Part shown: positions 1 to 64,000 of the stretch, piece by piece
Numbering within the stretch: the stretch's first letter is position 1
Layout of the letters: each line of letters opens with the position of its first letter
DNA from: Nocardia sp. NBC_00403
Lineage (GTDB): Bacteria > Actinomycetota > Actinomycetes > Mycobacteriales > Mycobacteriaceae
Length of the DNA: 64,000 bases
Direction of reading: 5' to 3'
Assembly (NCBI RefSeq): GCF_036046055.1
Contig: NZ_CP107939.1
Coordinates: forward strand, 1,674,001-1,738,000
Position numbers and translations under genes: made by a program
The notes under the pieces: generated by a model
What the model was told of the DNA's origin: nothing
Database searches by the model: none
The model's input: the letters and a program-made list of their open reading frames with translations, nothing else

Positions 1-987
1 CTCGCGGCCGTCGAGGCCCTGGCGCAGGTCCTGCACCGCGGCGGTCAGCTTGGCGACGAAGGTGTCGTAGACCGGCGCTTCCACATACACCCGCTCCACC
101 GAGATGCACACCTGGCCGGCATTGAACATGCCGCCGAAGGCGATGCCGTGCGCGGCCCGATCCAGGTCGGCGTCGGCAAGCACGATGGCCGGATCCTTGC
201 CGCCCAGTTCCAGGCTGTAGGGGATCAGCCGCTCGACACAGGCCGCGGCGATCTTGCGGCCGGTGGCGGTCGAGCCGGTGAACTGGATGTAGTCGGCGTT
301 ATCGACCACCGCGGCGCCGGTCGCGCCAGTCCCGGTGACCACGGCGAACACCGGCGGCGCACCGATCTCGGCCCAGCCGCGGGCCAGTTCGAGTGCGGAA
401 AGCGGGGTCACCTCGGACGGCTTGAGGAGCACGGCGGCACCGGCCGCCAGCGCCGGAATCACGTCGATCACCGGCATGGCCAGCGGGAAGTTCCACGGCG
501 TTATGACGCCGACGACCGGGTAGGGCTTGTACACCGTGGTGAGCTTCTTGACCCGGCCCAGCGGGCTGTGCGGCGAGGGGTGTTCGTCGGCGAGGAACTT
601 CGCGGCGCGGCGCGCGTAATAGCCGGTCAGATCTACCGAGAACGCGGGATCGATGAGGGCGTCCACGCGCGGCTTGCTCGTCTCCGACTGCAACACATCG
701 GCGAGGTGTTCGGTGTTGTCGAGCAGCCAGTCCTGCAGCTTCAGCAGCCATTGTTTGCGGCCGTCGGGGCCGATGGCCTCCCATTCCGGCTGATAGAGCC
801 GAAGTTCGCGCACCTTGGCTGCGACCGCGTCCTTGTTCTGGTCGGGTACGGTGCCGACGACCTCGCCGGTACCGGGATTGCGCACCTCGATGACGGCCGG
901 CTCGACCGCAGGCTCGACCTTCTTCGCGGGCGTCTTGCGTGCCGGGGCCTTCTTGGCCGCGCCGGTCGCGGATTCGGTGTTGGTCAC
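1..987 (-). CDS. Aldehyde dehydrogenase, succinate-semialdehyde type (3' end outside the window)
   Basis: NAD(P)-dependent aldehyde dehydrogenase oxidising an aldehyde to the acid. The 329 residues present hold the N-terminal cofactor domain with the TPWNFPLAMP motif, the catalytic glutamate region (LELGGKDP) and the nucleophile cysteine in GQVCISVERVYVE; the rest lies beyond base 1. The start is a GTG at 987, preceded by GGAGAAC. The first 25 residues are an Ala/Lys/Pro-rich tail (AAKKAPARKTPAKK) not typical of the family. It diverges from a PucR-type regulator that may control it. The family is certain; the exact substrate is inferred only from resemblance to succinate-semialdehyde dehydrogenases. 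Confidence 0.9.
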   Translation of the reverse strand, partial: MTNTESATGAAKKAPARKTPAKKVEPAVEPAVIEVRNPGTGEVVGTVPDQNKDAVAAKVRELRLYQPEWEAIGPDGRKQWLLKLQDWLLDNTEHLADVLQSETSKPRVDALIDPAFSVDLTGYYARRAAKFLADEHPSPHSPLGRVKKLTTVYKPYPVVGVITPWNFPLAMPVIDVIPALAAGAAVLLKPSEVTPLSALELARGWAEIGAPPVFAVVTGTGATGAAVVDNADYIQFTGSTATGRKIAAACVERLIPYSLELGGKDPAIVLADADLDRAAHGIAFGGMFNAGQVCISVERVYVEAPVYDTFVAKLTAAVQDLRQGLDGRE

Positions 988-1037
988 TGCTGTTCTCCCA
1001 CTGACGTTGTGCTGTGCACCGCTGGCGAACGAATACT

Positions 1038-1051
1038 GTGAATCAGTTCAC
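1038..1051. promoter_or_regulatory. Dyad GTGAA-N4-TTCAC with adjacent -10-like hexamer
   Basis: A perfect 5-bp inverted repeat lies in the divergent aldehyde dehydrogenase/PucR intergenic region, just before a TATGAT hexamer (from 1057) that could serve the regulator gene. It may be a binding site for the PucR protein, but such a short dyad could be chance. Confidence 0.3.
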
Positions 1052-1149
1052 TGACCTATGATCGTGGCACAAGTGTGCGGGACTTTCTTGGACCGATTTG
1101 TCAACGAATGCGGCAGAATTTGTTCTCGAGGCACAAATCGGAGGAAATC

Positions 1150-2448
1150 ATGACGTACAGCGCGCGAGCCAGGGCCGACGCGGTCGGGCCCAGCAGCGAA
1201 GTAGTACGCGACTGGCTCGTCGAATACGTATACGAAACGATGCGCAGCGAGGCGCTGGAACAGGTCGTCGACCGACTCGACGGCGCGATCGTCGCGCGCA
1301 TCCCGGAGCTATCCGATCGCGATATCCGCCGCGACCTCGCGGCGAGCACCCGCGCACACGCCAGGGTGGTACTGAGCGGACTCACCAGCGACACTTTCGA
1401 ATTCACCTTGCCCGAGGAGGCGCACGCATTCGCGCGCACGCTGGCCCGGCGCGGCTATGACCTGCGGCTGCTGCTGCGGACCTATCACGTGGGGCAGGAG
1501 GCGGTGCTCGAGTACATGACCGAGGCCATCGACAGGCGGACACCGCCACCAGAGATCGAGCGCGCGGTACTGCTGCGCCTGTTCGAGCGGTCGACCAGAT
1601 GGGTGAGCACCTCGGTGGAGATGCTCACCGACACCTACATGGAGGAGCGGGAGCGGGTGCTGCGCGCCGCCCTCAACCGGCGCACCGAAACCGTGCACGC
1701 CCTGCTGGCCGGTGACGAACCGGATGTCGAGCAGGCCTCGCTGCGCCTGGGCTACCGGCTCGGCCAGCAGCACCTTGCCTTCGTGCTATGGACCGACGAG
1801 CCCGCGGGCGGTGACGGTGAGACGAGTGGTCTGCTGGACCGGGTCGCCGCGCGGCTCGCGGTGGCCCTCGGCAGCGGCCGAGTCCTCAGCATGCCGTCGG
1901 GTGCCAGCGGGATGTGGGCGTGGGTCGGCCTCGACGATGAGCAGCACGCCGCGGAACTGGCCGCGCCGGGTCGGTTGGCGCGCATGACCGCGGGACTGGT
2001 GGAGCCGCCGGTGCGGGTCGCCTTCGGGGTGCCCGCCGTGCAGGTCGCGGGTTTTCGGCAGAGTCATCGTGAAGCGGTCGCGGCCAGACAGGTCGCCGAG
2101 CGCGGGCCGGTGGATGCCGATCGGGTCACGAGCTATCGCGAGGTGGAGATCGCCCACCTCGTAGGCGGCGACGACGCGGCCATGCGCGCGCTCATCGGCA
2201 GGGAGTTACGCGTGCTTTCCGGTCGTGACGCCAATGCCGCACGGCTGCGCGAGACGCTGCACGCTTACCTGAAAAGCCATCGCAGCCCGGAGGCCGCGGC
2301 GAAACTGCTTGGGGTGCACAAGAACACGATTCGCTACCGGATCCAGCGAATCGAGGAACTGCTCGGTCATCCGATCGAAGCGCGCAGTCTGCCGTTGGAA
2401 CTCGCGCTGACCTGCGTCGCTACTTATGGTGTCGACGCGCTGCCGTGA
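1150..2448 (+). CDS. PucR/CdaR-family transcriptional regulator
   Basis: DNA-binding regulator of 432 residues. The N-terminal half (about 15-165) resembles the RsbRD N-terminal helical domain, the middle the GGDEF-like domain of PucR proteins, and the C terminus carries the PucR helix-turn-helix (RLRETLHAYLKSHRS..AAKLLGVHKNTIRYRIQRIEELLG). The ATG at 1150 is chosen because AATCGGAGGAAATC precedes it with good spacing; an in-frame upstream GTG exists but has no ribosome site. It is divergent from the aldehyde dehydrogenase gene, the usual arrangement for a local regulator of such an enzyme. The effector is unknown. Confidence 0.87.
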   Translation: MTYSARARADAVGPSSEVVRDWLVEYVYETMRSEALEQVVDRLDGAIVARIPELSDRDIRRDLAASTRAHARVVLSGLTSDTFEFTLPEEAHAFARTLARRGYDLRLLLRTYHVGQEAVLEYMTEAIDRRTPPPEIERAVLLRLFERSTRWVSTSVEMLTDTYMEERERVLRAALNRRTETVHALLAGDEPDVEQASLRLGYRLGQQHLAFVLWTDEPAGGDGETSGLLDRVAARLAVALGSGRVLSMPSGASGMWAWVGLDDEQHAAELAAPGRLARMTAGLVEPPVRVAFGVPAVQVAGFRQSHREAVAARQVAERGPVDADRVTSYREVEIAHLVGGDDAAMRALIGRELRVLSGRDANAARLRETLHAYLKSHRSPEAAAKLLGVHKNTIRYRIQRIEELLGHPIEARSLPLELALTCVATYGVDALP

Positions 2449-2471
2449 TCGGATGGTCGACGCTGTGGCCG

Positions 2472-2696
2472 TTACTCTTCGCGGGGCGGCTCGACTCTGC
2501 CGTCGGGTAGATCGGCAAGCAGCTGGGTCGTTGCTGCGGCAATGGCCGCGACGGCCTTGTCGACGGCGGCTTTCGTAGTGGTGCTCAGGCCGGAAACGCC
2601 ACCGACCGTGCGCACGTACTGCAGTGCGGCAGCATAGATTTCCTGCTCGGTAGGGGCAGGATCCAGGCCACGCAGGAGGGTGATGTTTCCACTCAT
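2472..2696 (-). CDS. DUF2277 family small protein
   Basis: A 74-residue acidic-tailed protein. The sequence MSGNITLLRGLDPAPTEQEI followed by AALQYVRTVGG matches the layout of DUF2277 proteins, which normally begin MCRNI and have (F/L)-P-P-AT-EEI then AALQ(F/Y)VRK. Here the second residue Cys-Arg of the family is replaced by Ser-Gly. It is convergent with the PucR-type gene, 23 bp from its stop. Function is unknown. Confidence 0.72.
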   Translation of the reverse strand: MSGNITLLRGLDPAPTEQEIYAAALQYVRTVGGVSGLSTTTKAAVDKAVAAIAAATTQLLADLPDGRVEPPREE

Positions 2697-2930
2697 GGAT
2701 GCACATTAGCCCTCTGTACCGTCTGCGGCAGGGCAAGAATCCCAGGACAGGGAAAAAACAGGAAAAAATCAGGTTTAAATTGCTGGGACGGCGAACGGCG
2801 CTTGTCGGACGCGCACTGTGGTGGTTGCTCGGGTCGCCACCGGCGGATCGAATTCCGCCGGCCCGACACCGGTCGATTCCCTTGGCGATTACTCAGGTTG
2901 TTTCAAGATCGATGGGGAACAATCGGGGGC

Positions 2931-3764
2931 ATGCCTGCCCGCGGTGTGCCCACTCTGACCACGTTCCCCTACGAAGAGCTGGACAAGCGGGAAGAGGACC
3001 ATTGGTCCGGCGCCGCGGTCTCCGAGAACGAACTGCGATCGTTGGCGCTCGGCGCCTTCTATTCGGCCCGATGGGACGCCTTCCACGACGCGCTGCTGCT
3101 CGGCCCCGAACGCGAACATCCGCTCGGTGATCGCCGCGAACTCGCTATCGACACGCTGACCGGTGCCTGGGGCATCACCGACGGCACCGAGGCGCAGGCG
3201 TCGATGGAACAGCTGCTCGACGGCATGCACGCGCCGCTGTACGCCATGGTGCATCCGCTGGTGATGGCCTCGATCAACGCGAGCGAGCGGGATCGGTTCG
3301 GCGAGCGGGCCGATCGGCACCGCGCCTTTCTGCGTCAGGTCGGCTCGTTCCGTGGCATGGACAATCCCGAGGCGCTCGTGCGCGATTACGACATCTGGTC
3401 GCAGGCGATCAAGATCGGTTTCACCGATCACCTTGCCCGGCCGCTGCCGAGTGATATCCACGCCTGGGACCTGGCCCGGGTTGTTGCGGTGGCTCGAATG
3501 GCTTTCACCGCAGGCTATCTCGACTCCGACGTCGCATGGGGCTACCTGGCGCGCGCCTTGCCGCTGGCGCAGCGCAAATATAAGAACTGGCGCCAGTTCG
3601 GCGATGCCTACCTCACCGGCTGGACCTACTGGCAGGCCTGCGAGGACCTGGCCGAACTCAAGAACGGCGGCGTCGACCGGCGCATGGAACTGCTGCGTCT
3701 GTGGACCCGCCCGACCAGCCCGTGGCGGCGGATCGGTTTGCAGTCAGTTCCCGTCGGGGAGTGA
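2931..3764 (+). CDS. DUF1266 domain-containing protein
   Basis: A 277-residue soluble protein. The C-terminal two thirds have the DUF1266 pattern: an aromatic-rich helical segment with DIWSQAIKIGF, then AWDLARVVAVARMAFTAGYLD, ALPLAQRKYKNWRQFGDAYLTGWTYW. Family members in enterobacteria (YbeR/YbeU type) are of unknown function. The start is the ATG at 2931, after the purine-rich AATCGGGGGC; a longer in-frame GTG start is possible but weaker. The gene overlaps the convergent gene at its 3' end by 21 bases. Confidence 0.75.
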   Translation: MPARGVPTLTTFPYEELDKREEDHWSGAAVSENELRSLALGAFYSARWDAFHDALLLGPEREHPLGDRRELAIDTLTGAWGITDGTEAQASMEQLLDGMHAPLYAMVHPLVMASINASERDRFGERADRHRAFLRQVGSFRGMDNPEALVRDYDIWSQAIKIGFTDHLARPLPSDIHAWDLARVVAVARMAFTAGYLDSDVAWGYLARALPLAQRKYKNWRQFGDAYLTGWTYWQACEDLAELKNGGVDRRMELLRLWTRPTSPWRRIGLQSVPVGE

Positions 3765-4691
3765 CCGCAGGATCCCGCGCCCGTAGCGCTGGAACTGCGT
3801 GTCGTCGACCATGCCGAGCGAATGCCGCTCGACCAGTAGCTCCCACTCGGAATACAGCTGCGAGACACCGGGATCGGCCGGACCTGCCGCGCCGTCCGCG
3901 GAGTCACGCCGGACGGCGAAGTTCACCGCGCAGGTGACCCGCTCGGTGTCGGCCCGGTCGGTGCCGGTGAAATGCAACGTCATATTGCCGTCGTGCACGT
4001 CGATGCCGGTCTCGCCGCGGATCGAGCCGATCTCACCCGGCGCCGGCGCTGAGCCCTCGGTGGTGCGGGCCCACAGCACGGCGGGGATGGGTAACTCGTA
4101 TGCGTAGCGCGGACCGGTGCCGATGGAAACGAACAGCACCCGTCCGGTGGTCGCCGCAAGCAGTCCCGGTCCGCTGCCCGCAGGCGGGTGCGCCACCGCG
4201 ATCGCGGTCTCCAGCACGTATTCGTCCACTGTGACATAGCGATGCAGTGCGGCTATCGCCGACTTCGCTTCGCGCTTGGGTGCCATCCTGCGCACGGCAC
4301 GATCCACGTCCGCGCGTGTCGGTCCGGCCTTGCCCCACGCAGGGGCGGGCGGGTTCAGATCGGGGGCGGCCACGTCGATGCGCTGCGAGCTCGAGATCTG
4401 ATCGTTGATCCGATCGACGATCTCGGTCGCTGCGGGGACATCGTGTTCTGCTATCAATACCGGTAGAGGGGTGCGGTCCGCCGGCACGCCTGTGAGCACC
4501 GGAGTGGGGTAACGAAGGTAGATCTCGATTACGACGGCGTCATCGGCGCGCCGGTTCAGTCGGACCTTCAGCAGGTCCGTGACCGGCACATCCAGTACGC
4601 GCTCGCCATCGGTGCCCGGTCGCAGGACGATCAGTCGCCCGCGCCCGTGCCGCACTATCGCTGTGGGTGTCCGTAGCTCGACTATGTCCAT
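3744..4691 (-). CDS. Hypothetical protein with SHOCT-like C terminus
   Basis: A 315-residue soluble protein with no sure family assignment. It seems to hold two beta-rich PH-like halves (about 1-100 and 150-260; the second includes LLAATTGRVLFVSIGTG, as in bacterial PH/YokE-like modules) joined by a linker rich in Pro and Lys. The last 35 residues (SEWELLVERHSLGMVDDTQF..YGRGIL) resemble a short C-terminal SHOCT-type helical hairpin. It is transcribed towards the DUF1266 gene with a 21-base overlap. No signal peptide or membrane segment is visible. Confidence 0.65.
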   Translation of the reverse strand: MDIVELRTPTAIVRHGRGRLIVLRPGTDGERVLDVPVTDLLKVRLNRRADDAVVIEIYLRYPTPVLTGVPADRTPLPVLIAEHDVPAATEIVDRINDQISSSQRIDVAAPDLNPPAPAWGKAGPTRADVDRAVRRMAPKREAKSAIAALHRYVTVDEYVLETAIAVAHPPAGSGPGLLAATTGRVLFVSIGTGPRYAYELPIPAVLWARTTEGSAPAPGEIGSIRGETGIDVHDGNMTLHFTGTDRADTERVTCAVNFAVRRDSADGAAGPADPGVSQLYSEWELLVERHSLGMVDDTQFQRYGRGILRSLPDGN

Positions 4692-5077
4692 ACCCCCTGC
4701 GCTCTTGTCTGATTTGCGGCGCTCGCGGTGCCCTGCGTGGTTACGCTGCGCTACCGCCTTCGGGCCCGTCGCTCACGCCGCAGTGTTGTGTCGTCGCTCA
4801 CGATAGGCCGAACATGCCATGATTGTGACCACTTGGAGTAACCCGACCGGAGACCTCGGGAACCACCGTCGTTCCCCGGCCGTTTACCTGTCGAACTGCA
4901 CCAACTGCCGAACTGCGCGATGTATCGAGTAGACCGTACGCGGTAACGTGGCATGTCCGCATCCGAACCCACCCGGAATCCGGCTGGGAGCAGGGTGAGA
5001 ACTGGCACCGCCGACCCCGACGCTTCGCAGGCATGCACCGGAGAACCGGAAAGGACTGGCCGCCCGGCCTACGCTCT
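4692..5077. other. Intergenic region upstream of ftsH
   Basis: No gene is supported in these 386 bases. They contain dispersed repeat copy A (4715-4782) and presumably the ftsH promoter; no convincing -35/-10 pair could be fixed by eye. Confidence 0.6.
4715..4782 (+). repeat. Dispersed repeat element, copy A
   Basis: A 46-base core at 4736-4781 matches cores at 59150-59195 (same strand) and 60468-60513 (opposite strand), with about 6 mismatches to the first. It begins CGTGGTTACGCTGCGCTACC and ends CGTCGCTCACGCCGC. The flank to the left (GCGGCGCTCGCGG..CCCTG) is also shared with copy B. This copy is intergenic, unlike B and C. Confidence 0.7.
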
Positions 5078-7477
5078 ATGAACCGCAAGACTGTGTTTCG
5101 CACCCTGGCCATAGTCTCGGGCATCTTGCTCGTGATCTATGCGTTCAGCTATTTCGGCAATGACACGCGCGGCTGGAAGAGCGTCGACACCTCGGTGGCG
5201 TTGACTCAGCTGAACGACAAGAGCAACGTCAAGAACGTCCAGATCGACGACCGCGAGCAGCAGCTGCGTATCGAGCTGAACAATGGCAACGACGCAACCA
5301 GTGGCTCCAACAAGATCATCGCCAAGTATCCGGGCGGTGGCGAGGCGTCCGCGCAAGTATTCGAAGCTCTGCAGAAATCCGGCGCGCCGTTCAACACCGT
5401 GGTCAAACAGGAGAGCTGGTTCACCCAGATCCTGCTGTTCGTGCTGCCGATGGTGATTCTGCTCGGCCTCTTCATTTTCGTGATGTCCCGGATGCAGGGC
5501 GGTGGTCGCGGCGGCATGATGGGCTTCGGTAAATCGAAGGCCAAACAGCTGTCCAAGGACATGCCCAAAACCACATTCGCGGATGTGGCAGGCGCCGACG
5601 AGGCTGTCGAAGAGCTGTACGAAATCAAGGACTTCCTGCAGAACCCGGTGCGCTATCAGGCGCTCGGCGCGAAGATTCCGAAGGGCGTGCTGCTCTACGG
5701 TCCGCCGGGAACCGGTAAGACGCTGCTGGCCCGCGCCGTCGCAGGTGAGGCGGGCGTGCCGTTCTTCACCATCTCCGGTTCGGACTTCGTCGAGATGTTC
5801 GTCGGTGTCGGCGCCTCCCGGGTGCGCGACCTGTTCGAGCAGGCCAAGCAGAACAGCCCGTGCATCATTTTCGTCGACGAGATCGACGCGGTCGGCCGCC
5901 AGCGCGGCGCCGGCCTCGGCGGCGGTCACGACGAGCGCGAGCAGACCCTCAACCAGTTGCTCGTCGAGATGGACGGCTTCGGCGACCGCACCGGTGTGAT
6001 CCTGATCGCGGCCACCAACCGCCCCGACATCCTCGACCCGGCGCTGCTGCGTCCGGGCCGGTTCGACCGGCAGATCCCGGTCAGCAATCCCGACCTCGCC
6101 GGTCGTCGCGCCATCCTGCGGGTGCACTCGCAGGGCAAGCCGATCGCGCCCGAGGCCGATCTCGACGGTCTGGCCAAGCGCACCGTCGGCATGTCCGGCG
6201 CGGACCTCGCGAATGTGATCAACGAGGCCGCCCTGCTCACCGCGCGTGAGAACGGCGCGGTGATCACCGGCGAACAGCTCGAGGAATCGGTCGACCGCGT
6301 TGTCGGCGGTCCGCGCCGCAAGAGCCGGATCATCAGCGAGCACGAGAAGAAGATCACCGCCTACCACGAGGGTGGCCACACCCTTGCCGCGTGGGCGATG
6401 CCGGATATCGAGCCGGTCTACAAGGTCACCATCCTGGCCCGCGGTCGCACCGGCGGTCACGCCATGACGGTGCCCGAGGACGACAAGGGCCTGATGACCC
6501 GCTCGGAGATGATCGCCCGCCTGGTGATGGCGATGGGCGGCCGTGCGGCCGAGGAACTGGTGTTCCACGAGCCGACCACCGGTGCGTCCTCGGATATCGA
6601 CCAGGCGACCAAGATCGCGCGCGCGATGGTCACCGAATACGGCATGAGCGCTCGCCTCGGCGCGGTGCGCTACGGCCAGGAACAGGGTGACCCGTTCCTC
6701 GGTCGCTCGATGGGCATGGGTTCGGACTACTCGCACGAGGTCGCGGGCGCCATCGACGAGGAGGTGCGCAACCTGATCGAGGCCGCGCACACCGAGGCGT
6801 GGGCGATTCTCAACGAGTACCGCGACGTGCTCGATGTCCTCGCGACCGCGCTGCTGGAGCGAGAGACGTTGCACCGCAAGGATCTCGAGGAACTGCTCGC
6901 CACGGTGGAGAAGCGGCCGCGGATCACCGCGTTCAACGACTTCGGTGATCGACTGCCCTCGGACAAGCCGCCGGTGAAGACGCCGGGCGAGCTGGCCGCC
7001 GAGCGCGGCGAGCCGTGGCCGCCGCCGGAGTCGCCGGTGCCGCCGGTGCCCGCGGGTACCGCTGCCAACGGCTACCTCGAGCCGGGCTACCAGAACCCGC
7101 CGCAGTACGGCTACCCCACACCGCCCGCGACCGGTTATCCGCTGCCGCAGGCCCCGACGGCGGCCTACCCGCGCCAGGGTGGTGCGACGCACGGCTCGCG
7201 GCCGGACTACGGCGCTCCGGCCGGTTGGTCGGCGCCGGGCTGGCCGCCTCGGGACGAGCCGCAGCAGCAGCCCGGGCAACCGGGCTACGGCGGCGGCCGG
7301 CCGGGTCAGGGCGACCCGCAGACACGGCACGGCTATCAGCAGCCGTGGCATCAGCCACCGGGTGGCCAGCCGGGTCCCGGTCGCGGCGATCAGGGCGGCT
7401 ACGACGAGCAGGGACGGGCCAACCCGGCCGACGAGGGCGACAATCGCGATTGGGATGGACCGAACGGTCGGCACTGA
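5078..7477 (+). CDS. ftsH: ATP-dependent zinc metalloprotease FtsH
   Basis: Membrane-anchored AAA+ protease that degrades misfolded and short-lived membrane and cytosolic proteins. The 799 residues show an N-terminal membrane helix, a periplasmic segment, a second helix ([19 protein letters not shown]), the AAA+ domain with Walker A GPPGTGKT (from about residue 208), Walker [10 protein letters not shown] and the second region of homology, then the zinc site HEGGH (430-434) and the third-ligand region [11 protein letters not shown]. About 150 C-terminal residues are a disordered Pro/Gly/Gln/Tyr-rich tail, much longer than in E. coli FtsH. MNRKT at 5078 matches the mycobacterial N terminus; an ATG at 5033 is in frame but unlikely. 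Confidence 0.96.
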
Positions 7478-7514
7478 AACGGTGGCGGCGGTCTCGGGAC
7501 CCGAGTGGTCCCGA

Positions 7515-7544
7515 GCTGCCGCCTTCGGGCCCGTCGTTCGTGCC
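7515..7544 (+). repeat. Partial dispersed repeat, copy D
   Basis: Thirty bases (GCTGCCGCCTTCGGGCCCGT then CGTTCGTGCC) align with the second half of copy A at 4750-4779 with about four mismatches. It lies between ftsH and folE. The match is short and GC-rich, so it is less secure than copies A-C. Confidence 0.4.
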
Positions 7545-7621
7545 ACGGCCAGCGACGATTAGGCTCGACCATCGGGGTGCCGAGTAATTGCCGGCACCCG
7601 AGATTTTGGAGGTGTCCTCGA

Positions 7622-8335
7622 TTGTCGGCCAAGAATCATGTCGGCGGCCACGCGCTAGCGGAGTCGGGCGGTGGCCAGTCGGAGAACGGCCAGTCGGACA
7701 ACCGCGAGCACCACGGTGCAGGCTCGGCTGTTGCCAAGCCGGAACTCGTCGCCCTGGAGACCGGTAGGCCGTTCGACCAGGACCGCGCCGAAGCCGCAAT
7801 CCGAGAGTTGCTGCTCGCGGTCGGGGAGAACCCGGACCGTCCCGGCCTGCTCGACACCCCATCCCGCGTTGCCCGCGCCTACCGAGAGATGTTCGCCGGC
7901 CTCTACATCGAGCCGGATTCGGTGCTGAACACCACCTTCGACGAGGGCCATCAGGAGCTCGTGCTGGTGCGCGACATCCCGATGTACTCGACCTGTGAGC
8001 ACCACCTGGTCTCTTTTCACGGTGTCGCGCACGTCGGGTACATCCCCGGCCCGCACGGCCGGGTGACCGGACTATCGAAGCTGGCGCGGCTGGTCGATCT
8101 CTACGCCAAGCGCCCCCAGGTGCAGGAACGCCTGACCAGTCAGATCGCCGATGCTGTCATGCGCAAGCTGGACCCGCGCGGCGCGATCGTGGTGGTGGAG
8201 GCCGAGCATCTGTGCATGGCGATGCGCGGCATCCGCAAGCCGGGCGCAAGCACCACCACCTCAGCGGTGCGCGGCCTGCTGCAATCCAGTGCCGCCTCGC
8301 GGGCGGAGGCCCTCGATCTCATTCTGCGGAAGTGA
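7622..8335 (+). CDS. folE: GTP cyclohydrolase I
   Basis: First enzyme of folate synthesis, converting GTP to 7,8-dihydroneopterin triphosphate in the cytosol. It has 237 residues with the zinc/active-site motif [32 protein letters not shown] and the C-terminal [16 protein letters not shown] signature carrying the second zinc cysteine. The start is a TTG at 7622 because a clear GGAGGT sits 8 bases upstream; the first 30 residues are a variable Gly/Ser/Gln tail. It is the first gene of the folE-folP-folB-folK cluster and its stop overlaps the folP start. Confidence 0.95.
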
Positions 8336-9225
8336 GTGAGTTCGCGGTGTCCGGTCCCGGGAATGTCACTCCACGTGGGGGACGCTCCTGCGTGGTGATG
8401 GGTGTCGTCAATGTCACCAGCGACTCCTTCTCCGACGGCGGCAAGTACCTCGACCCCGGTCTGGCCATCGCACACGGCATCGAGTTGTTCGAGGCCGGCG
8501 CGGACATCGTCGATGTGGGGGGTGAATCGACTCGCCCCGGCGCCGTCCGGATCGATCCGGAGACCGAGGCGGCTCGGGTGGTTCCCGTTATTCGCGGCCT
8601 GGTTGCCGCGGGCGTGCCGACCAGCGTCGACACCATGCGCGCCAGTGTGGCCGATGCGGCGCTCGCGGCCGGAGTCAGCGTGGTGAACGACGTCTCGGGT
8701 GGTCGCTCCGACCCGGACATGGTGAAAGTCGTCGCCGCGGCCGATGCGCCGTGGATTCTCATGCATTGGCGAGCGGGCGCCGACTATCGGCACACCGGAC
8801 CCGCCGACCAGTACGACAATGTCGTCGCCGAGGTGCTCGCCGAGCTGTCCGCGCAGGTGGAGCTGGCCGTTGCGGCCGGTGTCGATCCGGGCAGGTTGAT
8901 CCTGGATCCCGGCCTAGGTTTCGCCAAGAACGCCGAACACAATTGGGCACTGCTCGGTGCGCTCCCCGAATTGGTCGGCAACGGATTGCCGATTCTCATC
9001 GGAGCGTCGCGCAAACGTTTTCTCGGCGCGCTACTCGCCGATGCCGCGGGCCCCCGCCCACCGGATGGTCGCGAGACCGCCACCGCGACCATTTCGGCGC
9101 TGGCCGCCCAGCATGGCGCCTGGGGCGTGCGCGTGCACGATGTCCGCGCCTCCCTGGATGCCATTGCCGTCACCGACGCCTGGCAGCGCGCCGCCGGGCA
9201 GAATTCGCGAGGAGCCGACCGATGA
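8332..9225 (+). CDS. folP: Dihydropteroate synthase
   Basis: Condenses 6-hydroxymethyl-dihydropterin pyrophosphate with p-aminobenzoate; the sulfonamide target. The 297 residues form a TIM barrel with the signatures [54 protein letters not shown] and the SRKRF phosphate site. The GTG at 8332 overlaps the folE stop (GTGA), implying translational coupling. A second GTG 15 bases later is possible. Confidence 0.95.
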
Positions 9226-9593
9226 GCGACCGAATCGAGCTGCGCGGCCTGCGTGCCTTCGGCCATCACGGAGTATTCGAGCACGAACGCCAGGACGGGC
9301 AGGAGTTCATCGTCGACCTCACGGTGTCGGTCGATTTCGCCGTTGCCGCTGCGTCCGACGATCTCGCGGCCACCGTCGATTACGGCAGGCTGGCCGAACG
9401 GGCCGTGCGTATCATCCAGGGCCCGCCGCGCAATCTCATCGAGACGGTGGTCTCCGAGATCGCCGACGACGTAATGACCGATCCGCGCATCCAGTCGGTC
9501 GAGGTGGTGGTGCACAAACCGTCCGCGCCGATTCCGCATACCTTCGCGGATGTGCGGGTTGTCACCGCGCGGCACCGGGAGCGCGCGGCGTGA
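9222..9593 (+). CDS. folB: Dihydroneopterin aldolase
   Basis: Cleaves dihydroneopterin to 6-hydroxymethyl-dihydropterin and glycolaldehyde. At 123 residues it has the normal family length, with the conserved start [19 protein letters not shown], the catalytic-glutamate strand and [19 protein letters not shown] near the C terminus including the catalytic lysine. The ATG overlaps the folP stop (ATGA). Confidence 0.94.
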
Positions 9594-9701
9594 CATTCCG
9601 CGATGATGCGCCGACGACCCGCGAGGTGTGTTCGTGAGCGAGCGAACCATGTCACAGCGCGCGGTGCGCTCGATGGAGCCGAGCCGCAGCGAGGCGGCGT
9701 C

Positions 9702-10247
9702 GTGAGTAGGGCCGTGCTCTCGATCGGGTCGAACCTGGGGGACCGGCTCGCCCATCTGCGCAGTGTGATCGACGGTTTCGGACCGCGGGTCGTCGCGGTG
9801 TCGCCGGTGTATTCGACCGCGCCGTGGGGCGGGGTCGAACAGGAAGACTATCTGAATGCCGTTGTGCTGGTGGACGATCCGGATTTCGACTGCCGAGACT
9901 GGCTGCTCGGTGGCAGGCGGCTGGAGCAGGCTGCCGATCGGGTTCGCGAGGTGCGCTGGGGCGCAAGGACTCTCGACGTCGATGTGATCTGGTGTGCCGG
10001 AGCGGACGGTACCGCCTGCCGCAGCGCAGATCCGGAACTGACACTGCCGCATCCGCAGGCGCACAATCGGGCCTTCGTCCTCATCCCGTGGCTGGACGTC
10101 GAACCGGACGCGGTGCTCGAGGTCGACGGCATTACCTTGCCGGTGCGCGATCTGGTTGCTGGACTCGACGCCGCCGAACGCGCCGGCGTGCGAGCGACCG
10201 AGTTTTCGTTGGCATCGGCCAAGCCTGCGGAGGGGTCGTTGTCGTGA
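9702..10247 (+). CDS. folK: 2-amino-4-hydroxy-6-hydroxymethyldihydropteridine pyrophosphokinase
   Basis: Transfers pyrophosphate from ATP to 6-hydroxymethyl-dihydropterin, making the folP substrate. The 181 residues include LSIGSNLGDRLAHLR, DYLNAVV, the catalytic RWGARTLDVDVIWC (family: RWGPRTLDLDI) and LPHPQAHNRAFVLIPW. The start is taken as GTG 9702 because it precedes the conserved first strand and follows GAGGCGG. The 108 bases between folB and folK are the only real gap inside the folate cluster. The last four bases overlap the next gene. Confidence 0.93.
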   Translation: MSRAVLSIGSNLGDRLAHLRSVIDGFGPRVVAVSPVYSTAPWGGVEQEDYLNAVVLVDDPDFDCRDWLLGGRRLEQAADRVREVRWGARTLDVDVIWCAGADGTACRSADPELTLPHPQAHNRAFVLIPWLDVEPDAVLEVDGITLPVRDLVAGLDAAERAGVRATEFSLASAKPAEGSLS

Positions 10248-10720
10248 AGCTCAAACCGACCCGAATCTGGGATCTGCTGGCGAATGTCGTCACCGCGGCT
10301 GTCATCGCGTGGGTCGCCACCCGGCTGGCCTACAGTAATTTCCCGCCGATATCGAACTTTGCGGGCGCGTCGCTATACCCGGTGGCCGCGATCGAGGTGG
10401 CCCTCGCCTTCGTGATCCGCAGCCGGGTCAACGACCACGAGATCGGTAACGGCACCCACCAGCTGCATCCGATCACCGCGGCCCGCGCGGTCGCGCTGGC
10501 GAAGGCGTCTGCCCAGGTAGGGTCGCTCGCGGCCGGAGTCTGGCTGGGTTTCCTGTGCTGGGTGCTGCCGCAGCGCGGCACGTTGCGTGCGGCCGCGGCG
10601 GACAGTCCGAGTGCGGTCGTCGGCATGCTCGCGGGGGTGGCACTGGTTGCTGCAGCACTGTGGCTCGAGTATTGCTGTCGTGCGCCGGACGATCCTTCGG
10701 ACGATCCAGCAACTACATAG
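10244..10720 (+). CDS. DUF3180 integral membrane protein
   Basis: A 158-residue protein with four predicted membrane helices (about 10-30, 40-60, 85-105 and 125-145) and a short polar tail ending DPSDDPATT. It corresponds in position and sequence style to M. tuberculosis Rv3605c, the conserved membrane gene following folK. The GTG start overlaps the folK stop (GTGA), so it is part of the folate operon, but no function is known. Confidence 0.85.
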   Translation: MKLKPTRIWDLLANVVTAAVIAWVATRLAYSNFPPISNFAGASLYPVAAIEVALAFVIRSRVNDHEIGNGTHQLHPITAARAVALAKASAQVGSLAAGVWLGFLCWVLPQRGTLRAAAADSPSAVVGMLAGVALVAAALWLEYCCRAPDDPSDDPATT

Positions 10721-10754
10721 CAAGTATTCTTTGCGGAATAGCCACAGCTGATTA

Positions 10755-10780
10755 GTAGCGTGGCTCGCCATCCACGCTAC
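10755..10780. other. Perfect 9-bp hairpin before the DUF6779-like gene
   Basis: GTAGCGTGG and CCACGCTAC flank an 8-base loop and end 10 bases before the ATG at 10791. No T-tract follows, so it is not a classical terminator; it could be an operator or a 5' UTR hairpin. Confidence 0.4.
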
Positions 10781-10790
10781 CCTGGCGTCC

Positions 10791-11750
10791 ATGGTTTCAC
10801 CCTCCCGTAGCAGCAGTTCCCGTCGGCGGCGGGACGATGCGGGAAAATTGTTCATTGGTGTCTTGATTCTGTTCGGTCTGGTTGCCAGCGTTTTCCTCGT
10901 TTTCAGCGACAGTCTGCAATTTGTTCGAATCGGCCTCGTTGCGGCCCTGTGGGCGGCCGTGGTCGGCGCCCTGGCTGCCACGCGGTACCGCAAAGAGGCC
11001 ACGATCGACAAGGCGAAGGTTCGCGACCTGCAGACGGTGTACGAGCTCCAGTTGGAGCGCGAGATCACCGCCCGCCGCGAATACGAGCTCGGCATCGAGT
11101 CGCGCGTGCGCGCGGAGGTGGGGGCGGACGCCACCGAGATCGCCGCGCTCCGCGCCGAACTCACCGTACTCAGGCAGAGCCTGCAGCGCCTCTTCGACGG
11201 CGATCTGCCGATGGACCGGCCCGCGCTGCGCGCGGACGCGACCCGGATTCACGAGCTCCCCAGCGCGCTCGCTGATCCGGCGAACGATAGCTCTGGGAAT
11301 ACCGACGGTCGCGGGTACATGGGCCCTCAGCAACCACGCAGCAGTGTCACCCCGGTGTTCGTCGCGGATCATCCCGAGCCGCCGATGTTCGCAAGCCCTT
11401 TCGACGAACCGGTCACCGCCGAGACCGCCGTGGTCCCGCTCGAGTCCGACGACGAGCTGAGCGCCGCCGAGATCACCGACGTCGAGATCGATCGGCACTC
11501 CGAGCCGCTCCAGCCGACGCACGGCTGGGCCGACGCCTTCACCGAAGAGCCGCCGCCCCCGATCCAGCCGCAGCCGGCGCCACAGCCGCAGGCGGCCCGC
11601 CCCACCACCTCCGCGCCATCGGTCGGCACCCCGACCTCCCGCCGCCGCCGCCGTGTCGACCCCGACGCGGACTCCGGCAATTCCTCGCGGCGTCTCTCGG
11701 TGGCCGAGATCATGGCGAACCTGCAGTCGGAGGAAAACGGCCGCAGATAG
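10791..11750 (+). CDS. DUF6779-like membrane protein with coiled coil
   Basis: A 319-residue protein matching the position of M. tuberculosis Rv3604c. After a basic Ser/Arg-rich N terminus come two membrane helices (LFIGVLILFGLVASVFLVF and IGLVAALWAAVVGALAA, about 20-65), then a charged coiled coil (about 66-130: KVRDLQTVYELQLEREITAR and following) and a long low-complexity tail rich in Pro, Gln, Ser and acidic residues ending SRRLSVAEIMANLQSEENGRR. The tail faces the cytoplasm by the positive-inside rule. Function is unknown; location between the folate and pantothenate clusters is conserved. Confidence 0.8.
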   Translation: MVSPSRSSSSRRRRDDAGKLFIGVLILFGLVASVFLVFSDSLQFVRIGLVAALWAAVVGALAATRYRKEATIDKAKVRDLQTVYELQLEREITARREYELGIESRVRAEVGADATEIAALRAELTVLRQSLQRLFDGDLPMDRPALRADATRIHELPSALADPANDSSGNTDGRGYMGPQQPRSSVTPVFVADHPEPPMFASPFDEPVTAETAVVPLESDDELSAAEITDVEIDRHSEPLQPTHGWADAFTEEPPPPIQPQPAPQPQAARPTTSAPSVGTPTSRRRRRVDPDADSGNSSRRLSVAEIMANLQSEENGRR

Positions 11751-11908
11751 CAGCACTGCGGTGTAAATCACGCCGGTGCCGCATGGCATCGGCAAACCCG
11801 AGGCCGATATCCTCGTGACGTAACGTCCGGTACCCGCATGGCGGGACTGGAACGGATCAAGCGCTGGGACGGACGAGTGTCCGGCCATCGCACTTCGAGA
11901 GGACAACG

Positions 11909-12868
11909 TTGACCTCGAGTTCTGGCAACGAGCCGGTGCGTGCCGGCACCGAGCCTGCGGGCTTCGACCCCGCGCCCGCACGACTGACGGTGGGAATCGT
12001 CTCGGCGGGACGCGTCGGCTCGGCACTCGGTGCGGCACTCGAGCGCGCCGGGCACGTGGTGTTCGGCGTCGCCGCGATTTCCGATGCTTCCGTGCAGCGG
12101 GCGCGTACCAGGCTGCCCGATTCCGAGATCCTGCCCGTCGAGCAGGTGGCGGCCCGCAGCGAGTTGCTGCTGCTCGCGGTGCCCGACGCCGAATTGGCCG
12201 GGCTGGTTCGTGGTCTCGCCGGTGCGGGCGTGGTGCGGCCGGGCACGATCGTGGCGCACACTTCGGGCGCCAATGGTGTAGCCGTGCTCGCCCCGCTCGC
12301 CGCGTTGGGCGCGCTGCCGCTGGCCATCCATCCCGCGATGACCTTCACCGGCCACGACGAGGACCTGGCCCGGCTCGGCAACGCCTGCTTCGGGGTCACC
12401 GCGGCCGACGAGGTCGGCTTCGCCATCGCGCAGGCCCTGGTGATCGAAATGGGCGGTGAACCGGTCCGCGTCCAGGAGGAGAACCGCCAGCTCTATCACG
12501 CGGCTCTGGCCCATGGCAGCAATCATCTCGTGACGGTGATCGTCGATGCAGTCGCCGCGCTGCGCACCGCGCTGTCCGGTCCGGGCCTGCTCGGCCAGCA
12601 GGTCGTCGACGATCAGCCGAACGGTTTGGCGGAGCGGCTGCTTGCCCCGCTGGCCTCTGCCGCGCTCGACAATGCGCTGCGCCGAGGCCAATCCGCGCTC
12701 ACCGGCCCGGTGGCGCGTGGTGACACGGACGCCGTTGTGGCGCATCTGGCCGCGCTGGAAGCCGTCGATACCCGGCTGGCCGCGGGGTATCGCGCGCTGT
12801 CGCTGCGCACGGCCGAGCGCGCCAAGACCAATCCCGCCCTGATCGAACTGCTGGAAGGACGCCGATAA
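11909..12868 (+). CDS. Rossmann-like/DUF2520 domain oxidoreductase-type protein
   Basis: A 319-residue protein with an N-terminal Rossmann fold ([21 protein letters not shown], about residues 28-50; [11 protein letters not shown]) and a C-terminal DUF2520 domain containing [10 protein letters not shown] and [14 protein letters not shown]. The fold resembles ketopantoate or 6-phosphogluconate-type dehydrogenases. It stands directly before panC and overlaps it by one base, as Rv3603c does in M. tuberculosis, which suggests a role tied to pantoate supply, though this is not shown. TTG start at 11909 after GAGAGGACAAC. Confidence 0.85.
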
Positions 12869-13821
12869 TGGATCCGAAATTGCGCGGTACCTTCCGGCCG
12901 GGCGAGCTGACCGTGCACCACGATCCCGCGGTGATCCAGGCGGTCTCGAAGGCGCTGCGCGGCGTCGGCCGCACCGTGGGCCTGGTGCCGACGATGGGTG
13001 CACTGCACGAGGGACACCTGGAGATCGTGCGCCGCGCCAAGCGGACCAACCAGGTCGTGATCGTCTCGATCTTCGTGAATCCCCTGCAATTCGGTGCGGG
13101 CGAGGACCTGGACAAATATCCGCGCACCCTGGACGCCGATGTGGAGCTGCTCCGCAAGGAGGGCGTGGAATTGGTGTTCGCACCCAGCGCGGCCGATATG
13201 TACCCGGACGGCATGCGGACCACGGTGCACCCCGGTCCGGTCGGCGCGGAGCTGGAGGGCGCGAGCCGCCCGACGCATTTCACGGGTGTGCTGACCGTGG
13301 TCGCCAAGCTGTTGCAGATCGCGAAGCCGACCGAGGCATTCTTCGGTGAGAAGGACTACCAGCAACTCACGCTGATCCGGCAGCTGGTTCGCGACCTGAA
13401 CTTCGACGTGAAGATCGTTGCGCTGCCGACCGTCCGCGAGCCCGATGGTCTCGCACTGTCATCTCGCAATCGGTACCTGGATGCGGCGCAACGGGAATCG
13501 GCGCTCGCCCTGTCGGCTGCGCTGGCCGCCGGCAAGCACGCGGGCGGCCTGGGTGCGGAAGCCGTGCTCGCCGCGGCGCGTGGTGCCCTCGACGCCGCGG
13601 CAGGCGTCGAGCTCGACTATCTCGAATTGCGGTCATCGACCCTCGGTCCCGCGCCCGCCAACGGAAATGCCCGGCTGCTCGTCGCGGCCAAGGTCGGCGC
13701 CACCCGGCTGATCGATAACACGGCCGTGGCGCTCGGTGCGCCGGTCGACGGCGGCCATCCCACACTTCCCGATTCGCGCGCAGCCGCGGACGACTCCCAG
13801 CCTGCCCAGGCCAACATTTAG
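12868..13821 (+). CDS. panC: Pantothenate synthetase
   Basis: Joins D-pantoate and beta-alanine using ATP. The 317 residues contain the nucleotide motif [17 protein letters not shown] (HxGH), FVNPLQFG, the pantoate-site segment [25 protein letters not shown] and LSSRNRYL. The start shares its A with the stop of the preceding gene (TAATG). panD follows 15 bp downstream and supplies its beta-alanine substrate. Confidence 0.96.
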
Positions 13822-13836
13822 GAAAGGGCGACGACG

Positions 13837-14328
13837 ATGTTGCGCACCATGATGAAGTCGAAGATCCACCGTGCCACGGTGACCCATGCCGATCTGCACT
13901 ACGTCGGCTCGGTGACCGTCGACCAGGATCTGCTCGACGCCGCCGATCTGCTCGAGGGCGAGCAGGTCTGCATCGTCGATATCGACAACGGCGCCCGCTT
14001 GGAGACCTATGTGATCGCGGGCGAGCGTGGTTCCGGCGTGATCGGAATCAATGGCGCCGCAGCCCATCTCGTCCACCCCGGTGACCTGGTCATTTTGATC
14101 GCCTACGGGATGATGGACGAGGCCGAGATCCGCGAGTACGCCCCGAAGGTGGTATTCGTCGACGATGCCAACCGTCCGACCGACCTCGGCTCGGATCCGG
14201 CGCATGCACCGGTGGGCTCCGGCCTGGTCACCCCCCGCACATTGACCGCCGCAGTGTCCGAGGCGCCATTCGCGGGGCCCGCCGTGGTTTCGCAGGCGGC
14301 CGCCTCCGTGCCCGTCGCGCACGTCTGA
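13837..14328 (+). CDS. panD: Aspartate 1-decarboxylase proenzyme
   Basis: Makes beta-alanine from aspartate; the pyruvoyl cofactor arises by self-cleavage between Gly24 and Ser25, seen here in HYVGSVT. Tyr58 lies in [21 protein letters not shown]. At 163 residues it is about 24 longer than the M. tuberculosis enzyme, with an Ala/Val-rich C-terminal tail after [14 protein letters not shown]-terminal extension in the mycobacterial protein is involved in pyrazinoic acid binding; whether this tail behaves similarly is unknown. Confidence 0.95.
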
Positions 14329-14333
14329 CGGCC

Positions 14334-15131
14334 ATGCTGCTGGCCATCGATGTCCGCAACACCAGCATCGAGCTGGGCCTTTTCTCCGGCAGCGGCACCC
14401 ACGCGAAGCTCGCCAGGCACTGGCGGATGCACACCAATCCACTGCTGACTGCGGACGAGTTCGCCATGCAGGTGCGCGGCCTCGTCGGCGCCCAGGTGGA
14501 GGAAATCGTCGGGGTCTCGGCACTGTCGACGGTTCCGCCGGTGCTGCGTGAGATCCGGACGATGCTGCATCGCTATTGGGAGAATCTGCCGCATGTGGTG
14601 GTGGAACCCGGTGTGCGCACCGGAATTCCGCTGCTCGTCGACAACCCCAAGGAAATCGGCGCCGACCGTATCGTGAACACCCTTGCCGCACACCATCTTT
14701 ACGGCACCGCCGCGATCGTCGTCGATTTCGGCACGGCGACCACCGTCGATCTGGTTTCGGCGAAGGGCGAATTTCTCGGCGGGGTGCTTGCGCCCGGTGT
14801 GGAGATTTCCAGCGAGGCGCTGATCGAGCGCGCCGCGCTGCGCCGGGTGGAGTTGGCGCGCCCGCGCTCGGTGGTCGGCAAGAACACCGTGGAGGCTATT
14901 CAGTCCGGCGCGATTTTCGGTTTCGCGGGCTTGGTCGACGGCCTGATCGATCGGATACGCGACGAATTCGATGCCTTTGCCGGTGATGATGTGACGATCG
15001 TCGCAACCGGTGCGAGCGCGCCGCTGATCGTCCCCGAGTCCGAAACAATCGACCACCACCAGCCGCATCTGACCCTGACCGGCCTGCGTCTGGTCTACGA
15101 ACGTAACCAGCGCAGGAAGGGAACTGCTTGA
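14334..15131 (+). CDS. coaX: Type III pantothenate kinase
   Basis: Phosphorylates pantothenate, the first committed step to CoA. It has 265 residues of ASKHA fold: phosphate motif [14 protein letters not shown] (with Arg where most type III enzymes have Gly, as in M. tuberculosis CoaX), [20 protein letters not shown], the catalytic [14 protein letters not shown] and [11 protein letters not shown]. It follows panD by 5 bp and closes the operon. M. tuberculosis CoaX has been reported inactive in vitro; here the [10 protein letters not shown] motif keeps the usual GTATT residues rather than the altered GSSIC seen there, so this copy may be active. Confidence 0.92.
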
Positions 15132-15192
15132 TGTCCCCGCTTTCCACTATTGGGAAGGCGAAAGGAAATCGAGTGGGCGGTTCACGCTCTGC

Positions 15193-15206
15193 TACACTCG
15201 CAACCG
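15193..15206 (+). promoter_or_regulatory. Promoter -10 for a leaderless transcript
   Basis: TACACT at 15193-15198 is followed after 7 bases by the GTG of the cysteine leader ORF at 15206, which is the expected transcription start distance. This predicts a leaderless mRNA whose first codon is the GTG. Confidence 0.6.
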
Positions 15207-15247
15207 TGTATTTCCGTGTGCGCACCCAGGAGTGTTGTCGAGGCTGA
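15206..15247 (+). CDS. Cysteine-rich leader peptide (13 aa, probably leaderless)
   Basis: GTG start, sequence VYFRVRTQECCRG, stop TGA at 15245. The adjacent Cys codons 10 and 11 (15233-15238) lie immediately before a set of overlapping inverted repeats and 68 bases before the cysteine dioxygenase gene. Leaderless short ORFs with consecutive Cys codons are established cysteine-responsive attenuators in mycobacteria, where a ribosome stalled for Cys-tRNA changes mRNA folding near the next ribosome site. The peptide itself probably has no function. Confidence 0.75.
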   Translation: MYFRVRTQECCRG

Positions 15248-15310
15248 TCCAGCCTCGACCGTTCGAGGCTGACCAAGTCCCTCGACCGTCGATACACTTC
15301 CTGGAGATTC
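15233..15310 (+). promoter_or_regulatory. Putative cysteine-responsive attenuator with alternative hairpins
   Basis: Segment 1 TCGAGGCT (15238-15245), segment 2 AGCCTCGA (15251-15258), segment 3 TCGAGGCT (15263-15270) and segment 4 CCTCGA (15280-15285) allow exclusive pairings 1:2, 2:3 and 3:4. Segment 1 starts within the second Cys codon and ends at the leader stop codon, so ribosome position would decide the pairing. TCCAG at 15248-15252 is also complementary to CTGGA at 15301-15305, which overlaps the ribosome site of the dioxygenase gene. No terminator T-tract is visible, so control would be at translation. Confidence 0.65.
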
Positions 15311-15314
15311 GCTC

Positions 15315-15935
15315 ATGCGTTCTTCTGTTCTTTCTCTTTCTTCCGCACGGGACGCCCTTTCGGCTACTCCGCCGCTGGATCGTGCTGTCGCACCCGCACT
15401 GCCAACCCGCCTGCGTCCCGCCGATCTGCTCCGGCTGACCGACGAGGGTGCCGAGGACGTGCTCAGCGGCCGCTACGACCATCTGCTCCCGGCCGAGGGG
15501 GTGTGGCCTGCCGAGGAACGCTGGGCGACCAGGCTACTCGCCGACGACGAGGTCGATGTCTGGCTGATCAGCTGGACCCCCGGCAAATCCACCGAATTGC
15601 ACGATCATGCCGGATCGCTCGGCGCCTTGACCGTACTGAGTGGCGCTCTCTCCGAATTCCGTTGGAACGGAAAGGAATTGCGGCGCCGCACGCTCACCGC
15701 GGGTGATCAGGCCTCGTTCCCGATCGGCTGGGTGCACGACGTCATGCGTGCGCCTGCCGGCCCACGTCCGGTTACCGACAACACCGCCGAGTCCGTCGGC
15801 CCACTCGATCCGACGCTCAGCGTGCATGCCTATTCGCCGCCGCTCACTGCCATGTCCTATTACGAGGTCACCGGCCACGGCACCCTGCGGCGCACCCGAA
15901 CCGTCCTCACCGACCAGCCCGAAGGCGATATGTAA
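15315..15935 (+). CDS. Cysteine dioxygenase family protein
   Basis: Iron cupin enzyme oxidising cysteine to cysteine sulfinate. The 206 residues hold the metal-binding STELHDHAGSLGALTVLSG (His-x-His) and the third histidine in FPIGWVHDVM, followed by SPPLTAMSYYEV. The start is ATG 15315 with GGAG at 15303-15306. The gene overlaps the rhodanese gene by one base (TAATG), so sulfur handling is coupled. Related thiol dioxygenases (for example 3-mercaptopropionate) cannot be excluded. Confidence 0.88.
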   Translation: MRSSVLSLSSARDALSATPPLDRAVAPALPTRLRPADLLRLTDEGAEDVLSGRYDHLLPAEGVWPAEERWATRLLADDEVDVWLISWTPGKSTELHDHAGSLGALTVLSGALSEFRWNGKELRRRTLTAGDQASFPIGWVHDVMRAPAGPRPVTDNTAESVGPLDPTLSVHAYSPPLTAMSYYEVTGHGTLRRTRTVLTDQPEGDM

Positions 15936-16366
15936 TGACCCGTTTGACCATCGATCAGATGCTGGACAACGCGCGGGCCCAGCTGAACCGGATCTATGCG
16001 TTCGAATTGCCGGAGGCGCTCGCACGGGGCGCGATTCTGGTGGACATCCGTCCCCAGGCCCAGCGCGGCCGTGAAGGCTCGCTGCCCGGCGCCCTTGTGA
16101 TCGAGCGCAATGTCCTGGAATGGCGATTGGACCCCACCAGTTCCGCGCGTTTGGCACTGGCCGCCGATCATGATGTGGAATGGATCATCGTCTGCTCGGA
16201 GGGCTATACCTCCAGTCTCGCCGCCGCCGCGTTGCAGCAACTCGGACTGCATCGGGCGACCGATGTGATCGGCGGCTACCAGGCGATGAAGGCGGCGAGC
16301 CTGCTCACCATCGGAATCCAGGCGCCGCACTTCGCGCGTGCGGTGGATGCGCTCGCCTCGCTGTAA
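15935..16366 (+). CDS. Rhodanese-like domain protein
   Basis: A single-domain sulfurtransferase of 143 residues. It has AILVDIRPQAQRGREGSLPGA, typical of the N-terminal part of rhodanese, and an active-site loop WIIVCSEGYTSSLAA with the catalytic cysteine, ending in VIGGYQAMKAA. Co-translation with the cysteine dioxygenase and the shared cysteine leader upstream indicate a role in sulfane sulfur or sulfite metabolism from cysteine. Confidence 0.88.
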   Translation: MTRLTIDQMLDNARAQLNRIYAFELPEALARGAILVDIRPQAQRGREGSLPGALVIERNVLEWRLDPTSSARLALAADHDVEWIIVCSEGYTSSLAAAALQQLGLHRATDVIGGYQAMKAASLLTIGIQAPHFARAVDALASL

Positions 16367-16561
16367 TTGCCGACGATTTAGTTCTATCTTGAAATAGTCC
16401 GTGGCACAGTGGGTTTCGTGTACGACCTGGTCTCGCGGGGGATCTCGGCCTACGAAAAACCGGTCGCGGTCGCGCGCGGGAACCGCTGCCGACTCGTTAC
16501 TCTGCAGTAGTGCACGGGCGGCTCGCAAAACGATTTCCGGTGCCCGCTAGTGTTGTTGGAT

Positions 16562-18130
16562 GTGAGCACCCCGAACACGCCCTCGTCCGGTCGCTCTGCG
16601 GGTTCGGTTCCTGCGGAGCAATCAAGCCCAACCGCGCCCGAAGTAGATGACGCGCCGGAGCAGATACGGATTCGCAGGGAGAAGCGCGAGCGCCTGCTCG
16701 CCGACGGTGGTGAGGCATATCCGGTCGTCGTGCCCCGCACGCATACCCTCGCCGAAATTCGGTCGGCCTATCCGGATCTGGCGGCGGACACGCAGACCGG
16801 CCTGCAGGCCGGTGTAGCGGGCCGCGTCATATTCATGCGTAATACCGGCAAGCTATGTTTCGCGACACTGCAGGAGGGTGACGGCACCAAGCTGCAGGCG
16901 ATGATCAGCCTGAACGGTGTCGGCGCCGATGCGCTCGCGGCGTGGAAGTCCGATGTGGACCTCGGTGACTTCGTTTTCGTGCACGGTGAGGTCATCTCGT
17001 CGCGGACCGGCGAATTGAGCGTTATGGCCGATTCCTGGTCCATGGCTGCCAAGTCGCTGCGGCCGCTGCCGGTCGCGCACAAGGAGATGAACGAGGAGTC
17101 CCGGGTTCGGCAGCGTTATGTCGATCTGATCGTGCGCCCCGAGGCCAGGGAAATGGCCAGGACCAGGGTCGCGGTCGTGCGTGCGATGCGCAATGCCTTG
17201 GAGCGTCGCGGATTCCTCGAGGTCGAGACCCCGATGCTGCAGACACTGCACGGCGGTGCGGCGGCCAGGCCGTTCGTCACTCGTTCGAATGCCCTCGATA
17301 TGGACCTCTACCTGCGAATTGCGCCGGAACTGTTCCTCAAGAGGTGTGTGGTCGGCGGCCTGGAGCACGTCTTCGAGATCAACAGGAACTTCCGTAACGA
17401 GGGTTCGGACTCTACGCATTCGCCGGAGTTCGCGATGCTGGAAACATACCAGGCATACGGCACCTACGACGATGCACAGCGCATGACCCGAGAATTGGTG
17501 CAGGAAGTTGCGCAGGAGGTGTTCGGCACGCAGGTGGTGACTCTCGCGGACGGCACCGAATATGATCTGCGCGGTGAGTGGACAACAGTAGAGATGTACC
17601 CCTCGCTGTCTGATGCACTGGGTGTCTCGGTCACTCCGGAAACGTCGGTTTCGGAATTGCGCGCACTTGCCGATCGGGTCGGTCTGGAAATTCCGGAAGA
17701 CAAGGGCTATGGCCACGGCAAACTTGTAGAAGAACTGTGGGAACACCAGTACGGCGACAAGTTGTACGCCCCCACATTCGTGCGCGACTTCCCGGTGGAG
17801 ACCTCGCCGCTCACCAGACAGCATCGGAGCAATCCTGGAGTTACCGAGAAGTGGGACCTCTATGTGCGCGGCTTCGAGTTGGCAACGGGCTATTCGGAGT
17901 TGGTCGATCCGGTGATCCAGCGCGAGCGGTTCGTCGACCAAGCGCGGTTGGCCGCGCAGGGTGACGACGAGGCCATGCTCCTCGACGAGGACTTCCTTGC
18001 CGCGATGGAGCACGGCATGCCTCCGACAACGGGTACAGGTATGGGAATCGATCGGTTGTTGATGGCACTCACGGGATTGGGAATCCGCGAAACGATACTG
18101 TTCCCAATTGTGCGTCCAGTCACTCGCTGA
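16562..18130 (+). CDS. lysS: Lysyl-tRNA synthetase, class II
   Basis: Charges tRNA-Lys. The protein has an N-terminal OB-fold anticodon domain (about 60-165: [20 protein letters not shown]) and a class II catalytic core with motif 1 ([10 protein letters not shown]), motif 2 ([24 protein letters not shown]) and motif 3 ([13 protein letters not shown]). The GTG at 16562 (VSTPNTPSS) is preferred by similarity to mycobacterial LysS starts, giving 522 residues; GTG 16550 and two TTG codons between are alternatives. The lysS-lsr2-clpC order is conserved in mycobacteria. Confidence 0.95.
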
Positions 18131-18246
18131 CCATCGGATTCCATACCGCAGCTCCCCGTCTTGGAATTTTCGAAATTCGGGGTATTCTTGCCTCGGGTAA
18201 TCGGCCTAGTATGCGGGTCGCACGATTTCGAGAGGACGTTCATCTC

Positions 18247-18606
18247 ATGGCAAAGAAGGTCACCGTTAGCCTGATCGACGATGTCGACGGTGAGTCCATC
18301 GCGGACGAGACCATCGAGTTTGCGATCGACGGTGTTTCGTACGAGATCGACCTGTCGTCGGCAAATGCGTCGAAGCTGCGCGACGGGCTGGAAGAGTGGG
18401 TTTCGAGTGCTCGGCGCGTGAGCGGCCGACGTCGCGTCAAGGCTGCGGTCGCGGCGGCTGGAAGCCCGAAGAGCCGGGTCTCGATCGATCGTGAACAAAG
18501 TGCTGCAATTCGCGAGTGGGCGCGCCGTAATGGCCACAAGGTGTCCGCACGGGGTCGAATCTCCGCCGACATCACCGATGCGTACAACAAGGCTGCGAAG
18601 GCCTGA
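18247..18606 (+). CDS. lsr2: Nucleoid-associated protein Lsr2
   Basis: H-NS-like protein that bridges AT-rich DNA and silences foreign genes. The 119 residues have the N-terminal dimerisation beta strands ([20 protein letters not shown]), a basic linker and the C-terminal DNA-binding domain with Trp91 and the minor-groove RGR hook at residues 102-104 (VSARGRIS). The start is ATG 18247 after AGAGGACG; upstream in-frame codons lack the family sequence. A strong terminator follows. Confidence 0.96.
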
Positions 18607-18622
18607 GTTTCTCTATTTTCGG

Positions 18623-18672
18623 GCTGCCGCCCGGGCAAATCGTGCGACGCCCGGGCGGCAGCTACTTTTTTT
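18623..18672 (+). terminator. Rho-independent terminator after lsr2
   Basis: A perfect 14-bp stem (GCTGCCGCCCGGGC and GCCCGGGCGGCAGC, 12-base loop) is followed by TAC and seven T residues, starting 17 bases after the lsr2 stop. Confidence 0.92.
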
Positions 18673-18820
18673 GATAGGTCTTCGATATGGCAAGAAGGCC
18701 GCACGCGGTGACGCTGCCGCGCCGGGCCGCCGCGATCTTGCTCGCCGAACCGGGACACGGCACCATGGAAACTGTGCAGACGATGTCACCGACGGTATGG
18801 AGAGATGGGGGATCGGGGCA

Positions 18821-19444
18821 GTGACTGCATTCGTCGGATCATTGTTGCGGTTCACTGATGACGAGGGACGTCAGCAGGAGCTGATGCTCACCGCGGACCA
18901 GCAGCGCATCACCATCGGCCGTTCCCCGCAGGCCGATTTGGCGTTGCCGTGGGACGCCGAGGTCTCCCGCCTGCACGCGGCCGTCGAGTATCTCGGTGCG
19001 CATTGGACCATCGTCGACGACGGCCTGTCCCGCAACGGCACCTTCATCAACGGCGAGCGGTTGGTCGGCAGGCGCCGGCTGATGGCGGGCGATCGAATTC
19101 GGGTCGGCACCTCGCTGGTGTCATTTCATGATTTCGGTGGCGTGGCCGATGAGGCCACCAGGACCTCGACCGGCTCGATACCGACATTGCGCTCACTCAC
19201 CGAGACGCAGCACGCGGTGTTGATCGCACTGTGCCGTCCGTACAAGAACGGGGCGGGCTTCGCCACCCCCGCCTCCAATCAGCAGATCGCCGACGAACTG
19301 TTCCTCAGCGTCGATGCGATCAAGACACATTTGCGTGCGCTGTTCGCCAAGTTCGGCGTGGAAAGTCTCCCGCAGAACCTCAAAAGAGTGCGCCTCGCAG
19401 GCCTCGCCATGCAGAGCGGTCTCATTTCCGACCGGGATCTGTGA
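18821..19444 (+). CDS. FHA domain protein with C-terminal helix-turn-helix
   Basis: A 207-residue protein. Residues about 1-105 form a forkhead-associated phosphothreonine-binding domain with the hallmarks ITIGRSPQADLALPWDAEVS RLHA and LSRNGTFINGERL. The C-terminal part (TPASNQQIADELFLSVDAIK THLRALFAKFGV) looks like a LuxR-type or winged helix-turn-helix. This points to a regulator that reads a Ser/Thr kinase signal. GTG 18821 is preferred for its GGGG-rich upstream sequence; ATG 18797 is eight codons earlier. It lies after the lsr2 terminator and is probably transcribed on its own. Confidence 0.82.
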   Translation: MTAFVGSLLRFTDDEGRQQELMLTADQQRITIGRSPQADLALPWDAEVSRLHAAVEYLGAHWTIVDDGLSRNGTFINGERLVGRRRLMAGDRIRVGTSLVSFHDFGGVADEATRTSTGSIPTLRSLTETQHAVLIALCRPYKNGAGFATPASNQQIADELFLSVDAIKTHLRALFAKFGVESLPQNLKRVRLAGLAMQSGLISDRDL

Positions 19445-19603
19445 GCCGTCCTTCCATCCCATGGTGCGGGCTGCGACAGGCGTAGACGATCGCGTAGTCG
19501 GCCGAGCGTCTCAGCCATGGAGGGTCGTGCTCGGGGGCTGTTGACTAAGAGTCATGACACGGAGCGACAAGGGCTCCGACAGTTCCACGGTAGGAGAAAA
19601 ACC

Positions 19604-20275
19604 ATGACCGCCTTTCGGATCGCAGCACTAGTGGCGGCCACGCTCACCACCGGCCTGATTGCCGGGCTGTTCTACGCCTACGCGAACTCGGTGATGCCCG
19701 CCCTGAATCGCACCGACGACCGCGCCATGATCGACGTGATGCAGAAGATCAATGTGGTGATCATCAACCCGGTGTTCATGATCGGGTTCATGGGCACCGT
19801 CGCCTTCTCTGTCCTGGCGGCAGCACTGCACTTGGGCAAGGAGCATCGCACCACGCTGATCTGGGTCGCAGTGGCCTTGGTGCTCAACATCATTGCCTTC
19901 GCGGTGACCTCCGGAATGAACGTCCCGCTGAACGATCAGCTCGCCGCCGCGGGTGACCCCGCATCGATCGTCGATCTGGCCCAGGTTCGCGCCGACTTCG
20001 AATCCGCTTGGGTCCGTTGGAATATCGTGCGCGCCGTGTTCCACACCCTGGCCTTCCTCGCGCTGATCGGCGCGCTGTTCGTCGCGGGTATGCAGCACGC
20101 TCGCAGCACCGCCGCCGTGGCCGGTGCGTCGGTGGGTTCGGCGCCGGGCCGATTCGTCGCCCAGCAGGCGCCGCAGCAGGGAACGCAGTCGCAGGTGCCC
20201 GGGCAGTTCTCCGCGCCGCATGCGCACAACCAGTACTCCGCACAATTCGGCGCACCGGCTTACCGCCAGGCCTGA
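19604..20275 (+). CDS. DUF1772 family membrane protein
   Basis: A 223-residue protein with four membrane helices (about 5-28, 55-75, 85-105 and 142-162) and the DUF1772 pattern: a first helix with GLFYAYANSVMPAL, then NVVIINPVFMIGF and a WVRWNIVRAVFHTLAF segment with conserved W, N and H residues. The last 50 residues form a Gln/Pro/Ala-rich tail. Some relatives are annotated as anthrone oxygenases, but function is unproven here. Start ATG 19604 follows GGAGAAAAACC. Confidence 0.82.
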   Translation: MTAFRIAALVAATLTTGLIAGLFYAYANSVMPALNRTDDRAMIDVMQKINVVIINPVFMIGFMGTVAFSVLAAALHLGKEHRTTLIWVAVALVLNIIAFAVTSGMNVPLNDQLAAAGDPASIVDLAQVRADFESAWVRWNIVRAVFHTLAFLALIGALFVAGMQHARSTAAVAGASVGSAPGRFVAQQAPQQGTQSQVPGQFSAPHAHNQYSAQFGAPAYRQA

Positions 20276-20322
20276 TAGTCCGCGGTTTCGCCCCTGCCGG
20301 GGCCGAGTGCACGGTAGCTTTC

Positions 20323-20336
20323 TGGAACACGTTCCA
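20323..20336. promoter_or_regulatory. KstR-type palindrome TGGAACACGTTCCA
   Basis: Six-base half-sites TGGAAC and GTTCCA with a 2-base centre match the KstR operator pattern TnnAACnnGTTnnA. It lies 14 bases before the lipase ATG, so a bound repressor would block initiation. A kstR gene and a second palindrome are present at 58.5-59.4 kb. Confidence 0.55.
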
Positions 20337-20350
20337 ATCTGGGAGGCTTC

Positions 20351-21292
20351 ATGCGACGGGCTCCAGGCGCCGCATTCATCGCAATCGTGCTCGCCGCGCT
20401 GTGGATCAGCGCGGCGAGTTCCGCGTATGCGGAGCGTTATACGGTCGACTACAACTTCTTCTCCGGCATCCCCGCCGAACTGATCGACCACGGTGGCTCG
20501 CTGCCGGGCTCCAACGACTGGTCGTGCCGCCCGAGCGCCGAGCATCCGAACCCGGTCGTACTCGCCCACGGCACCGGTGGTGGCGCGCAGACGAATTGGG
20601 GCGTGTATGTGCCGCTGCTGGCCAATGAGGGCTACTGCGTCTACTCGTTGACCTACGGCGCTTACGGGCTGCCCTGGCCCCTCTCAGCCGTCGGCGGGAT
20701 GCTTCCGATGGAGCAGGGGGCGGCACAGTTCGGGGCGTTCGTCGATCGCGTCCTCGCGGCCACCGGTGCGAGCCGAGTCGATGTGGTCGGGCATTCCCAG
20801 GGCACGGTGGTGCCGAACTACTACGCGAAGCGATTGGGTGGCGCCGACAAGATCGACAAGTACGTCTCGATCGCACCGGCATGGCGCGGTACCAACGCGG
20901 GCGGCGCCGGCGCGATCGCCGCGTACGCCGACCGGCTCGGGCTCGGCCCCGCATTCGAGGCGACGGTGGGTTCGCTGTGTCGGGCCTGTATGCAACTTCT
21001 CCAGGGTTCGCCCTTCCTGACCCAGCTCAACAGCGATGGCGTCTACGCGCCGACCATCACCTACACCAATATCGTCACCGCATACGACGAAATCGTCGTC
21101 CCGTACACCTCGGGGTTCGTCCCGGGGCCGAACGCAACTAACATTGTTGTTCAGGACGGGTGCGCGCTGGACTACTCCGACCATCTGGCGATCGCAGGCA
21201 GCCCACGTGCGGCACGTTACGTGCTCAACGCACTCGACCCTTCCCACCCGCGGGACGTCGGGTGCGAGTTTGTTCCCCCGTTCACGGGGTAG
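20351..21292 (+). CDS. Secreted triacylglycerol lipase (class 2 lipase family)
   Basis: Extracellular alpha/beta-hydrolase of 313 residues hydrolysing acylglycerols or other esters. It has a signal peptide (residues 1-28, cleavage after AAS SAYA), an oxyanion region VVLAHGTGGG, the nucleophile elbow VVGHSQGTVVPNYYAKRLG and a likely catalytic His in YSDHLAIAGSPRA. Cys pairs are consistent with an exported enzyme. GGGAGG lies just before ATG 20351. The adjacent palindrome suggests control by KstR or another TetR-type repressor. Confidence 0.88.
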   Translation: MRRAPGAAFIAIVLAALWISAASSAYAERYTVDYNFFSGIPAELIDHGGSLPGSNDWSCRPSAEHPNPVVLAHGTGGGAQTNWGVYVPLLANEGYCVYSLTYGAYGLPWPLSAVGGMLPMEQGAAQFGAFVDRVLAATGASRVDVVGHSQGTVVPNYYAKRLGGADKIDKYVSIAPAWRGTNAGGAGAIAAYADRLGLGPAFEATVGSLCRACMQLLQGSPFLTQLNSDGVYAPTITYTNIVTAYDEIVVPYTSGFVPGPNATNIVVQDGCALDYSDHLAIAGSPRAARYVLNALDPSHPRDVGCEFVPPFTG

Positions 21293-21559
21293 CGCGCACA
21301 CGGCGAGCCGGGGCCGGGTCGGGTCCATGTTCGCTGAGGGCAAAACCTCGGTGGAAACGAATCCCGCAACGTTCACGTTATGAGTGAATGACCGTGCCGC
21401 CGCTGGTCCGCAATAGGGTGGACTGGAGGCGGCGGGAACCCCTGCCAACTAGAGTAGAGGCGGGGGCCGCAACCCCCGGGCTTCATGGCAGGCTGGCGCC
21501 ACAGTCGAACACTGAAGCGTCGGACGCCATAGACGTCGAAGCAGGAGAGTGAGGGAGCG
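21293..21559. other. Region upstream of clpC
   Basis: No gene seen. It must contain the clpC promoter; GAGAGTGAGGGAGCG before the ATG is the ribosome site. No ClgR operator could be identified with confidence. Confidence 0.5.
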
Positions 21560-24121
<2,562 letters not shown>

Positions 24122-24136
24122 GCTCCAGCCGCATCG

Positions 24137-24181
24137 AAAAGGCCTTCCCCCACTGGGTTTCCAGTGGGGGAAGGCCTTTTT
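24137..24181. terminator. Bidirectional terminator between clpC and the LLM oxidoreductase gene
   Basis: A perfect 20-bp stem (arms 24137-24156 and 24161-24180, loop GTTT) starts with AAAA and ends with TTTT, so it can act on both convergent genes. It begins 16 bases after the clpC stop and ends 5 bases from the stop of the opposing gene. Confidence 0.95.
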
Positions 24182-24185
24182 CGTG

Positions 24186-24983
24186 CTAGTGCGCGAACCT
24201 GGTCAGCATCGGTGCGAAGTCGCGGGCAAGGTCGCCGGGGACGACCAGTTCGTCGATTCCGTATTTCTCCCTTCGGGATTCGAGCACATCGATGATCGCG
24301 GCCGGATCGGAATCCAGCACACCCGCTGCCCCGCCCGCCCGCAGTTCGTCGGCGGTGAGGCCGAGGTGTGTGCCGAGCCAATATGGGAGCCGGTCGCCGA
24401 TGCCGACCAATTGGTGGGTGAAGCGAATGTCGCGATCGGTGTTGTCGCGCACCACGCGCACCATCTCGGCCAGCTGTTCCTCGGTGGCCTGCGGGCTGGC
24501 TGCCAGCAGGATGCGGTCGGCGAATTCGGCTGCGGCGGAAAGCATTCGCGGGCCATTGGCCGCGACGACGATCGGCGGGGTCGGGTCGACCTGTGCGCGC
24601 ACCGCGGCGACCGTTGCGGCGAGGATGCCGCGCCGCTCGCTTGCCGAGCCCCACGGCATGCCGAGCCGGCCGGCATCCGAGCGGGCCTCCGGACGCCCCG
24701 AGCCGATGCCGAGCTCGAACCGCCCGTCGGAAAGCAGTTGCAGCGCTGCGGTTTCCCGCACGGTCGTGGCAGTGGTGCGCAGGGGTGCGGCAATCACATT
24801 GGGGCGCAGCCGCACCGTGGTGGTCACCGCGGCCGCGGCCGCGAGCGCCGGGAAGGGCGACGGGGTGTTGAGGGTGTCCGGCATCAGGATCGTCCGATAG
24901 CCCTGTTGCTCAGCGCCCTGGACGGCGCGCACCCAGTCGGTTCCCGAGCGTGGGCTGAGGACAATGCCGAAATTCATGCTCAT
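24186..24983 (-). CDS. LLM class flavin-dependent oxidoreductase, probably F420-linked
   Basis: A 265-residue luciferase-like TIM-barrel enzyme. Features are the N-terminal strand MNFGIVLSPRSG, the TVRLRPNVIAAPLRT segment, and the hallmark LLSDGRFELGIGSGRPEARSDA. In actinobacteria such proteins mostly use coenzyme F420; neither cofactor nor substrate can be told from sequence alone. It is followed upstream on the same strand by a small SHOCT-domain gene 29 bases away from its start. Confidence 0.85.
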   Translation of the reverse strand: MSMNFGIVLSPRSGTDWVRAVQGAEQQGYRTILMPDTLNTPSPFPALAAAAAVTTTVRLRPNVIAAPLRTTATTVRETAALQLLSDGRFELGIGSGRPEARSDAGRLGMPWGSASERRGILAATVAAVRAQVDPTPPIVVAANGPRMLSAAAEFADRILLAASPQATEEQLAEMVRVVRDNTDRDIRFTHQLVGIGDRLPYWLGTHLGLTADELRAGGAAGVLDSDPAAIIDVLESRREKYGIDELVVPGDLARDFAPMLTRFAH

Positions 24984-25012
24984 GGTGGGGTCTCCCGTGA
25001 TTCGGTGCAGGA

Positions 25013-25282
25013 TCAGCTCTTGGCGGGGCGCTTCGGCTCACGCAGCACGGCCAGCCTGCTGCGGTACTGATCCTCGGTGATCTCGCCGCGCGCGAACGCG
25101 GTGCGCAATGCGCCGATCCCGCTCTGATGTCCGATGAATCGATGGCGGACGACGAAGACGACGACCATGAAGGTGACCCAGAACAGGAGCGGGAAGATCC
25201 AGAAAAACGGCCATGGATGCCAGCCGTTGTCGTAGTGATCGGCCAGGAAGGTCAGGGTTTCGGGTTGGGTGAAAATATTCAT
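25013..25282 (-). CDS. Small SHOCT-domain membrane protein
   Basis: An 89-residue protein with one membrane helix (about 22-45, PWPFFWIFPLLFWVTFMVVV) and a C-terminal SHOCT helical hairpin (LRTAFARGEITEDQYRSRLAVL). Such short proteins often occur near efflux or stress genes, with no established role. It precedes the LLM oxidoreductase gene on the same strand. Confidence 0.8.
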   Translation of the reverse strand: MNIFTQPETLTFLADHYDNGWHPWPFFWIFPLLFWVTFMVVVFVVRHRFIGHQSGIGALRTAFARGEITEDQYRSRLAVLREPKRPAKS

Positions 25283-25455
25283 GCCGAAAGCCTGCGCCGC
25301 ACACCCCTACGGGGGCATCGGCCGCGCGGCGCTACCTGCCCTACGTCTGGACGCGTACGAAAATGCCCGTCCGACAGCGCATCGGTGCCGAAATACCCGA
25401 TGTTTGCCGCGGCGGAATGCGAGCCGCTGCGAGGCGGTGACCGCGGTGTTGCTCG

Positions 25456-26142
25456 CTATTGCCAGCCGGGGCGGACCAAACCGGATTCGTAGGCCATGAC
25501 GACGAGCTGGGTGCGGTCGCGGGCGTCGAGCTTCATCAGGATTCGGCTCACGTGGGTGCGGGCCGTGGCCGGGCTCATGAAGAGGCGCTCGCCGATCTCG
25601 GCGTTGGTGAGACCCTCGGCAACCAGGGTCATCACCTCGCGCTCACGGTCGGTGAGTTCGGTAAAGGCCGCGGGCGGCGGTTGTTTCGCGTGTGCGGAGA
25701 ATTCGGCGATCAGGCGGCGGGTGACACCGGGGGACAACAGTGCGTCACCCGCGGCGACCACCCGGACGGCGCGCACGAGGTCGGCCGGTTCGGTGTGTTT
25801 GACCAGGAAACCCGTCGCACCCGCGCGCATTGCCTCGAAGACGTACTCGTCGAGCTCGAAGGTGGTCAGCACGACGACCTTCACCTCGGTGAGCTTCGGG
25901 TCCTCAGCGATCATTCTGGTGGCGGCCAGTCCGTCGAGGATCGGCATCCTGATGTCCATCAGCACCACGTCGGGGGCGAGCCCGCGGGTCATCCGCACGG
26001 CCTGTTCACCATTGTCGGCCTCACCGATCACCTCGATGCCGTCCTGGGCATCGAGCAGTGCGACGAAACCGCCGCGCACCAGCGCCTGATCGTCGACGAC
26101 CAACACCCGGATCGGCGCCTCGGTTGCGCGATGGTCTGTCAT
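25456..26142 (-). CDS. NarL/LuxR-family response regulator
   Basis: A 228-residue two-component regulator. The receiver domain has the acidic pocket VLVVDDQ, phospho-acceptor Asp in VVLMDIRMPILDG and the conserved Lys in GFLVKHTEP; the C-terminal LuxR helix-turn-helix is LTDREREVMTLVAEGLTNAEI..FMSPATARTHVSRIL. The ATG overlaps the kinase stop by one base (TGATG), so both are co-translated. It probably controls the divergent ABC transporter. Confidence 0.93.
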   Translation of the reverse strand: MTDHRATEAPIRVLVVDDQALVRGGFVALLDAQDGIEVIGEADNGEQAVRMTRGLAPDVVLMDIRMPILDGLAATRMIAEDPKLTEVKVVVLTTFELDEYVFEAMRAGATGFLVKHTEPADLVRAVRVVAAGDALLSPGVTRRLIAEFSAHAKQPPPAAFTELTDREREVMTLVAEGLTNAEIGERLFMSPATARTHVSRILMKLDARDRTQLVVMAYESGLVRPGWQ

Positions 26143-27503
26143 CACACCTCCTGAGCGGTGGAACCACTGGGGTTGTCCGCGTCCTCGGTCGGCACGCTGG
26201 CGGGTAGCCGGGCCGCGACCCGGAATCCGCCGCTCGGCCGTGGGCCTGCGGTGAGTGCGCCGCCGAGCGCGTGCGCCCGCTCCCGCATGCCGATGACGCC
26301 GTTGCCCCCGCTGGATCCGGACCGGGTGCCGGTGGGGCGGGTGTTGTCGACGGTGATGTCGACCGAGTCCGCGGTGTAGCGCACGGTCACCGTCGCCGCA
26401 GCGCCCGGCGCGTGCCGTGCCACGTTGGTGAGTGATTCCTGGATGATCCTGGCCGCTGCCACGTCGATGACGCTCGGCAGCCGGTGCGCGGTGCCGATGA
26501 TCCGGGTGTCGACGATCAGTCCGGCGGCACGGGCCCGCCGCAGGAGGGTGTCCAGATCCTCGATGCTCGGCGCGGGCGTCCGTGGCGCTGGAGTGGGGCG
26601 AAGTGGTGGCGGTTGTGATTCGGACTGCCTGCTGTCCGGGTCGGTCGAATAACGTTGCGCGCGTTTCGAATCGCGGCCTGCGGTGGAGCCGCGTGTGGTG
26701 CCGTCGGTCCGCTCGAGCAGGGGCTCGGCCTGCGCCTCGGCGGCCGTCGCACCGGTGCGAATCGCGTGCAACAACGTGTGCACCTCGGCCAGTGCGTCCT
26801 TGCTCGCGGTCTTGATCGCGGCCAGCGCCGACTCCGCCTGCTGCGGTTTCTTGTCGAACAGTTCCAGCGCCACCGATGACTGCACATTGATCAGCGAAAG
26901 GCTGTGGGCCAGCACATCGTGCAGCTCGCGTGCGATAGCGAGCCGCTCCTCGCTGGCCCGCCGCTGCCGCTGCGCCTGCTCGTCGCGGCGGGCGGCTTCG
27001 GCCCGCTGTCTGCGCGCCACCAGCACCGCCTGTCGTTGCCTGATGCCCTCGGCGATCGAAACCAGCACGCCGAGCCAGGCGATCATCCCGAAAGCCAGCC
27101 ACGGGTCGGCGGGGTGCCCGATCAGCGCGGGCAGTGGCCAGACCAGTGCGAGATAGCCGATCGGCACGAGCGGATAAGTCCACCACCGCGACCCGATGAC
27201 TGCCGCGGAAATAAAGGCGATCACCAGCGAAATGAAGATCGGGCCGTAGCCGTAGCCGCGCAGCAGATACACCGCACAGGACGTGATCGTCACAAGTAGC
27301 ACGGGCAGCGGCTGTGATCGGCGCAGGAGCAGGGCGATGGGTCCGACGAGCAACAGCGTGTAGCCGAGCACGTCCAGCGAGTGCACGCCGGTTTGGCGCA
27401 TGTTCGCATTGCGCCCACCGGCAAGCTGGATCACCCCGACGACGAACGCGAGGCCCCAGTCCCGAACGACCGGGCCACGTTTCGATTCCCCTGGCGCTGT
27501 CAC
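26142..27503 (-). CDS. Sensor histidine kinase (NarX/DesK type)
   Basis: A 453-residue membrane kinase. Several membrane helices occupy the first 150 residues, followed by a coiled linker and the HisKA_3 domain with phospho-His in ERLAIARELHDVLAHSLSLI. The ATPase domain has the N box (IIQESLTNVARHAP) and G box (GGNGVIGMRERAHALGG). Between these domains lies a Pro/Ser/Arg-rich stretch of about 60 residues (from AAEAQAEPLLERTDGTT to PTPAPRTPAP) that is unusually long. It pairs with the response regulator and faces the ABC exporter. Confidence 0.93.
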   Translation of the reverse strand: MTAPGESKRGPVVRDWGLAFVVGVIQLAGGRNANMRQTGVHSLDVLGYTLLLVGPIALLLRRSQPLPVLLVTITSCAVYLLRGYGYGPIFISLVIAFISAAVIGSRWWTYPLVPIGYLALVWPLPALIGHPADPWLAFGMIAWLGVLVSIAEGIRQRQAVLVARRQRAEAARRDEQAQRQRRASEERLAIARELHDVLAHSLSLINVQSSVALELFDKKPQQAESALAAIKTASKDALAEVHTLLHAIRTGATAAEAQAEPLLERTDGTTRGSTAGRDSKRAQRYSTDPDSRQSESQPPPLRPTPAPRTPAPSIEDLDTLLRRARAAGLIVDTRIIGTAHRLPSVIDVAAARIIQESLTNVARHAPGAAATVTVRYTADSVDITVDNTRPTGTRSGSSGGNGVIGMRERAHALGGALTAGPRPSGGFRVAARLPASVPTEDADNPSGSTAQEV

Positions 27504-27650
27504 CCCTGCAGCCTATTAGGCCGCTGCGCGCTCAGCGTCCGCCGCGCTGCGTATTTGCCGGGTACGTCGCGGACGTAGGCCTGGATACGTACGTCGGCCT
27601 GCGCCGCGCGGCGGATGTGGCGGACCTGGTCGGGGGCGGATTCTCGGGGC

Positions 27651-28553
27651 ATGACAGATTCCATCGTGGTCACCGCAGGGCTGACCAAACGCTACGGCGC
27701 CCACACCGCCGTCGACCGCGTGAGCATGAATGTCGGGGCCGGTGAGATCTACGGATTCCTCGGCCCGAACGGTGCGGGCAAGACGACCACGTTGCGCATG
27801 CTGGTCGGCCTGATCCGCCCGAGCAGCGGCACCGCGACCGTGCTCGGCCATACGCCGGGTGACCCGGCGGTGGTCCGCCGCATCGGTGTCCTGATCGAGG
27901 GCCCCGGCTTCTATCCCTACCTGTCCGGCCGCGACAACCTGCGGGTGCTCGCGAAATACCGGGGCCTGGACCGTGCCGCTGTCGACGAGGCGCTCGACCG
28001 GGTCGGACTCGCGGGCCGCGCCGACGACAAGTTCCGCACCTATTCCCTCGGTATGAAGCAGCGCCTCGGCGTCGGCGCGGCCCTGCTCGGCCGTCCCGAT
28101 CTGCTGATCCTCGACGAACCGACGAACGGCCTCGACCCGCAGGGCATGGCCGAAATGCGGGAGCTGATCACCACTCTCGCCGGTGACGGGCACGCGGTAC
28201 TGCTGTCGAGTCACATGCTCAGCGAGGTGCAGGAGATCTGCGACCGCGTCGGCGTCATCTCCGGTGGCAACCTGCTCGTGGAATCCACTGTGGCCGAATT
28301 GCGTGGCGCCTCTTCACTCTTGCTGCGTGCCGAGCCGCTCGAATTGGCCTTCCCCGCGGTGCGACAGGTGGTCGGTGATCGTTCAGCGCTGTTGACGGCG
28401 GGCGGCATTCGGATCGAATCCGGTGCCGACACTGCTCCCGCTGTCGCCCGCGCGGTGATCGAGGCAGGCGCGGATCTGCTGGAACTTCGAATCGATGAAA
28501 AGTCCCTCGAAGAAGTCTTCTTCGAAATGACCCAGCTGGAGGCGGCGAAATGA
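27651..28553 (+). CDS. ABC transporter ATP-binding protein (DrrA/bacitracin-export type)
   Basis: A 300-residue ATPase with Walker A GPNGAGKTTTLR, signature YSLGMKQRLG, Walker B LLILDEPTNGLDPQG, the switch His in LLSSHMLSEVQ and a C-terminal extension ending EEVFFEMTQLEAAK, as in drug and lantibiotic exporters. ATG 27651 is preceded by GGGGC. It diverges from the two-component genes and overlaps its permease by 4 bases; the context suggests efflux of, or protection against, an envelope-active compound. Confidence 0.92.
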   Translation: MTDSIVVTAGLTKRYGAHTAVDRVSMNVGAGEIYGFLGPNGAGKTTTLRMLVGLIRPSSGTATVLGHTPGDPAVVRRIGVLIEGPGFYPYLSGRDNLRVLAKYRGLDRAAVDEALDRVGLAGRADDKFRTYSLGMKQRLGVGAALLGRPDLLILDEPTNGLDPQGMAEMRELITTLAGDGHAVLLSSHMLSEVQEICDRVGVISGGNLLVESTVAELRGASSLLLRAEPLELAFPAVRQVVGDRSALLTAGGIRIESGADTAPAVARAVIEAGADLLELRIDEKSLEEVFFEMTQLEAAK

Positions 28554-29413
28554 ATGGGCAGGCAAGGAAGGATCTGCTGGCGAGCACCAGCGCTGAGCTG
28601 CTCCGGCTGCGGAAGTGGCCTGCATTCTGGATCATTCTCGGCACCTGGATTCTCTTGAATCTTACGTTCTCGTACCTGTTCAACTACCTCGCCTACAGCT
28701 CGGGCGAATCGTCGCGTATGTCGAACGGGCAGCCCAAAGAGGTACTGCTGCAGCAAATGTTGCCCGCGGCCGTCCCGGAAGTCTTCACGCAGGGCATGGC
28801 CATGTTCGGCGGCGCGTTGATGCTCATCCTCGGTGCCCTGAGCATCGGCAGCGGATATGGGTGGGGCACCTGGAAGACAGCGTTCACCCAGGGGCCGTCG
28901 CGGATCACCTCGCTCGGCGGTGCGGTGGTGAGTCTGGCATTCGTGGTTGTGGCGCTGGTCTGCGTCGCTTTCGCGGCGGATATCGGTGTCGCGTCGATCA
29001 TCGCGCTCTCGCAGTCACAGTCGCTCGCGCTGCCCGGTTTCGGTCCGGCGGCGAACGGAATCATCACCGGGACAGCAATTCTCGGAATGTGGACGCTGGC
29101 AGGTGCGCTGATCGGCGCAATCGCCCGTGGTCCTGCGCTTGCGGTAGGTCTGGGTCTGGTGTGGGTGCTGGTTGTAGAGAATCTGCTGCGCGGTGTCGCC
29201 GGAATATTCGAGCCGATCAAGGTGATCACCGATCATCTGCCCGGCACGGCGGCAGGATCGATGGCCGGTGCGATGCGCACGGTGCAGGGCCCGGCGACGC
29301 CGGGTGTGCTCGACACTCTGTCGCGAACCGAGTCGTTGATCGCGCTCGCCGGCTATATGGCCGTGTTCGTTGCGGGCACATTGTTATTGGTGCACCGGCG
29401 AGACATGGTCTGA
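28550..29413 (+). CDS. ABC-2 type transporter permease
   Basis: A 287-residue membrane protein with six predicted helices: one near residues 25-45, others around 80-100, 120-145, 165-195, 197-220 and 258-278. The conserved GSGYGWGTWKTAFTQGPSR follows the second helix, as in bacitracin-type exporters. It overlaps the ATPase gene (ATGA) and completes the exporter. Confidence 0.88.
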   Translation: MNGQARKDLLASTSAELLRLRKWPAFWIILGTWILLNLTFSYLFNYLAYSSGESSRMSNGQPKEVLLQQMLPAAVPEVFTQGMAMFGGALMLILGALSIGSGYGWGTWKTAFTQGPSRITSLGGAVVSLAFVVVALVCVAFAADIGVASIIALSQSQSLALPGFGPAANGIITGTAILGMWTLAGALIGAIARGPALAVGLGLVWVLVVENLLRGVAGIFEPIKVITDHLPGTAAGSMAGAMRTVQGPATPGVLDTLSRTESLIALAGYMAVFVAGTLLLVHRRDMV

Positions 29414-29516
29414 TTGTCGGCGGAATTCGGAATACCTCGAAACCGTTGGCGGACAACAGTTCGTCAGCGGTTTCGGCATGTTCCCGCTTGCCGGGCCGAG
29501 TGGTGCGGAATTCCGA

Positions 29517-30152
29517 TCAACTCGTGGCCGAGCCGATGACGAAATGAGCCAGCCTGCTCAGCGCCTCGGCAATGTGCGCCGCGCTCGAGCCGCGTTCACG
29601 TTGATGCTGAAAAACCTCGGCGGCCAATGGCGCGAGCAGCGGATCAACCAGTGCGTCGGGATCTGCGACGCCCCCGGCGACAAGCAGCGACCGCACATGC
29701 AGATACCAGAACCCGTATGCACCGGTGCGGAACCGCGCCCCACCACTCTCGGCACCGAGCACCAAATGCGCATGTGCTTCGAGCAATTCGACCATGGCCG
29801 TGTAAAAGGCCGCGAGCCGCTCGTCCGGCGGCGCGCCCGGCCCGAGCGGCGCAGCGCCGCGCAGCAACTTCTCCTGCAGCGCGCGCTCGTGCTCGTCCAA
29901 TAGCGCGACGGCGATCGAATTCTTGTCCGGATACCGGCGATAGAGCGTGCCGCGGCCGACGCCTGCCGCCTTGGCGATGTCATCCATCGTCACGGTGCGC
30001 GGATCGCGGGTGGCGAACAGTTCGGCGGCGGCGGCGAGGACCTTGGCGCGATTGCGTGCCGCGTCGGTGCGCTCGGTAGGCGCAGGCGCGATCGCTTCCG
30101 GCGGTGTCGCACTCGACGAAATGCCGGTGAGCAGGTCGGATCGGGGGTCCAT
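29517..30152 (-). CDS. TetR-family repressor
   Basis: A 211-residue regulator. The N-terminal helix-turn-helix reads VLAAAAELFATRD and MDDIAKAAGVGRGTLYRRYPDKNSI; the rest is a ligand-binding helical domain. ATG 30152 is chosen because two matched operators at 30180-30245 lie upstream of it and would otherwise be inside the coding region. It is divergent from the azoreductase-SMR operon, which it presumably represses together with its own gene. Ligand unknown. Confidence 0.9.
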   Translation of the reverse strand: MDPRSDLLTGISSSATPPEAIAPAPTERTDAARNRAKVLAAAAELFATRDPRTVTMDDIAKAAGVGRGTLYRRYPDKNSIAVALLDEHERALQEKLLRGAAPLGPGAPPDERLAAFYTAMVELLEAHAHLVLGAESGGARFRTGAYGFWYLHVRSLLVAGGVADPDALVDPLLAPLAAEVFQHQRERGSSAAHIAEALSRLAHFVIGSATS

Positions 30153-30179
30153 GTCTCCGACTGTAGTCGATTCGAAGAT

Positions 30180-30200
30180 AAGTGGACAAGATGTCCACTT
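30180..30200. promoter_or_regulatory. TetR operator 1
   Basis: Perfect inverted repeat AAGTGGACA-aga-TGTCCACTT between the divergent TetR and azoreductase genes. Site 2 at 30225 has the same arms with two changed bases. Confidence 0.8.
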
Positions 30201-30224
30201 AGCGCTAACCTCATTCTCGACACG

Positions 30225-30245
30225 AAGCGGACATGATGTCCAGTT
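30225..30245. promoter_or_regulatory. TetR operator 2
   Basis: Inverted repeat AAGCGGACA-tga-TGTCCAGTT, centred 45 bases from operator 1 and ending 16 bases before the azoreductase ATG. Two identical architectures at this spacing suggest cooperative binding. Confidence 0.75.
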
Positions 30246-30261
30246 AGTTGGAGGCCTGACA

Positions 30262-30909
30262 ATGAGCACACTGCTGCACCTCGACGCGAGCGCCCGCCGT
30301 CACTCGATCAGTCGCGAGGTGAGCGCCGCGTTCGCCGATGCCTGGCGCGCCGAGAACCCCGAAGGCGGTTATCGGTACCGGGATCTGGCGGCTGATCCGG
30401 TGCCGTTCATCGGCGAGGCATGGACCGAGTTGTGCGATGCGGTGCTCGCCCTCGGCAGCACCGACCTGGATCGGCTCCCGGAACTGGTCCGCACCCCGGC
30501 CCAGGCCGAAGCTTGGGCGATCGTCGCCCCGCTGCTGGCAGAGCTACTGGCCGCCGATGTGATCCTGATCGGCACCCCGATGTACAACTACTCGATCCCC
30601 GCCTCGCTCAAGGCGTGGCTCGATCAGGTGACCTTTCCGCGAATGTCATTGGGACACCGGCGTTTCGTCGTAGCCACCGCCCGCGGCGGCGCCTACTCGC
30701 CGGGCGCTCCCAAGGCCGCGTTCGACTACCAGGAGCGCTATCTGCGCGACTTTTTCGCAGGCCACTTTGCGGTGCACGACACCGTCTTCGTCAACGCCGA
30801 ACTGGCCAACTCCCGTCAGGACCCACTTCTGGCGACAAAGCGCGGCGAGCACGACGCGTCCTACGCCGCCGCCATCGACACCGCCCGCAACCTCGCGAAG
30901 CAGTACTGA
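30262..30909 (+). CDS. FMN-dependent NADH-azoreductase / NAD(P)H quinone reductase family
   Basis: A 215-residue flavodoxin-fold enzyme that reduces quinones or azo compounds with NAD(P)H. It has the N-terminal FMN phosphate site LHLDASARRHSISREVS, GTPMYNYSIPASLKAWLDQV and the TARGGAYSPG loop, all typical of AzoR. The operon with a drug-type SMR pump and TetR repressor suggests detoxification of an electrophilic or quinone-like toxin. GGAGG lies just upstream of ATG 30262. Confidence 0.9.
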   Translation: MSTLLHLDASARRHSISREVSAAFADAWRAENPEGGYRYRDLAADPVPFIGEAWTELCDAVLALGSTDLDRLPELVRTPAQAEAWAIVAPLLAELLAADVILIGTPMYNYSIPASLKAWLDQVTFPRMSLGHRRFVVATARGGAYSPGAPKAAFDYQERYLRDFFAGHFAVHDTVFVNAELANSRQDPLLATKRGEHDASYAAAIDTARNLAKQY

Positions 30910-31229
30910 TGAACTGGATCGTCCTCGGCGTGGCCGGCGTGGTGGAGATCATCTGGTCGCAGAGCATCAAACCCACCGAGAACTTCACCCGCCTCATCCC
31001 CACCGTCATCTGCTTCATCCTGGGAGCCGTAGCGGTCTACCTACTGTCCCGAGCCATGCAGACCCTCCCCGTCGGCACCGCCTACGCGATCTTCACCGGC
31101 ATCGGCGCCGTCGGCGCGATCGGCCTCGGCATCATCGTCAACAAGGACCCGCTCAGCGCAGGCAGAATCCTCTCCCTATCCCTGATCCTCGGCGGCATCG
31201 TCCTCGCCCGCGTCACCAACCCGGACTGA
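30909..31229 (+). CDS. SMR family efflux protein (SugE/guanidinium-exporter type)
   Basis: A 106-residue protein with four membrane helices. The first helix carries the essential Glu in VVEIIWSQSIK, and VGTAYAIFTGIGAVGAIGLG matches the SugE subgroup. It overlaps the azoreductase stop (TGATG). SugE proteins export guanidinium or quaternary cations; which applies here is not clear. Confidence 0.88.
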   Translation: MNWIVLGVAGVVEIIWSQSIKPTENFTRLIPTVICFILGAVAVYLLSRAMQTLPVGTAYAIFTGIGAVGAIGLGIIVNKDPLSAGRILSLSLILGGIVLARVTNPD

Positions 31230-31690
31230 CAAGCTGAAGGGCCCGGCTCATGTTCTTCGCGCAACGTGACAACTGCAGGGTGGGAATCGAGCTGCAGCCC
31301 CACGCCGCCGCACGCAGATGGTGATCTTGCCGGGAGTGAATGGGATTTTCGGCGACTACTACCGGAACCCCGGCCCGGCCGCCCAAAGGGACGCGACGAC
31401 GAGACGAAGCAGGCGCTGACTCGAGGCGGCGGACCTCTGCCTGTTTCACCACCCTGCTCGACACCATCGCTCAGCGCCGCAGCGCCGGCAAAGACACGGT
31501 GCGGGATTGCAGCGAAGCTGGTGGTGCCTCCGTGCGGAAACGCCGTTGACGGGACTCTTTTGCGGGTGACGGCGGGACTCATATTCCTCCGGCGCCCGGC
31601 GTACGATAGCGGTGGCTGATCCGGGGTCGGTGGCCCCGCCGGTCGGCGACCGAGGTGGATGCGAGGAAGTGGCTCACAAGGGAGCTGAGT
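31230..31690. other. Intergenic stretch before the P450 operon
   Basis: About 460 bases without a supported gene. Short open frames exist on both strands but none shows family features or a ribosome site. The P450 operon promoter is presumably in the last 100 bases; GGGAGCTGAGT precedes the ferredoxin ATG. Confidence 0.5.
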
Positions 31691-31906
31691 ATGCGCATCG
31701 TAGTGGATCTGAACAAGTGTCTGGGATACGCGCAGTGTGTCCCGCTGGCGCCGGATGTGCTGAAGCTGCTCGGTGACGAGGCGCTCGCCTACGATCCCAA
31801 CCCTGATGAATCCCAACGCCAGCGGGTGCTGAGGGCGGCGGCGGCATGTCCGGTTCAGGCAATCATCGTGGAGACCTACACTCCCGCTGAGGGTGACCCG
31901 ATGTGA
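31691..31906 (+). CDS. [3Fe-4S] ferredoxin, P450 redox partner
   Basis: A 71-residue ferredoxin. The ligands are Cys10, Cys16 and Cys53 in CLGYAQC and AACPVQA, the CxxYxxC...CP arrangement of single-cluster ferredoxins that serve bacterial P450s. It would carry electrons from the reductase encoded next (GTGA overlap) to the P450 gene in the same operon. The ATG at 31691 fits the family N terminus. Confidence 0.92.
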   Translation: MRIVVDLNKCLGYAQCVPLAPDVLKLLGDEALAYDPNPDESQRQRVLRAAAACPVQAIIVETYTPAEGDPM

Positions 31907-33303
31907 GCGCGGCATCGCTGGTCGCCGAGCTGGTGGCAGCGTTTCGCGCGGAAGGCCGCATCGTGATCGTGGGCGCCTCGCTGGCCGGGTTGCGCGCCGC
32001 GGAAGCGTTGCGAGAGCGCGGTTTCCGCGGCAAGCTCACGGTGATCGGCGACGAGCCGCACGAGCCCTACGATCGTCCGCCGCTGTCGAAGCAGGTGCTC
32101 GAGGGATGGGTACACCCCGACCACACCAGGCTCCCGCGACGGCGGGCCGTCAACGCCGACTGGCGGCTGGGGGTGGCCGCCACCGGCCTGGATCGGGTCA
32201 ACCGCCAGGTGCTGCTGGCCAACGGGGACAAGGTCGACTACGACCGGCTGCTGATCGCCACCGGGGTGCGGGCACGGCCGTGGATCAATCCTCGAGAAGC
32301 CGCGCTCGAGGGTGTTTTCACAGTTCGCACCTGCGATGACGCCACACGCCTGCAGGCCGCGCTGCACGCCGGCCCTCGGCGGGTCCTCATCATCGGGTCG
32401 GGATTCATCGGATCGGAGATGGCCTCGGTGTGTTGCAAGCTGGGCCTGCCGGTGACAGTCACCGAACGCGCCGACGGGCCGCTGGTCGGCGCGCTGGGCG
32501 GGGTGATCGGTGATATCGCCGCCAGGATGCAGCGCGATGCGGGGGTCGACCTGCGCACCGGGGTCGCGGTCGAGGCGCTGGAGGCAGATGACGGCGGCCA
32601 CGTGCGGCAGGCTCGGCTTTCCGATGGAGCCACCCTCGATGTCGACGTCGTGGTCGCGTCACTGGGCTCGATCCGCAACGTCGAGTGGCTCGAGGGCGCC
32701 GGGCTGGCCAGCGGCTTCTGGGGGGTGGGTTGCGACGCCGGCTGCCGCGCGTTCGACATCAACGGCGTAGTGACCGACAACATCTTCGTCGCCGGCGACA
32801 TCGCGCGCGCCCCGCACGTGCTCTACGAGTACCAGTTCATCTCCATGGAGCACTGGGACAACGCGGTGTCCGGAGCTCAGGTAGCTGCCAACAACATGAT
32901 CAACCTGGAGACCGAGCGGTGCCCGCACCTTCCGCTGCCGATGTTCTGGTCGGCCCAGTTCGGCGTCAACATCAAGGGTGTGGGGGTGTGCTCGTTCGGC
33001 GACGAGATCGTGTTCACCCAAGGTTCGCCTTGCGAGCGCCGCTTCGCCGCCGCGTACGGCCGTCAGGGGCGCATCGTCGGCGCCGTCACGTTCGACCACG
33101 GCAAGTGGCTGGACTACTACAGCGCTCTCATCGAGCGGTCGGCGCCGTTCCCGCCGCCACCACCGGGCTACGACCAGCCTGCGGGCGCGACACCGATCCC
33201 GGCGCGCTTCCCGGATCCGCGCGTGCCCACCGAGATTCCCACCGTCGTGCTCACCGGCCACGACCCGACCACGCGGGGTGCCGAGTTTCGTCGGCGGAGC
33301 TGA
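31903..33303 (+). CDS. FAD-dependent ferredoxin reductase
   Basis: A 466-residue NAD(P)H:ferredoxin oxidoreductase. It shows the FAD fold IVIVGASLAGLRAAEALRE, the EPYDRPPLSKQ motif, the NAD fold RVLIIGSGFIGSEMASVC, and the second FAD signature GVVTDNIFVAGDIARAPH. About 25 extra residues precede the FAD fold and a Pro-rich tail of some 60 residues follows. It starts with a GTG that overlaps the ferredoxin stop. Confidence 0.92.
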   Translation: MSAASLVAELVAAFRAEGRIVIVGASLAGLRAAEALRERGFRGKLTVIGDEPHEPYDRPPLSKQVLEGWVHPDHTRLPRRRAVNADWRLGVAATGLDRVNRQVLLANGDKVDYDRLLIATGVRARPWINPREAALEGVFTVRTCDDATRLQAALHAGPRRVLIIGSGFIGSEMASVCCKLGLPVTVTERADGPLVGALGGVIGDIAARMQRDAGVDLRTGVAVEALEADDGGHVRQARLSDGATLDVDVVVASLGSIRNVEWLEGAGLASGFWGVGCDAGCRAFDINGVVTDNIFVAGDIARAPHVLYEYQFISMEHWDNAVSGAQVAANNMINLETERCPHLPLPMFWSAQFGVNIKGVGVCSFGDEIVFTQGSPCERRFAAAYGRQGRIVGAVTFDHGKWLDYYSALIERSAPFPPPPPGYDQPAGATPIPARFPDPRVPTEIPTVVLTGHDPTTRGAEFRRRS

Positions 33304-33340
33304 CATCGCACGCCACTGCCCACCGAATCAAGGAGGGATT

Positions 33341-34618
33341 ATGACCGTAGAGACTGCCTGGGCGGAGGCGATGACCTACGACAACCGCGCCGATCCGTAC
33401 CCGTTCTTCGCCGAGCTTCGCAAAACTCCCGTCGTGCAGGTGGCCGACAACCTCTATGTCGTCACCGGCTACCGCGAACTGCTGGCGCTCGCGCACGACC
33501 CACGGATCAGTTCCGACGTCCGCCGCAGCCCGCTGGCAGCCCACCTAGCGGGCGACGCCGAACCGCCCGCGGGCGTCGAAGACTTGCAGGCGCACGGCGG
33601 CCGTCAACCGAGCATCATCGTGTCCGATCCGCCGAATCACGACCGGGCCCGCCGGCAGGTGATGCGCCACTTCGGGCCGCCACACTCGCCCGACCTGATC
33701 CCGAGCATGGAGCCCGGCATCGTCGGGCTGTGCAACAAGCTGCTCGACGACATCAAAGCCCGAGAATCAACCAGGTTCGACGTGGTCGACGACTACGCCT
33801 ATCCCGTACCGGTGACAATGATCTGCAAAATCCTCGGGGTCCCCCGCGCCGACGAACCAACCTTTCACGTCTGGATCCGTGACCTGTTGACGGGTCTGGA
33901 TCTGGGCCCGGATGCCGCCACCGACGAAGGACGGGCCCGCGCAGCAAAAGGCCGAGCCGCCGGTGCGGCACTGCGGCACTACCTCGCCGAGCTGATCGAG
34001 CAATACCGTCACCAGCCCGGAGATGGACTGCTGTCGGACCTGGTCAACGACACCGAAGGGCCGGACGGTCCGATGTCACCGCAGGAGGCGGTATCCAACG
34101 CGCAGTTGTTGCTCGTCGCCGGCCACGACTCCACGGTCAACACCATCTCCAACTGTGTGATGACCCTGCTACGCAACCCCGGCTCGTTCGAGCTGCTGCG
34201 GCAGCGCCCGGAACTAATTCCACGCGCCATCGAAGAAGTCCAGCGACTGCAGTCGGCCGTGCAGTTCTTCCCCAGCCGCAGCGCCACCGACGACATCGAG
34301 ATCGCCGACACCGTCATCCCGAAGGGCGCGGCGGTGCACCTGATGTACAGCGCCGCCAACCGCGACCCCACCCGCTTCGCCAACCCCGACCAGTACGACC
34401 CCGAACGCCCCGACAACGAGCACGTCGGCTGGGGCAGCGGTATCCACACCTGCATCGGCGGCCCGCTAGCGCGGCTCGAAGTCAACCTCACACTGGAAAC
34501 ATTCCTGCGCCGCGTGCAGAGCCCCCGCCTGGTAGACGACCCACCGCCATATCGCCGAAGCCATATCTTCCGCGGACCCCTACACCTCATGATCGACGTC
34601 GACCACATCACCGACTGA
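33341..34618 (+). CDS. Cytochrome P450
   Basis: A 425-residue soluble monooxygenase. It has the I-helix oxygen motif LLLVAGHDSTVN, the K-helix ExxR in IEEVQRLQ, and the heme loop WGSGIHTCIGGPLARLE with Cys371 as axial ligand. The first residue of the loop is Trp where almost all P450s have Phe. AGGAGGG precedes ATG 33341. With ferredoxin and reductase it makes a self-sufficient class I system; substrate and CYP family cannot be named from sequence alone. Confidence 0.94.
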   Translation: MTVETAWAEAMTYDNRADPYPFFAELRKTPVVQVADNLYVVTGYRELLALAHDPRISSDVRRSPLAAHLAGDAEPPAGVEDLQAHGGRQPSIIVSDPPNHDRARRQVMRHFGPPHSPDLIPSMEPGIVGLCNKLLDDIKARESTRFDVVDDYAYPVPVTMICKILGVPRADEPTFHVWIRDLLTGLDLGPDAATDEGRARAAKGRAAGAALRHYLAELIEQYRHQPGDGLLSDLVNDTEGPDGPMSPQEAVSNAQLLLVAGHDSTVNTISNCVMTLLRNPGSFELLRQRPELIPRAIEEVQRLQSAVQFFPSRSATDDIEIADTVIPKGAAVHLMYSAANRDPTRFANPDQYDPERPDNEHVGWGSGIHTCIGGPLARLEVNLTLETFLRRVQSPRLVDDPPPYRRSHIFRGPLHLMIDVDHITD

Positions 34619-34970
34619 AGAACACATGGGACTGCCTCGGCTTCGGTTGACTCCAGGTTTACGCATCCGGTGTCTATGTCATCCTTGAAACAGGCTGGGG
34701 AGAGCGTATTTCAGTCCCATGGTGCGGGCTGAAGTGACGAGGCAACCTGTCCTCGTGGCCGCAGGTCACACGGTACTGTCGGCCCCATGACCGGCGGTGA
34801 CGCGTTTAGAGAGCGCACTGGTAACTCACCGGGCAGGGGCCAACTCGGCAACTCGCCTTACCGCCGGCCGCCAACGCCATCCTCGCAGCACCTGAGCCTG
34901 GCCTGAAGACGCGGAGAGGCAGGACCGGTAGGTTCGGTGTGTTTCACGTAACAACATCGAAAGGACCGTG
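34619..34970. other. Intergenic region before the OsmC gene
   Basis: About 350 bases with no supported gene. The end holds the OsmC ribosome site (AAAGGACCGTG). A 17-base string at 34715 also occurs at 19457 but looks like coincidence. Confidence 0.5.
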
Positions 34971-35411
34971 ATGCCCACACGTACCGCGCGCACTGCTTGG
35001 ACCGGCTCTCTGCAGGAGGGTTCGGGACAGGTCGAGCTGGCCAGCTCCGGCGTTGGCAAGTACGACGTGTCGTTTCCCAAGCGTGCCGCCGACGATGCCG
35101 ACGGCACCACCAGCCCGGAGGAACTGATCGCGGCGGCACACTCCTCATGTTTCGCGATGGCCCTCTCGGCGCAGATCGCCAATGCGGGCGGCACCCCGGA
35201 GAGCCTGGATGTCACCGCCGACGTCACCCTCGGCCCTGACCTGGACGGCGGATTCCGCATCAGCGGCATCAAGCTGACCGTCCGCGGCAGGGTCACCGGC
35301 CTCGACGCCGACGGTTTCGCCGCTGCGGCCGCCGCCGCAAAGGCGGGCTGCCCGGTCAGCAAGGCGCTGACAGGCGTCGACAACATCACGCTGGACGCCG
35401 CGCTCGCGTAA
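34971..35411 (+). CDS. OsmC family organic hydroperoxide reductase
   Basis: A 146-residue thiol peroxidase of the OsmC class. Catalytic cysteines are in AAHSSCFAMAL and KAGCPVSKAL, with the usual spacing of about 60 residues and the TSPEELIAAAHSSC lead-in. It protects against organic peroxides in the cytosol. ATG 34971 follows AAAGGA with 6-base spacing; a GTG one codon earlier is possible. It ends at a strong hairpin shared with the convergent gene. Confidence 0.93.
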   Translation: MPTRTARTAWTGSLQEGSGQVELASSGVGKYDVSFPKRAADDADGTTSPEELIAAAHSSCFAMALSAQIANAGGTPESLDVTADVTLGPDLDGGFRISGIKLTVRGRVTGLDADGFAAAAAAAKAGCPVSKALTGVDNITLDAALA

Positions 35412-35425
35412 GCAGGGTGATTTCC

Positions 35426-35472
35426 CGGTTCCTCGCACCTGCTCCGACAGCGGTCCGAGGTGCGAGGAACCG
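35426..35472. terminator. Hairpin terminator between convergent genes
   Basis: A perfect 15-bp stem (35426-35440 and 35458-35472; arms CGGTTCCTCGCACCT and complement, 17-base loop) lies 15 bases after the OsmC stop and 10 bases from the opposing stop. The following T-tract is weak. Confidence 0.8.
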
Positions 35473-35481
35473 AGTGCTTTA

Positions 35482-35982
35482 TCAGGACGACCAGGCGGTA
35501 CGAAAGTAGCGGCGGGCCGTGGGGTGGTACATCGCGGGGATCGCGATCAGGACGGCGAGAATGTGTCCGGTCCGGAAGATCCCGGTGATCACCGCCGACG
35601 GGCTGAGATTGTCGAAGAGATCGCCGATTTCTTGGGCGGACAACGTCGCGGCCGCGGGCTCGATGATCAGCGAGGCGAGTCCGACTATCCCGATGCCGAT
35701 GGTCAGAACGATGCGGGCCCAACGGGCGCCGTGCGCCATCCGGATGGCGACGCCGAGAACCACCAGGTAGATGACGCCCCGCACCGCTAGGCCGGTGGTG
35801 AGAGAACCCACATCGGCGCTGGGGCTGTCGAGATGCACCGCGACATAGGTCAGGGCCTCGCCGACGCCGCAGAGCAGTGCGGCGACGAGGCCGGTGAATG
35901 CCACCGAAACAGCGCGCGGTGGGCGCACAGAATGTTCGGCGCGCAAAGGTGCTGGCCAAATGGAAAAGGCAGTGCCGGTCAT
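35482..35982 (-). CDS. Hypothetical four-helix membrane protein
   Basis: A 166-residue protein with four likely membrane helices (about 27-50, 65-82, 88-108 and 132-150) and a cytosolic Arg-rich C terminus (HPTARRYFRTAW). No family is recognised with confidence. It is convergent with the OsmC gene and stands 36 bases downstream of cbtA's stop codon region on the opposite side, so it may be transcribed after cbtA or alone. Confidence 0.65.
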   Translation of the reverse strand: MTGTAFSIWPAPLRAEHSVRPPRAVSVAFTGLVAALLCGVGEALTYVAVHLDSPSADVGSLTTGLAVRGVIYLVVLGVAIRMAHGARWARIVLTIGIGIVGLASLIIEPAAATLSAQEIGDLFDNLSPSAVITGIFRTGHILAVLIAIPAMYHPTARRYFRTAWSS

Positions 35983-36018
35983 GAGACCAACACTGCCTTC
36001 GACCTTCCGAAGCGCGGA

Positions 36019-36843
36019 TCAGCCCGCGGTAGCGACCTGCTCTCGTACCGGAGTGCTAGGGCGCGTGGCGAATTCGGTGAGTGCCGCGAAGCCCAAGCCG
36101 AGGAACGCCCACAACGTGGCCGATTCGGCCAGCGAGGCCGCCCGGAACTGCCACAGCAGGGTCGCGGGGAAGTCGGCCTTTACCTCGTTCACGCCGGGCA
36201 GCAGGATATAGCCGACCGCCGCGATCAGCACGAAGGCCCCGACACCGGCGATCAGCCGGAACGTCTCGAGCTGTGTCGCAAGGGCTTTGTAGACGAACAC
36301 GCCGATGCCGACGGCCGCGAGGCCGAGCAGCACCGCCGCCACCCACAGCCAGGTGCGGTCGTTGATCGTTTCCGGATCACCCACCGCGGGCGGGTTCGCG
36401 GGGTACTTGAAGAACGGCACGGCCACGATCGCCGCCCAGCCGCCGACGGCCAGGCCGATCGCGAGCTTGGGGCCCGACAGTGTGGTGTACCGACGCGCGA
36501 AATGCGCCGCCGCGGCGAAGATGGCGCCGAACGCCATTCCCGCGAGGCCGAGCGCGAGGAATTGACCAGCCTTCTGTCCGCTCCGGCTGACCAGCGGTTC
36601 TTCCTCGTCGCCGTGTGAATGCCCTGCGGTCGACTCGGCATGCGCCGCTTCCGCAGCGGAATTGGCCTCTTCGATGGCAATGGCAGCGTCCACCTTGGGC
36701 TCGCCGACGAAGTAGCCCACCGTACCGGCCAGCAGGCCGGCGATGAGGCCGGCCAGCAGGCCACGTAACAGCAGGGTTTTGAGCGAACCGAGCAGTGGGA
36801 CGGCAGCCGGCAGAGTCGGCGAAGTAGGAGAATTCAGTGACAT
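36019..36843 (-). CDS. cbtA: CbtA family cobalt transporter subunit
   Basis: A 274-residue membrane protein of the CbtA family of predicted cobalt importers. It has about five to six helices, beginning with LLLRGLLAGLIAGLLAGTVG, then a soluble loop holding the metal-binding-like cluster HAESTAGHSHGDEEE (about 68-82). Its start overlaps the cbtB end by 10 bases. The cobalamin riboswitch upstream of cbtB fits a role in supplying cobalt for B12. Confidence 0.9.
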   Translation of the reverse strand: MSLNSPTSPTLPAAVPLLGSLKTLLLRGLLAGLIAGLLAGTVGYFVGEPKVDAAIAIEEANSAAEAAHAESTAGHSHGDEEEPLVSRSGQKAGQFLALGLAGMAFGAIFAAAAHFARRYTTLSGPKLAIGLAVGGWAAIVAVPFFKYPANPPAVGDPETINDRTWLWVAAVLLGLAAVGIGVFVYKALATQLETFRLIAGVGAFVLIAAVGYILLPGVNEVKADFPATLLWQFRAASLAESATLWAFLGLGFAALTEFATRPSTPVREQVATAG

Positions 36844-37028
36844 GGAACACCGAGCAGGTGACGTCCGTCGTGCATCAGCTCATGCATGAACATCCCGCTA
36901 CGCGAGATGGCCCCCTGGTCGAATCCGACCAGGTACAGCGTGAGGAGTGCGAGAAGAACGACGCCCACAGCGATGAGCAGTGTGGCGAGTGAATCGGTTG
37001 CCCGGCTCGGTGAATGCGCGATGGCCAT
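36834..37028 (-). CDS. cbtB: CbtB family cobalt transporter subunit
   Basis: A 64-residue protein with a single membrane helix (LATLLIAVGVVLLALLTLYL) and the family's His-rich C terminus FMHELMHDGRHLLGVPCH, likely a cobalt ligand. The ATG at 37028 has TAGGAGG upstream at good spacing. A longer frame exists but would run through the riboswitch. Confidence 0.9.
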   Translation of the reverse strand: MAIAHSPSRATDSLATLLIAVGVVLLALLTLYLVGFDQGAISRSGMFMHELMHDGRHLLGVPCH

Positions 37029-37069
37029 TCGAATCCTCCTAGGGATGCGCGTCCCGTCGAGTGGTCGGT

Positions 37070-37190
37070 GCGATGGTGCCGGCGTCTGGCTTTCCGGCAC
37101 CAGGACTCGAAAACGACCCGTCGATGCATGGAACACAGTGGCGCGACCGCTCCGGATTTGCACCGGAATTACCGCGTCACCATCGCGTTT
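37070..37190 (-). ncRNA. Cobalamin riboswitch
   Basis: On the minus strand, in order: GGTGCAAATCCGGAGCGGTC, then GCGCCACTGTG, GAGTC, and a B12-box-like AGCCAGACGCC. These are the conserved blocks of the cobalamin (B12-element) aptamer in the right order and spacing. It ends about 45 bases before the cbtB ATG, and should lower cbtBA expression when cobalamin is plentiful. Edges are approximate. Confidence 0.85.
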
Positions 37191-37294
37191 ATCTCCTCGA
37201 ACTGTGACACCTGCGAGTGCCCGACGTCAATACGGCCGCCGGGTTACCGACGCCACGGTGGGCGAGTCAACCGGCCGGGTGCGCCGGTCTCGCC

Positions 37295-37609
37295 TCAGGA
37301 AGCGGGTTTCGCGGCGACGTCGAGCACGACCTCGAATTCCAGCAGCGACGCACCCGTGGAAACCGGCTTCTGCCGCTCGCCCGCATGCGCCTCACGCGCA
37401 GGCCCATCCCGCCACGCCGCGAAGGATTCCTCCGAATCCCACTGGGTGACAACGAAGTACCGGTTCTCGCCGGCGACGGGGCGCAACAATTGGAAGCCGA
37501 GGAATCCCGGCGAGCCCTCGACCGCATGCGCGCGGTGAGCGAACCGCTTTTCCAACTCGGGGCCCGCGCCCTCAGGGACCTCGATTGCATTGATCTTCAC
37601 AACTGGCAT
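37295..37609 (-). CDS. mhuD: Heme-degrading monooxygenase MhuD
   Basis: A 104-residue ABM-fold enzyme that opens heme to mycobilin and frees iron. The sequence MPVVKINAIEVPEGAGPELE is nearly identical to M. tuberculosis MhuD (Rv3592), and the catalytic Asn7, Trp66 and His75 are all present. The start is at the family N terminus. Upstream lies a repeat-rich region, so its promoter must be within or beside the first repeat unit. Confidence 0.95.
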   Translation of the reverse strand: MPVVKINAIEVPEGAGPELEKRFAHRAHAVEGSPGFLGFQLLRPVAGENRYFVVTQWDSEESFAAWRDGPAREAHAGERQKPVSTGASLLEFEVVLDVAAKPAS

Positions 37610-37684
37610 TGGTTGATTTTGCAGCGCCTGCGGCGCTGCGTGTTCGCGGGGCTGTGTTTTTTGGCAGCGCCTTCGGCGCTGCGT

Positions 37685-37778
37685 GTTCGCGGCCCCCTTG
37701 GTCTCGCTTCCGAGCCGTCGAGACTCGCGACTTCGTCGCATGCGCTTCGACGGCTCGGAAGCGAGACGGGCCGCGAAC
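37685..37778. repeat. Long inverted repeat (locus 1)
   Basis: A perfect 21-bp stem (37701-37721 with 37747-37767; arm GTCTCGCTTCCGAGCCGTCG A) is extended by a further 11 bp (GTTCGCGGCCC with GGGCCGCGAAC) beyond a 5-base bulge. The same element recurs at 50527-50620 and in part at 41970-42013. Confidence 0.9.
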
Positions 37779-37841
37779 TTTAGTGCTCGGTCTCGCTTCG
37801 CTCGGAAGGCGTCATTGTGCCGGGTGGGTGCGTTGGTAGTT

Positions 37842-38393
37842 GAGCTTGCGACTTTGGTTTAGACGCTTAGGGGGCTGTCGGCGCTCAGGGGGCTATAGGT
37901 GGGATGCGCCCCGAACTCTGTGCTCGGGTCTCGCTTCGCTTGGAAGGTGTCATCGTGCCGGGTGGGTGCGTTGGTAGTTGAGCTTGCGACTTTGGTTTAG
38001 GCGCTTAGGGGGCTGTCGGCGCTCAGGGGGCTATAGGTGGGATGCGCCCCGAACTCTGTGCTCGGGTCTCGCTTCGCTTGGAAGGTGTCATCGTGCCGGG
38101 TGGGTGCGTTGGTAGTTGAGCTTGCGACTTTGGTTTAGGCGCTTAGGGGGCTGTCGGCGCTCAGGGGGCTATAGGTGGGATGCGCCCCGAACTCTGTGCT
38201 CGGGTCTCGCTTCGCTTGGAAGGTGTCATCGTGCCGGGTGGGTGCGTTGGTAGTTGAGCTTGCGACTTTGGTTTAGGCGCTTAGGGGGCTGTCGGCGCTC
38301 AGGGGGCTATAGGTGGGATGCGCCCCGAACTCTGTGCTCGGGTCTCGCTTCGCTTGGAAGGTGTCATCGTGCCGGGTGGGGGCGTCGGTAGCT
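37842..38393. repeat. Tandem array of four 138-bp units (locus 1)
   Basis: The marker GAGCTTGCGACTT begins at 37842, 37980, 38118, 38256 and 38394, giving exact 138-base spacing. The second and third units read as identical over their full length and the fourth differs only near its end; the first differs at one base near TTTAGACG. Each unit contains TCGCTTCGCTTGGAAGG and TGTCATCGTGCCGGG. Degenerate copies follow to about 38620. Confidence 0.93.
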
Positions 38394-38725
38394 GAGCTTG
38401 CGACTTCGATGGATGGGTCTCGGGCCGCTGTAGAGGTGGGATGCGCTGCGAACTCTGATGCTCGGTGTCGCTTCGCTCGGAAGTGTGCCGAGTGGGGCGT
38501 CGGTAGCTGAGCTTGCGACTTTGGTGGACACGCCTTGGCTGTTGTGGTGGGGGCCTCGGGCCGCGAACGCTGGTGCTGGGTGTTGTTGCGTTCGGAAGGC
38601 ATCGTCGTGGTCGTGGGAGTGCGGTTTGATGGGGAGGTCGCGACTTGTTGCATGCGCCTGCTGCGCGCTAGTGGTCGCAAATGGTGCTCGTAGGGTGGGT
38701 CGTGGTCGCGTGATCGGCGAACGTA

Positions 38726-39481
38726 TTGTCGCTTTCAATGTTGCATGACGAAGGTGGGGCAGGGGTTCCGATCCTGCTGTTGCACGGGTTGATGGGCAGT
38801 GCTCGCACCTGGGGTGGTCAGCTGGAGTGGCTGCGGGGGTTCGGGCATGTCTATACGTTCGATGCTGCTGGGCACGGTCGACCGGCGCCCGCTGAACTCA
38901 CCACCGAGGCGTTTATCGAAGACTTGGCGGCGGCGACCGCGCAGATCTCCGAGCCCATGGTTGTGATCGGGCATTCGATGGGCGGGTTGCACGGGTGGGT
39001 CTTTGCTGCGGCCTATCCCGATCGGGTGCGTGCGCTGGTTGTCGAGGACATCGCACCGGATTTCACCGGACGGACGGCTCAGGATTGGGCGGCGATGATC
39101 GAGGCGTGGCCGCCGTTTCCGGACGAGGATGCGGTGCTGGATTTTTTCGGTCCGGTCGCTGGGCGGTATTTCCTGAATTCGTTCGAGCGCGGGGCGGACG
39201 GCTATCGGCTGCACGGTTCGGTCGAGACCTTCCGTGATATTTCCGAGGAGTGGGGCACCCGCGATTTCTGGGCGCAGTGGAAGGCGATCACGGTGCCCGC
39301 GCTGCTGATCGAAGGCGAATTCACCATTACGCCGGCGGGGCAGATGCGGCAGATGGCCGTCGTCCACCCGGACGCCGTCTATGTGAAGATCCCGAACTCC
39401 GGCCATCTCGTGCACGACGACCAGCCCGAGCGGTACCGCGCCGAGGTCGAGGTGTTCCTGCGCCGGGTCCTCGGCGAGTAG
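38726..39481 (+). CDS. Alpha/beta hydrolase
   Basis: A cytosolic hydrolase of 251 residues. It has the oxyanion segment LLLHGLMGSARTW, the nucleophile elbow VVIGHSMGGLHGW, a lid region (residues about 115-170) and the catalytic His in IPNSGHLVHDDQP. It corresponds in position to M. tuberculosis Rv3591c. The start is uncertain: TTG 38726 and ATG 38738 are the only reasonable choices after the upstream stop at 38711, and neither has a strong ribosome site. Substrate unknown. Confidence 0.85.
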   Translation: MSLSMLHDEGGAGVPILLLHGLMGSARTWGGQLEWLRGFGHVYTFDAAGHGRPAPAELTTEAFIEDLAAATAQISEPMVVIGHSMGGLHGWVFAAAYPDRVRALVVEDIAPDFTGRTAQDWAAMIEAWPPFPDEDAVLDFFGPVAGRYFLNSFERGADGYRLHGSVETFRDISEEWGTRDFWAQWKAITVPALLIEGEFTITPAGQMRQMAVVHPDAVYVKIPNSGHLVHDDQPERYRAEVEVFLRRVLGE

Positions 39482-39484
39482 CTG

Positions 39485-40441
39485 TCAACCGACCGGTTGC
39501 CCGCCCTCGCCCGCGAGCGCGAACAGGCCCTCGGCGGTCTGCTCGATCAGTCCGTCGATGAGCAGCGAATCCAAGGCGCGGTCGCGTTGGCCCGGGTCAC
39601 GAGTCCAGGCCAGGTCGAGGCGGACCCGTTCCACCGGTCCGGTGGCATCGCGCAGTACATCGAGCAGCCTGCCCCGAGCCTGCCGGTCGGTGCCCTCGTA
39701 CTTCTGGGTGCGCCGAACCACCTCCGACACCGGCCGCCCCGAGGCCACCCACGCGCACTGCGGCAGCGGGCAGCGATCGCAGTCGGGGGTTCGCGCGGTG
39801 CACACCGTCGCACCGAGTTCCATCAGCGCCGCGGAAAATACCGCGGCCCGATCGATCTGCCGCGGCAGCAGCGCCTCGGTCTCGGGCAGATCGCGCGCGG
39901 ACGGGTTGCCCGCCGCCGCGCGGCCGTGCACCGCGCGAGCCACGACTCGGCGAACATTGGTGTCCACCACCGGAACTCGCTGACCGTAGGCGAAACAGGC
40001 CACCGCGCGCGCGGTGTACGCACCGATCCCGGGCAGCCCGAGGAGTAGGTCGACGTCGGTGGGCACCTCGTCGCCGTACTGCTCGGCAAGCACCCGCGCG
40101 CATTCGTGCAGCCGCAGTGCGCGGCGCGGATATCCGAGCTTGCCCCACGCGCGCAGCACCTCGGCCTGCGACGAGGCGGCCATCGCCGAGGGCACCGGCC
40201 AGCGGGCCACCCACTCGCGCCAGATCGGCTCGACTCGCACCACCGGCGTCTGCTGCAGCATGATCTCGCTCATCAGAATCTGCCACGCCGTTACCTCGGC
40301 CCGGCGCCAAGGCAGATCCCGTGCGGTGCGCTCATACCAGTCCAGCAACACCTCAGCGTCGATGCTCTTGTGCGCCGAGTTGCTCTTGCTCGGTGCACCC
40401 GCGCCCTTGTGCGCTGCGCCGCTCTTCGGCACCGCCCTCAC
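39485..40441 (-). CDS. mutY: A/G-specific adenine glycosylase MutY
   Basis: Removes adenine mispaired with 8-oxoguanine. The 318 residues include the catalytic Glu in SEIMLQQTPVVRV, the helix-hairpin-helix LLGLPGIGAYTARAV, the Asp in VPVVDTNVRRV and the four-cysteine iron-sulfur loop CTARTPDCDRCPLPQC (spacing 6-2-5). The start is taken as GTG 40441 with GAGGAACG before it; GTG 40432 is possible. The C-terminal domain is short, ending LFALAGEGG. It is divergent from canB, as in M. tuberculosis. Confidence 0.95.
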   Translation of the reverse strand: MRAVPKSGAAHKGAGAPSKSNSAHKSIDAEVLLDWYERTARDLPWRRAEVTAWQILMSEIMLQQTPVVRVEPIWREWVARWPVPSAMAASSQAEVLRAWGKLGYPRRALRLHECARVLAEQYGDEVPTDVDLLLGLPGIGAYTARAVACFAYGQRVPVVDTNVRRVVARAVHGRAAAGNPSARDLPETEALLPRQIDRAAVFSAALMELGATVCTARTPDCDRCPLPQCAWVASGRPVSEVVRRTQKYEGTDRQARGRLLDVLRDATGPVERVRLDLAWTRDPGQRDRALDSLLIDGLIEQTAEGLFALAGEGGQPVG

Positions 40442-40531
40442 CGTTCCTCGTGTGTTTCGGCCAGTCGATATTTGCCAACCCGTAACGAAACGAACTCGCT
40501 GGTAACCAATCTGATGTGCACAATGGTCGGT

Positions 40532-41155
40532 ATGCCTGATTCCAACCCGATCAGTGCCTGGAAATCCCTCCGCGAGGGCAACGAGCGCTTCGTCAACGGC
40601 AGTCTGCTGCATCCTAGCCAGGGTGCCGTGGACCGAGCCAAGCTCGTCAGTGGCCAGCACCCGTCCGCAATCCTGTTCGGTTGCGGAGACTCCCGCGTCG
40701 CGGCCGAGCTCATCTTCGACCAGGGCCTCGGCGACATGTTCGTGGTGCGCACCGCGGGCCATGTGGTCGACAGTTCGGTGCTGGGGTCGATCGAATACGG
40801 CGTGCAGGTGCTGAACGTGCCGCTCATCGTGGTGCTCGGACACGACAGCTGTGGCGCAGTGAAGGCCACCATCGACGCGCTGGACGGCGGCGAGGTGCCG
40901 GGCGGGTTCATTCGCAGTGTGGTCGAGCGGGTCACGCCGTCGATTCTGATCGGTCGCAGGGAGGGTCTGTCCACCGTCGACGAGATGGAGGCCAGGCATG
41001 TGGTGGAAACCAGCAGGCTGCTCATGCAGCGCTCGATGATCATTTCGCAGCGGGTGGCCACCGGCGAGTGCGCGATCGCCTGTGTGACCTACAAGCTGGC
41101 CGACGGTCGGGTGGAGCTGCAGCGTGTCGTCGGCAACATCGGCGAGCTCGCCTGA
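40532..41155 (+). CDS. canB: Beta-class carbonic anhydrase
   Basis: Interconverts CO2 and bicarbonate. The 207 residues carry the zinc ligands Cys51, His104 and Cys107 with Asp53/Arg55 in GCGDSR and VVLGHDSCGAVKA. MPDSNPISAWKSLREGNERF aligns directly with M. tuberculosis CanB (Rv3588c), so the ATG at 40532 is preferred over ATG codons 9 and 18 bases earlier. Confidence 0.95.
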   Translation: MPDSNPISAWKSLREGNERFVNGSLLHPSQGAVDRAKLVSGQHPSAILFGCGDSRVAAELIFDQGLGDMFVVRTAGHVVDSSVLGSIEYGVQVLNVPLIVVLGHDSCGAVKATIDALDGGEVPGGFIRSVVERVTPSILIGRREGLSTVDEMEARHVVETSRLLMQRSMIISQRVATGECAIACVTYKLADGRVELQRVVGNIGELA

Positions 41156-41277
41156 ATCGATCACTGGAGCGTTTCCCCAGCGTGCGGGGCCGAATTCGGT
41201 CGCCACGTTCGCCTTTTCCGCCCCGACACGCCGGAGCCCTGAGTCGCTGCGCCCGATCGTGCCCTTACCGTTGAGGC

Positions 41278-41952
41278 GTGCTGGAACCGAATGGACCGCT
41301 GCCTCCGGAGATCTATTGGCGTCGCCGCGTTCTTGCCATCGGAGTCCTGGTCGTGGCGCTCGCGCTGGTGATCTGGCTGGTGGTGATGTTCGCGCGTGGC
41401 GGTGATTCCCCCGTCAGCGCCAAGGCGGCGGCGAGCTCGTCGTCGGTGACCAAGGCTGCCGAAGGCTCGTCGGTCAAGCCCTCGACCAGCGCGGAATCGA
41501 GTGCACCGAAGGCCTCCGGCAGTGCGTCCGCGACGCCGAGCGGCAGCCCGGTGGCACAGGGCCAGTGCCCGGATCAGTCGCTCGCCGTGCGGGTGACGGT
41601 GGAGCAGCCCACCTACAAAATCGGTGAGACGCCGGTGTTCGGCATCGTGATCACCAATATCTCGACGTCGCCGTGCTCGCGCGATGTCGGCTCGGGCCTG
41701 CAGCAGGTTTCCGTGCTCACCCTCGACGGCCAGCGCAGGCTGTGGTCGAGCACCGACTGCTACCCGGATGGCCAACCCGATGTCCGGACGTTGAACCGCG
41801 GCGAACAGGCGGCCTTCACTGTCACCTGGTCCGGCTCGACGTCACAGCCCAACTGTGCAGGCGACCGCGTGCCGGTGCCTGCGGGCGCGTATGCCGTTGT
41901 CGCGCAACTCGGTTCGGTACGTAGCTCGGTAGAGCCTTTCAACATCGCTTGA
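41278..41952 (+). CDS. Conserved membrane-anchored protein (Rv3587c-like)
   Basis: A 224-residue protein with one membrane helix (about 17-38, RVLAIGVLVVALALVIWLVV), a Ser/Ala-rich extracytoplasmic linker (about 45-95) and a folded C-terminal beta domain with four cysteines (QCPDQSL, SPCSRDV, STDCYPD, QPNCAGD), likely disulfide-paired outside the cell. It occupies the position of M. tuberculosis Rv3587c after canB. Function unknown. GTG start after TTGAGGC. Confidence 0.82.
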   Translation: MLEPNGPLPPEIYWRRRVLAIGVLVVALALVIWLVVMFARGGDSPVSAKAAASSSSVTKAAEGSSVKPSTSAESSAPKASGSASATPSGSPVAQGQCPDQSLAVRVTVEQPTYKIGETPVFGIVITNISTSPCSRDVGSGLQQVSVLTLDGQRRLWSSTDCYPDGQPDVRTLNRGEQAAFTVTWSGSTSQPNCAGDRVPVPAGAYAVVAQLGSVRSSVEPFNIA

Positions 41953-42603
41953 GTTTTTTGCAGCGCCTTCGGCGCATGCGCTTCGACGGCTCGGAAGCGA
42001 GACGGGCCGCGAACTTTAGTGCTCGGTCTCGCTTCGCTCGGAAGACATCATCGTGCCGAGTGTGGGCGTTGGTAGTTGAGCTTGCGACTTCGGTTTAGGC
42101 GTTCAGGGGGCTGTAGACGCTCAGGGGGCTGTGGAGGTGGGATGCGCCCTGAACTCTGGTGCTCGGTCTCGCTTCGCTTGGAAGGTGTCGTCGTGCCGAG
42201 TGGGGGCGTTGGTAGTTGAGCTTGCGACTTTGGTTTAGGCGCTTCGGCGGCTGTGGATGTGGGATGCGGCCCGAACTCTGGTGCTCGGTGTCGCTTCGCT
42301 CGGAAGGTGTCATCGTGCCGAGCGGGGGCGTCGGTGACTGAGCTTGCGACTTCGGTGGATGGTCTTCGGCTGTTGTGAAAGGTGGGACGGCCGCGGACGC
42401 TGGTGCTGGGTCTCGCTTTGCTCGGAAGGTGTCATCGTGCCGAGGGGGTGCGTCTGTGGTGATGGTTGCGACTTTGGTGGATGCGTCTCGGGCGCATGTG
42501 GCATGGGCCGGGCCGCTCATTCTGGGCTCGAGTTCCGCTCGGAGTCTGTGTTGTAGCGAGTGCGGGCGCGGTGGCGACGTCGCGAGGGTGGTGGATGTGC
42601 TGG
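41953..42603. other. Repeat-rich intergenic region (locus 2)
   Basis: About 650 bases between convergent genes, filled by the second repeat array. In M. tuberculosis the disA gene lies at this place downstream of radA; no disA fragment is recognisable here. Confidence 0.75.
41970..42500. repeat. Imperfect tandem array with hairpin remnant (locus 2)
   Basis: It opens with CAGCGCCTTCGGCG and the right arm of the long inverted repeat (TCGACGGCTCGGAAGCGAGAC at 41983-42003 region), the left arm being lost. Units follow, marked by (C/T)(A/G)TC(A/G)TCGTGCCGAG at 42046, 42186, 42308 and 42430, spaced 140, 122 and 122 bases. Sequence identity to locus 1 units is high over GCTTCGCTTGGAAGGTGTC and GTTGAGCTTGCGACTT. 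Confidence 0.85.
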
Positions 42604-44010
42604 TTAGAAGTCAGCCGCCTTCTCGGCGGGGGCCTTGCGGGGTTTGCGGAGACTTGCGAGGCGGATGGCCGATTTCAGGTCGGTGACCTCGTGGACTTTC
42701 ATGCCGCTCTTGGACCGCTCCAATCCGGGTGGCACCAGAGCTGTGGTGAAGCCGAGTCGTTCGGCTTCGGCCAGTCTGCGCGCGATTCCGGTCACCTTGC
42801 GCACCTCGCCTGCCAAGCCGACCTCGCCGAGAATTACCCAGCCGGGTGGCAGTGCGATGTCGGATTCGGCGCTGGCGATGGCCAGCGCGATGGCCAGGTC
42901 GGCGGCGGGCTCCAGCAGCCGCATGCCGCCGACCGTCGCGGCGTAGACGTCGTGTTTACCGAGGAAGACTCGGCCGCGGCTCTGCAGTACAGCAAGGACC
43001 ATCGCGACCCGGTTGTAGTCGAGGCCGCTGACCGCTCGGCGTGGCTGCGGAATCTCGGTGTTCACCGTGAGCCCCTGGACCTCGGCGACCAGCGGTCGTT
43101 TGCCGTCCATGGCCACGGTGACCGCGGTGCCGGGCACCGAATCGGTGCGGTGGTGCAGAAACAGCCCGGACGGGTCGGTGACGCAGGCGATGCCGTCGTC
43201 GTGCAGTTCGAAGCAGCCGACCTCGTCGGCGCCGCCGAAGCGGTTCTTGATGCCGCGCACCATGCGCAGCGTGGAGTTCTTGTCGCCCTCGAACTGCAGT
43301 ACGACATCCACCAGGTGTTCCAGGGTGCGCGGGCCCGCGATATTGCCGTCCTTGGTGACGTGTCCGACCAGCAGCACCGCGATCCCGCTCGCCTTGGCGA
43401 GCGAGGTCAGCGCCGCGGCCACCGCGCGCACCTGGGTGACGCCGCCGATGGTTCCGTCCACATCGGGCGCGAGCATGGTCTGCACCGAGTCGACGACGAG
43501 CAGCGAAGGACGCACCTGCTCGACATGCCCGAGCACCACCGAAAGATCCGACTCCGCCGCGAGGTACACCCGCTCGTGCACCGCGCCGGTGCGGTCGGCG
43601 CGTAGCCGGACCTGACCGGCCGACTCCTCCGCGGTGACATACAACGACTTCTCGTCGCGCTGATTCGCCCACCGATGGGCGACCTCGAGCAGCAGCGTGG
43701 ACTTGCCGACTCCCGGCTCGCCGGACAGCAATACGACCGATCCCGGGACGATGCCGCCGCCGAGCACCCGATCGAGCTCCGAGACGCCGGTCGGCCTGGC
43801 CTGTGTCACCTTCGAATCGATCTGCGAGATCGGCGCCGCCGCGGTGCTGGGCAGCATCGCCCGTCGCCCCGCGGGTGCGCCCGCACCGCCCGCCGACCCG
43901 GCTACCTCGTTCACCGTGCCCCACGCGCCGCACTCCGGGCACTTGCCCACCCACTTGGCGACCTCGTGCCTGCAGGCCGAGCACTGGAAGATCGACTTGG
44001 TCTTTGCCAC
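42604..44010 (-). CDS. radA: DNA repair protein RadA
   Basis: Helicase-like RecA paralogue acting on branch migration. The 468 residues have the N-terminal zinc finger CSACRHEVAKWVGKCPEC, Walker A SGEPGVGKSTLLLE, the RadA-specific KNRFGGADE motif and a C-terminal Lon-like domain (GGMRLLEPAADLAIALAIAS and VILGEVGLAGEVR). It starts at ATG 44010. The lpqE terminator separates it from the upstream gene; the expected neighbour disA is missing. Confidence 0.96.
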   Translation of the reverse strand: MAKTKSIFQCSACRHEVAKWVGKCPECGAWGTVNEVAGSAGGAGAPAGRRAMLPSTAAAPISQIDSKVTQARPTGVSELDRVLGGGIVPGSVVLLSGEPGVGKSTLLLEVAHRWANQRDEKSLYVTAEESAGQVRLRADRTGAVHERVYLAAESDLSVVLGHVEQVRPSLLVVDSVQTMLAPDVDGTIGGVTQVRAVAAALTSLAKASGIAVLLVGHVTKDGNIAGPRTLEHLVDVVLQFEGDKNSTLRMVRGIKNRFGGADEVGCFELHDDGIACVTDPSGLFLHHRTDSVPGTAVTVAMDGKRPLVAEVQGLTVNTEIPQPRRAVSGLDYNRVAMVLAVLQSRGRVFLGKHDVYAATVGGMRLLEPAADLAIALAIASAESDIALPPGWVILGEVGLAGEVRKVTGIARRLAEAERLGFTTALVPPGLERSKSGMKVHEVTDLKSAIRLASLRKPRKAPAEKAADF

Positions 44011-44047
44011 AGGCGCACCTTACGTACCACGTCCGACAACCGGACTG

Positions 44048-44089
44048 GACAGAAAAGAAAACGGCTGCCGCGCCCTGCGCGACAGCCGT
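44048..44089 (-). terminator. Rho-independent terminator of lpqE
   Basis: On the minus strand, ACGGCTGTCGCGC and GCGCGGCAGCCGT pair with one internal mismatch around a 3-base loop, followed by TTTCTTTTCT. It lies between the lpqE stop and the radA start. Confidence 0.88.
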
Positions 44090-44122
44090 GTTCACCCCGC
44101 GCGACGGCGGGTCACAACCAGC

Positions 44123-44809
44123 TCAGTGGCTGCCCTTGGCGGGCTCGGCCGCGCCGGACTTGTCGGACTCGTGCCGCTCGGTTCCGGTGCCGGCATCGAC
44201 GGGCACCTGGACCTGAACGGTGCCGCCCTGCTTGAAATTGAACTTGACGGCGTAGGTGAGGCCCGGGGTGATGTCCCTGGTCAGGCCGCTGATCTCGATG
44301 GTCGCAGGCTTGGCGGCCGGATCCTGGGACGGCTTGTCGCCGGTGGCGGGCGCACCGTGCCCGGTCGTCGGCGCCGCGTCATGGGCATCGGGCTTGGCCC
44401 CGCCGTGCTCGGCGGACGCTCCCGCAACAACGGTCTGCTGCGGCGCGATCTCGAACTTCGCATCACCCGCGGGCCCGGTGATTTTCACGGAGCCGAGGTC
44501 GGTGGTGATGCTGGTGAGCTCGTCCGGAACCGACTCGCTGTTGTTGATGACCGACAGCGCGATGAGCGCCTTGCCGCCCTGCACATTGTTGTAGCCCTCG
44601 CCGGGGTAGACGATGTGCACGTTGCGCAGCGAGATCTTGTTGATGTCGGCGTGGTTGCCGTTCACGGCGGCGACCTGCGTCGCGGTCTGTGAGATCTGGC
44701 CTGCACCGCAGCCGGACAGTGCGAGCGCCGCTCCGGCGGCGAGTGCGGCAACCGTCACCATGCGACGTCGCGCCCCCTTCGAGGCGGTCACAGCTTTCAG
44801 GGCAGTCAC
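44123..44809 (-). CDS. lpqE: Lipoprotein LpqE-like
   Basis: A surface lipoprotein of 228 residues. A basic N terminus and hydrophobic segment lead to the lipobox LALSGCGAG, with lipidation expected on that cysteine. A beta-sandwich domain follows (about 45-150), then a Pro/Ala/His-rich insert (HGGAKPDAHDAAPTTGHGAP) and a final strand pair ending in a Glu/Lys-rich tail. GTG 44809 is preferred because GGAGGG stands 7 bases upstream; ATG 44824 also exists. It corresponds to Rv3584. Function unknown. Confidence 0.85.
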   Translation of the reverse strand: MTALKAVTASKGARRRMVTVAALAAGAALALSGCGAGQISQTATQVAAVNGNHADINKISLRNVHIVYPGEGYNNVQGGKALIALSVINNSESVPDELTSITTDLGSVKITGPAGDAKFEIAPQQTVVAGASAEHGGAKPDAHDAAPTTGHGAPATGDKPSQDPAAKPATIEISGLTRDITPGLTYAVKFNFKQGGTVQVQVPVDAGTGTERHESDKSGAAEPAKGSH

Positions 44810-45640
<831 letters not shown>

Positions 45641-45642
45641 CC

Positions 45643-46341
45643 GTGAATGTTGTACACAACGGCGGTTGCGTCGTTGCGTTGGTACCTGCCGCCGGCCGTG
45701 GCGTTCGTTTGGGTGAAAACACGCCCAAAGCGTTCGTCGCAGTCGGCGGCACACCTATGGTCCGACTGGCCGTAGACGGCCTGATCGCCTCCGGGGCGGT
45801 CGACCGAGTCGTGGTCATGGTCCCCGCCGAATTCGTGGAGAGCGCCGTCGCCCTACTGCCTGCCACGGACTCGGTGCAGGTGGTCGTCGGCGGCGCCGAG
45901 CGCACCGACTCGGTGCGCGCCGGCATCGGCGCGGCGCCGGACGCTTCCTACTTCCTCGTGCACGACGCCGCCCGAGCCCTGACGCCGCCCGAGCTGATCG
46001 CGCGAGTCGCCGCCGAGTTGCGCGCGGGCCACCGCGCGGTGGTCCCCGCGCTGCCCGTCGTCGACACCATCAAGTCCGTCGATTCGCACGGCGCAGTGAC
46101 GGGCACCCCCGACCGCGCGGGCCTACGCGCCATCCAGACCCCGCAGGGCTTCGCTGCCGATCTATTGCGCGCTGCCTACGCGACCGATGTCCAGGCCACC
46201 GACGACGCCGGGCTCGTCGAGCTACTCGGCACCCAGGTGCGCACGATTCCCGGAGACCCATTGGCTTTCAAGATCACCACTCCGCTCGATCTCCTGCTCG
46301 CGCAGGCGGTGCTCGACCGCATGGATGCGAGGACATCGTGA
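45643..46341 (+). CDS. ispD: 2-C-methyl-D-erythritol 4-phosphate cytidylyltransferase
   Basis: Third step of the non-mevalonate isoprenoid pathway, activating MEP with CTP. The 232 residues have the nucleotide-binding [20 protein letters not shown], the [15 protein letters not shown] and [10 protein letters not shown] segments, and TPQGF near residue 163. GTG start, 2 bases after the carD stop; the end overlaps ispF by 4 bases. Confidence 0.95.
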
Positions 46342-46811
46342 GCATGCGGGTCGGCATCGGTAGCGATGTGCACCCTGTCGAGCCGGGCCGGCCCTGCTGG
46401 ATGGCCGGATTGCTCTTCGACGGCGACGACGGCTGCGCGGGGCACTCCGACGGCGATGTCGCGGCGCACGCACTGTGCGATGCGCTGCTCTCGGCGGCCG
46501 GACTCGGCGATGTGGGAGCGGTGTTCGGCACCGGAAGGCCCGAGTGGGAAGGTGTTTCCGGCGCGGCGATGCTCGAGGAAGTGCGTAGGTTGCTGGACGA
46601 AGCCGGCTTCGGCATCGTCAATGCGGCGGTGCAGGTCATCGGCAATCGACCCAAGATCGGTCCGCGCCGCGCGGAGGCGCAACAGGTGCTCGGCAAACTC
46701 CTCGATGCACCGGTCTCGGTCTCCGGAACAACCACGGACGGACTGGGTCTCACGGGTCGCGGCGAGGGTGTCGCGGCAGTGGCTACCGCGTTGCTGGAGA
46801 CGCGGGTATAG
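46338..46811 (+). CDS. ispF: 2-C-methyl-D-erythritol 2,4-cyclodiphosphate synthase
   Basis: Cyclises CDP-ME 2-phosphate in isoprenoid synthesis. The 157 residues hold the metal site [10 protein letters not shown], the [24 protein letters not shown] signature and the [14 protein letters not shown] loop. GTG 46338 overlaps the ispD stop (GTGA); ATG 46344 is an alternative two codons in. Confidence 0.95.
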
Positions 46812-46863
46812 CATCCGGCCGGTCACACCCCGAGCCGGGCCGTGAACCCGCAGGTACACCAGC

Positions 46864-46878
46864 TAGTATCGACGGTCG
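46864..46878 (+). promoter_or_regulatory. Possible promoter giving leaderless cysS mRNA
   Basis: TAGTAT at 46864-46869 is followed 8 bases later by the GTG of cysS, close to the spacing between -10 and transcription start. No ribosome site is visible before the GTG. Confidence 0.45.
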
Positions 46879-48305
46879 TGACGCTGCGCCTCTTTGACAC
46901 CGACACGCGGACCGTGCGCGATTTCGCGCCCTTGGTCCCCGGCCGTGCTTCGGTATATCTCTGTGGCGCCACCGTTCAGGGTGAGCCGCACATCGGTCAT
47001 GTGCGCAGCGGAGTCGCGTTCGATGTGCTGCGGCGCTGGCTGCTTGCACACGATTACGACGTCTGGTTCATCCGGAATGTCACCGACATCGAGGACAAGA
47101 TCCTGACCAAAGCCGCCGAGGCCGACCGGCCGTGGTGGGAATGGGCCTCGACCTATGAGCGGGCCTTCGATCGCGCCTACTGCCTGCTCGGTGTGCTGCC
47201 GCCGTCGGCGGAACCGCGGGCAACCGGTCACATCACGCAGATGGCCGACCTGATGCAGCGGCTGATCGAGCGCGGGCACGCCTACGCCTCGGAGGGCAAC
47301 GTCTACTTCGACGTGCTCAGCTATCCGGACTACGGCAAGCTGTCGGGTCACCGGATCGGCGATGTGCACCAAGGCGAGAGCCTCGGCCACGGCAAGCGCG
47401 ACCCCCGCGACTTCACGTTGTGGAAGGCCGCGAAGCCCGGCGAGCCGTCCTGGCCGTCGCCGTGGGGTCCCGGCCGCCCCGGCTGGCATCTGGAATGCTC
47501 CGCGATGGCCGAGTTCTATCTCGGCCCTGAATTCGATATCCATTGCGGCGGTATGGATCTGGTGTTCCCGCACCACGAGAACGAGATCGCCCAGTCCAAG
47601 GCCGCCGGTGACGGCTTCGCGCGCTACTGGCTGCACAACGGCTGGGTGACCATGGGCGGCGAGAAGATGTCCAAGTCGCTCGGCAATGTGCTTTCCGTGC
47701 CGAATGTGCTCAAACAGGTTCGGGCCGTGGAACTTCGGTTCTACCTCGGCAGCGCGCACTACCGTTCGATGCTGGAGTACTCGGACAAGGCGCTGCACGA
47801 CGCCGCGCAGTCATATCAGCGCATCGAGGCCTTCATTCATCGGGTCGTGGAGCGGGTGGGTGACATCCCGGTCGGGAAGTGGACCGACGCGTTCGCCGCT
47901 GCCATCGACGACGACCTCGCCGTGCCGAAGGCGCTGGCCGAGATCCACTCCGTGGTCCACGAGGGCAACAAGGCGCTGGAGGCGGGCTCGATCGACACCG
48001 CCCGGGATCTGGCCGGACAACTGCGCGCCATGCTCGGCATTCTCGGCGTCGATCCGCTCGATCCGCATTGGTACACCCCCGAGGACAACTCGGTCGCACT
48101 CGATGCGCTCGACGTGCTGGTGCGTGCGGAGCTCGAGCGCCGCCAGCAGGCGCGCGCCGACAAGGATTGGGCGAGCGCCGATGCCGCGCGGGACCGGCTG
48201 CATGCCGCAGGCATCGAAGTGACAGACACCCCTGACGGTCCGGAATGGTCGCTGGCCGCTACAACATCATCGCCTGGCGCGGTGCAGAGTGGAAAGGCGA
48301 ACTGA
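46878..48305 (+). CDS. cysS: Cysteinyl-tRNA synthetase
   Basis: Charges tRNA-Cys. The 475-residue class I enzyme has the zinc ligand in [20 protein letters not shown] (HIGH), ECSAMA and HHENEIAQS zinc site residues, the KMSKS loop in [11 protein letters not shown], and a C-terminal helical anticodon domain. GTG 46878 starts the conserved sequence VTLRLFDT. Its stop overlaps the rlmB start (TGATG). Confidence 0.96.
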
Positions 48306-49285
48306 TGGCAGGCAACTCACAGCGTCGAGGCGCAATTCGTAAGGGCGGCACCAAGAAGGGCGCGGTCGTCGGCTCCGGTGGGCAACGCCGCCGCGGCCTC
48401 GAAGGGCGCGGCGCGACGCCGCCCGCCGTCGAGCGCACCAAGCATCCCGCGGCCAAGCGGGCCGCCGCCAAGGCGAAGGCCGAGGCAAAGGGGCGTCCGG
48501 GTCCTCGCGGTGCGGCAGGACGCGCAGCAGGACGCAAGAACGACGATGCGCCGGAGATGGTGCTCGGCCGCAATCCGGTCGTCGAATGCCTGCGTGCCGG
48601 TGTTCCCGCGACGGCGCTGTACGTCGCGGTCGGCACCGAGAACGACGAGCGACTGACCGAGAGCGTGAAGATCGCCGCCGACGCGGGCATCTCCATCCTC
48701 GAGGTGCCGCGCACCGATCTGGATCGGCTGAGCGCCAACGGTTTGCATCAGGGCGTCGGGTTGCAGGTGCCGCCGTACCGGTATGCGCATCCGGACGATC
48801 TGATCGCCAAGGTGCGGGAATCGGCGGAGCCCGCCCTACTGGTGGCGCTGGACAATATCTCCGATCCGCGCAACCTGGGCGCCGTGATCCGCTCGGTGGC
48901 GGCGTTCGGCGGGCAGGGTGTGTTGATCCCGCAGCGTCGCAGTGCGAGTGTTTCGGCGGTGGCCTGGCGCACCAGTGCGGGCGCCGCGGCCAGGCTCCCG
49001 GTCGCCCGGGCCACGAACCTGACTCGCACACTGAAGGATTGGGCCGCCCAAGGCTGCCAGATCGTCGGCCTCGACGCGGGCGGCGACACCACCCTCGACG
49101 ACTTCGACGGCCGCGAGCCGACCGTCATCGTCGTCGGTTCGGAAGGCAAGGGCCTGTCGCGGCTGGTCCGTGAGACCTGCGACTCGATCCTCGGCATCCC
49201 GATGGCGGGCCCGGTGGAATCGCTGAACGCCTCGGTCGCGGCGGGTGTGGTGCTCTCCGAGATCGCCCGCCAGCGCCGCGCCTGA
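48305..49285 (+). CDS. rlmB: 23S rRNA 2'-O-ribose methyltransferase (RlmB/TrmH family)
   Basis: SpoU-type methyltransferase acting on G2251-type positions of 23S rRNA. The first 85 residues are a basic Lys/Arg/Gly-rich tail, followed by the L30e-like substrate domain ([14 protein letters not shown]) and a knotted SPOUT domain with the three motifs [35 protein letters not shown] and [23 protein letters not shown] 48305 shares a base with the cysS stop. Confidence 0.93.
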
Positions 49286-49364
49286 GCGACGAATCGACAC
49301 AGTCCGACAAACTCGGGCACGCCATTGAGCGGCAAAGTGGCTCTCGCCCCGTAGAATTCGGGCG

Positions 49365-49643
49365 GTGGTGATACCCAACCAGCCCATCGGCCAGCCGGTC
49401 GAACATCCGAATGCGACGGCTGTGTTGTTCCTGGGCGCGGCCAGTCTGATCTGCTGTGGTCTGCTCGGGCCGGTGGCCTGGGCTCTCGGCAAGCGTGCCC
49501 TCGACCAGATCGAGGAATCCGGCGGCGCCTACGGTGGCCGTGTTCAGGTGATGGTCGGGTACATCCTCGGCATCGTCGGCACGATCCTGATGGTCTGCTG
49601 GGCCGTGCTCGTCCTGTTGATCATGATCAACGGCAACGCGTAG
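49365..49643 (+). CDS. DUF4190 domain small membrane protein
   Basis: A 92-residue protein with two membrane helices (about 17-40 and 62-88) around the DUF4190-type motif GPVAWALGKRALDQIEESGG. The N terminus is a short Pro/Gln-rich stretch. It starts at GTG 49365, 79 bases after rlmB. Function unknown. Confidence 0.8.
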   Translation: MVIPNQPIGQPVEHPNATAVLFLGAASLICCGLLGPVAWALGKRALDQIEESGGAYGGRVQVMVGYILGIVGTILMVCWAVLVLLIMINGNA

Positions 49644-49646
49644 GCA

Positions 49647-50456
49647 TCAATCGAGGCTCGGGCGCTCGGATTTGCCCTTGCTGTCCCACGCGGGCCATTC
49701 CTCGCTGATGCTGCCGGTCCAGTTGGGCTGTCTGCGATCGCGGAAGGCCGCCATCGCCTCGCCGCCATCGATGCTCTTGGCGACGTGCTCGTTCAGGTCA
49801 CCCTCGAGTTGGCCGACCACGGTCGGGCTCATGCCGAGCCCCTCCCACAGCAGTCGCTTCGACAACGCGACCGGCAGCGGCGCCGACCCGTTCGCGATGT
49901 CGTGCGCGATCGCGAGCGCGGTCGGCACCACTTCGCCCGCGGGCAGGCAGCCGTTGGCGAGGCCCATTGCCTTGGCCTCGTCGCCGTCGAAGGTCCGGCC
50001 GGTCAGCATGATGTCCGCGGCATTGGCCATACCGACCAGCCGCGGCAGCGTCCAGTGCGCGTAGCCGTCGGCGAGCACGCCGCGGCGGACCTGGTTGAGC
50101 CCGTACACCGCATCCCGCGCCATGTACCGCAGATCGCACTGGAGAGCCAGCGCGAGCCCGATACCGACCGCGTGACCGTTCACCGCGGCGATCACCGGTT
50201 TACGTACCCGCCACGGCGGCGGCTCGATGGTCGCACTGACATCACCCACCCGATTGGAAAGGTCAGCGCCCGCGCAGAACGCGGGCGGCGTGCCGGTCAG
50301 GACGACCGCGCGAATCGCATCCTCGGCGTCGCAGCGTGCCAGCGCGGCACTGAGTTCGGCAGCCATCGCCGGCGTGACGGCGTTCTGCTGAGCGGGACGA
50401 TTGAGCGTGAGCACGGCGATGCCCGCAGAGACATCGACGAGCAATTCCGGACTCAT
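49647..50456 (-). CDS. Enoyl-CoA hydratase/isomerase family protein
   Basis: A 269-residue crotonase-fold protein of fatty acid breakdown. It shows VLTLNRPAQQNAVTPAMAAE, the oxyanion loops TGTPPAFCAGADL and AVNGHAVGIGLALALQCDLRYMA, and VRRGVLADGYAHWTLPRLVG, where the usual acidic residues of the active site are only partly kept, so hydratase activity is not certain. It faces rlmB/DUF4190 convergently. The repeat array of locus 3 lies upstream of its ATG. Confidence 0.88.
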   Translation of the reverse strand: MSPELLVDVSAGIAVLTLNRPAQQNAVTPAMAAELSAALARCDAEDAIRAVVLTGTPPAFCAGADLSNRVGDVSATIEPPPWRVRKPVIAAVNGHAVGIGLALALQCDLRYMARDAVYGLNQVRRGVLADGYAHWTLPRLVGMANAADIMLTGRTFDGDEAKAMGLANGCLPAGEVVPTALAIAHDIANGSAPLPVALSKRLLWEGLGMSPTVVGQLEGDLNEHVAKSIDGGEAMAAFRDRRQPNWTGSISEEWPAWDSKGKSERPSLD

Positions 50457-50526
50457 GCCACTGGATGTTAATGGAGTTTGATTTGCAGCGGGCTGTGTGT
50501 TTTTGGCAGCGCCTTCGGCGCTGCGT

Positions 50527-50620
50527 GTTCGCGGCCCCCTTGGTCTCGCTTCCGAGCCGTCGAGACTCGCGCCTGCGGCGCATGCGCTTCGACGACTCGG
50601 AAGCGAGACGGGCCGCGAAC
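50527..50620. repeat. Long inverted repeat (locus 3)
   Basis: Second full copy of the element at 37685-37778: outer arms GTTCGCGGCCC/GGGCCGCGAAC and inner 21-bp arms with one mismatch (CGACGACTCGG in the right arm). Both copies are preceded by TTGGCAGCGCCTTCGGCGCT. Confidence 0.9.
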
Positions 50621-50651
50621 TCTAGTGCTCGGTCTCGCTTCGCTCGGAAGG

Positions 50652-51140
50652 CATCATCGTGCCGAGTGGGTGCGTTTGTGGGGGTCTTGCGACTTTGTTG
50701 TGGGCGCTTGGGGGGTTCGGAGGTGAGATGGGGGTCGCGAACTTTGGTGCTGGATGTTGCTGTGTTCGGTAGACATCATCGTGCCGAGTGGGTGCGTTTG
50801 TGGGGGTCTTGCGACTTTGTTGTGGGCGCTTGGGGGGTTCGGAGGTGAGATGGGGGTCGCGAACTTTGGTGCTGGATGTTGCTGTGTTCGGTAGACATCA
50901 TCGTGCCGAGTGGGTGCGTTTGTGGGGGTCTTGCGACTTTGTTGTGGGCGCTTCGGGTGTTCGGAGGCGAGATGGGGGTCGCGAACTTTGGTGCTGGATG
51001 TTGCTGTGTTCGGTAGACATCATCGTGCCGAATGGGCACGTCTGTGGGATCTTGCGAACTGTTGTACGCGCTTCGGCTGCTCGGACGCGAGACGGGGCGA
51101 ACTCTTTTGCTGGATCTCGCTTCACTCGGAAGGTGTCATC
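50652..51140. repeat. Tandem array of 122-bp units (locus 3)
   Basis: The marker CATCATCGTGCCGAGTGGG starts at 50652, 50774 and 50896, with a variant at 51018, spaced exactly 122 bases; a final degenerate copy is near 51134. Units 1-3 are almost identical and contain CTTGCGACTTTGTTGTGGGC and GTTGCTGTGTTCGGTAGA. Related to but distinct from the units at loci 1 and 2. Confidence 0.92.
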
Positions 51141-51157
51141 GTGCCTAGTGGGGGCGC

Positions 51158-52333
51158 TCAGTTGCTGCGCAATACCTTGCGGCCGATGGCGTACTTGTGG
51201 ACCTCTGTCGGGCCGTCGTAGAGGCGGAAGGCGCGCATGTCGCGGAAGATCATTTCGACTACGGTTTCGTCGCTGATGCCGATCCCGCCGAGCACCTGCA
51301 CGCAGCGATCGGCGACCTTGAACAGTTCTTCGGAGACGAAGGCTTTGGCGATGGAGCTTTCGTGGCGCGCCTTCTCGCCCTGGTCCATCAGCCAGCAGGC
51401 GTGCCAGATGGTCAGGCGGCACTGGTGCAGTGCGATCTCGTTGTCCGCCAACATGAACGACACGCCTTCGTGGTCGCCGATCGGCTTGCCGAATGCGGTG
51501 CGGGTCTTGGCGTAGTCGACCGCGATGCTCTGTGCCCGCTCGGCCGCGCCGAGCCAGCGCATGCAGTGGGTGAGCCGGGCGGGGGCCAGCCGCAACTGCG
51601 CGTAGCGCAGCGCCTGGCCGGTCTCGCCGAGCAGTGCCGACTGGGGCAGGGTGAGGTTGTCGAAGCGGACGACGCCGTGGCCGCCGACGTAGTTGCGGTC
51701 CATCGTGTTCATGGTGCGCTCGATGACGATGCCGGGCTGGTCGCCGTCGGTCAGGAACAGCGTCGGGCCTTCCGGCACGTGCGGGTTCGGCGCAACCTTG
51801 GCCATGATGATCCAGGTCTTCGCGCCGTCGGCGCCGGTGATCAGCCACTTGCGGCCGTTGATAGTGAAGTTCTCGCCGTCGAAGGTCGCGGTGGTGGCCA
51901 GCTGGCCCGGGTCCGAGCCCGCGCCGTCCGGCTCGGTCATCGCGAAGACGGTGCGCTGGTGGCCGGCAACCGCGGGGGCGAGGTGGCGTTCGACCTGCTC
52001 GGGGTTGGCGATCTTGGAAAGCAGGAACATATTGCCCTCGTCGGGCGCGGCACAGTTCATGGCGACCGGGCCGAGGGTGGACCAGCCCGCCGCCTCGTAG
52101 ATCACGGCTTGCTCGATGTGCGTGAGCCCGCGCCCGCCGAGAGACTCCGGGGCCTGGACGGTCAGCAGCCTCTCGGCGCGGGCCAGTTCGACGAGTTCCT
52201 GCCTGAGCTCATCGGTCGGGCCGTGCGAGGTCAGCCGCGGGTCGCGCTCGAAGGGGACGATCTTGTCGATGACGAACTGGCGTACCCGGTCGCGTTCGGC
52301 GGCGAGTTCGGCGGGAATCGTGAAGTCGATCAT
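51158..52333 (-). CDS. Acyl-CoA dehydrogenase
   Basis: A 391-residue flavoenzyme of the acyl-CoA dehydrogenase/FadE family. It has the FAD-binding TVFAMTEPDGAGSDPGQL, the NGRKWLITGADGA segment, the KTRTAFGKPIGDHEGVSFML arginine region and the C-terminal QVLGGIGISDETVVEMIFRDMR ending with the catalytic-region YDGPTEVHKYAIG. Length suggests a long-chain or branched-chain enzyme. It is followed by the hydratase gene on the same strand but the repeat array lies between them. Confidence 0.92.
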   Translation of the reverse strand: MIDFTIPAELAAERDRVRQFVIDKIVPFERDPRLTSHGPTDELRQELVELARAERLLTVQAPESLGGRGLTHIEQAVIYEAAGWSTLGPVAMNCAAPDEGNMFLLSKIANPEQVERHLAPAVAGHQRTVFAMTEPDGAGSDPGQLATTATFDGENFTINGRKWLITGADGAKTWIIMAKVAPNPHVPEGPTLFLTDGDQPGIVIERTMNTMDRNYVGGHGVVRFDNLTLPQSALLGETGQALRYAQLRLAPARLTHCMRWLGAAERAQSIAVDYAKTRTAFGKPIGDHEGVSFMLADNEIALHQCRLTIWHACWLMDQGEKARHESSIAKAFVSEELFKVADRCVQVLGGIGISDETVVEMIFRDMRAFRLYDGPTEVHKYAIGRKVLRSN

Positions 52334-52593
52334 CGTTGGTCACCATTCGTTCGGGGGCGCGTCCGTCGAGCATACGAAACCTCCGCAGCCCTACTGAAGG
52401 CACCCGCCCTCAGCCATCGGAGATGTCGATCGCGCAGACTTCATGCGAATCGGAGTTCGCCAGATCTGTCGAGAATCCGGCCGGTGTTTCGAGCGGTCGA
52501 TGTACGCGACGGTTCCGACACCGTGCTGCACCGCTACCGGGTCGAGCGGTCCGAGGTGATCGGTGCGCGGTCGCGTGTCCGGCGCTCGGCGGC
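52334..52593. other. Region between znuB and the acyl-CoA dehydrogenase gene
   Basis: About 260 bases without a supported gene; presumed to hold the promoter of the dehydrogenase gene. Confidence 0.5.
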
Positions 52594-53472
52594 TCAGGCG
52601 GTCCGGGCGGTCCGGGCGGCGCGGCGGCGCTGCGGCCCGACCACGCGGCAGATCAGGTAGATCAGGAACGAGATCGTCGTGACGAACGTCGACACCGGAA
52701 CGCCGGGCGCGAGCGACAACAGAATGCCGCCGACGGCGGCGATCTCGGCGAACACCACGGCAAGCACGGTGGCGCGCACCGGATTCGCGGTCAGCTGCGC
52801 CGCCGCCGCTGCCGGGGTGATCAGCAGCGCGAGCACCAGCAGGGCCCCGACGATCTGCACGCCGAACGCGGCCGTGATGCCGAGCATGACGGCGAACACC
52901 ACCGACAGCGCCCGCACCGGTACGCCGCGGGCCAGCGCCACCTCCGGATCGGAGCTGGCGAACAGCAGTGGCCGATAGACCATGGCGAGCACGGCGAGCA
53001 CCAGCACCGTGCAGGTCGCCAGCAGCGCGAGGCCGCTGTAGCCGACGCTGACCACCTGACCGGTCAGCAGTGAGAACTTCGATCCGGCGCGTTCGGGACC
53101 GAGCCAGAGGAACAGTACCGAGAGCCCGAGCCCGAACGACAGCACCACCGCGATCACCGAATCACGTTCCCGCGCTTTGGTTCCGAGCACGCCGAACAGC
53201 ACCGCGGCCACGACGGAGCCGACGATCGCGCCGAGGCCGACCCCGATCCCGGCAAGCAAGGCGGCGGCCGCACCGGTCAGCGAGAGCTCGCTGGTGCCGT
53301 GCACCGCGAAGGACATCTGTCTGCTGATGATCAGCGGGCCGATGGCGCCCGCGAGCAACCCGAGCAGGGCAGCGGCCAGCACCGCCTGCTGGACGAAGGA
53401 GTAGGACAGCAGGTTCACGGTGGTGGAGAAGTCGAACATCTTCGACACCACACCCGAGAGTTTGTCGATCAC
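52594..53472 (-). CDS. znuB: Zinc/manganese ABC transporter permease
   Basis: A 292-residue membrane protein of the metal ABC-3 permease family with about eight or nine helices, including LAAALLGLLAGAIGPLIISR, and the conserved cytosolic-coupling stretch ASSDPEVALARGVPVRALSV. The GTG at 53472 overlaps the ATPase stop (GTGA). The final residues are Arg-rich. Zn or Mn specificity rests on the neighbours and the Zur-like site. Confidence 0.9.
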   Translation of the reverse strand: MIDKLSGVVSKMFDFSTTVNLLSYSFVQQAVLAAALLGLLAGAIGPLIISRQMSFAVHGTSELSLTGAAAALLAGIGVGLGAIVGSVVAAVLFGVLGTKARERDSVIAVVLSFGLGLSVLFLWLGPERAGSKFSLLTGQVVSVGYSGLALLATCTVLVLAVLAMVYRPLLFASSDPEVALARGVPVRALSVVFAVMLGITAAFGVQIVGALLVLALLITPAAAAAQLTANPVRATVLAVVFAEIAAVGGILLSLAPGVPVSTFVTTISFLIYLICRVVGPQRRRAARTARTA

Positions 53473-54419
53473 GCGCGAACCCCGCTCGGCTCGGTCTCGG
53501 TTGCGGAAAGCCGCGAGTCGGGCTCGGATGGCACGGCGCCATGGCAATGCTGGGCGCCGGCCGCGCCGAGCGCGTCCATGGTGTCTCCGGTGCCGACCAC
53601 GACCAGCCTGCCGCGTACCCGCAGCACGTCGACCTCGGTCTGATACAGCTCCGACAGCACCGCCGAAGTCATCACCTCGTCCGGCGTTCCGATCCGGAAC
53701 TTCCCGTCCACCAGGTACAGCACCCGATCCACCAGCGGCAGAATCGGATTGATCTCGTGCGTCACGAACAGCACCGCGGTGTCGTGGGTGCGTCTGCGCC
53801 GATCGATCAGCTCGGACACCAGCCGCTGATTGGCCAGGTCCAGGCTGAGCAACGGCTCGTCACAGAGCAGCACCTTGGGATCGCCGACCAGCGCCTGCGC
53901 AACCCGCAGCCGCTGCTGTTCGCCGCCGGACATGGATTCCAGTGGCGCGTAGGCGAATTTCTCGGCGCCGACGTCGGCGATGGCGGCCGCGACCTTGCGC
54001 TTGCGTGCCGCCCGCCCGCGCAGCCCCACCCCCCAGCGGTGTCCGTCGACGCCGAGTCCGACCAGGTCGACGCCACGCAGCTGCACGCCTGCGTCGATGG
54101 TCTTCTGTTGCGGCACATAGCCGATGTCTGGATTGCCCGCGCGGGCGGGCGCGCCTGCGATTTCGGCGGTTCCCGAGCTGAGGGCGAGCTGTCCGAGCAG
54201 CACCTTCAGCAGCGAGGTCTTGCCGGATCCGTTCGGCCCGAGCACCGCGACGAACTCGCCTTGCCGAATGTCGAGATCCAGTCCCTGCCAGAGCGTGCGG
54301 TCGCCGAACGACATCCGCGCGGCGTCGAGATGGACGGCGGCCTCATCGTTGCTCATCCGCGACGGCAACCGCCGTTCGACCGGTTCGGCATGTTCGGTCA
54401 GCGCGGTTCCCTCACTCAT
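53469..54419 (-). CDS. znuC: Zinc/manganese ABC transporter ATP-binding protein
   Basis: A 316-residue ATPase. It contains Walker A GPNGSGKTSLLKVLL, signature SMSGGEQQRLRVAQAL, Walker B VLLCDEPLLSLDLA and switch His in FVTHEINP. About 50 extra residues follow the core (from GRLVVVGTGDTM) with an HCHG motif that could bind metal. It stands between the permease and substrate-binding genes in the same operon. Confidence 0.92.
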   Translation of the reverse strand: MSEGTALTEHAEPVERRLPSRMSNDEAAVHLDAARMSFGDRTLWQGLDLDIRQGEFVAVLGPNGSGKTSLLKVLLGQLALSSGTAEIAGAPARAGNPDIGYVPQQKTIDAGVQLRGVDLVGLGVDGHRWGVGLRGRAARKRKVAAAIADVGAEKFAYAPLESMSGGEQQRLRVAQALVGDPKVLLCDEPLLSLDLANQRLVSELIDRRRRTHDTAVLFVTHEINPILPLVDRVLYLVDGKFRIGTPDEVMTSAVLSELYQTEVDVLRVRGRLVVVGTGDTMDALGAAGAQHCHGAVPSEPDSRLSATETEPSGVRA

Positions 54420-54545
54420 CTCGGCACATCTCCGCCCGCATCGGGCTCGCCCCTGGTGGCGCAGGCTCGGCCACCGGCCGCATCAGCGCGGTGCTCGGCG
54501 ACATCGGTATGGTCCATGGCCGCATCGGCTCAGCCCCCGGCGACA

Positions 54546-55427
54546 TCATCTCAGCGCCACGGCGAGAGCCTGGGCGTTATCGGTCTGCCACTGAATGTAA
54601 TCCACACCCGCGGGCAGCGTTTCGGTCACCTCGACGACAGGGAGGCTCGCAGACTCCGCCAACGCGCGCAGATTCTTGGTGATCTTGTCCTGGGTCTGCA
54701 CGTTGTAGACCAGGGCGCGGACCTTCTTGCCGGTCAGCAGATCCTGGGTCGCGGCGACGGCAGCGGGGGCCGGATCGGTCTCCTGCTCGATCGCTTCCTG
54801 GAACTCGTGCGGGGTCAGATCCGCGGCGCCCGCGGCGACGAGCAGGTAATGCGCGAGTGGTTCGGACTGCAGCACCGGCGTTTTCGGGTGCTCGGCGGCG
54901 ATCTTGGTGGCGATGGCGGTGATCGCGCCCAGCCGGCTCTTGAACACCGCGGCGCGGTCGGTGTAGGCGGCGGCGTGCGCCGCGTCGATCTCGCCGAGTG
55001 CTGCGGCGATTCGGTCGGCGACCGTACCGACGGTGCTCAGGTCGTAGAAGACGTGCTCGTTCTCGTCGCTCTTGTCGGTGCGGGATTCGAAGGCGTCGAC
55101 GGTGCGCTTGCTCTTGCCGGATACGGCTTTCTCGATGAACTCGTCGTAGCCGCCGCCGTTGTAGACGACCAGATCTGCATCACTGATCTTCGCGGACTCC
55201 ACCGCGGAGGTCTCGTGGGAGTGCGGATCGGCCGACGGATCGCTGACGATGGCTGTCACTGTGGCGTCCGGCCCTGCAATGGTCGCGGCGATGCCACCCC
55301 ACACATTCGTCGATGCGACGACGCTCGGTTTGTCGGAGTCCTTCGAAGCGCCGCACGCGGTGAGGGCGAGTGCGGTGGCCACTCCCACGCTGATGCCGGC
55401 GAATTTCATGGCAATTCGGGATCTCAC
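54546..55427 (-). CDS. znuA: Zinc/manganese ABC transporter substrate-binding lipoprotein
   Basis: A 293-residue cluster-9 metal-binding lipoprotein. The lipobox is LALTACGASKD. Metal ligands of the family are visible: His in ADPHSHETS, His near ENEHVFYDLST, a region around LQSEPLAHYLL, and the C-terminal VYNVQTQDK segment. The long His-rich loop of Gram-negative ZnuA is absent. GTG 55427 is chosen for GGAG nine bases upstream; ATG 55409 is an alternative. A Zur-like dyad precedes it. Confidence 0.9.
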   Translation of the reverse strand: MRSRIAMKFAGISVGVATALALTACGASKDSDKPSVVASTNVWGGIAATIAGPDATVTAIVSDPSADPHSHETSAVESAKISDADLVVYNGGGYDEFIEKAVSGKSKRTVDAFESRTDKSDENEHVFYDLSTVGTVADRIAAALGEIDAAHAAAYTDRAAVFKSRLGAITAIATKIAAEHPKTPVLQSEPLAHYLLVAAGAADLTPHEFQEAIEQETDPAPAAVAATQDLLTGKKVRALVYNVQTQDKITKNLRALAESASLPVVEVTETLPAGVDYIQWQTDNAQALAVALR

Positions 55428-55515
55428 GCGGGGGTACTCCTGGCGGCGCTCTGGATCTCGCAGCGCTGTGTTCCGACCGACCCGCAAGTAGTCGCTGGCG
55501 GCAGTGCTCTAGATC

Positions 55516-55538
55516 ATAATGGAAATCGTTACCGTTTT
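55516..55538. promoter_or_regulatory. Zur-like operator upstream of znuA
   Basis: AATGGAAATCGTTACCGTT is an imperfect dyad resembling actinobacterial Zur boxes (TGAAAATnATTTTCA type). It lies about 90 bases before the znuA start, as expected for zinc-repressed importers. Confidence 0.5.
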
Positions 55539-55598
55539 ACTTTAGCAAGAGTCCCCGCTGAGCACGAGTCGGTGTTTCCTGCATCACTCGAATACGAG

Positions 55599-55634
55599 CC
55601 GGGCCCGCGAACAGGGAATCGTTCGCGGGCCCGG
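55599..55634 (-). terminator. Hairpin terminator after the trehalose gene
   Basis: A perfect 14-bp GC-rich stem (CCGGGCCCGCGAAC and GTTCGCGGGCCCGG) with 8-base loop lies 21 bases beyond the stop of the minus-strand trehalose gene. There is no clear T-tract. Confidence 0.75.
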
Positions 55635-55655
55635 GTTATGTGGTTGTCGAAGCGG

Positions 55656-58226
55656 CTAGACGAGCGCCTCCACCGGCTTGCCGAGCAGCTGGGCGCAACG
55701 CAGCAGGCCGAGATGGCTGTAGGCCTGCGGGTGGTTGCCGAGCGAGCGTTCGGCCACCGGGTCGTACTCCTCGCTGAGCAGGCCGGTCGGGCCCGCGACG
55801 TCGACCAGCTGGGCGAACAGCGCCTCGGCGTCGGAGCGCTTGCCGATCAGCAGATACGCCTCGACCAGCCAGGCCGCGCACAGATGGAAGCCACCCTCGC
55901 CGCCGGGCAGGCCGTCGTCGTGGTGGTACCGGTACACGGTCGAGCCGCTGCGCAGCTCGGCCTCGGTGGCAACGACCGTCGCCGCGAACCGGGGATCGGA
56001 AGGCTCGATGAGCCCGCTGAGACCGATGTGCAGTGTGGCCGCGTCCAGGTCGGTGCCGTCGTAGGCCGCGGTGTAGGACTGGACCTCTTCGTTCCAGCCC
56101 TTGGTCTTGACCTCGTCGGCGATGATGTCGCGCAACGTGACCCAGACCGGATCGATCTGCCGATCGAACTTCTGCGCCAACGTGATCGCCCTGTCGATGG
56201 TCAACCAGCCCATCACCTTGGAATACACGTGGTGGCGCGGGTTGCCGCGGATCTCCCAGATGCCGTGGTCGGGTTCCTGCCAGCGCCGCTGCACCGCGGA
56301 AACCATGGCGTGCACCAGCTCCCAGTCGGCATCCGGCAGCGCGTGCGCCGGATCGGTGATCCCCTTGTGCTCGCGGCCATGGGCCAGCGACGCGATGAGG
56401 TCGACAATCGGACCGAAAACGTCCAGCTGCACCTGCATATTCGCGGCGTTACCGACGCGCACCGGCCGCGATCCCGCATAACCCGGGAGCTGATCGATCG
56501 ACGCCTCGGGCGGCAGGGTCTCGCCGTACAACGTGTACAGCGGGTGCAGGCGCTCCGGGCCGGGCAAGGTCTCGAGCACCCGGTGCACCCAGCCGAGGAA
56601 TTCCTCCGCCTCGGTGAGTGAGCCGAGTGAAACCAGCGCCTGTGCGGTCAGTGAGGCATCGCGCAGCCAGCAGTAGCGGTAGTCCCAGTTGCGCACGCCG
56701 CCGATGTCCTCCGGCAGCGAGGTGGTCGCGGCGGCCAGGATCGAACCGGACGGGGCGTGCACGAGCCCGCGCAGGGTGAGCGCGGAGCGCTTCATCAGAT
56801 CCGGCTTCAGCGGCGGCAATTCGAGCTTGGCCGCCCACTGGGCCCAGTAATCCTCTGCGTCCCTTCGTCGTTCCGGCTCGCTGGTCATGGCGGGCGCGAG
56901 ATCCTGCGTGCCACAGCGCATTTCCAGCACGATCGGACCGTCCGACGGATCGACGACGGCGCGCGCCGAGCTGTGCATGCCGTCGGTCTGGATCTCCCAT
57001 TCCACGCCGGGGGAGCGCAGCACCATCGGGTCGTTGGTGCCGAGCACGCGCAGCCCGGTCGGTTCGCATTCGATGGTCACCGGCACCTGGCCGAATTCCG
57101 GTCGCGGTGCGAAGGTGACGACCGCTTTGGCGTCACCGGTGATCACCCGGGTCAGGTCGGTCCTGGTCGGCGCGACGTCGTGCGGCAGGTAGTCGACCAC
57201 TTGCAGGCTGGCCCAACGGGTTTCGACGGTCATGGTGCCGTCGATGTAGCGCTGCGAGAGCGGCAGCCCCGGCCGTTCCGGAGCGATGGTGAAGTGGCCG
57301 GCGTCGGGTCCGCCGAGCAGGTGTGCGAACACCGCCGCCGAATCCGGTTCCGGATGGCAGAACCAGGTGACCGTCGCGTCCGGCGTCAGCAGCGCGACCG
57401 AGCGCGGACTCGACAGCATGGTCAGACGCTCGATGCGCGGCGCGCTCGCGCCCGCCAACCAGGTGCGTCGCTCTTCGAGCAGGAAGGCCAGCGCCCAGGA
57501 CACGCACTCGGTGTTGTCGACCCGGAACTTGGCCATGCTCTCGCCCTTGCCGACCTTGATGCCGACATCGGGGCCCGAGAGCATGCGGAAGGCCTTCTCG
57601 TCGGTGACGTCGTCGCCGAAGAACACCGCGGCGGACGCGCCCTCCTGGTGTCGGACGGTATCGAGCGCGACGCCCTTGTCCGTCTGGATCACCGCGAGCT
57701 CGATGACTTCCTTGCCCTCGGTCACCTGCACACCGACCCAACAGGCCGGCCCTTGCCTGACCTGTTTGAGCGCGCGGAGGCCGATTTCCGGGCTGGCATT
57801 GCGCACATGCAACGCGACGCTGGCAGGTTTGATCTCCACCGAGGCGCCGGGGTTGTCCGCGGCGATCTGGGAAAGAGAGGTCTGCACTTCTTGCAGCAGC
57901 TGTTTAGCGTCGTTGTCGATGGCATGCACGAAGCCGACATCGAATTCCGAGCCATGGCTACCGATGAGTTGCACCTCGACCGGGAGTCTGGACAGTGCCG
58001 CGAGATCCCGCAGCGCGCGGCCGGAAATAACGGCCGCGGTCGTTCCCGTAAGGCCGGCGAGCGCGCGCAGCGCGCTCACCGATTCCCGGTGGGGAAAAGC
58101 CTTCGTCGGGTCGGACACGATGGGCGCGATCGTCCCGTCGTAGTCCGATGCGACCAACAGCCGTGGCACGCGCGCAACCGTCGACAATGCACGGCGAAGT
58201 TCAAGTGGCAGATCCTGTGCGCTCAC
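55656..58226 (-). CDS. Bifunctional trehalose-6-phosphate phosphatase / GH15 trehalase-like protein
   Basis: An 856-residue fusion. Residues about 15-260 form a HAD-type trehalose phosphatase with nucleophile Asp28 and Asp30 in SDYDGTIAPI, the SGR motif and FFGDDVTDEKAF. The rest is a glycoside hydrolase family 15 protein: an N-terminal beta domain (PRSVALLTPDATVTWFCHPE) and an (alpha/alpha)6 barrel with NWDYRYCWLRDASLT and the C-terminal acid in GLLSEEYDP. Actinobacterial GH15 members include trehalases, so one chain may both make and split trehalose. Fusion and catalytic motifs are seen; dual activity is inferred. Confidence 0.88.
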   Translation of the reverse strand: MSAQDLPLELRRALSTVARVPRLLVASDYDGTIAPIVSDPTKAFPHRESVSALRALAGLTGTTAAVISGRALRDLAALSRLPVEVQLIGSHGSEFDVGFVHAIDNDAKQLLQEVQTSLSQIAADNPGASVEIKPASVALHVRNASPEIGLRALKQVRQGPACWVGVQVTEGKEVIELAVIQTDKGVALDTVRHQEGASAAVFFGDDVTDEKAFRMLSGPDVGIKVGKGESMAKFRVDNTECVSWALAFLLEERRTWLAGASAPRIERLTMLSSPRSVALLTPDATVTWFCHPEPDSAAVFAHLLGGPDAGHFTIAPERPGLPLSQRYIDGTMTVETRWASLQVVDYLPHDVAPTRTDLTRVITGDAKAVVTFAPRPEFGQVPVTIECEPTGLRVLGTNDPMVLRSPGVEWEIQTDGMHSSARAVVDPSDGPIVLEMRCGTQDLAPAMTSEPERRRDAEDYWAQWAAKLELPPLKPDLMKRSALTLRGLVHAPSGSILAAATTSLPEDIGGVRNWDYRYCWLRDASLTAQALVSLGSLTEAEEFLGWVHRVLETLPGPERLHPLYTLYGETLPPEASIDQLPGYAGSRPVRVGNAANMQVQLDVFGPIVDLIASLAHGREHKGITDPAHALPDADWELVHAMVSAVQRRWQEPDHGIWEIRGNPRHHVYSKVMGWLTIDRAITLAQKFDRQIDPVWVTLRDIIADEVKTKGWNEEVQSYTAAYDGTDLDAATLHIGLSGLIEPSDPRFAATVVATEAELRSGSTVYRYHHDDGLPGGEGGFHLCAAWLVEAYLLIGKRSDAEALFAQLVDVAGPTGLLSEEYDPVAERSLGNHPQAYSHLGLLRCAQLLGKPVEALV

Positions 58227-58508
58227 GCATCCAACCTAGTGATCGGAGGAGTTTTTTCAGGGGCGCGGTGAACAATACTGTGTTTAATTTGTCGCACATA
58301 CGCGCGCCGGTGTGCGTGCGCACGATTGCGTCCTGGCTTATCAACCATCTAGTGGATTTGCCCAGCTGGCGTGCTTTTACCCAACTTCCAGCGTGGGCTG
58401 GCTCACTTCGGCCGACTCGCGCGCAGGTGCTCCCGGTGGTGGTGAGCCCGCCCGACGGAGTTGCCTGGAATCAACTGGATCCGTGCTCGTCCGGGTGCGG
58501 GCCCCGCC
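58227..58508. other. Intergenic region between the trehalose gene and kstR
   Basis: About 280 bases with no supported gene and no strong structure. Presumably it includes the promoter of the trehalose gene. Confidence 0.5.
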
Positions 58509-59237
58509 TCACTTGCGGTTCTCGCCCAACAGGAGATCGACCGTCAATTCCAGGCGCTCGGTGACATCGGTCGCCGAGGCGCGCCTGGTCAGCCAGGCCA
58601 CCAGGTTGGAAAGCCACACGTCGCTGATGACCCGCGCAATCGCCAGCTGGCGTTCGGTGGGCTCGCCGTCGTTCATGGCACGTGCGAACACCCGATCCAT
58701 CACCTTGCCGACCCGGTCGACCTCGGCGGCCGCCGACGCGTCGGCGAACATGAAGGCTCTGGTCATGGCCTCGGTGAGCAGCGGGTCGCGCTGCATCATC
58801 CTGGTGATCTGGGTGAGCAGCAGATGCATGCGTTCGCGCGGCGACTGTCCGGCCAGCGGCTTTCGTTTGCCCTCGATCTGCTCGAATTCCCGCGACAGCG
58901 CGGAGACGAGCAGATGCACCTTGGAGGGGAAATAGCGATACAGCGTCCCGACGGCGACATCGGCGCGTTCGGCCACCGCGCGCATCTGCACCGCGTCGTA
59001 GCCGCCCTTGGAAGCCAGCGCCAGGGTCGCGTCCAGAATTCGCTTCCGGCGTTCCCGCTGTGCGGCCGAACTCAGCTCGTCCTCACTGAGCGTGGTGACC
59101 GTCGCGGTAGGCGGTGCTGCATTCGATTGGCGGCGTTCGCGGGCCCCTGCGTGGTCACGCTCCGCTACCGCCTCCGTGGCCGTCGCTCGCGCCGCCGGGC
59201 TCGAGTCGGCAGGCTGGGATCGGGAGGGACTGGCCAT
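58509..59237 (-). CDS. kstR: TetR-family cholesterol catabolism regulator KstR
   Basis: Repressor of the sterol-degradation regulon, released by a 3-oxo-cholestenoyl-CoA ligand in mycobacteria. Residues from about 48 onward (AQRERRKRILDATLALASKG, VAVGTLYRYFPSKVHLLVSAL, LLTEAMTRAFMFADASAAAE, VISDVWLSNLVAWLTRRASA) match M. tuberculosis KstR closely. ATG 59237 with AAGGA upstream gives 242 residues, about 43 longer than Rv3574; the added N terminus includes dispersed repeat B. A GTG start at the conserved VTTLSEDEL is possible. Divergent from fadE34. Confidence 0.92.
   Translation of the reverse strand: MASPSRSQPADSSPAARATATEAVAERDHAGARERRQSNAAPPTATVTTLSEDELSSAAQRERRKRILDATLALASKGGYDAVQMRAVAERADVAVGTLYRYFPSKVHLLVSALSREFEQIEGKRKPLAGQSPRERMHLLLTQITRMMQRDPLLTEAMTRAFMFADASAAAEVDRVGKVMDRVFARAMNDGEPTERQLAIARVISDVWLSNLVAWLTRRASATDVTERLELTVDLLLGENRK
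59130..59195 (+). repeat. Dispersed repeat element, copy B (inside kstR)
   Basis: The 46-base core at 59150-59195 is CGTGGTCACGCTCCGCTACC then GCCTCCGTGGCCGTCGCTCG CGCCGC. It differs from copy C at 3 positions and from copy A at about 6. In the kstR frame it encodes ARATATEAVAERDH. Confidence 0.85.
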
Positions 59238-59350
59238 TGATGAGAGTCCTTTCCGGAAACGTCGTTCCATCGGCTTGCTTTTGGGTCGTTGGCGTGCGCT
59301 TTCGACCCGCAAGGCGAGTTCGTCTCTTGACTTCCGCCCAGCTAGGATAT

Positions 59351-59364
59351 TAGAACATGTTCTA
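59351..59364. promoter_or_regulatory. KstR operator TAGAACATGTTCTA
   Basis: A perfect 14-bp palindrome between divergent kstR and fadE34, fitting the KstR consensus TnnAACnnGTTnnA. It is 36 bases before the fadE34 GTG and 114 bases before the kstR ATG, so it should control both. Confidence 0.88.
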
Positions 59365-59399
59365 GGTGTGGGAGTCACGCCGGAGAGGCGGTACGGAGT

Positions 59400-61616
59400 G
59401 TGACCATCGCCACCACTGACGAGCATAAAGCCGTTCAGGAGTCGATGCGTGGATGGGCCGGATCGGTGCATCCAATTGCAACAATGCGCGACGACGCCAC
59501 GAACTTCTGGCGCGCGTACTGGCCCGCGCTCGCGGACCTCGGAATTTTCCGGGTCGCGGTCGCCGAGGATGCGGGCGGCGCGGGCGGCTCGGTCGCCGAC
59601 CTCGCCGTTCTTATCGAACAAGCAGCGCATGATCTGGTGGGTGGACCGGTGCTGGCAACGGCATTGGCGAATCTGGTTACCGGGGGCGCCATCGATGAGG
59701 ACCTGCCGTGCGGTGTCGCGCTCGACTTCATTGTCGAATCCGCAGTGAGCGTACCGGCCGCATCCGATGAGCTACTGCTCACCGGTGTCTGGGATTCGGT
59801 GCTCGGCGCGGCGCCCGAAACCGCGGTGCTGCTGCCGGTGCAAACCCCGAATGGGCAGCGCTGGTGCCTGATTCCGGCGGATGCCGACGGTCTGCGGGTC
59901 GAAGCGCTGCCGCCGTTGGACCCCAGCACCCCACTGGCCAAGGTGCACTGCGCCGAGGTACGGGTGCCCGCCGAGCGCGTGTTCGAGTCGCCGCACCCGG
60001 TCGAGGATCTCGTGGTGGTGCTGGTTGCCGCCGAGCTTGCCGGCCTGGCCGGCTGGTGTTTGGAGACCGCGGTCGAATACGCCAAGGTGCGTGAGCAATT
60101 CGGCCGTCGGATCGGGTCTTTCCAAGCGGTCAAACATATTTGCGCCTGGATGCTGTGCCGGGCCGAGCTGATCCGTGCCGTCGCGGCCGACGCCGCTGCC
60201 GCGGTGGACGAAGGCGGGGCCGAGCTGCCGATCGCGGCCGCGATCGCCGCGACCATTTCCCTCGATGCCGCGGTCGAGACCGCGAAGGACTGCATCCAGG
60301 TGCTCGGTGGCATCGGATTCACCTGGGAGCACGACGCGCACTTCTATCTGCGCCGTGCGATCGCCCTGCGGCAACTGCTCGGTGGTTCGGCCCGCTGGCG
60401 GGCCCGAGTGACCGAGCTGACCCGCGCGGGCCGCCGCCGCGCCACCGGAGCGGACCGGGTTTTCGCCGCGGCGCGAGCGACGGACCCGGATGCGGTAGCG
60501 GAGCGTGACCACGAAGACAGCCAAATGAACACTGTCGATGGTGTCGCCGCCGACGGCGCAAGCACAAACGAACTGGCCGCCGAGGTGGCCCGTATCGCCG
60601 CGCTGCCCGCCGAGCAGCGACGCGACGCCATGGTCGAGGCCGGGCTCGTCATGCCGCACTGGCCCGCGCCCTATGGCCGTGGCGCGGATCCGATGACGGG
60701 GCTGGTGATTTCGGAGGAACTGCGCCGCGCCGGGCTGGAATCGCCGGACCTGGCGATCGGCGGCTGGGCGGTGCCCACCCTGCTGCAGCACGGCACACCG
60801 GAGCAGATCGAACGATTCGCGTGGCCGACGCTGCGCGGCGAGGTCGTCTGGTGTCAGCTCTTCAGCGAACCGGGAGCCGGTTCGGATCTGGCCGCCCTGC
60901 GCACCACCGCCAAGAAGGTCGACGGCGGCTGGGTGCTGCGCGGCCAGAAGGTGTGGACATCGTTGGGCGACAAGGCGAACTGGGCGATCTGCCTGGCCCG
61001 CACTGACGCCGAACTGCCCAAGCATCGTGGCATCAGCTACTTCGTCGTGGATATGCACAGCGCGGGACTCGAGGTGCGCCCGCTCGTGCAGATCACCGGT
61101 GAGGCGCGCTTCAGCGAGGTATTCCTCGATGATGTCTTCGTTCCCGACGACGGTCTGGTCGGTGCGCTGAACAACGGCTGGAAGATCGCCCGCTCCACCC
61201 TGTCGACCGAGCGGGTCGCCATGGGCGGCAACGGAATCGGGCCGGTGCTCGAGGAGCTCATCGCCAAGCTGCCCGCGACCGGACCCGGCGCAGAGCTGCT
61301 GAACGATCGGCTCGGTGGCTTCGTCGCCGACGCGATCGCTGGACTATTGCTCGAGCAGCGCGCCGCAGTGCGGATGCTGGCGGGTGGCGATCCCGGTGCG
61401 CAGAGCAGCGTGCGCAAACTCGTCGGTGTCCGCCATCGCCAGGCGGTCGCCGAATTCGCCGTGGAGACGGCAGGTGCTATCGGTGCGCAGGACTCGGAAG
61501 TGGCAAAAGAGTTCCTGCTCACACGCTGTTTGTCGATCGCTGGGGGAACCGAGCAGATTCTGCTGACCGTGGCTGGTGAGCGGATCCTCGGACTACCCCG
61601 CGATACGGACAGCTAG
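59400..61616 (+). CDS. fadE34: Tandem acyl-CoA dehydrogenase FadE34 (ChsE3-type)
   Basis: A 738-residue protein with two fused acyl-CoA dehydrogenase domains, as in M. tuberculosis FadE34 (Rv3573c), implicated in cholesterol/bile-acid side-chain oxidation. The first half (about 1-345) has KVREQFGRRIGSFQAVKHIC and CIQVLGGIGFTWEHDAHFYL; the second has WCQLFSEPGAGSDLAALRTT, GGWVLRGQKVWTS and SIAGGTEQILLTVAGERILG. The linker contains dispersed repeat C (residues about 357-372), which helps explain the extra length of some 27 residues. GTG 59400 follows the KstR operator. Confidence 0.92.
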   Translation: MTIATTDEHKAVQESMRGWAGSVHPIATMRDDATNFWRAYWPALADLGIFRVAVAEDAGGAGGSVADLAVLIEQAAHDLVGGPVLATALANLVTGGAIDEDLPCGVALDFIVESAVSVPAASDELLLTGVWDSVLGAAPETAVLLPVQTPNGQRWCLIPADADGLRVEALPPLDPSTPLAKVHCAEVRVPAERVFESPHPVEDLVVVLVAAELAGLAGWCLETAVEYAKVREQFGRRIGSFQAVKHICAWMLCRAELIRAVAADAAAAVDEGGAELPIAAAIAATISLDAAVETAKDCIQVLGGIGFTWEHDAHFYLRRAIALRQLLGGSARWRARVTELTRAGRRRATGADRVFAAARATDPDAVAERDHEDSQMNTVDGVAADGASTNELAAEVARIAALPAEQRRDAMVEAGLVMPHWPAPYGRGADPMTGLVISEELRRAGLESPDLAIGGWAVPTLLQHGTPEQIERFAWPTLRGEVVWCQLFSEPGAGSDLAALRTTAKKVDGGWVLRGQKVWTSLGDKANWAICLARTDAELPKHRGISYFVVDMHSAGLEVRPLVQITGEARFSEVFLDDVFVPDDGLVGALNNGWKIARSTLSTERVAMGGNGIGPVLEELIAKLPATGPGAELLNDRLGGFVADAIAGLLLEQRAAVRMLAGGDPGAQSSVRKLVGVRHRQAVAEFAVETAGAIGAQDSEVAKEFLLTRCLSIAGGTEQILLTVAGERILGLPRDTDS
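60468..60513 (-). repeat. Dispersed repeat element, copy C (inside fadE34)
   Basis: The reverse complement of these 46 bases differs from copy B at only 3 positions. In the fadE34 frame it encodes ARATDPDAVAERDH, in the same reading frame as copy B in kstR. It lies in the linker between the two dehydrogenase domains. Confidence 0.85.
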
Positions 61617-61641
61617 TCGACAAGTCAACTGGGAGAAAAGC

Positions 61642-62706
61642 GTGGACTTCACCAGGGACGAGGGCCAGGACGCCGTGGCCGAGGTCGTCGTGAGTTTGCT
61701 GGAGCATGAACCGGCACGCGATATCGAGCTGTGGCCGAAGCTCGTCGACAGCGGATTGCTGTCGGTCGCCTTGCCGGAGCGCTTCGGCGGTGATGGCATG
61801 GGCCTGCCGGAAGTAGCGGTGCTGCTGACCGAGTTGGCCACCGACGCGGTGGCGGTGCCCGCCGTCTCGACGCTCGGTTTCGGGCTGCTTGCGCTGCTGG
61901 ACGCGTTGCCCGAGAGCGTTGCCGAGCAGGTGTTCCCCGAGGTGGCCAAGGGCGCCGTGCTCACCGCGGCGTTGAGCGAGCCGGCCAACCCGTTTGTGGT
62001 CAAGCCGGAAACCATGGCGGTCACCGAGGGCGGTTCGGTGCGCATCACCGGTCGCAAGGTGGCGGTGCCCTACGCGGACCTTGCGCGCTGGCTGCTGATT
62101 CCCACCAATTCCGGTATCGCGCTTGTCGAATCGGATGCCGAGGGCATCACGCTCACACCGTCGCCGGTGTCCGGCGGCATTCCCGAGTGCAGTGTGCGCC
62201 TGGACAATGTCGAGATTCCGGCCGAGCGGCTGCTGCCCGGCGGCATCGCACAGCTGCACCGGCTCGCGGTCGCGTCGATCGGCTCCGTCGCGGACGGGCT
62301 GCTGAAGGGCGCGCTCGTCTTGACCGCCGAACATGTCCGCACGCGCAGACAGTTCAACAGACCGCTTGCCGAATTCCAGGCGGTGGCGCAGCAGATCGCC
62401 GATCTGTATGTCGTCTCGCGCACCCTGCACGCCGCCGCCGTATCGGCGAACTGGGCGCTGGCGCACGATGATCCCGGCCAGGCACACCAGGAGCGGATCG
62501 ACGACGATCTCGATGTCCTGGCCTACACCGTGGCGTCGGAATTGCCCGCGGCCATGCAGAAGTGTCATCACCTGCACGGTGGCCTCGGCGTCGACATCAC
62601 CCACCCGATGCACCGCTACTACTCGCAGGCCAAAGACATCGCGCGCTGGCTCGGCGGCGAATCGTTCCGACTCGATCGATTGGGGGCCAGATGTTCATCG
62701 ACCTGA
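61642..62706 (+). CDS. Acyl-CoA dehydrogenase, FadE28/ChsE1-like
   Basis: A 354-residue subunit that resembles M. tuberculosis FadE28, which pairs with FadE29 to dehydrogenate the short steroid side-chain CoA ester. It has LPERFGGDGMGLPEVAVLLTEL, KGAVLTAALSEPANPF, RRQFNRPLAEFQAVAQQIAD and the ending QKCHHLHGGLGVDITHPMHRYY. GTG 61642 follows GGGAGAAAAGC. Its 3' end overlaps the next gene by 16 bases, so the two subunits are co-translated. Confidence 0.88.
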   Translation: MDFTRDEGQDAVAEVVVSLLEHEPARDIELWPKLVDSGLLSVALPERFGGDGMGLPEVAVLLTELATDAVAVPAVSTLGFGLLALLDALPESVAEQVFPEVAKGAVLTAALSEPANPFVVKPETMAVTEGGSVRITGRKVAVPYADLARWLLIPTNSGIALVESDAEGITLTPSPVSGGIPECSVRLDNVEIPAERLLPGGIAQLHRLAVASIGSVADGLLKGALVLTAEHVRTRRQFNRPLAEFQAVAQQIADLYVVSRTLHAAAVSANWALAHDDPGQAHQERIDDDLDVLAYTVASELPAAMQKCHHLHGGLGVDITHPMHRYYSQAKDIARWLGGESFRLDRLGARCSST

Positions 62707-63851
62707 CCGCGGAGCAGCGCAAGCTGCGCGATGAATTGCGTTCGTACTTCGCCGATCTCGTGACTCCCGAAGAGGAAGCCGAGATGGCGCTCAACCGACA
62801 CGGCGACGCCTACCGCGCGGTGGTGCGCCGGATGGGCGCGGACGGTTGGCTCGGTGTCGGCTGGCCCAAGGAATACGGTGGCCAGGGCTTCGGTCCGATG
62901 GAGCAGCAGATCTTCTTCAATGAAGCGGTCCGCGCCGATGTGCCGCTGCCGCTGGTGACACTGTTGACCGTCGGGCCGACGCTGCAACAGTTCGGCACCG
63001 ACGAGCAGAAGGCCAAGTTCCTACCCGGAATCCTCTCCGGTGATATCCATTTCGCGATCGGTTACTCCGAACCCGAAGCGGGCACCGACCTGGCCTCGCT
63101 GCGGACCAGTGCCGTGCGCGACGAGTCCGGCGACTGGATCGTCAACGGGCAGAAGATCTTCACCACCGGTGCGCACGAGGCCGACTTCGTCTGGCTGGCG
63201 TGTCGGACCGGATCGGTCGAGTCGCGGCACCGCGGCATCACGATCCTGATCGTCGACACCACCGACCCCGGTTATTCCTGGACCCCGATCATCACCTGCG
63301 ACGGCGCCCACCACACCAACGCCACCTACTTCGACAATGTCCACGTCCCGGCGAACATGCTGGTCGGCGCGGAGAACCGAGGGTGGAAGCTGATCACCAC
63401 CCAGCTCAACCACGAGCGGGTGAGCCTCGGCCCGTCGGGCAAGATCGAGCAGCTCTACGACAAGGTGCGCGACTGGGCGCAGCCGCGCGGTGTGCTCGCC
63501 GAGGCCGACGTGCGTCGTTCGCTCGGCCGTATCCACGCCATGGTCCGGCTGAACGAGCTGCTGAACTGGCAGGTGGCAGCCACCGTCGACGGTGACCAGG
63601 CCACGGTGATCGCCGATGCGTCGGCGACCAAGGTGTTCTCCACCGAATCGCTGCAAGAGGCGGGCCGGCTCGCCGAGGAAATCATCGGCCGCTACGGCGA
63701 TCCCGCCGATCCGGCTACCGCCGAATTGCTGACCTGGCTGGACCGCAGAACCAAACAGAACCTGGTGGTGACCTTCGGCGGCGGCGTCAACGAGGTGATG
63801 CGCGAGCTGGTCGCCTCGTCCGGGCTGCAGTTGCCGCGAGTACCGCGATAG
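62691..63851 (+). CDS. Acyl-CoA dehydrogenase, FadE29/ChsE2-like
   Basis: A 386-residue partner subunit, very close to M. tuberculosis FadE29: MFIDLTAEQRKLRDELRSYF, VGWPKEYGGQGFGPMEQQIF, FAIGYSEPEAGTDLASLRT, NGQKIFTTGAHEADFVWLAC, DGAHHTNATYFDNVHVPANM and TFGGGVNEVMRE. FAD sites in this family are split between the two subunits. The gene lies between the ChsE1-like gene and chsH2, as in the igr operon. Confidence 0.92.
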   Translation: MFIDLTAEQRKLRDELRSYFADLVTPEEEAEMALNRHGDAYRAVVRRMGADGWLGVGWPKEYGGQGFGPMEQQIFFNEAVRADVPLPLVTLLTVGPTLQQFGTDEQKAKFLPGILSGDIHFAIGYSEPEAGTDLASLRTSAVRDESGDWIVNGQKIFTTGAHEADFVWLACRTGSVESRHRGITILIVDTTDPGYSWTPIITCDGAHHTNATYFDNVHVPANMLVGAENRGWKLITTQLNHERVSLGPSGKIEQLYDKVRDWAQPRGVLAEADVRRSLGRIHAMVRLNELLNWQVAATVDGDQATVIADASATKVFSTESLQEAGRLAEEIIGRYGDPADPATAELLTWLDRRTKQNLVVTFGGGVNEVMRELVASSGLQLPRVPR

Positions 63852-63873
63852 TGAACAACCAAAGGAGCCGCGC

Positions 63874-64000
63874 GTGCCGGAAACCATGACTCCGGAAGCG
63901 ATTACCGCCGCCGCCGAGCACATCATCGCGGCCGGGGACTGCGCGCCACGTCCCGGGCGTGACCCGGTGAACCAGCCGATGATCAACAACTGGGTCGAGG
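63874..64000 (+). CDS. ChsH2-like MaoC/OB-fold protein (5' end only)
   Basis: The first 42 residues (VPETMTPEAITAAAEHIIAA GDCAPRPGRDPVNQPMINNW VE) fit the N terminus of the bifunctional MaoC/DUF35 protein ChsH2 (Rv3542c), which with ChsH1 hydrates the dehydrogenated side chain in cholesterol breakdown. GTG 63874 has AAAGGAG six bases upstream; ATG 63886 is an alternative. The identity rests on a short stretch plus gene order. Confidence 0.75.
   Translation, partial: MPETMTPEAITAAAEHIIAAGDCAPRPGRDPVNQPMINNWVE

Follow-up and report, generated by a model that had tools for sequence, protein, structure and literature searches.

In an attenuator of the trp type, regulatory codons in the leader precede hairpins that form as alternatives, 1:2, 2:3 and 3:4. 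In Mycobacterium smegmatis, leaderless short ORFs with polycysteine tracts were reportedly described as attenuators by Canestrari et al. 2020 (doi 10.1111/mmi.14498). Mycobacterial leaders with Cys codons are described as acting on downstream translation (PMC9031893, PMC13236596, PMC9094748). For cys operons, Seliverstov et al. 2005 predicted leader peptides that lack a terminator in species of Mycobacterium, in Propionibacterium acnes and in Bifidobacterium longum (PMC1262725); the genes treated there are cys operons and cbs, N. farcinica is among the genomes, and a dioxygenase goes unmentioned in the text. Short Cys-rich actinobacterial leaders likewise make up the NCBIfam families NF042936 (Ms4527A), NF042933 (Ms5788A) and NF042934 (putative leader peptide).

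Here we analyse a short ORF with tandem Cys codons that precedes a cysteine dioxygenase (CDO) gene in Nocardia. Judging from sequence comparison and folding models, it very probably serves as a cysteine-responsive translational attenuator that would be ON when Cys-tRNA is scarce, with the stalling and the direction of the response being deduced. It shares with the M. smegmatis attenuators a predicted leaderless-type ORF, consecutive Cys codons, a cysteine-metabolism gene downstream and, in our model, downstream translation that depends on how fast ribosomes move through the Cys codons. Unlike them, the Nocardia-type leader targets a CDO-rhodanese pair rather than assimilation, carries two Cys codons only, has nested and duplicated hairpins, and is found in Nocardia and relatives. 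Cys codon runs near the stop codon and the absence of a terminator hairpin are features in common with the leaders of PMC1262725. With the trp type the CDO leader shares the regulatory codons and the alternative hairpins 1:2, 2:3 and 3:4; it differs in that no terminator was detected and in an additional pairing with the Shine-Dalgarno (SD) region, which is the widely kept part. No Cys leader before a CDO gene was found among the papers that literature searches listed, although the M. smegmatis loci of the Canestrari study may include one. When the leader was extended in frame to 24 and 38 aa, NCBIfam returned no Cys-leader model at E up to 10; the 13-aa peptide itself is too short for the scan. 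The mechanism itself is already published for cysteine operons of mycobacteria; as far as our searches reach, what is new is the CDO target, the duplicated hairpin and the leader family, for which NCBIfam gave no match.

The locus and its leader ORF

The window, meaning the whole stretch of 64,000 nucleotides analysed, comes from a closed Nocardia genome of 8.7 Mb, and its gene order is coaX, leader, CDO, rhodanese and lysS (Table 1). A coaX-like C-terminal motif lies 5' of the leader in 140 of 149 Nocardia loci. We assign the first downstream gene as a cysteine dioxygenase from its CDO_I family membership and its metal and substrate residues, its substrate being a prediction only. Residues H96, H98, H141, R73, H171 and Y173, which we take to be the counterparts of mammalian CDO residues, are unchanged across seven aligned family members; given the domain and these six invariant residues, nothing here argues against the assignment. 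Every one of the 148 Nocardia genomes in which CDO was searched for, themselves sampled from a larger group, has the gene, and the rhodanese active-site motif was detected at 77 of 80 named Nocardia loci.

Table 1. Predicted features of the leader and the genes that follow it (window coordinates)
Feature	Position	Strand	Basis
Extended -10 promoter element, TGC-TACACT	15190..15198	+	Sequence; TAnnnT geometry in 149/149 loci
Predicted leaderless leader ORF, VYFRVRTQECCRG*, 13 codons	15206..15247	+	Same leader type in 149/149 Nocardia loci
Segment 0, leader arm CCAGGAGTGT, pairs with ribosome-site region	15226..15235	+	Fold; 982/1008 cells; cross-genus matching
Tandem Cys codons TGT TGT, proposed stall site	15233..15238	+	GAGTGTTGTCGAGGC invariant, 149/149
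Segment 1	15237..15246	+	Complementarity; 1:2 pairs in 1151/1152 cells
Hairpin copy 1 of tandem repeat	15238..15262	+	Direct repeats, spacing 25 and 27
Segment 2	15250..15259	+	Complementarity; 2:3 pairs in 1007/1008 cells
Hairpin copy 2 of tandem repeat	15263..15289	+	Direct repeats, spacing 25 and 27
Segment 3	15263..15271	+	Complementarity; 3:4 pairs in 842/864 cells, 16 changed both sides
Segment 4	15280..15288	+	Complementarity; 1:4 less well kept, 826/864 cells, 27 A-C
Segment 5, ACACTTCCTGG, partner of segment 0	15294..15304	+	Fold
CDO Shine-Dalgarno, GGAG	15303..15306	+	GGAG begins 12-13 nt 5' of start codon, 149/149 loci
Cysteine dioxygenase (CDO), cupin	15315..15935	+	Pfam CDO_I 41.9 bits, cut-off 23; PDB cysteine dioxygenases E 1.2e-11
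Single-domain rhodanese	15935..16366	+	Pfam Rhodanese 40.4 bits, cut-off 22.2; start overlaps CDO stop

An earlier note, made from the sequence of this window, had described TACACT seven bases before a GTG that opens a 13-codon ORF, taken to be leaderless, with tandem Cys codons. The sequence elements read as described: TACACT occupies 15193-15198, the ORF runs from its GTG at 15206 to 15247, the Cys codons lie at 15233-15238, and the promoter-like geometry, TAnnnT followed after 6-7 nt by an in-frame GTG or ATG, recurs in every one of the Nocardia loci. This set comprises the upstream regions of 149 loci from 148 genomes (30 + 119 loci), all of which were kept. The start codon lies eight codons 5' of a Glu codon in 145 loci, the peptide ends in ECCRG in 145 and in ECCRGR in the other four, consecutive Cys codons stand near the end of the short ORF in all 149, and the leader stop, at its usual position, precedes the CDO start by 63-77 nt. 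A scan at the leader returned no consensus sigma-70 promoter with a -35 element; from the geometry we infer that the transcript starts at the leader GTG and is leaderless.

Each locus holds exactly one core site, and the 15-base GAGTGTTGTCGAGGC is identical in all of them. The exact core also recurs in 79 of the 80 named records of Nocardia, which for the most part are genomes already in the sample of 148; the eightieth, N. panacis, has the same leader with CGG replacing CGA. The Cys-Cys leader before CDO is real, far beyond chance. The identity of the core extends to synonymous sites, among them that of a CGA codon, a triplet that accounts for 11 of the 164 Arg codons in eight genes of the window; this points to selection on the RNA. 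We considered whether the 13-residue peptide itself could be functional, with RNA folding incidental. The invariant C-terminal ECCRG in Nocardia suits this idea; against it, the N-terminal half of the peptide varies freely, conservation is at the nucleotide level with synonymous sites included, and shuffling the leader arm destroys the closure of the CDO ribosome site (see below), so that we regard a functional peptide as scarcely credible.

Rfam gave no match at gathering score across the window and none at E up to 1 for 15100-15400. Further copies of the leader core within the source genome were considered and rejected: beside one exact copy there are 37 two-mismatch matches, as compared with 27 for a reversed control pattern. 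A three-mismatch relative, GGGTGTTGTCGACGGTGA, at window positions 26339-26356 falls in the chance range.

Alternating RNA segments

The note had further proposed that alternating complementary segments after the Cys codons allow exclusive 1:2, 2:3 and 3:4 hairpins, with an additional pairing to the CDO ribosome site. In the window, complementarity is 100% for 15237-15246 with 15250-15259, 15250-15258 with 15263-15271 and 15237-15243 with 15280-15286, and 89% for 15260-15268 with 15280-15288. The RNA of 15206-15330, the interval whose folding the note had suggested, has a minimum-energy fold of -52.7 kcal/mol (z -4.75), equalled by none of 200 shuffles, in which 15226-15235 pairs with 15294-15304, an interval that reaches two bases into the CDO GGAG. 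Standard pairs were counted per cell over 144 distinct Nocardia rows, 0:5 being scored over seven core pairs. The paired share is 97% for 0:5, 99.9% for 1:2 and for 2:3, and 97.5% for 3:4, dropping to 14-68% when the 3' partner is slid by 1-3 columns as a control. Both proposals are borne out by these counts, and the ribosome-site pairing additionally by the cross-genus matching and the leader-arm shuffling described below.

Changes on both sides of a pair occur only in 3:4, where A-T becomes G-C in 16 of the 144 rows; 0:5, 1:2 and 2:3 have none. On a tree of the upstream sequences (148 rows) the segment-3 change (column 99) arises twice, giving two independent pairs (p 0.5), and the 3:4 co-variation within Nocardia, taken alone, is suggestive and not significant. 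A nested fold of 1:4 with 2:3 was considered for the free RNA and rejected; because 27 of 144 rows break 1:4 by an A-C mismatch, 1:2 with 3:4 is the preferred arrangement. We also observed that GTGTAT at 15206-15211 is complementary to ATACAC at 15292-15297 before the SD, a pairing that is used in the modelled stalled state.

Could these segments constitute a classical transcription attenuator, with 3:4 as terminator, 2:3 as antiterminator and ribosome position deciding between them? The 1:2, 2:3 and 3:4 hairpins are mutually exclusive and all well kept, and segments 3 and 4 co-change in the 16 rows just mentioned, as this reading would have it. However, 15050-15400 contains no terminator-like site of the stem plus U-run type, no more than 14 of the 149 loci have a T-rich tail behind segment 4, and 34 of 40 measured relatives have no room for 3:4 yet keep the Cys codons and the SD pairing. 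We consider transcription attenuation highly improbable. The alternating segments of the earlier note stand; its likeness to a classical trp-type attenuator is not supported.

Modelled opening of the CDO ribosome site

For translational control, we envision the following sequence of events. The transcript would begin at the GTG and its 13-codon leader would be translated at once. As long as the RNA is free of ribosomes, segment 0, the arm at the Cys codons, would pair with the SD bases of CDO, hairpins 1:2 and 3:4 would help this closure, and translation of CDO and of the overlapping rhodanese gene would be poor. A shortage of Cys-tRNA would halt a ribosome at the pair of Cys codons, where it would cover segments 0 and 1; 2:3 would form, the ribosome site would open and CDO would be made; with plentiful cysteine, ribosomes would pass and terminate, and the closed fold would return.

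The cost of opening the stretch from SD to CDO start codon was computed with a modelled ribosome footprint at the 149 Nocardia loci. Opening energy was adopted in place of mean unpaired probability, which was tried and discarded as a measure of SD openness because weak pairing with downstream coding bases masked it. The mean cost is 15.4 kcal/mol for the free RNA. A ribosome whose A site holds a Cys codon lowers it to 9.0-9.1; the cost rises to 11.0 when the A site holds the stop codon and to 13.4 one codon further on. The stalled state (second Cys codon in the A site) is cheaper than the free state in 148 of 149 loci and cheaper than the stop state in 125. The window itself is a weaker case, with costs of 12.5 (free), 8.8 (stalled), 8.8 (stop) and 10.3 (past), as its stalled and stop costs are equal and the fall from 12.5 is modest. 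Shuffling the 5' leader arm alone, up to the Cys codons, lowers the mean free cost from 15.4 to 9.5; the real free cost exceeds its own shuffle mean in 147 of 149 loci, and in 136 rows at most one of 20 shuffles reaches the real value. In a set of 38 loci of the family, for which a less strict ribosome-site rule was used, the cost averages 11.7 in free RNA, 6.2 in the stalled state and 7.5 at the stop codon, and the stalled state is no cheaper than the free one in L169, L193 and L206 (a tie). In silico, the leader structure closes the downstream ribosome site, and a ribosome placed on the Cys codons opens it.

In the same model the site opens equally for a ribosome at any position between codon 3 and the Cys codons, so that the Cys codons are the last open position and not a unique one. 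This bears on an inverse logic, in which rapid ribosome passage under cysteine plenty would keep the site open and CDO would be made at high cysteine: frequent initiation could suffice, and the outcome would suit the role expected of a degradative enzyme. Against this, the site re-closes as the ribosome reaches the stop codon and beyond, leaving a halted ribosome as the one that holds it open longest, and the same genome has an Ms4527A-type leader before sirA-cysH, a context in which one would naturally expect ON in shortage. We judge the inverse logic unlikely.

Relatives in other genera and origin of the four segments

CDO was detected in 147 of 201 genomes and 26 of 31 genera of the family, some matches being weak and perhaps other CDO types. 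Outside Nocardia, a short Cys-Cys ORF precedes CDO at 44 of 55 loci read (28/35 + 16/20), 28 of these leaders ending in ECCRG. The remaining 11 of the 55 loci have no such leader, which counts against reading it as a switch. As the note had proposed, the interval was compared in relatives; across the Nocardia loci the Cys codons and the complementary segments are kept.

The leader/SD pairing recurs in sequences of its own. Leader arms without CAGGAG are accompanied by changed SD flanks, as in L193 (GGATGTGCG with CGCACATCC) and L194 (CGAATG with CATTCG). In the 19 rows without CAGGAG, the mean energy of pairing with the own SD region is -14.9 kcal/mol, versus -10.8 with those of other genera, and for 12 of the 19 no more than three of 38-42 foreign partners match as well. 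Own pairing beats the foreign mean in 31 of 43 rows and fails to do so in 12; the SD of one row, L101, was wrongly called. Both arms of the predicted leader/SD hairpin are changed yet matching in several other genera. The 1:2 hairpin is complete (7/7 pairs) in at least 22 of 44 relatives, mostly of the ECCRG type, a lower bound as the anchors of L198, L320 and L326 are misplaced; changed yet matching 1:2 arms occur in L209 (TCGGGGC/GCCCCGA, two-sided) and L319.

The distance from Cys codons to SD is 40-49 nt in 34 of the 40 measured relatives, versus 69-70 in L002 and L019, the Nocardia rows measured correctly. Four of the six longer relatives belong to one genus (code g22) and have a second hairpin. 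The window carries two direct tandem copies, 15238-15262 and 15263-15289, which match over 15 nt at 87% and over 10 nt at 100%. The four segments are most simply read as a doubled 1:2 hairpin, found in Nocardia and in genus g22; in Nocardia this hairpin was probably duplicated in tandem, yielding the four segments. Since most relatives are without the repeated segments, the four-segment layout is best viewed as an elaboration, and pairing with the SD region appears to be the ancestral working part. The tandem copy suggests a route by duplication from a simple SD-sequestering leader to a four-segment layout.

Predicted response and other Cys-rich leaders

The anatomy of the leader predicts, with good confidence on the basis of the folding model, that CDO would be ON in cysteine shortage. 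Induction of a cysteine-destroying enzyme in shortage is a paradox that counts against the attenuator reading, and the puzzle, which the earlier note had raised, stands. It is conceivable, though we hold it doubtful, that actinomycete CDO-rhodanese operons belong to a cysteine-starvation response through repeated, unrelated Cys-codon leaders, that CDO salvages sulfur, perhaps from another thiol, rather than disposing of surplus, and that the hairpin duplication in Nocardia adds a second RNA decision step. Translational attenuation at this locus would extend ribosome-read cysteine sensing past assimilation genes to a supposed cysteine-degrading enzyme, by a switch kept in all 148 sampled genomes of one genus. 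Should the predicted direction be true, the function generally accepted for CDO in these bacteria would need rethinking; should it be inverted, a new logic for a stall-controlled leader would follow.

Three further Cys leaders in the same genome match, or lean to, known Cys-leader models, which counts for the attenuator. One, L226 (G000:C1:3127600-3130900), reads MRGSGVRLVARRHVDFKRVCSACCLPDCPR*, lies before sirA-cysH and scores 49.5 bits on Ms4527A (cut-off 45). Another, in front of a rhodanese locus near 1.90 Mb, reaches 32.8 against an Ms5788A cut-off of 45 and 27.2 against an NF042934 cut-off of 27. The third belongs to a second CDO-rhodanese pair at 4.357 Mb (G000:C1:4356673-4357367), which has its own, unrelated Cys leader (L227:880-951), V..LLTRNRVVDLLRVVACACCR*, ending in VACACCR, with TAAGGT seven bases 5' of its GTG and a score of 17 on Ms5788A. 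In this second CDO leader an arm, TCGTGG, is complementary to CCACGA just 5' of the SD. At a second Nocardia CDO2 locus, L376, a short Cys-Cys ORF was not seen. On the minus strand of L217 (2506-2589), a leader VQSDHELMLTRRRTVDLCRLGGCCCLCR* has TAAACT seven bases 5' of its GTG; the gene directly after it begins MSAETRNTASG, and a two-domain rhodanese lies further down.

Elsewhere in the class, 10 of 35 CDO loci read in other families are preceded by candidate Cys-rich leaders, judged as ORFs only and unrelated in sequence. One CDO locus of family f27 has a candidate leader with RCCRCC. In family f19, CDO-like genes at five of six loci (L363, L364, L365, L367 and L368) follow ORFs of the ...CCC..SC type, for example ...RRSCCCCPSC*, and in family f20 (L341, L343, L346 and L348) a minimal ORF, MRCCC*, stands before CDO genes.
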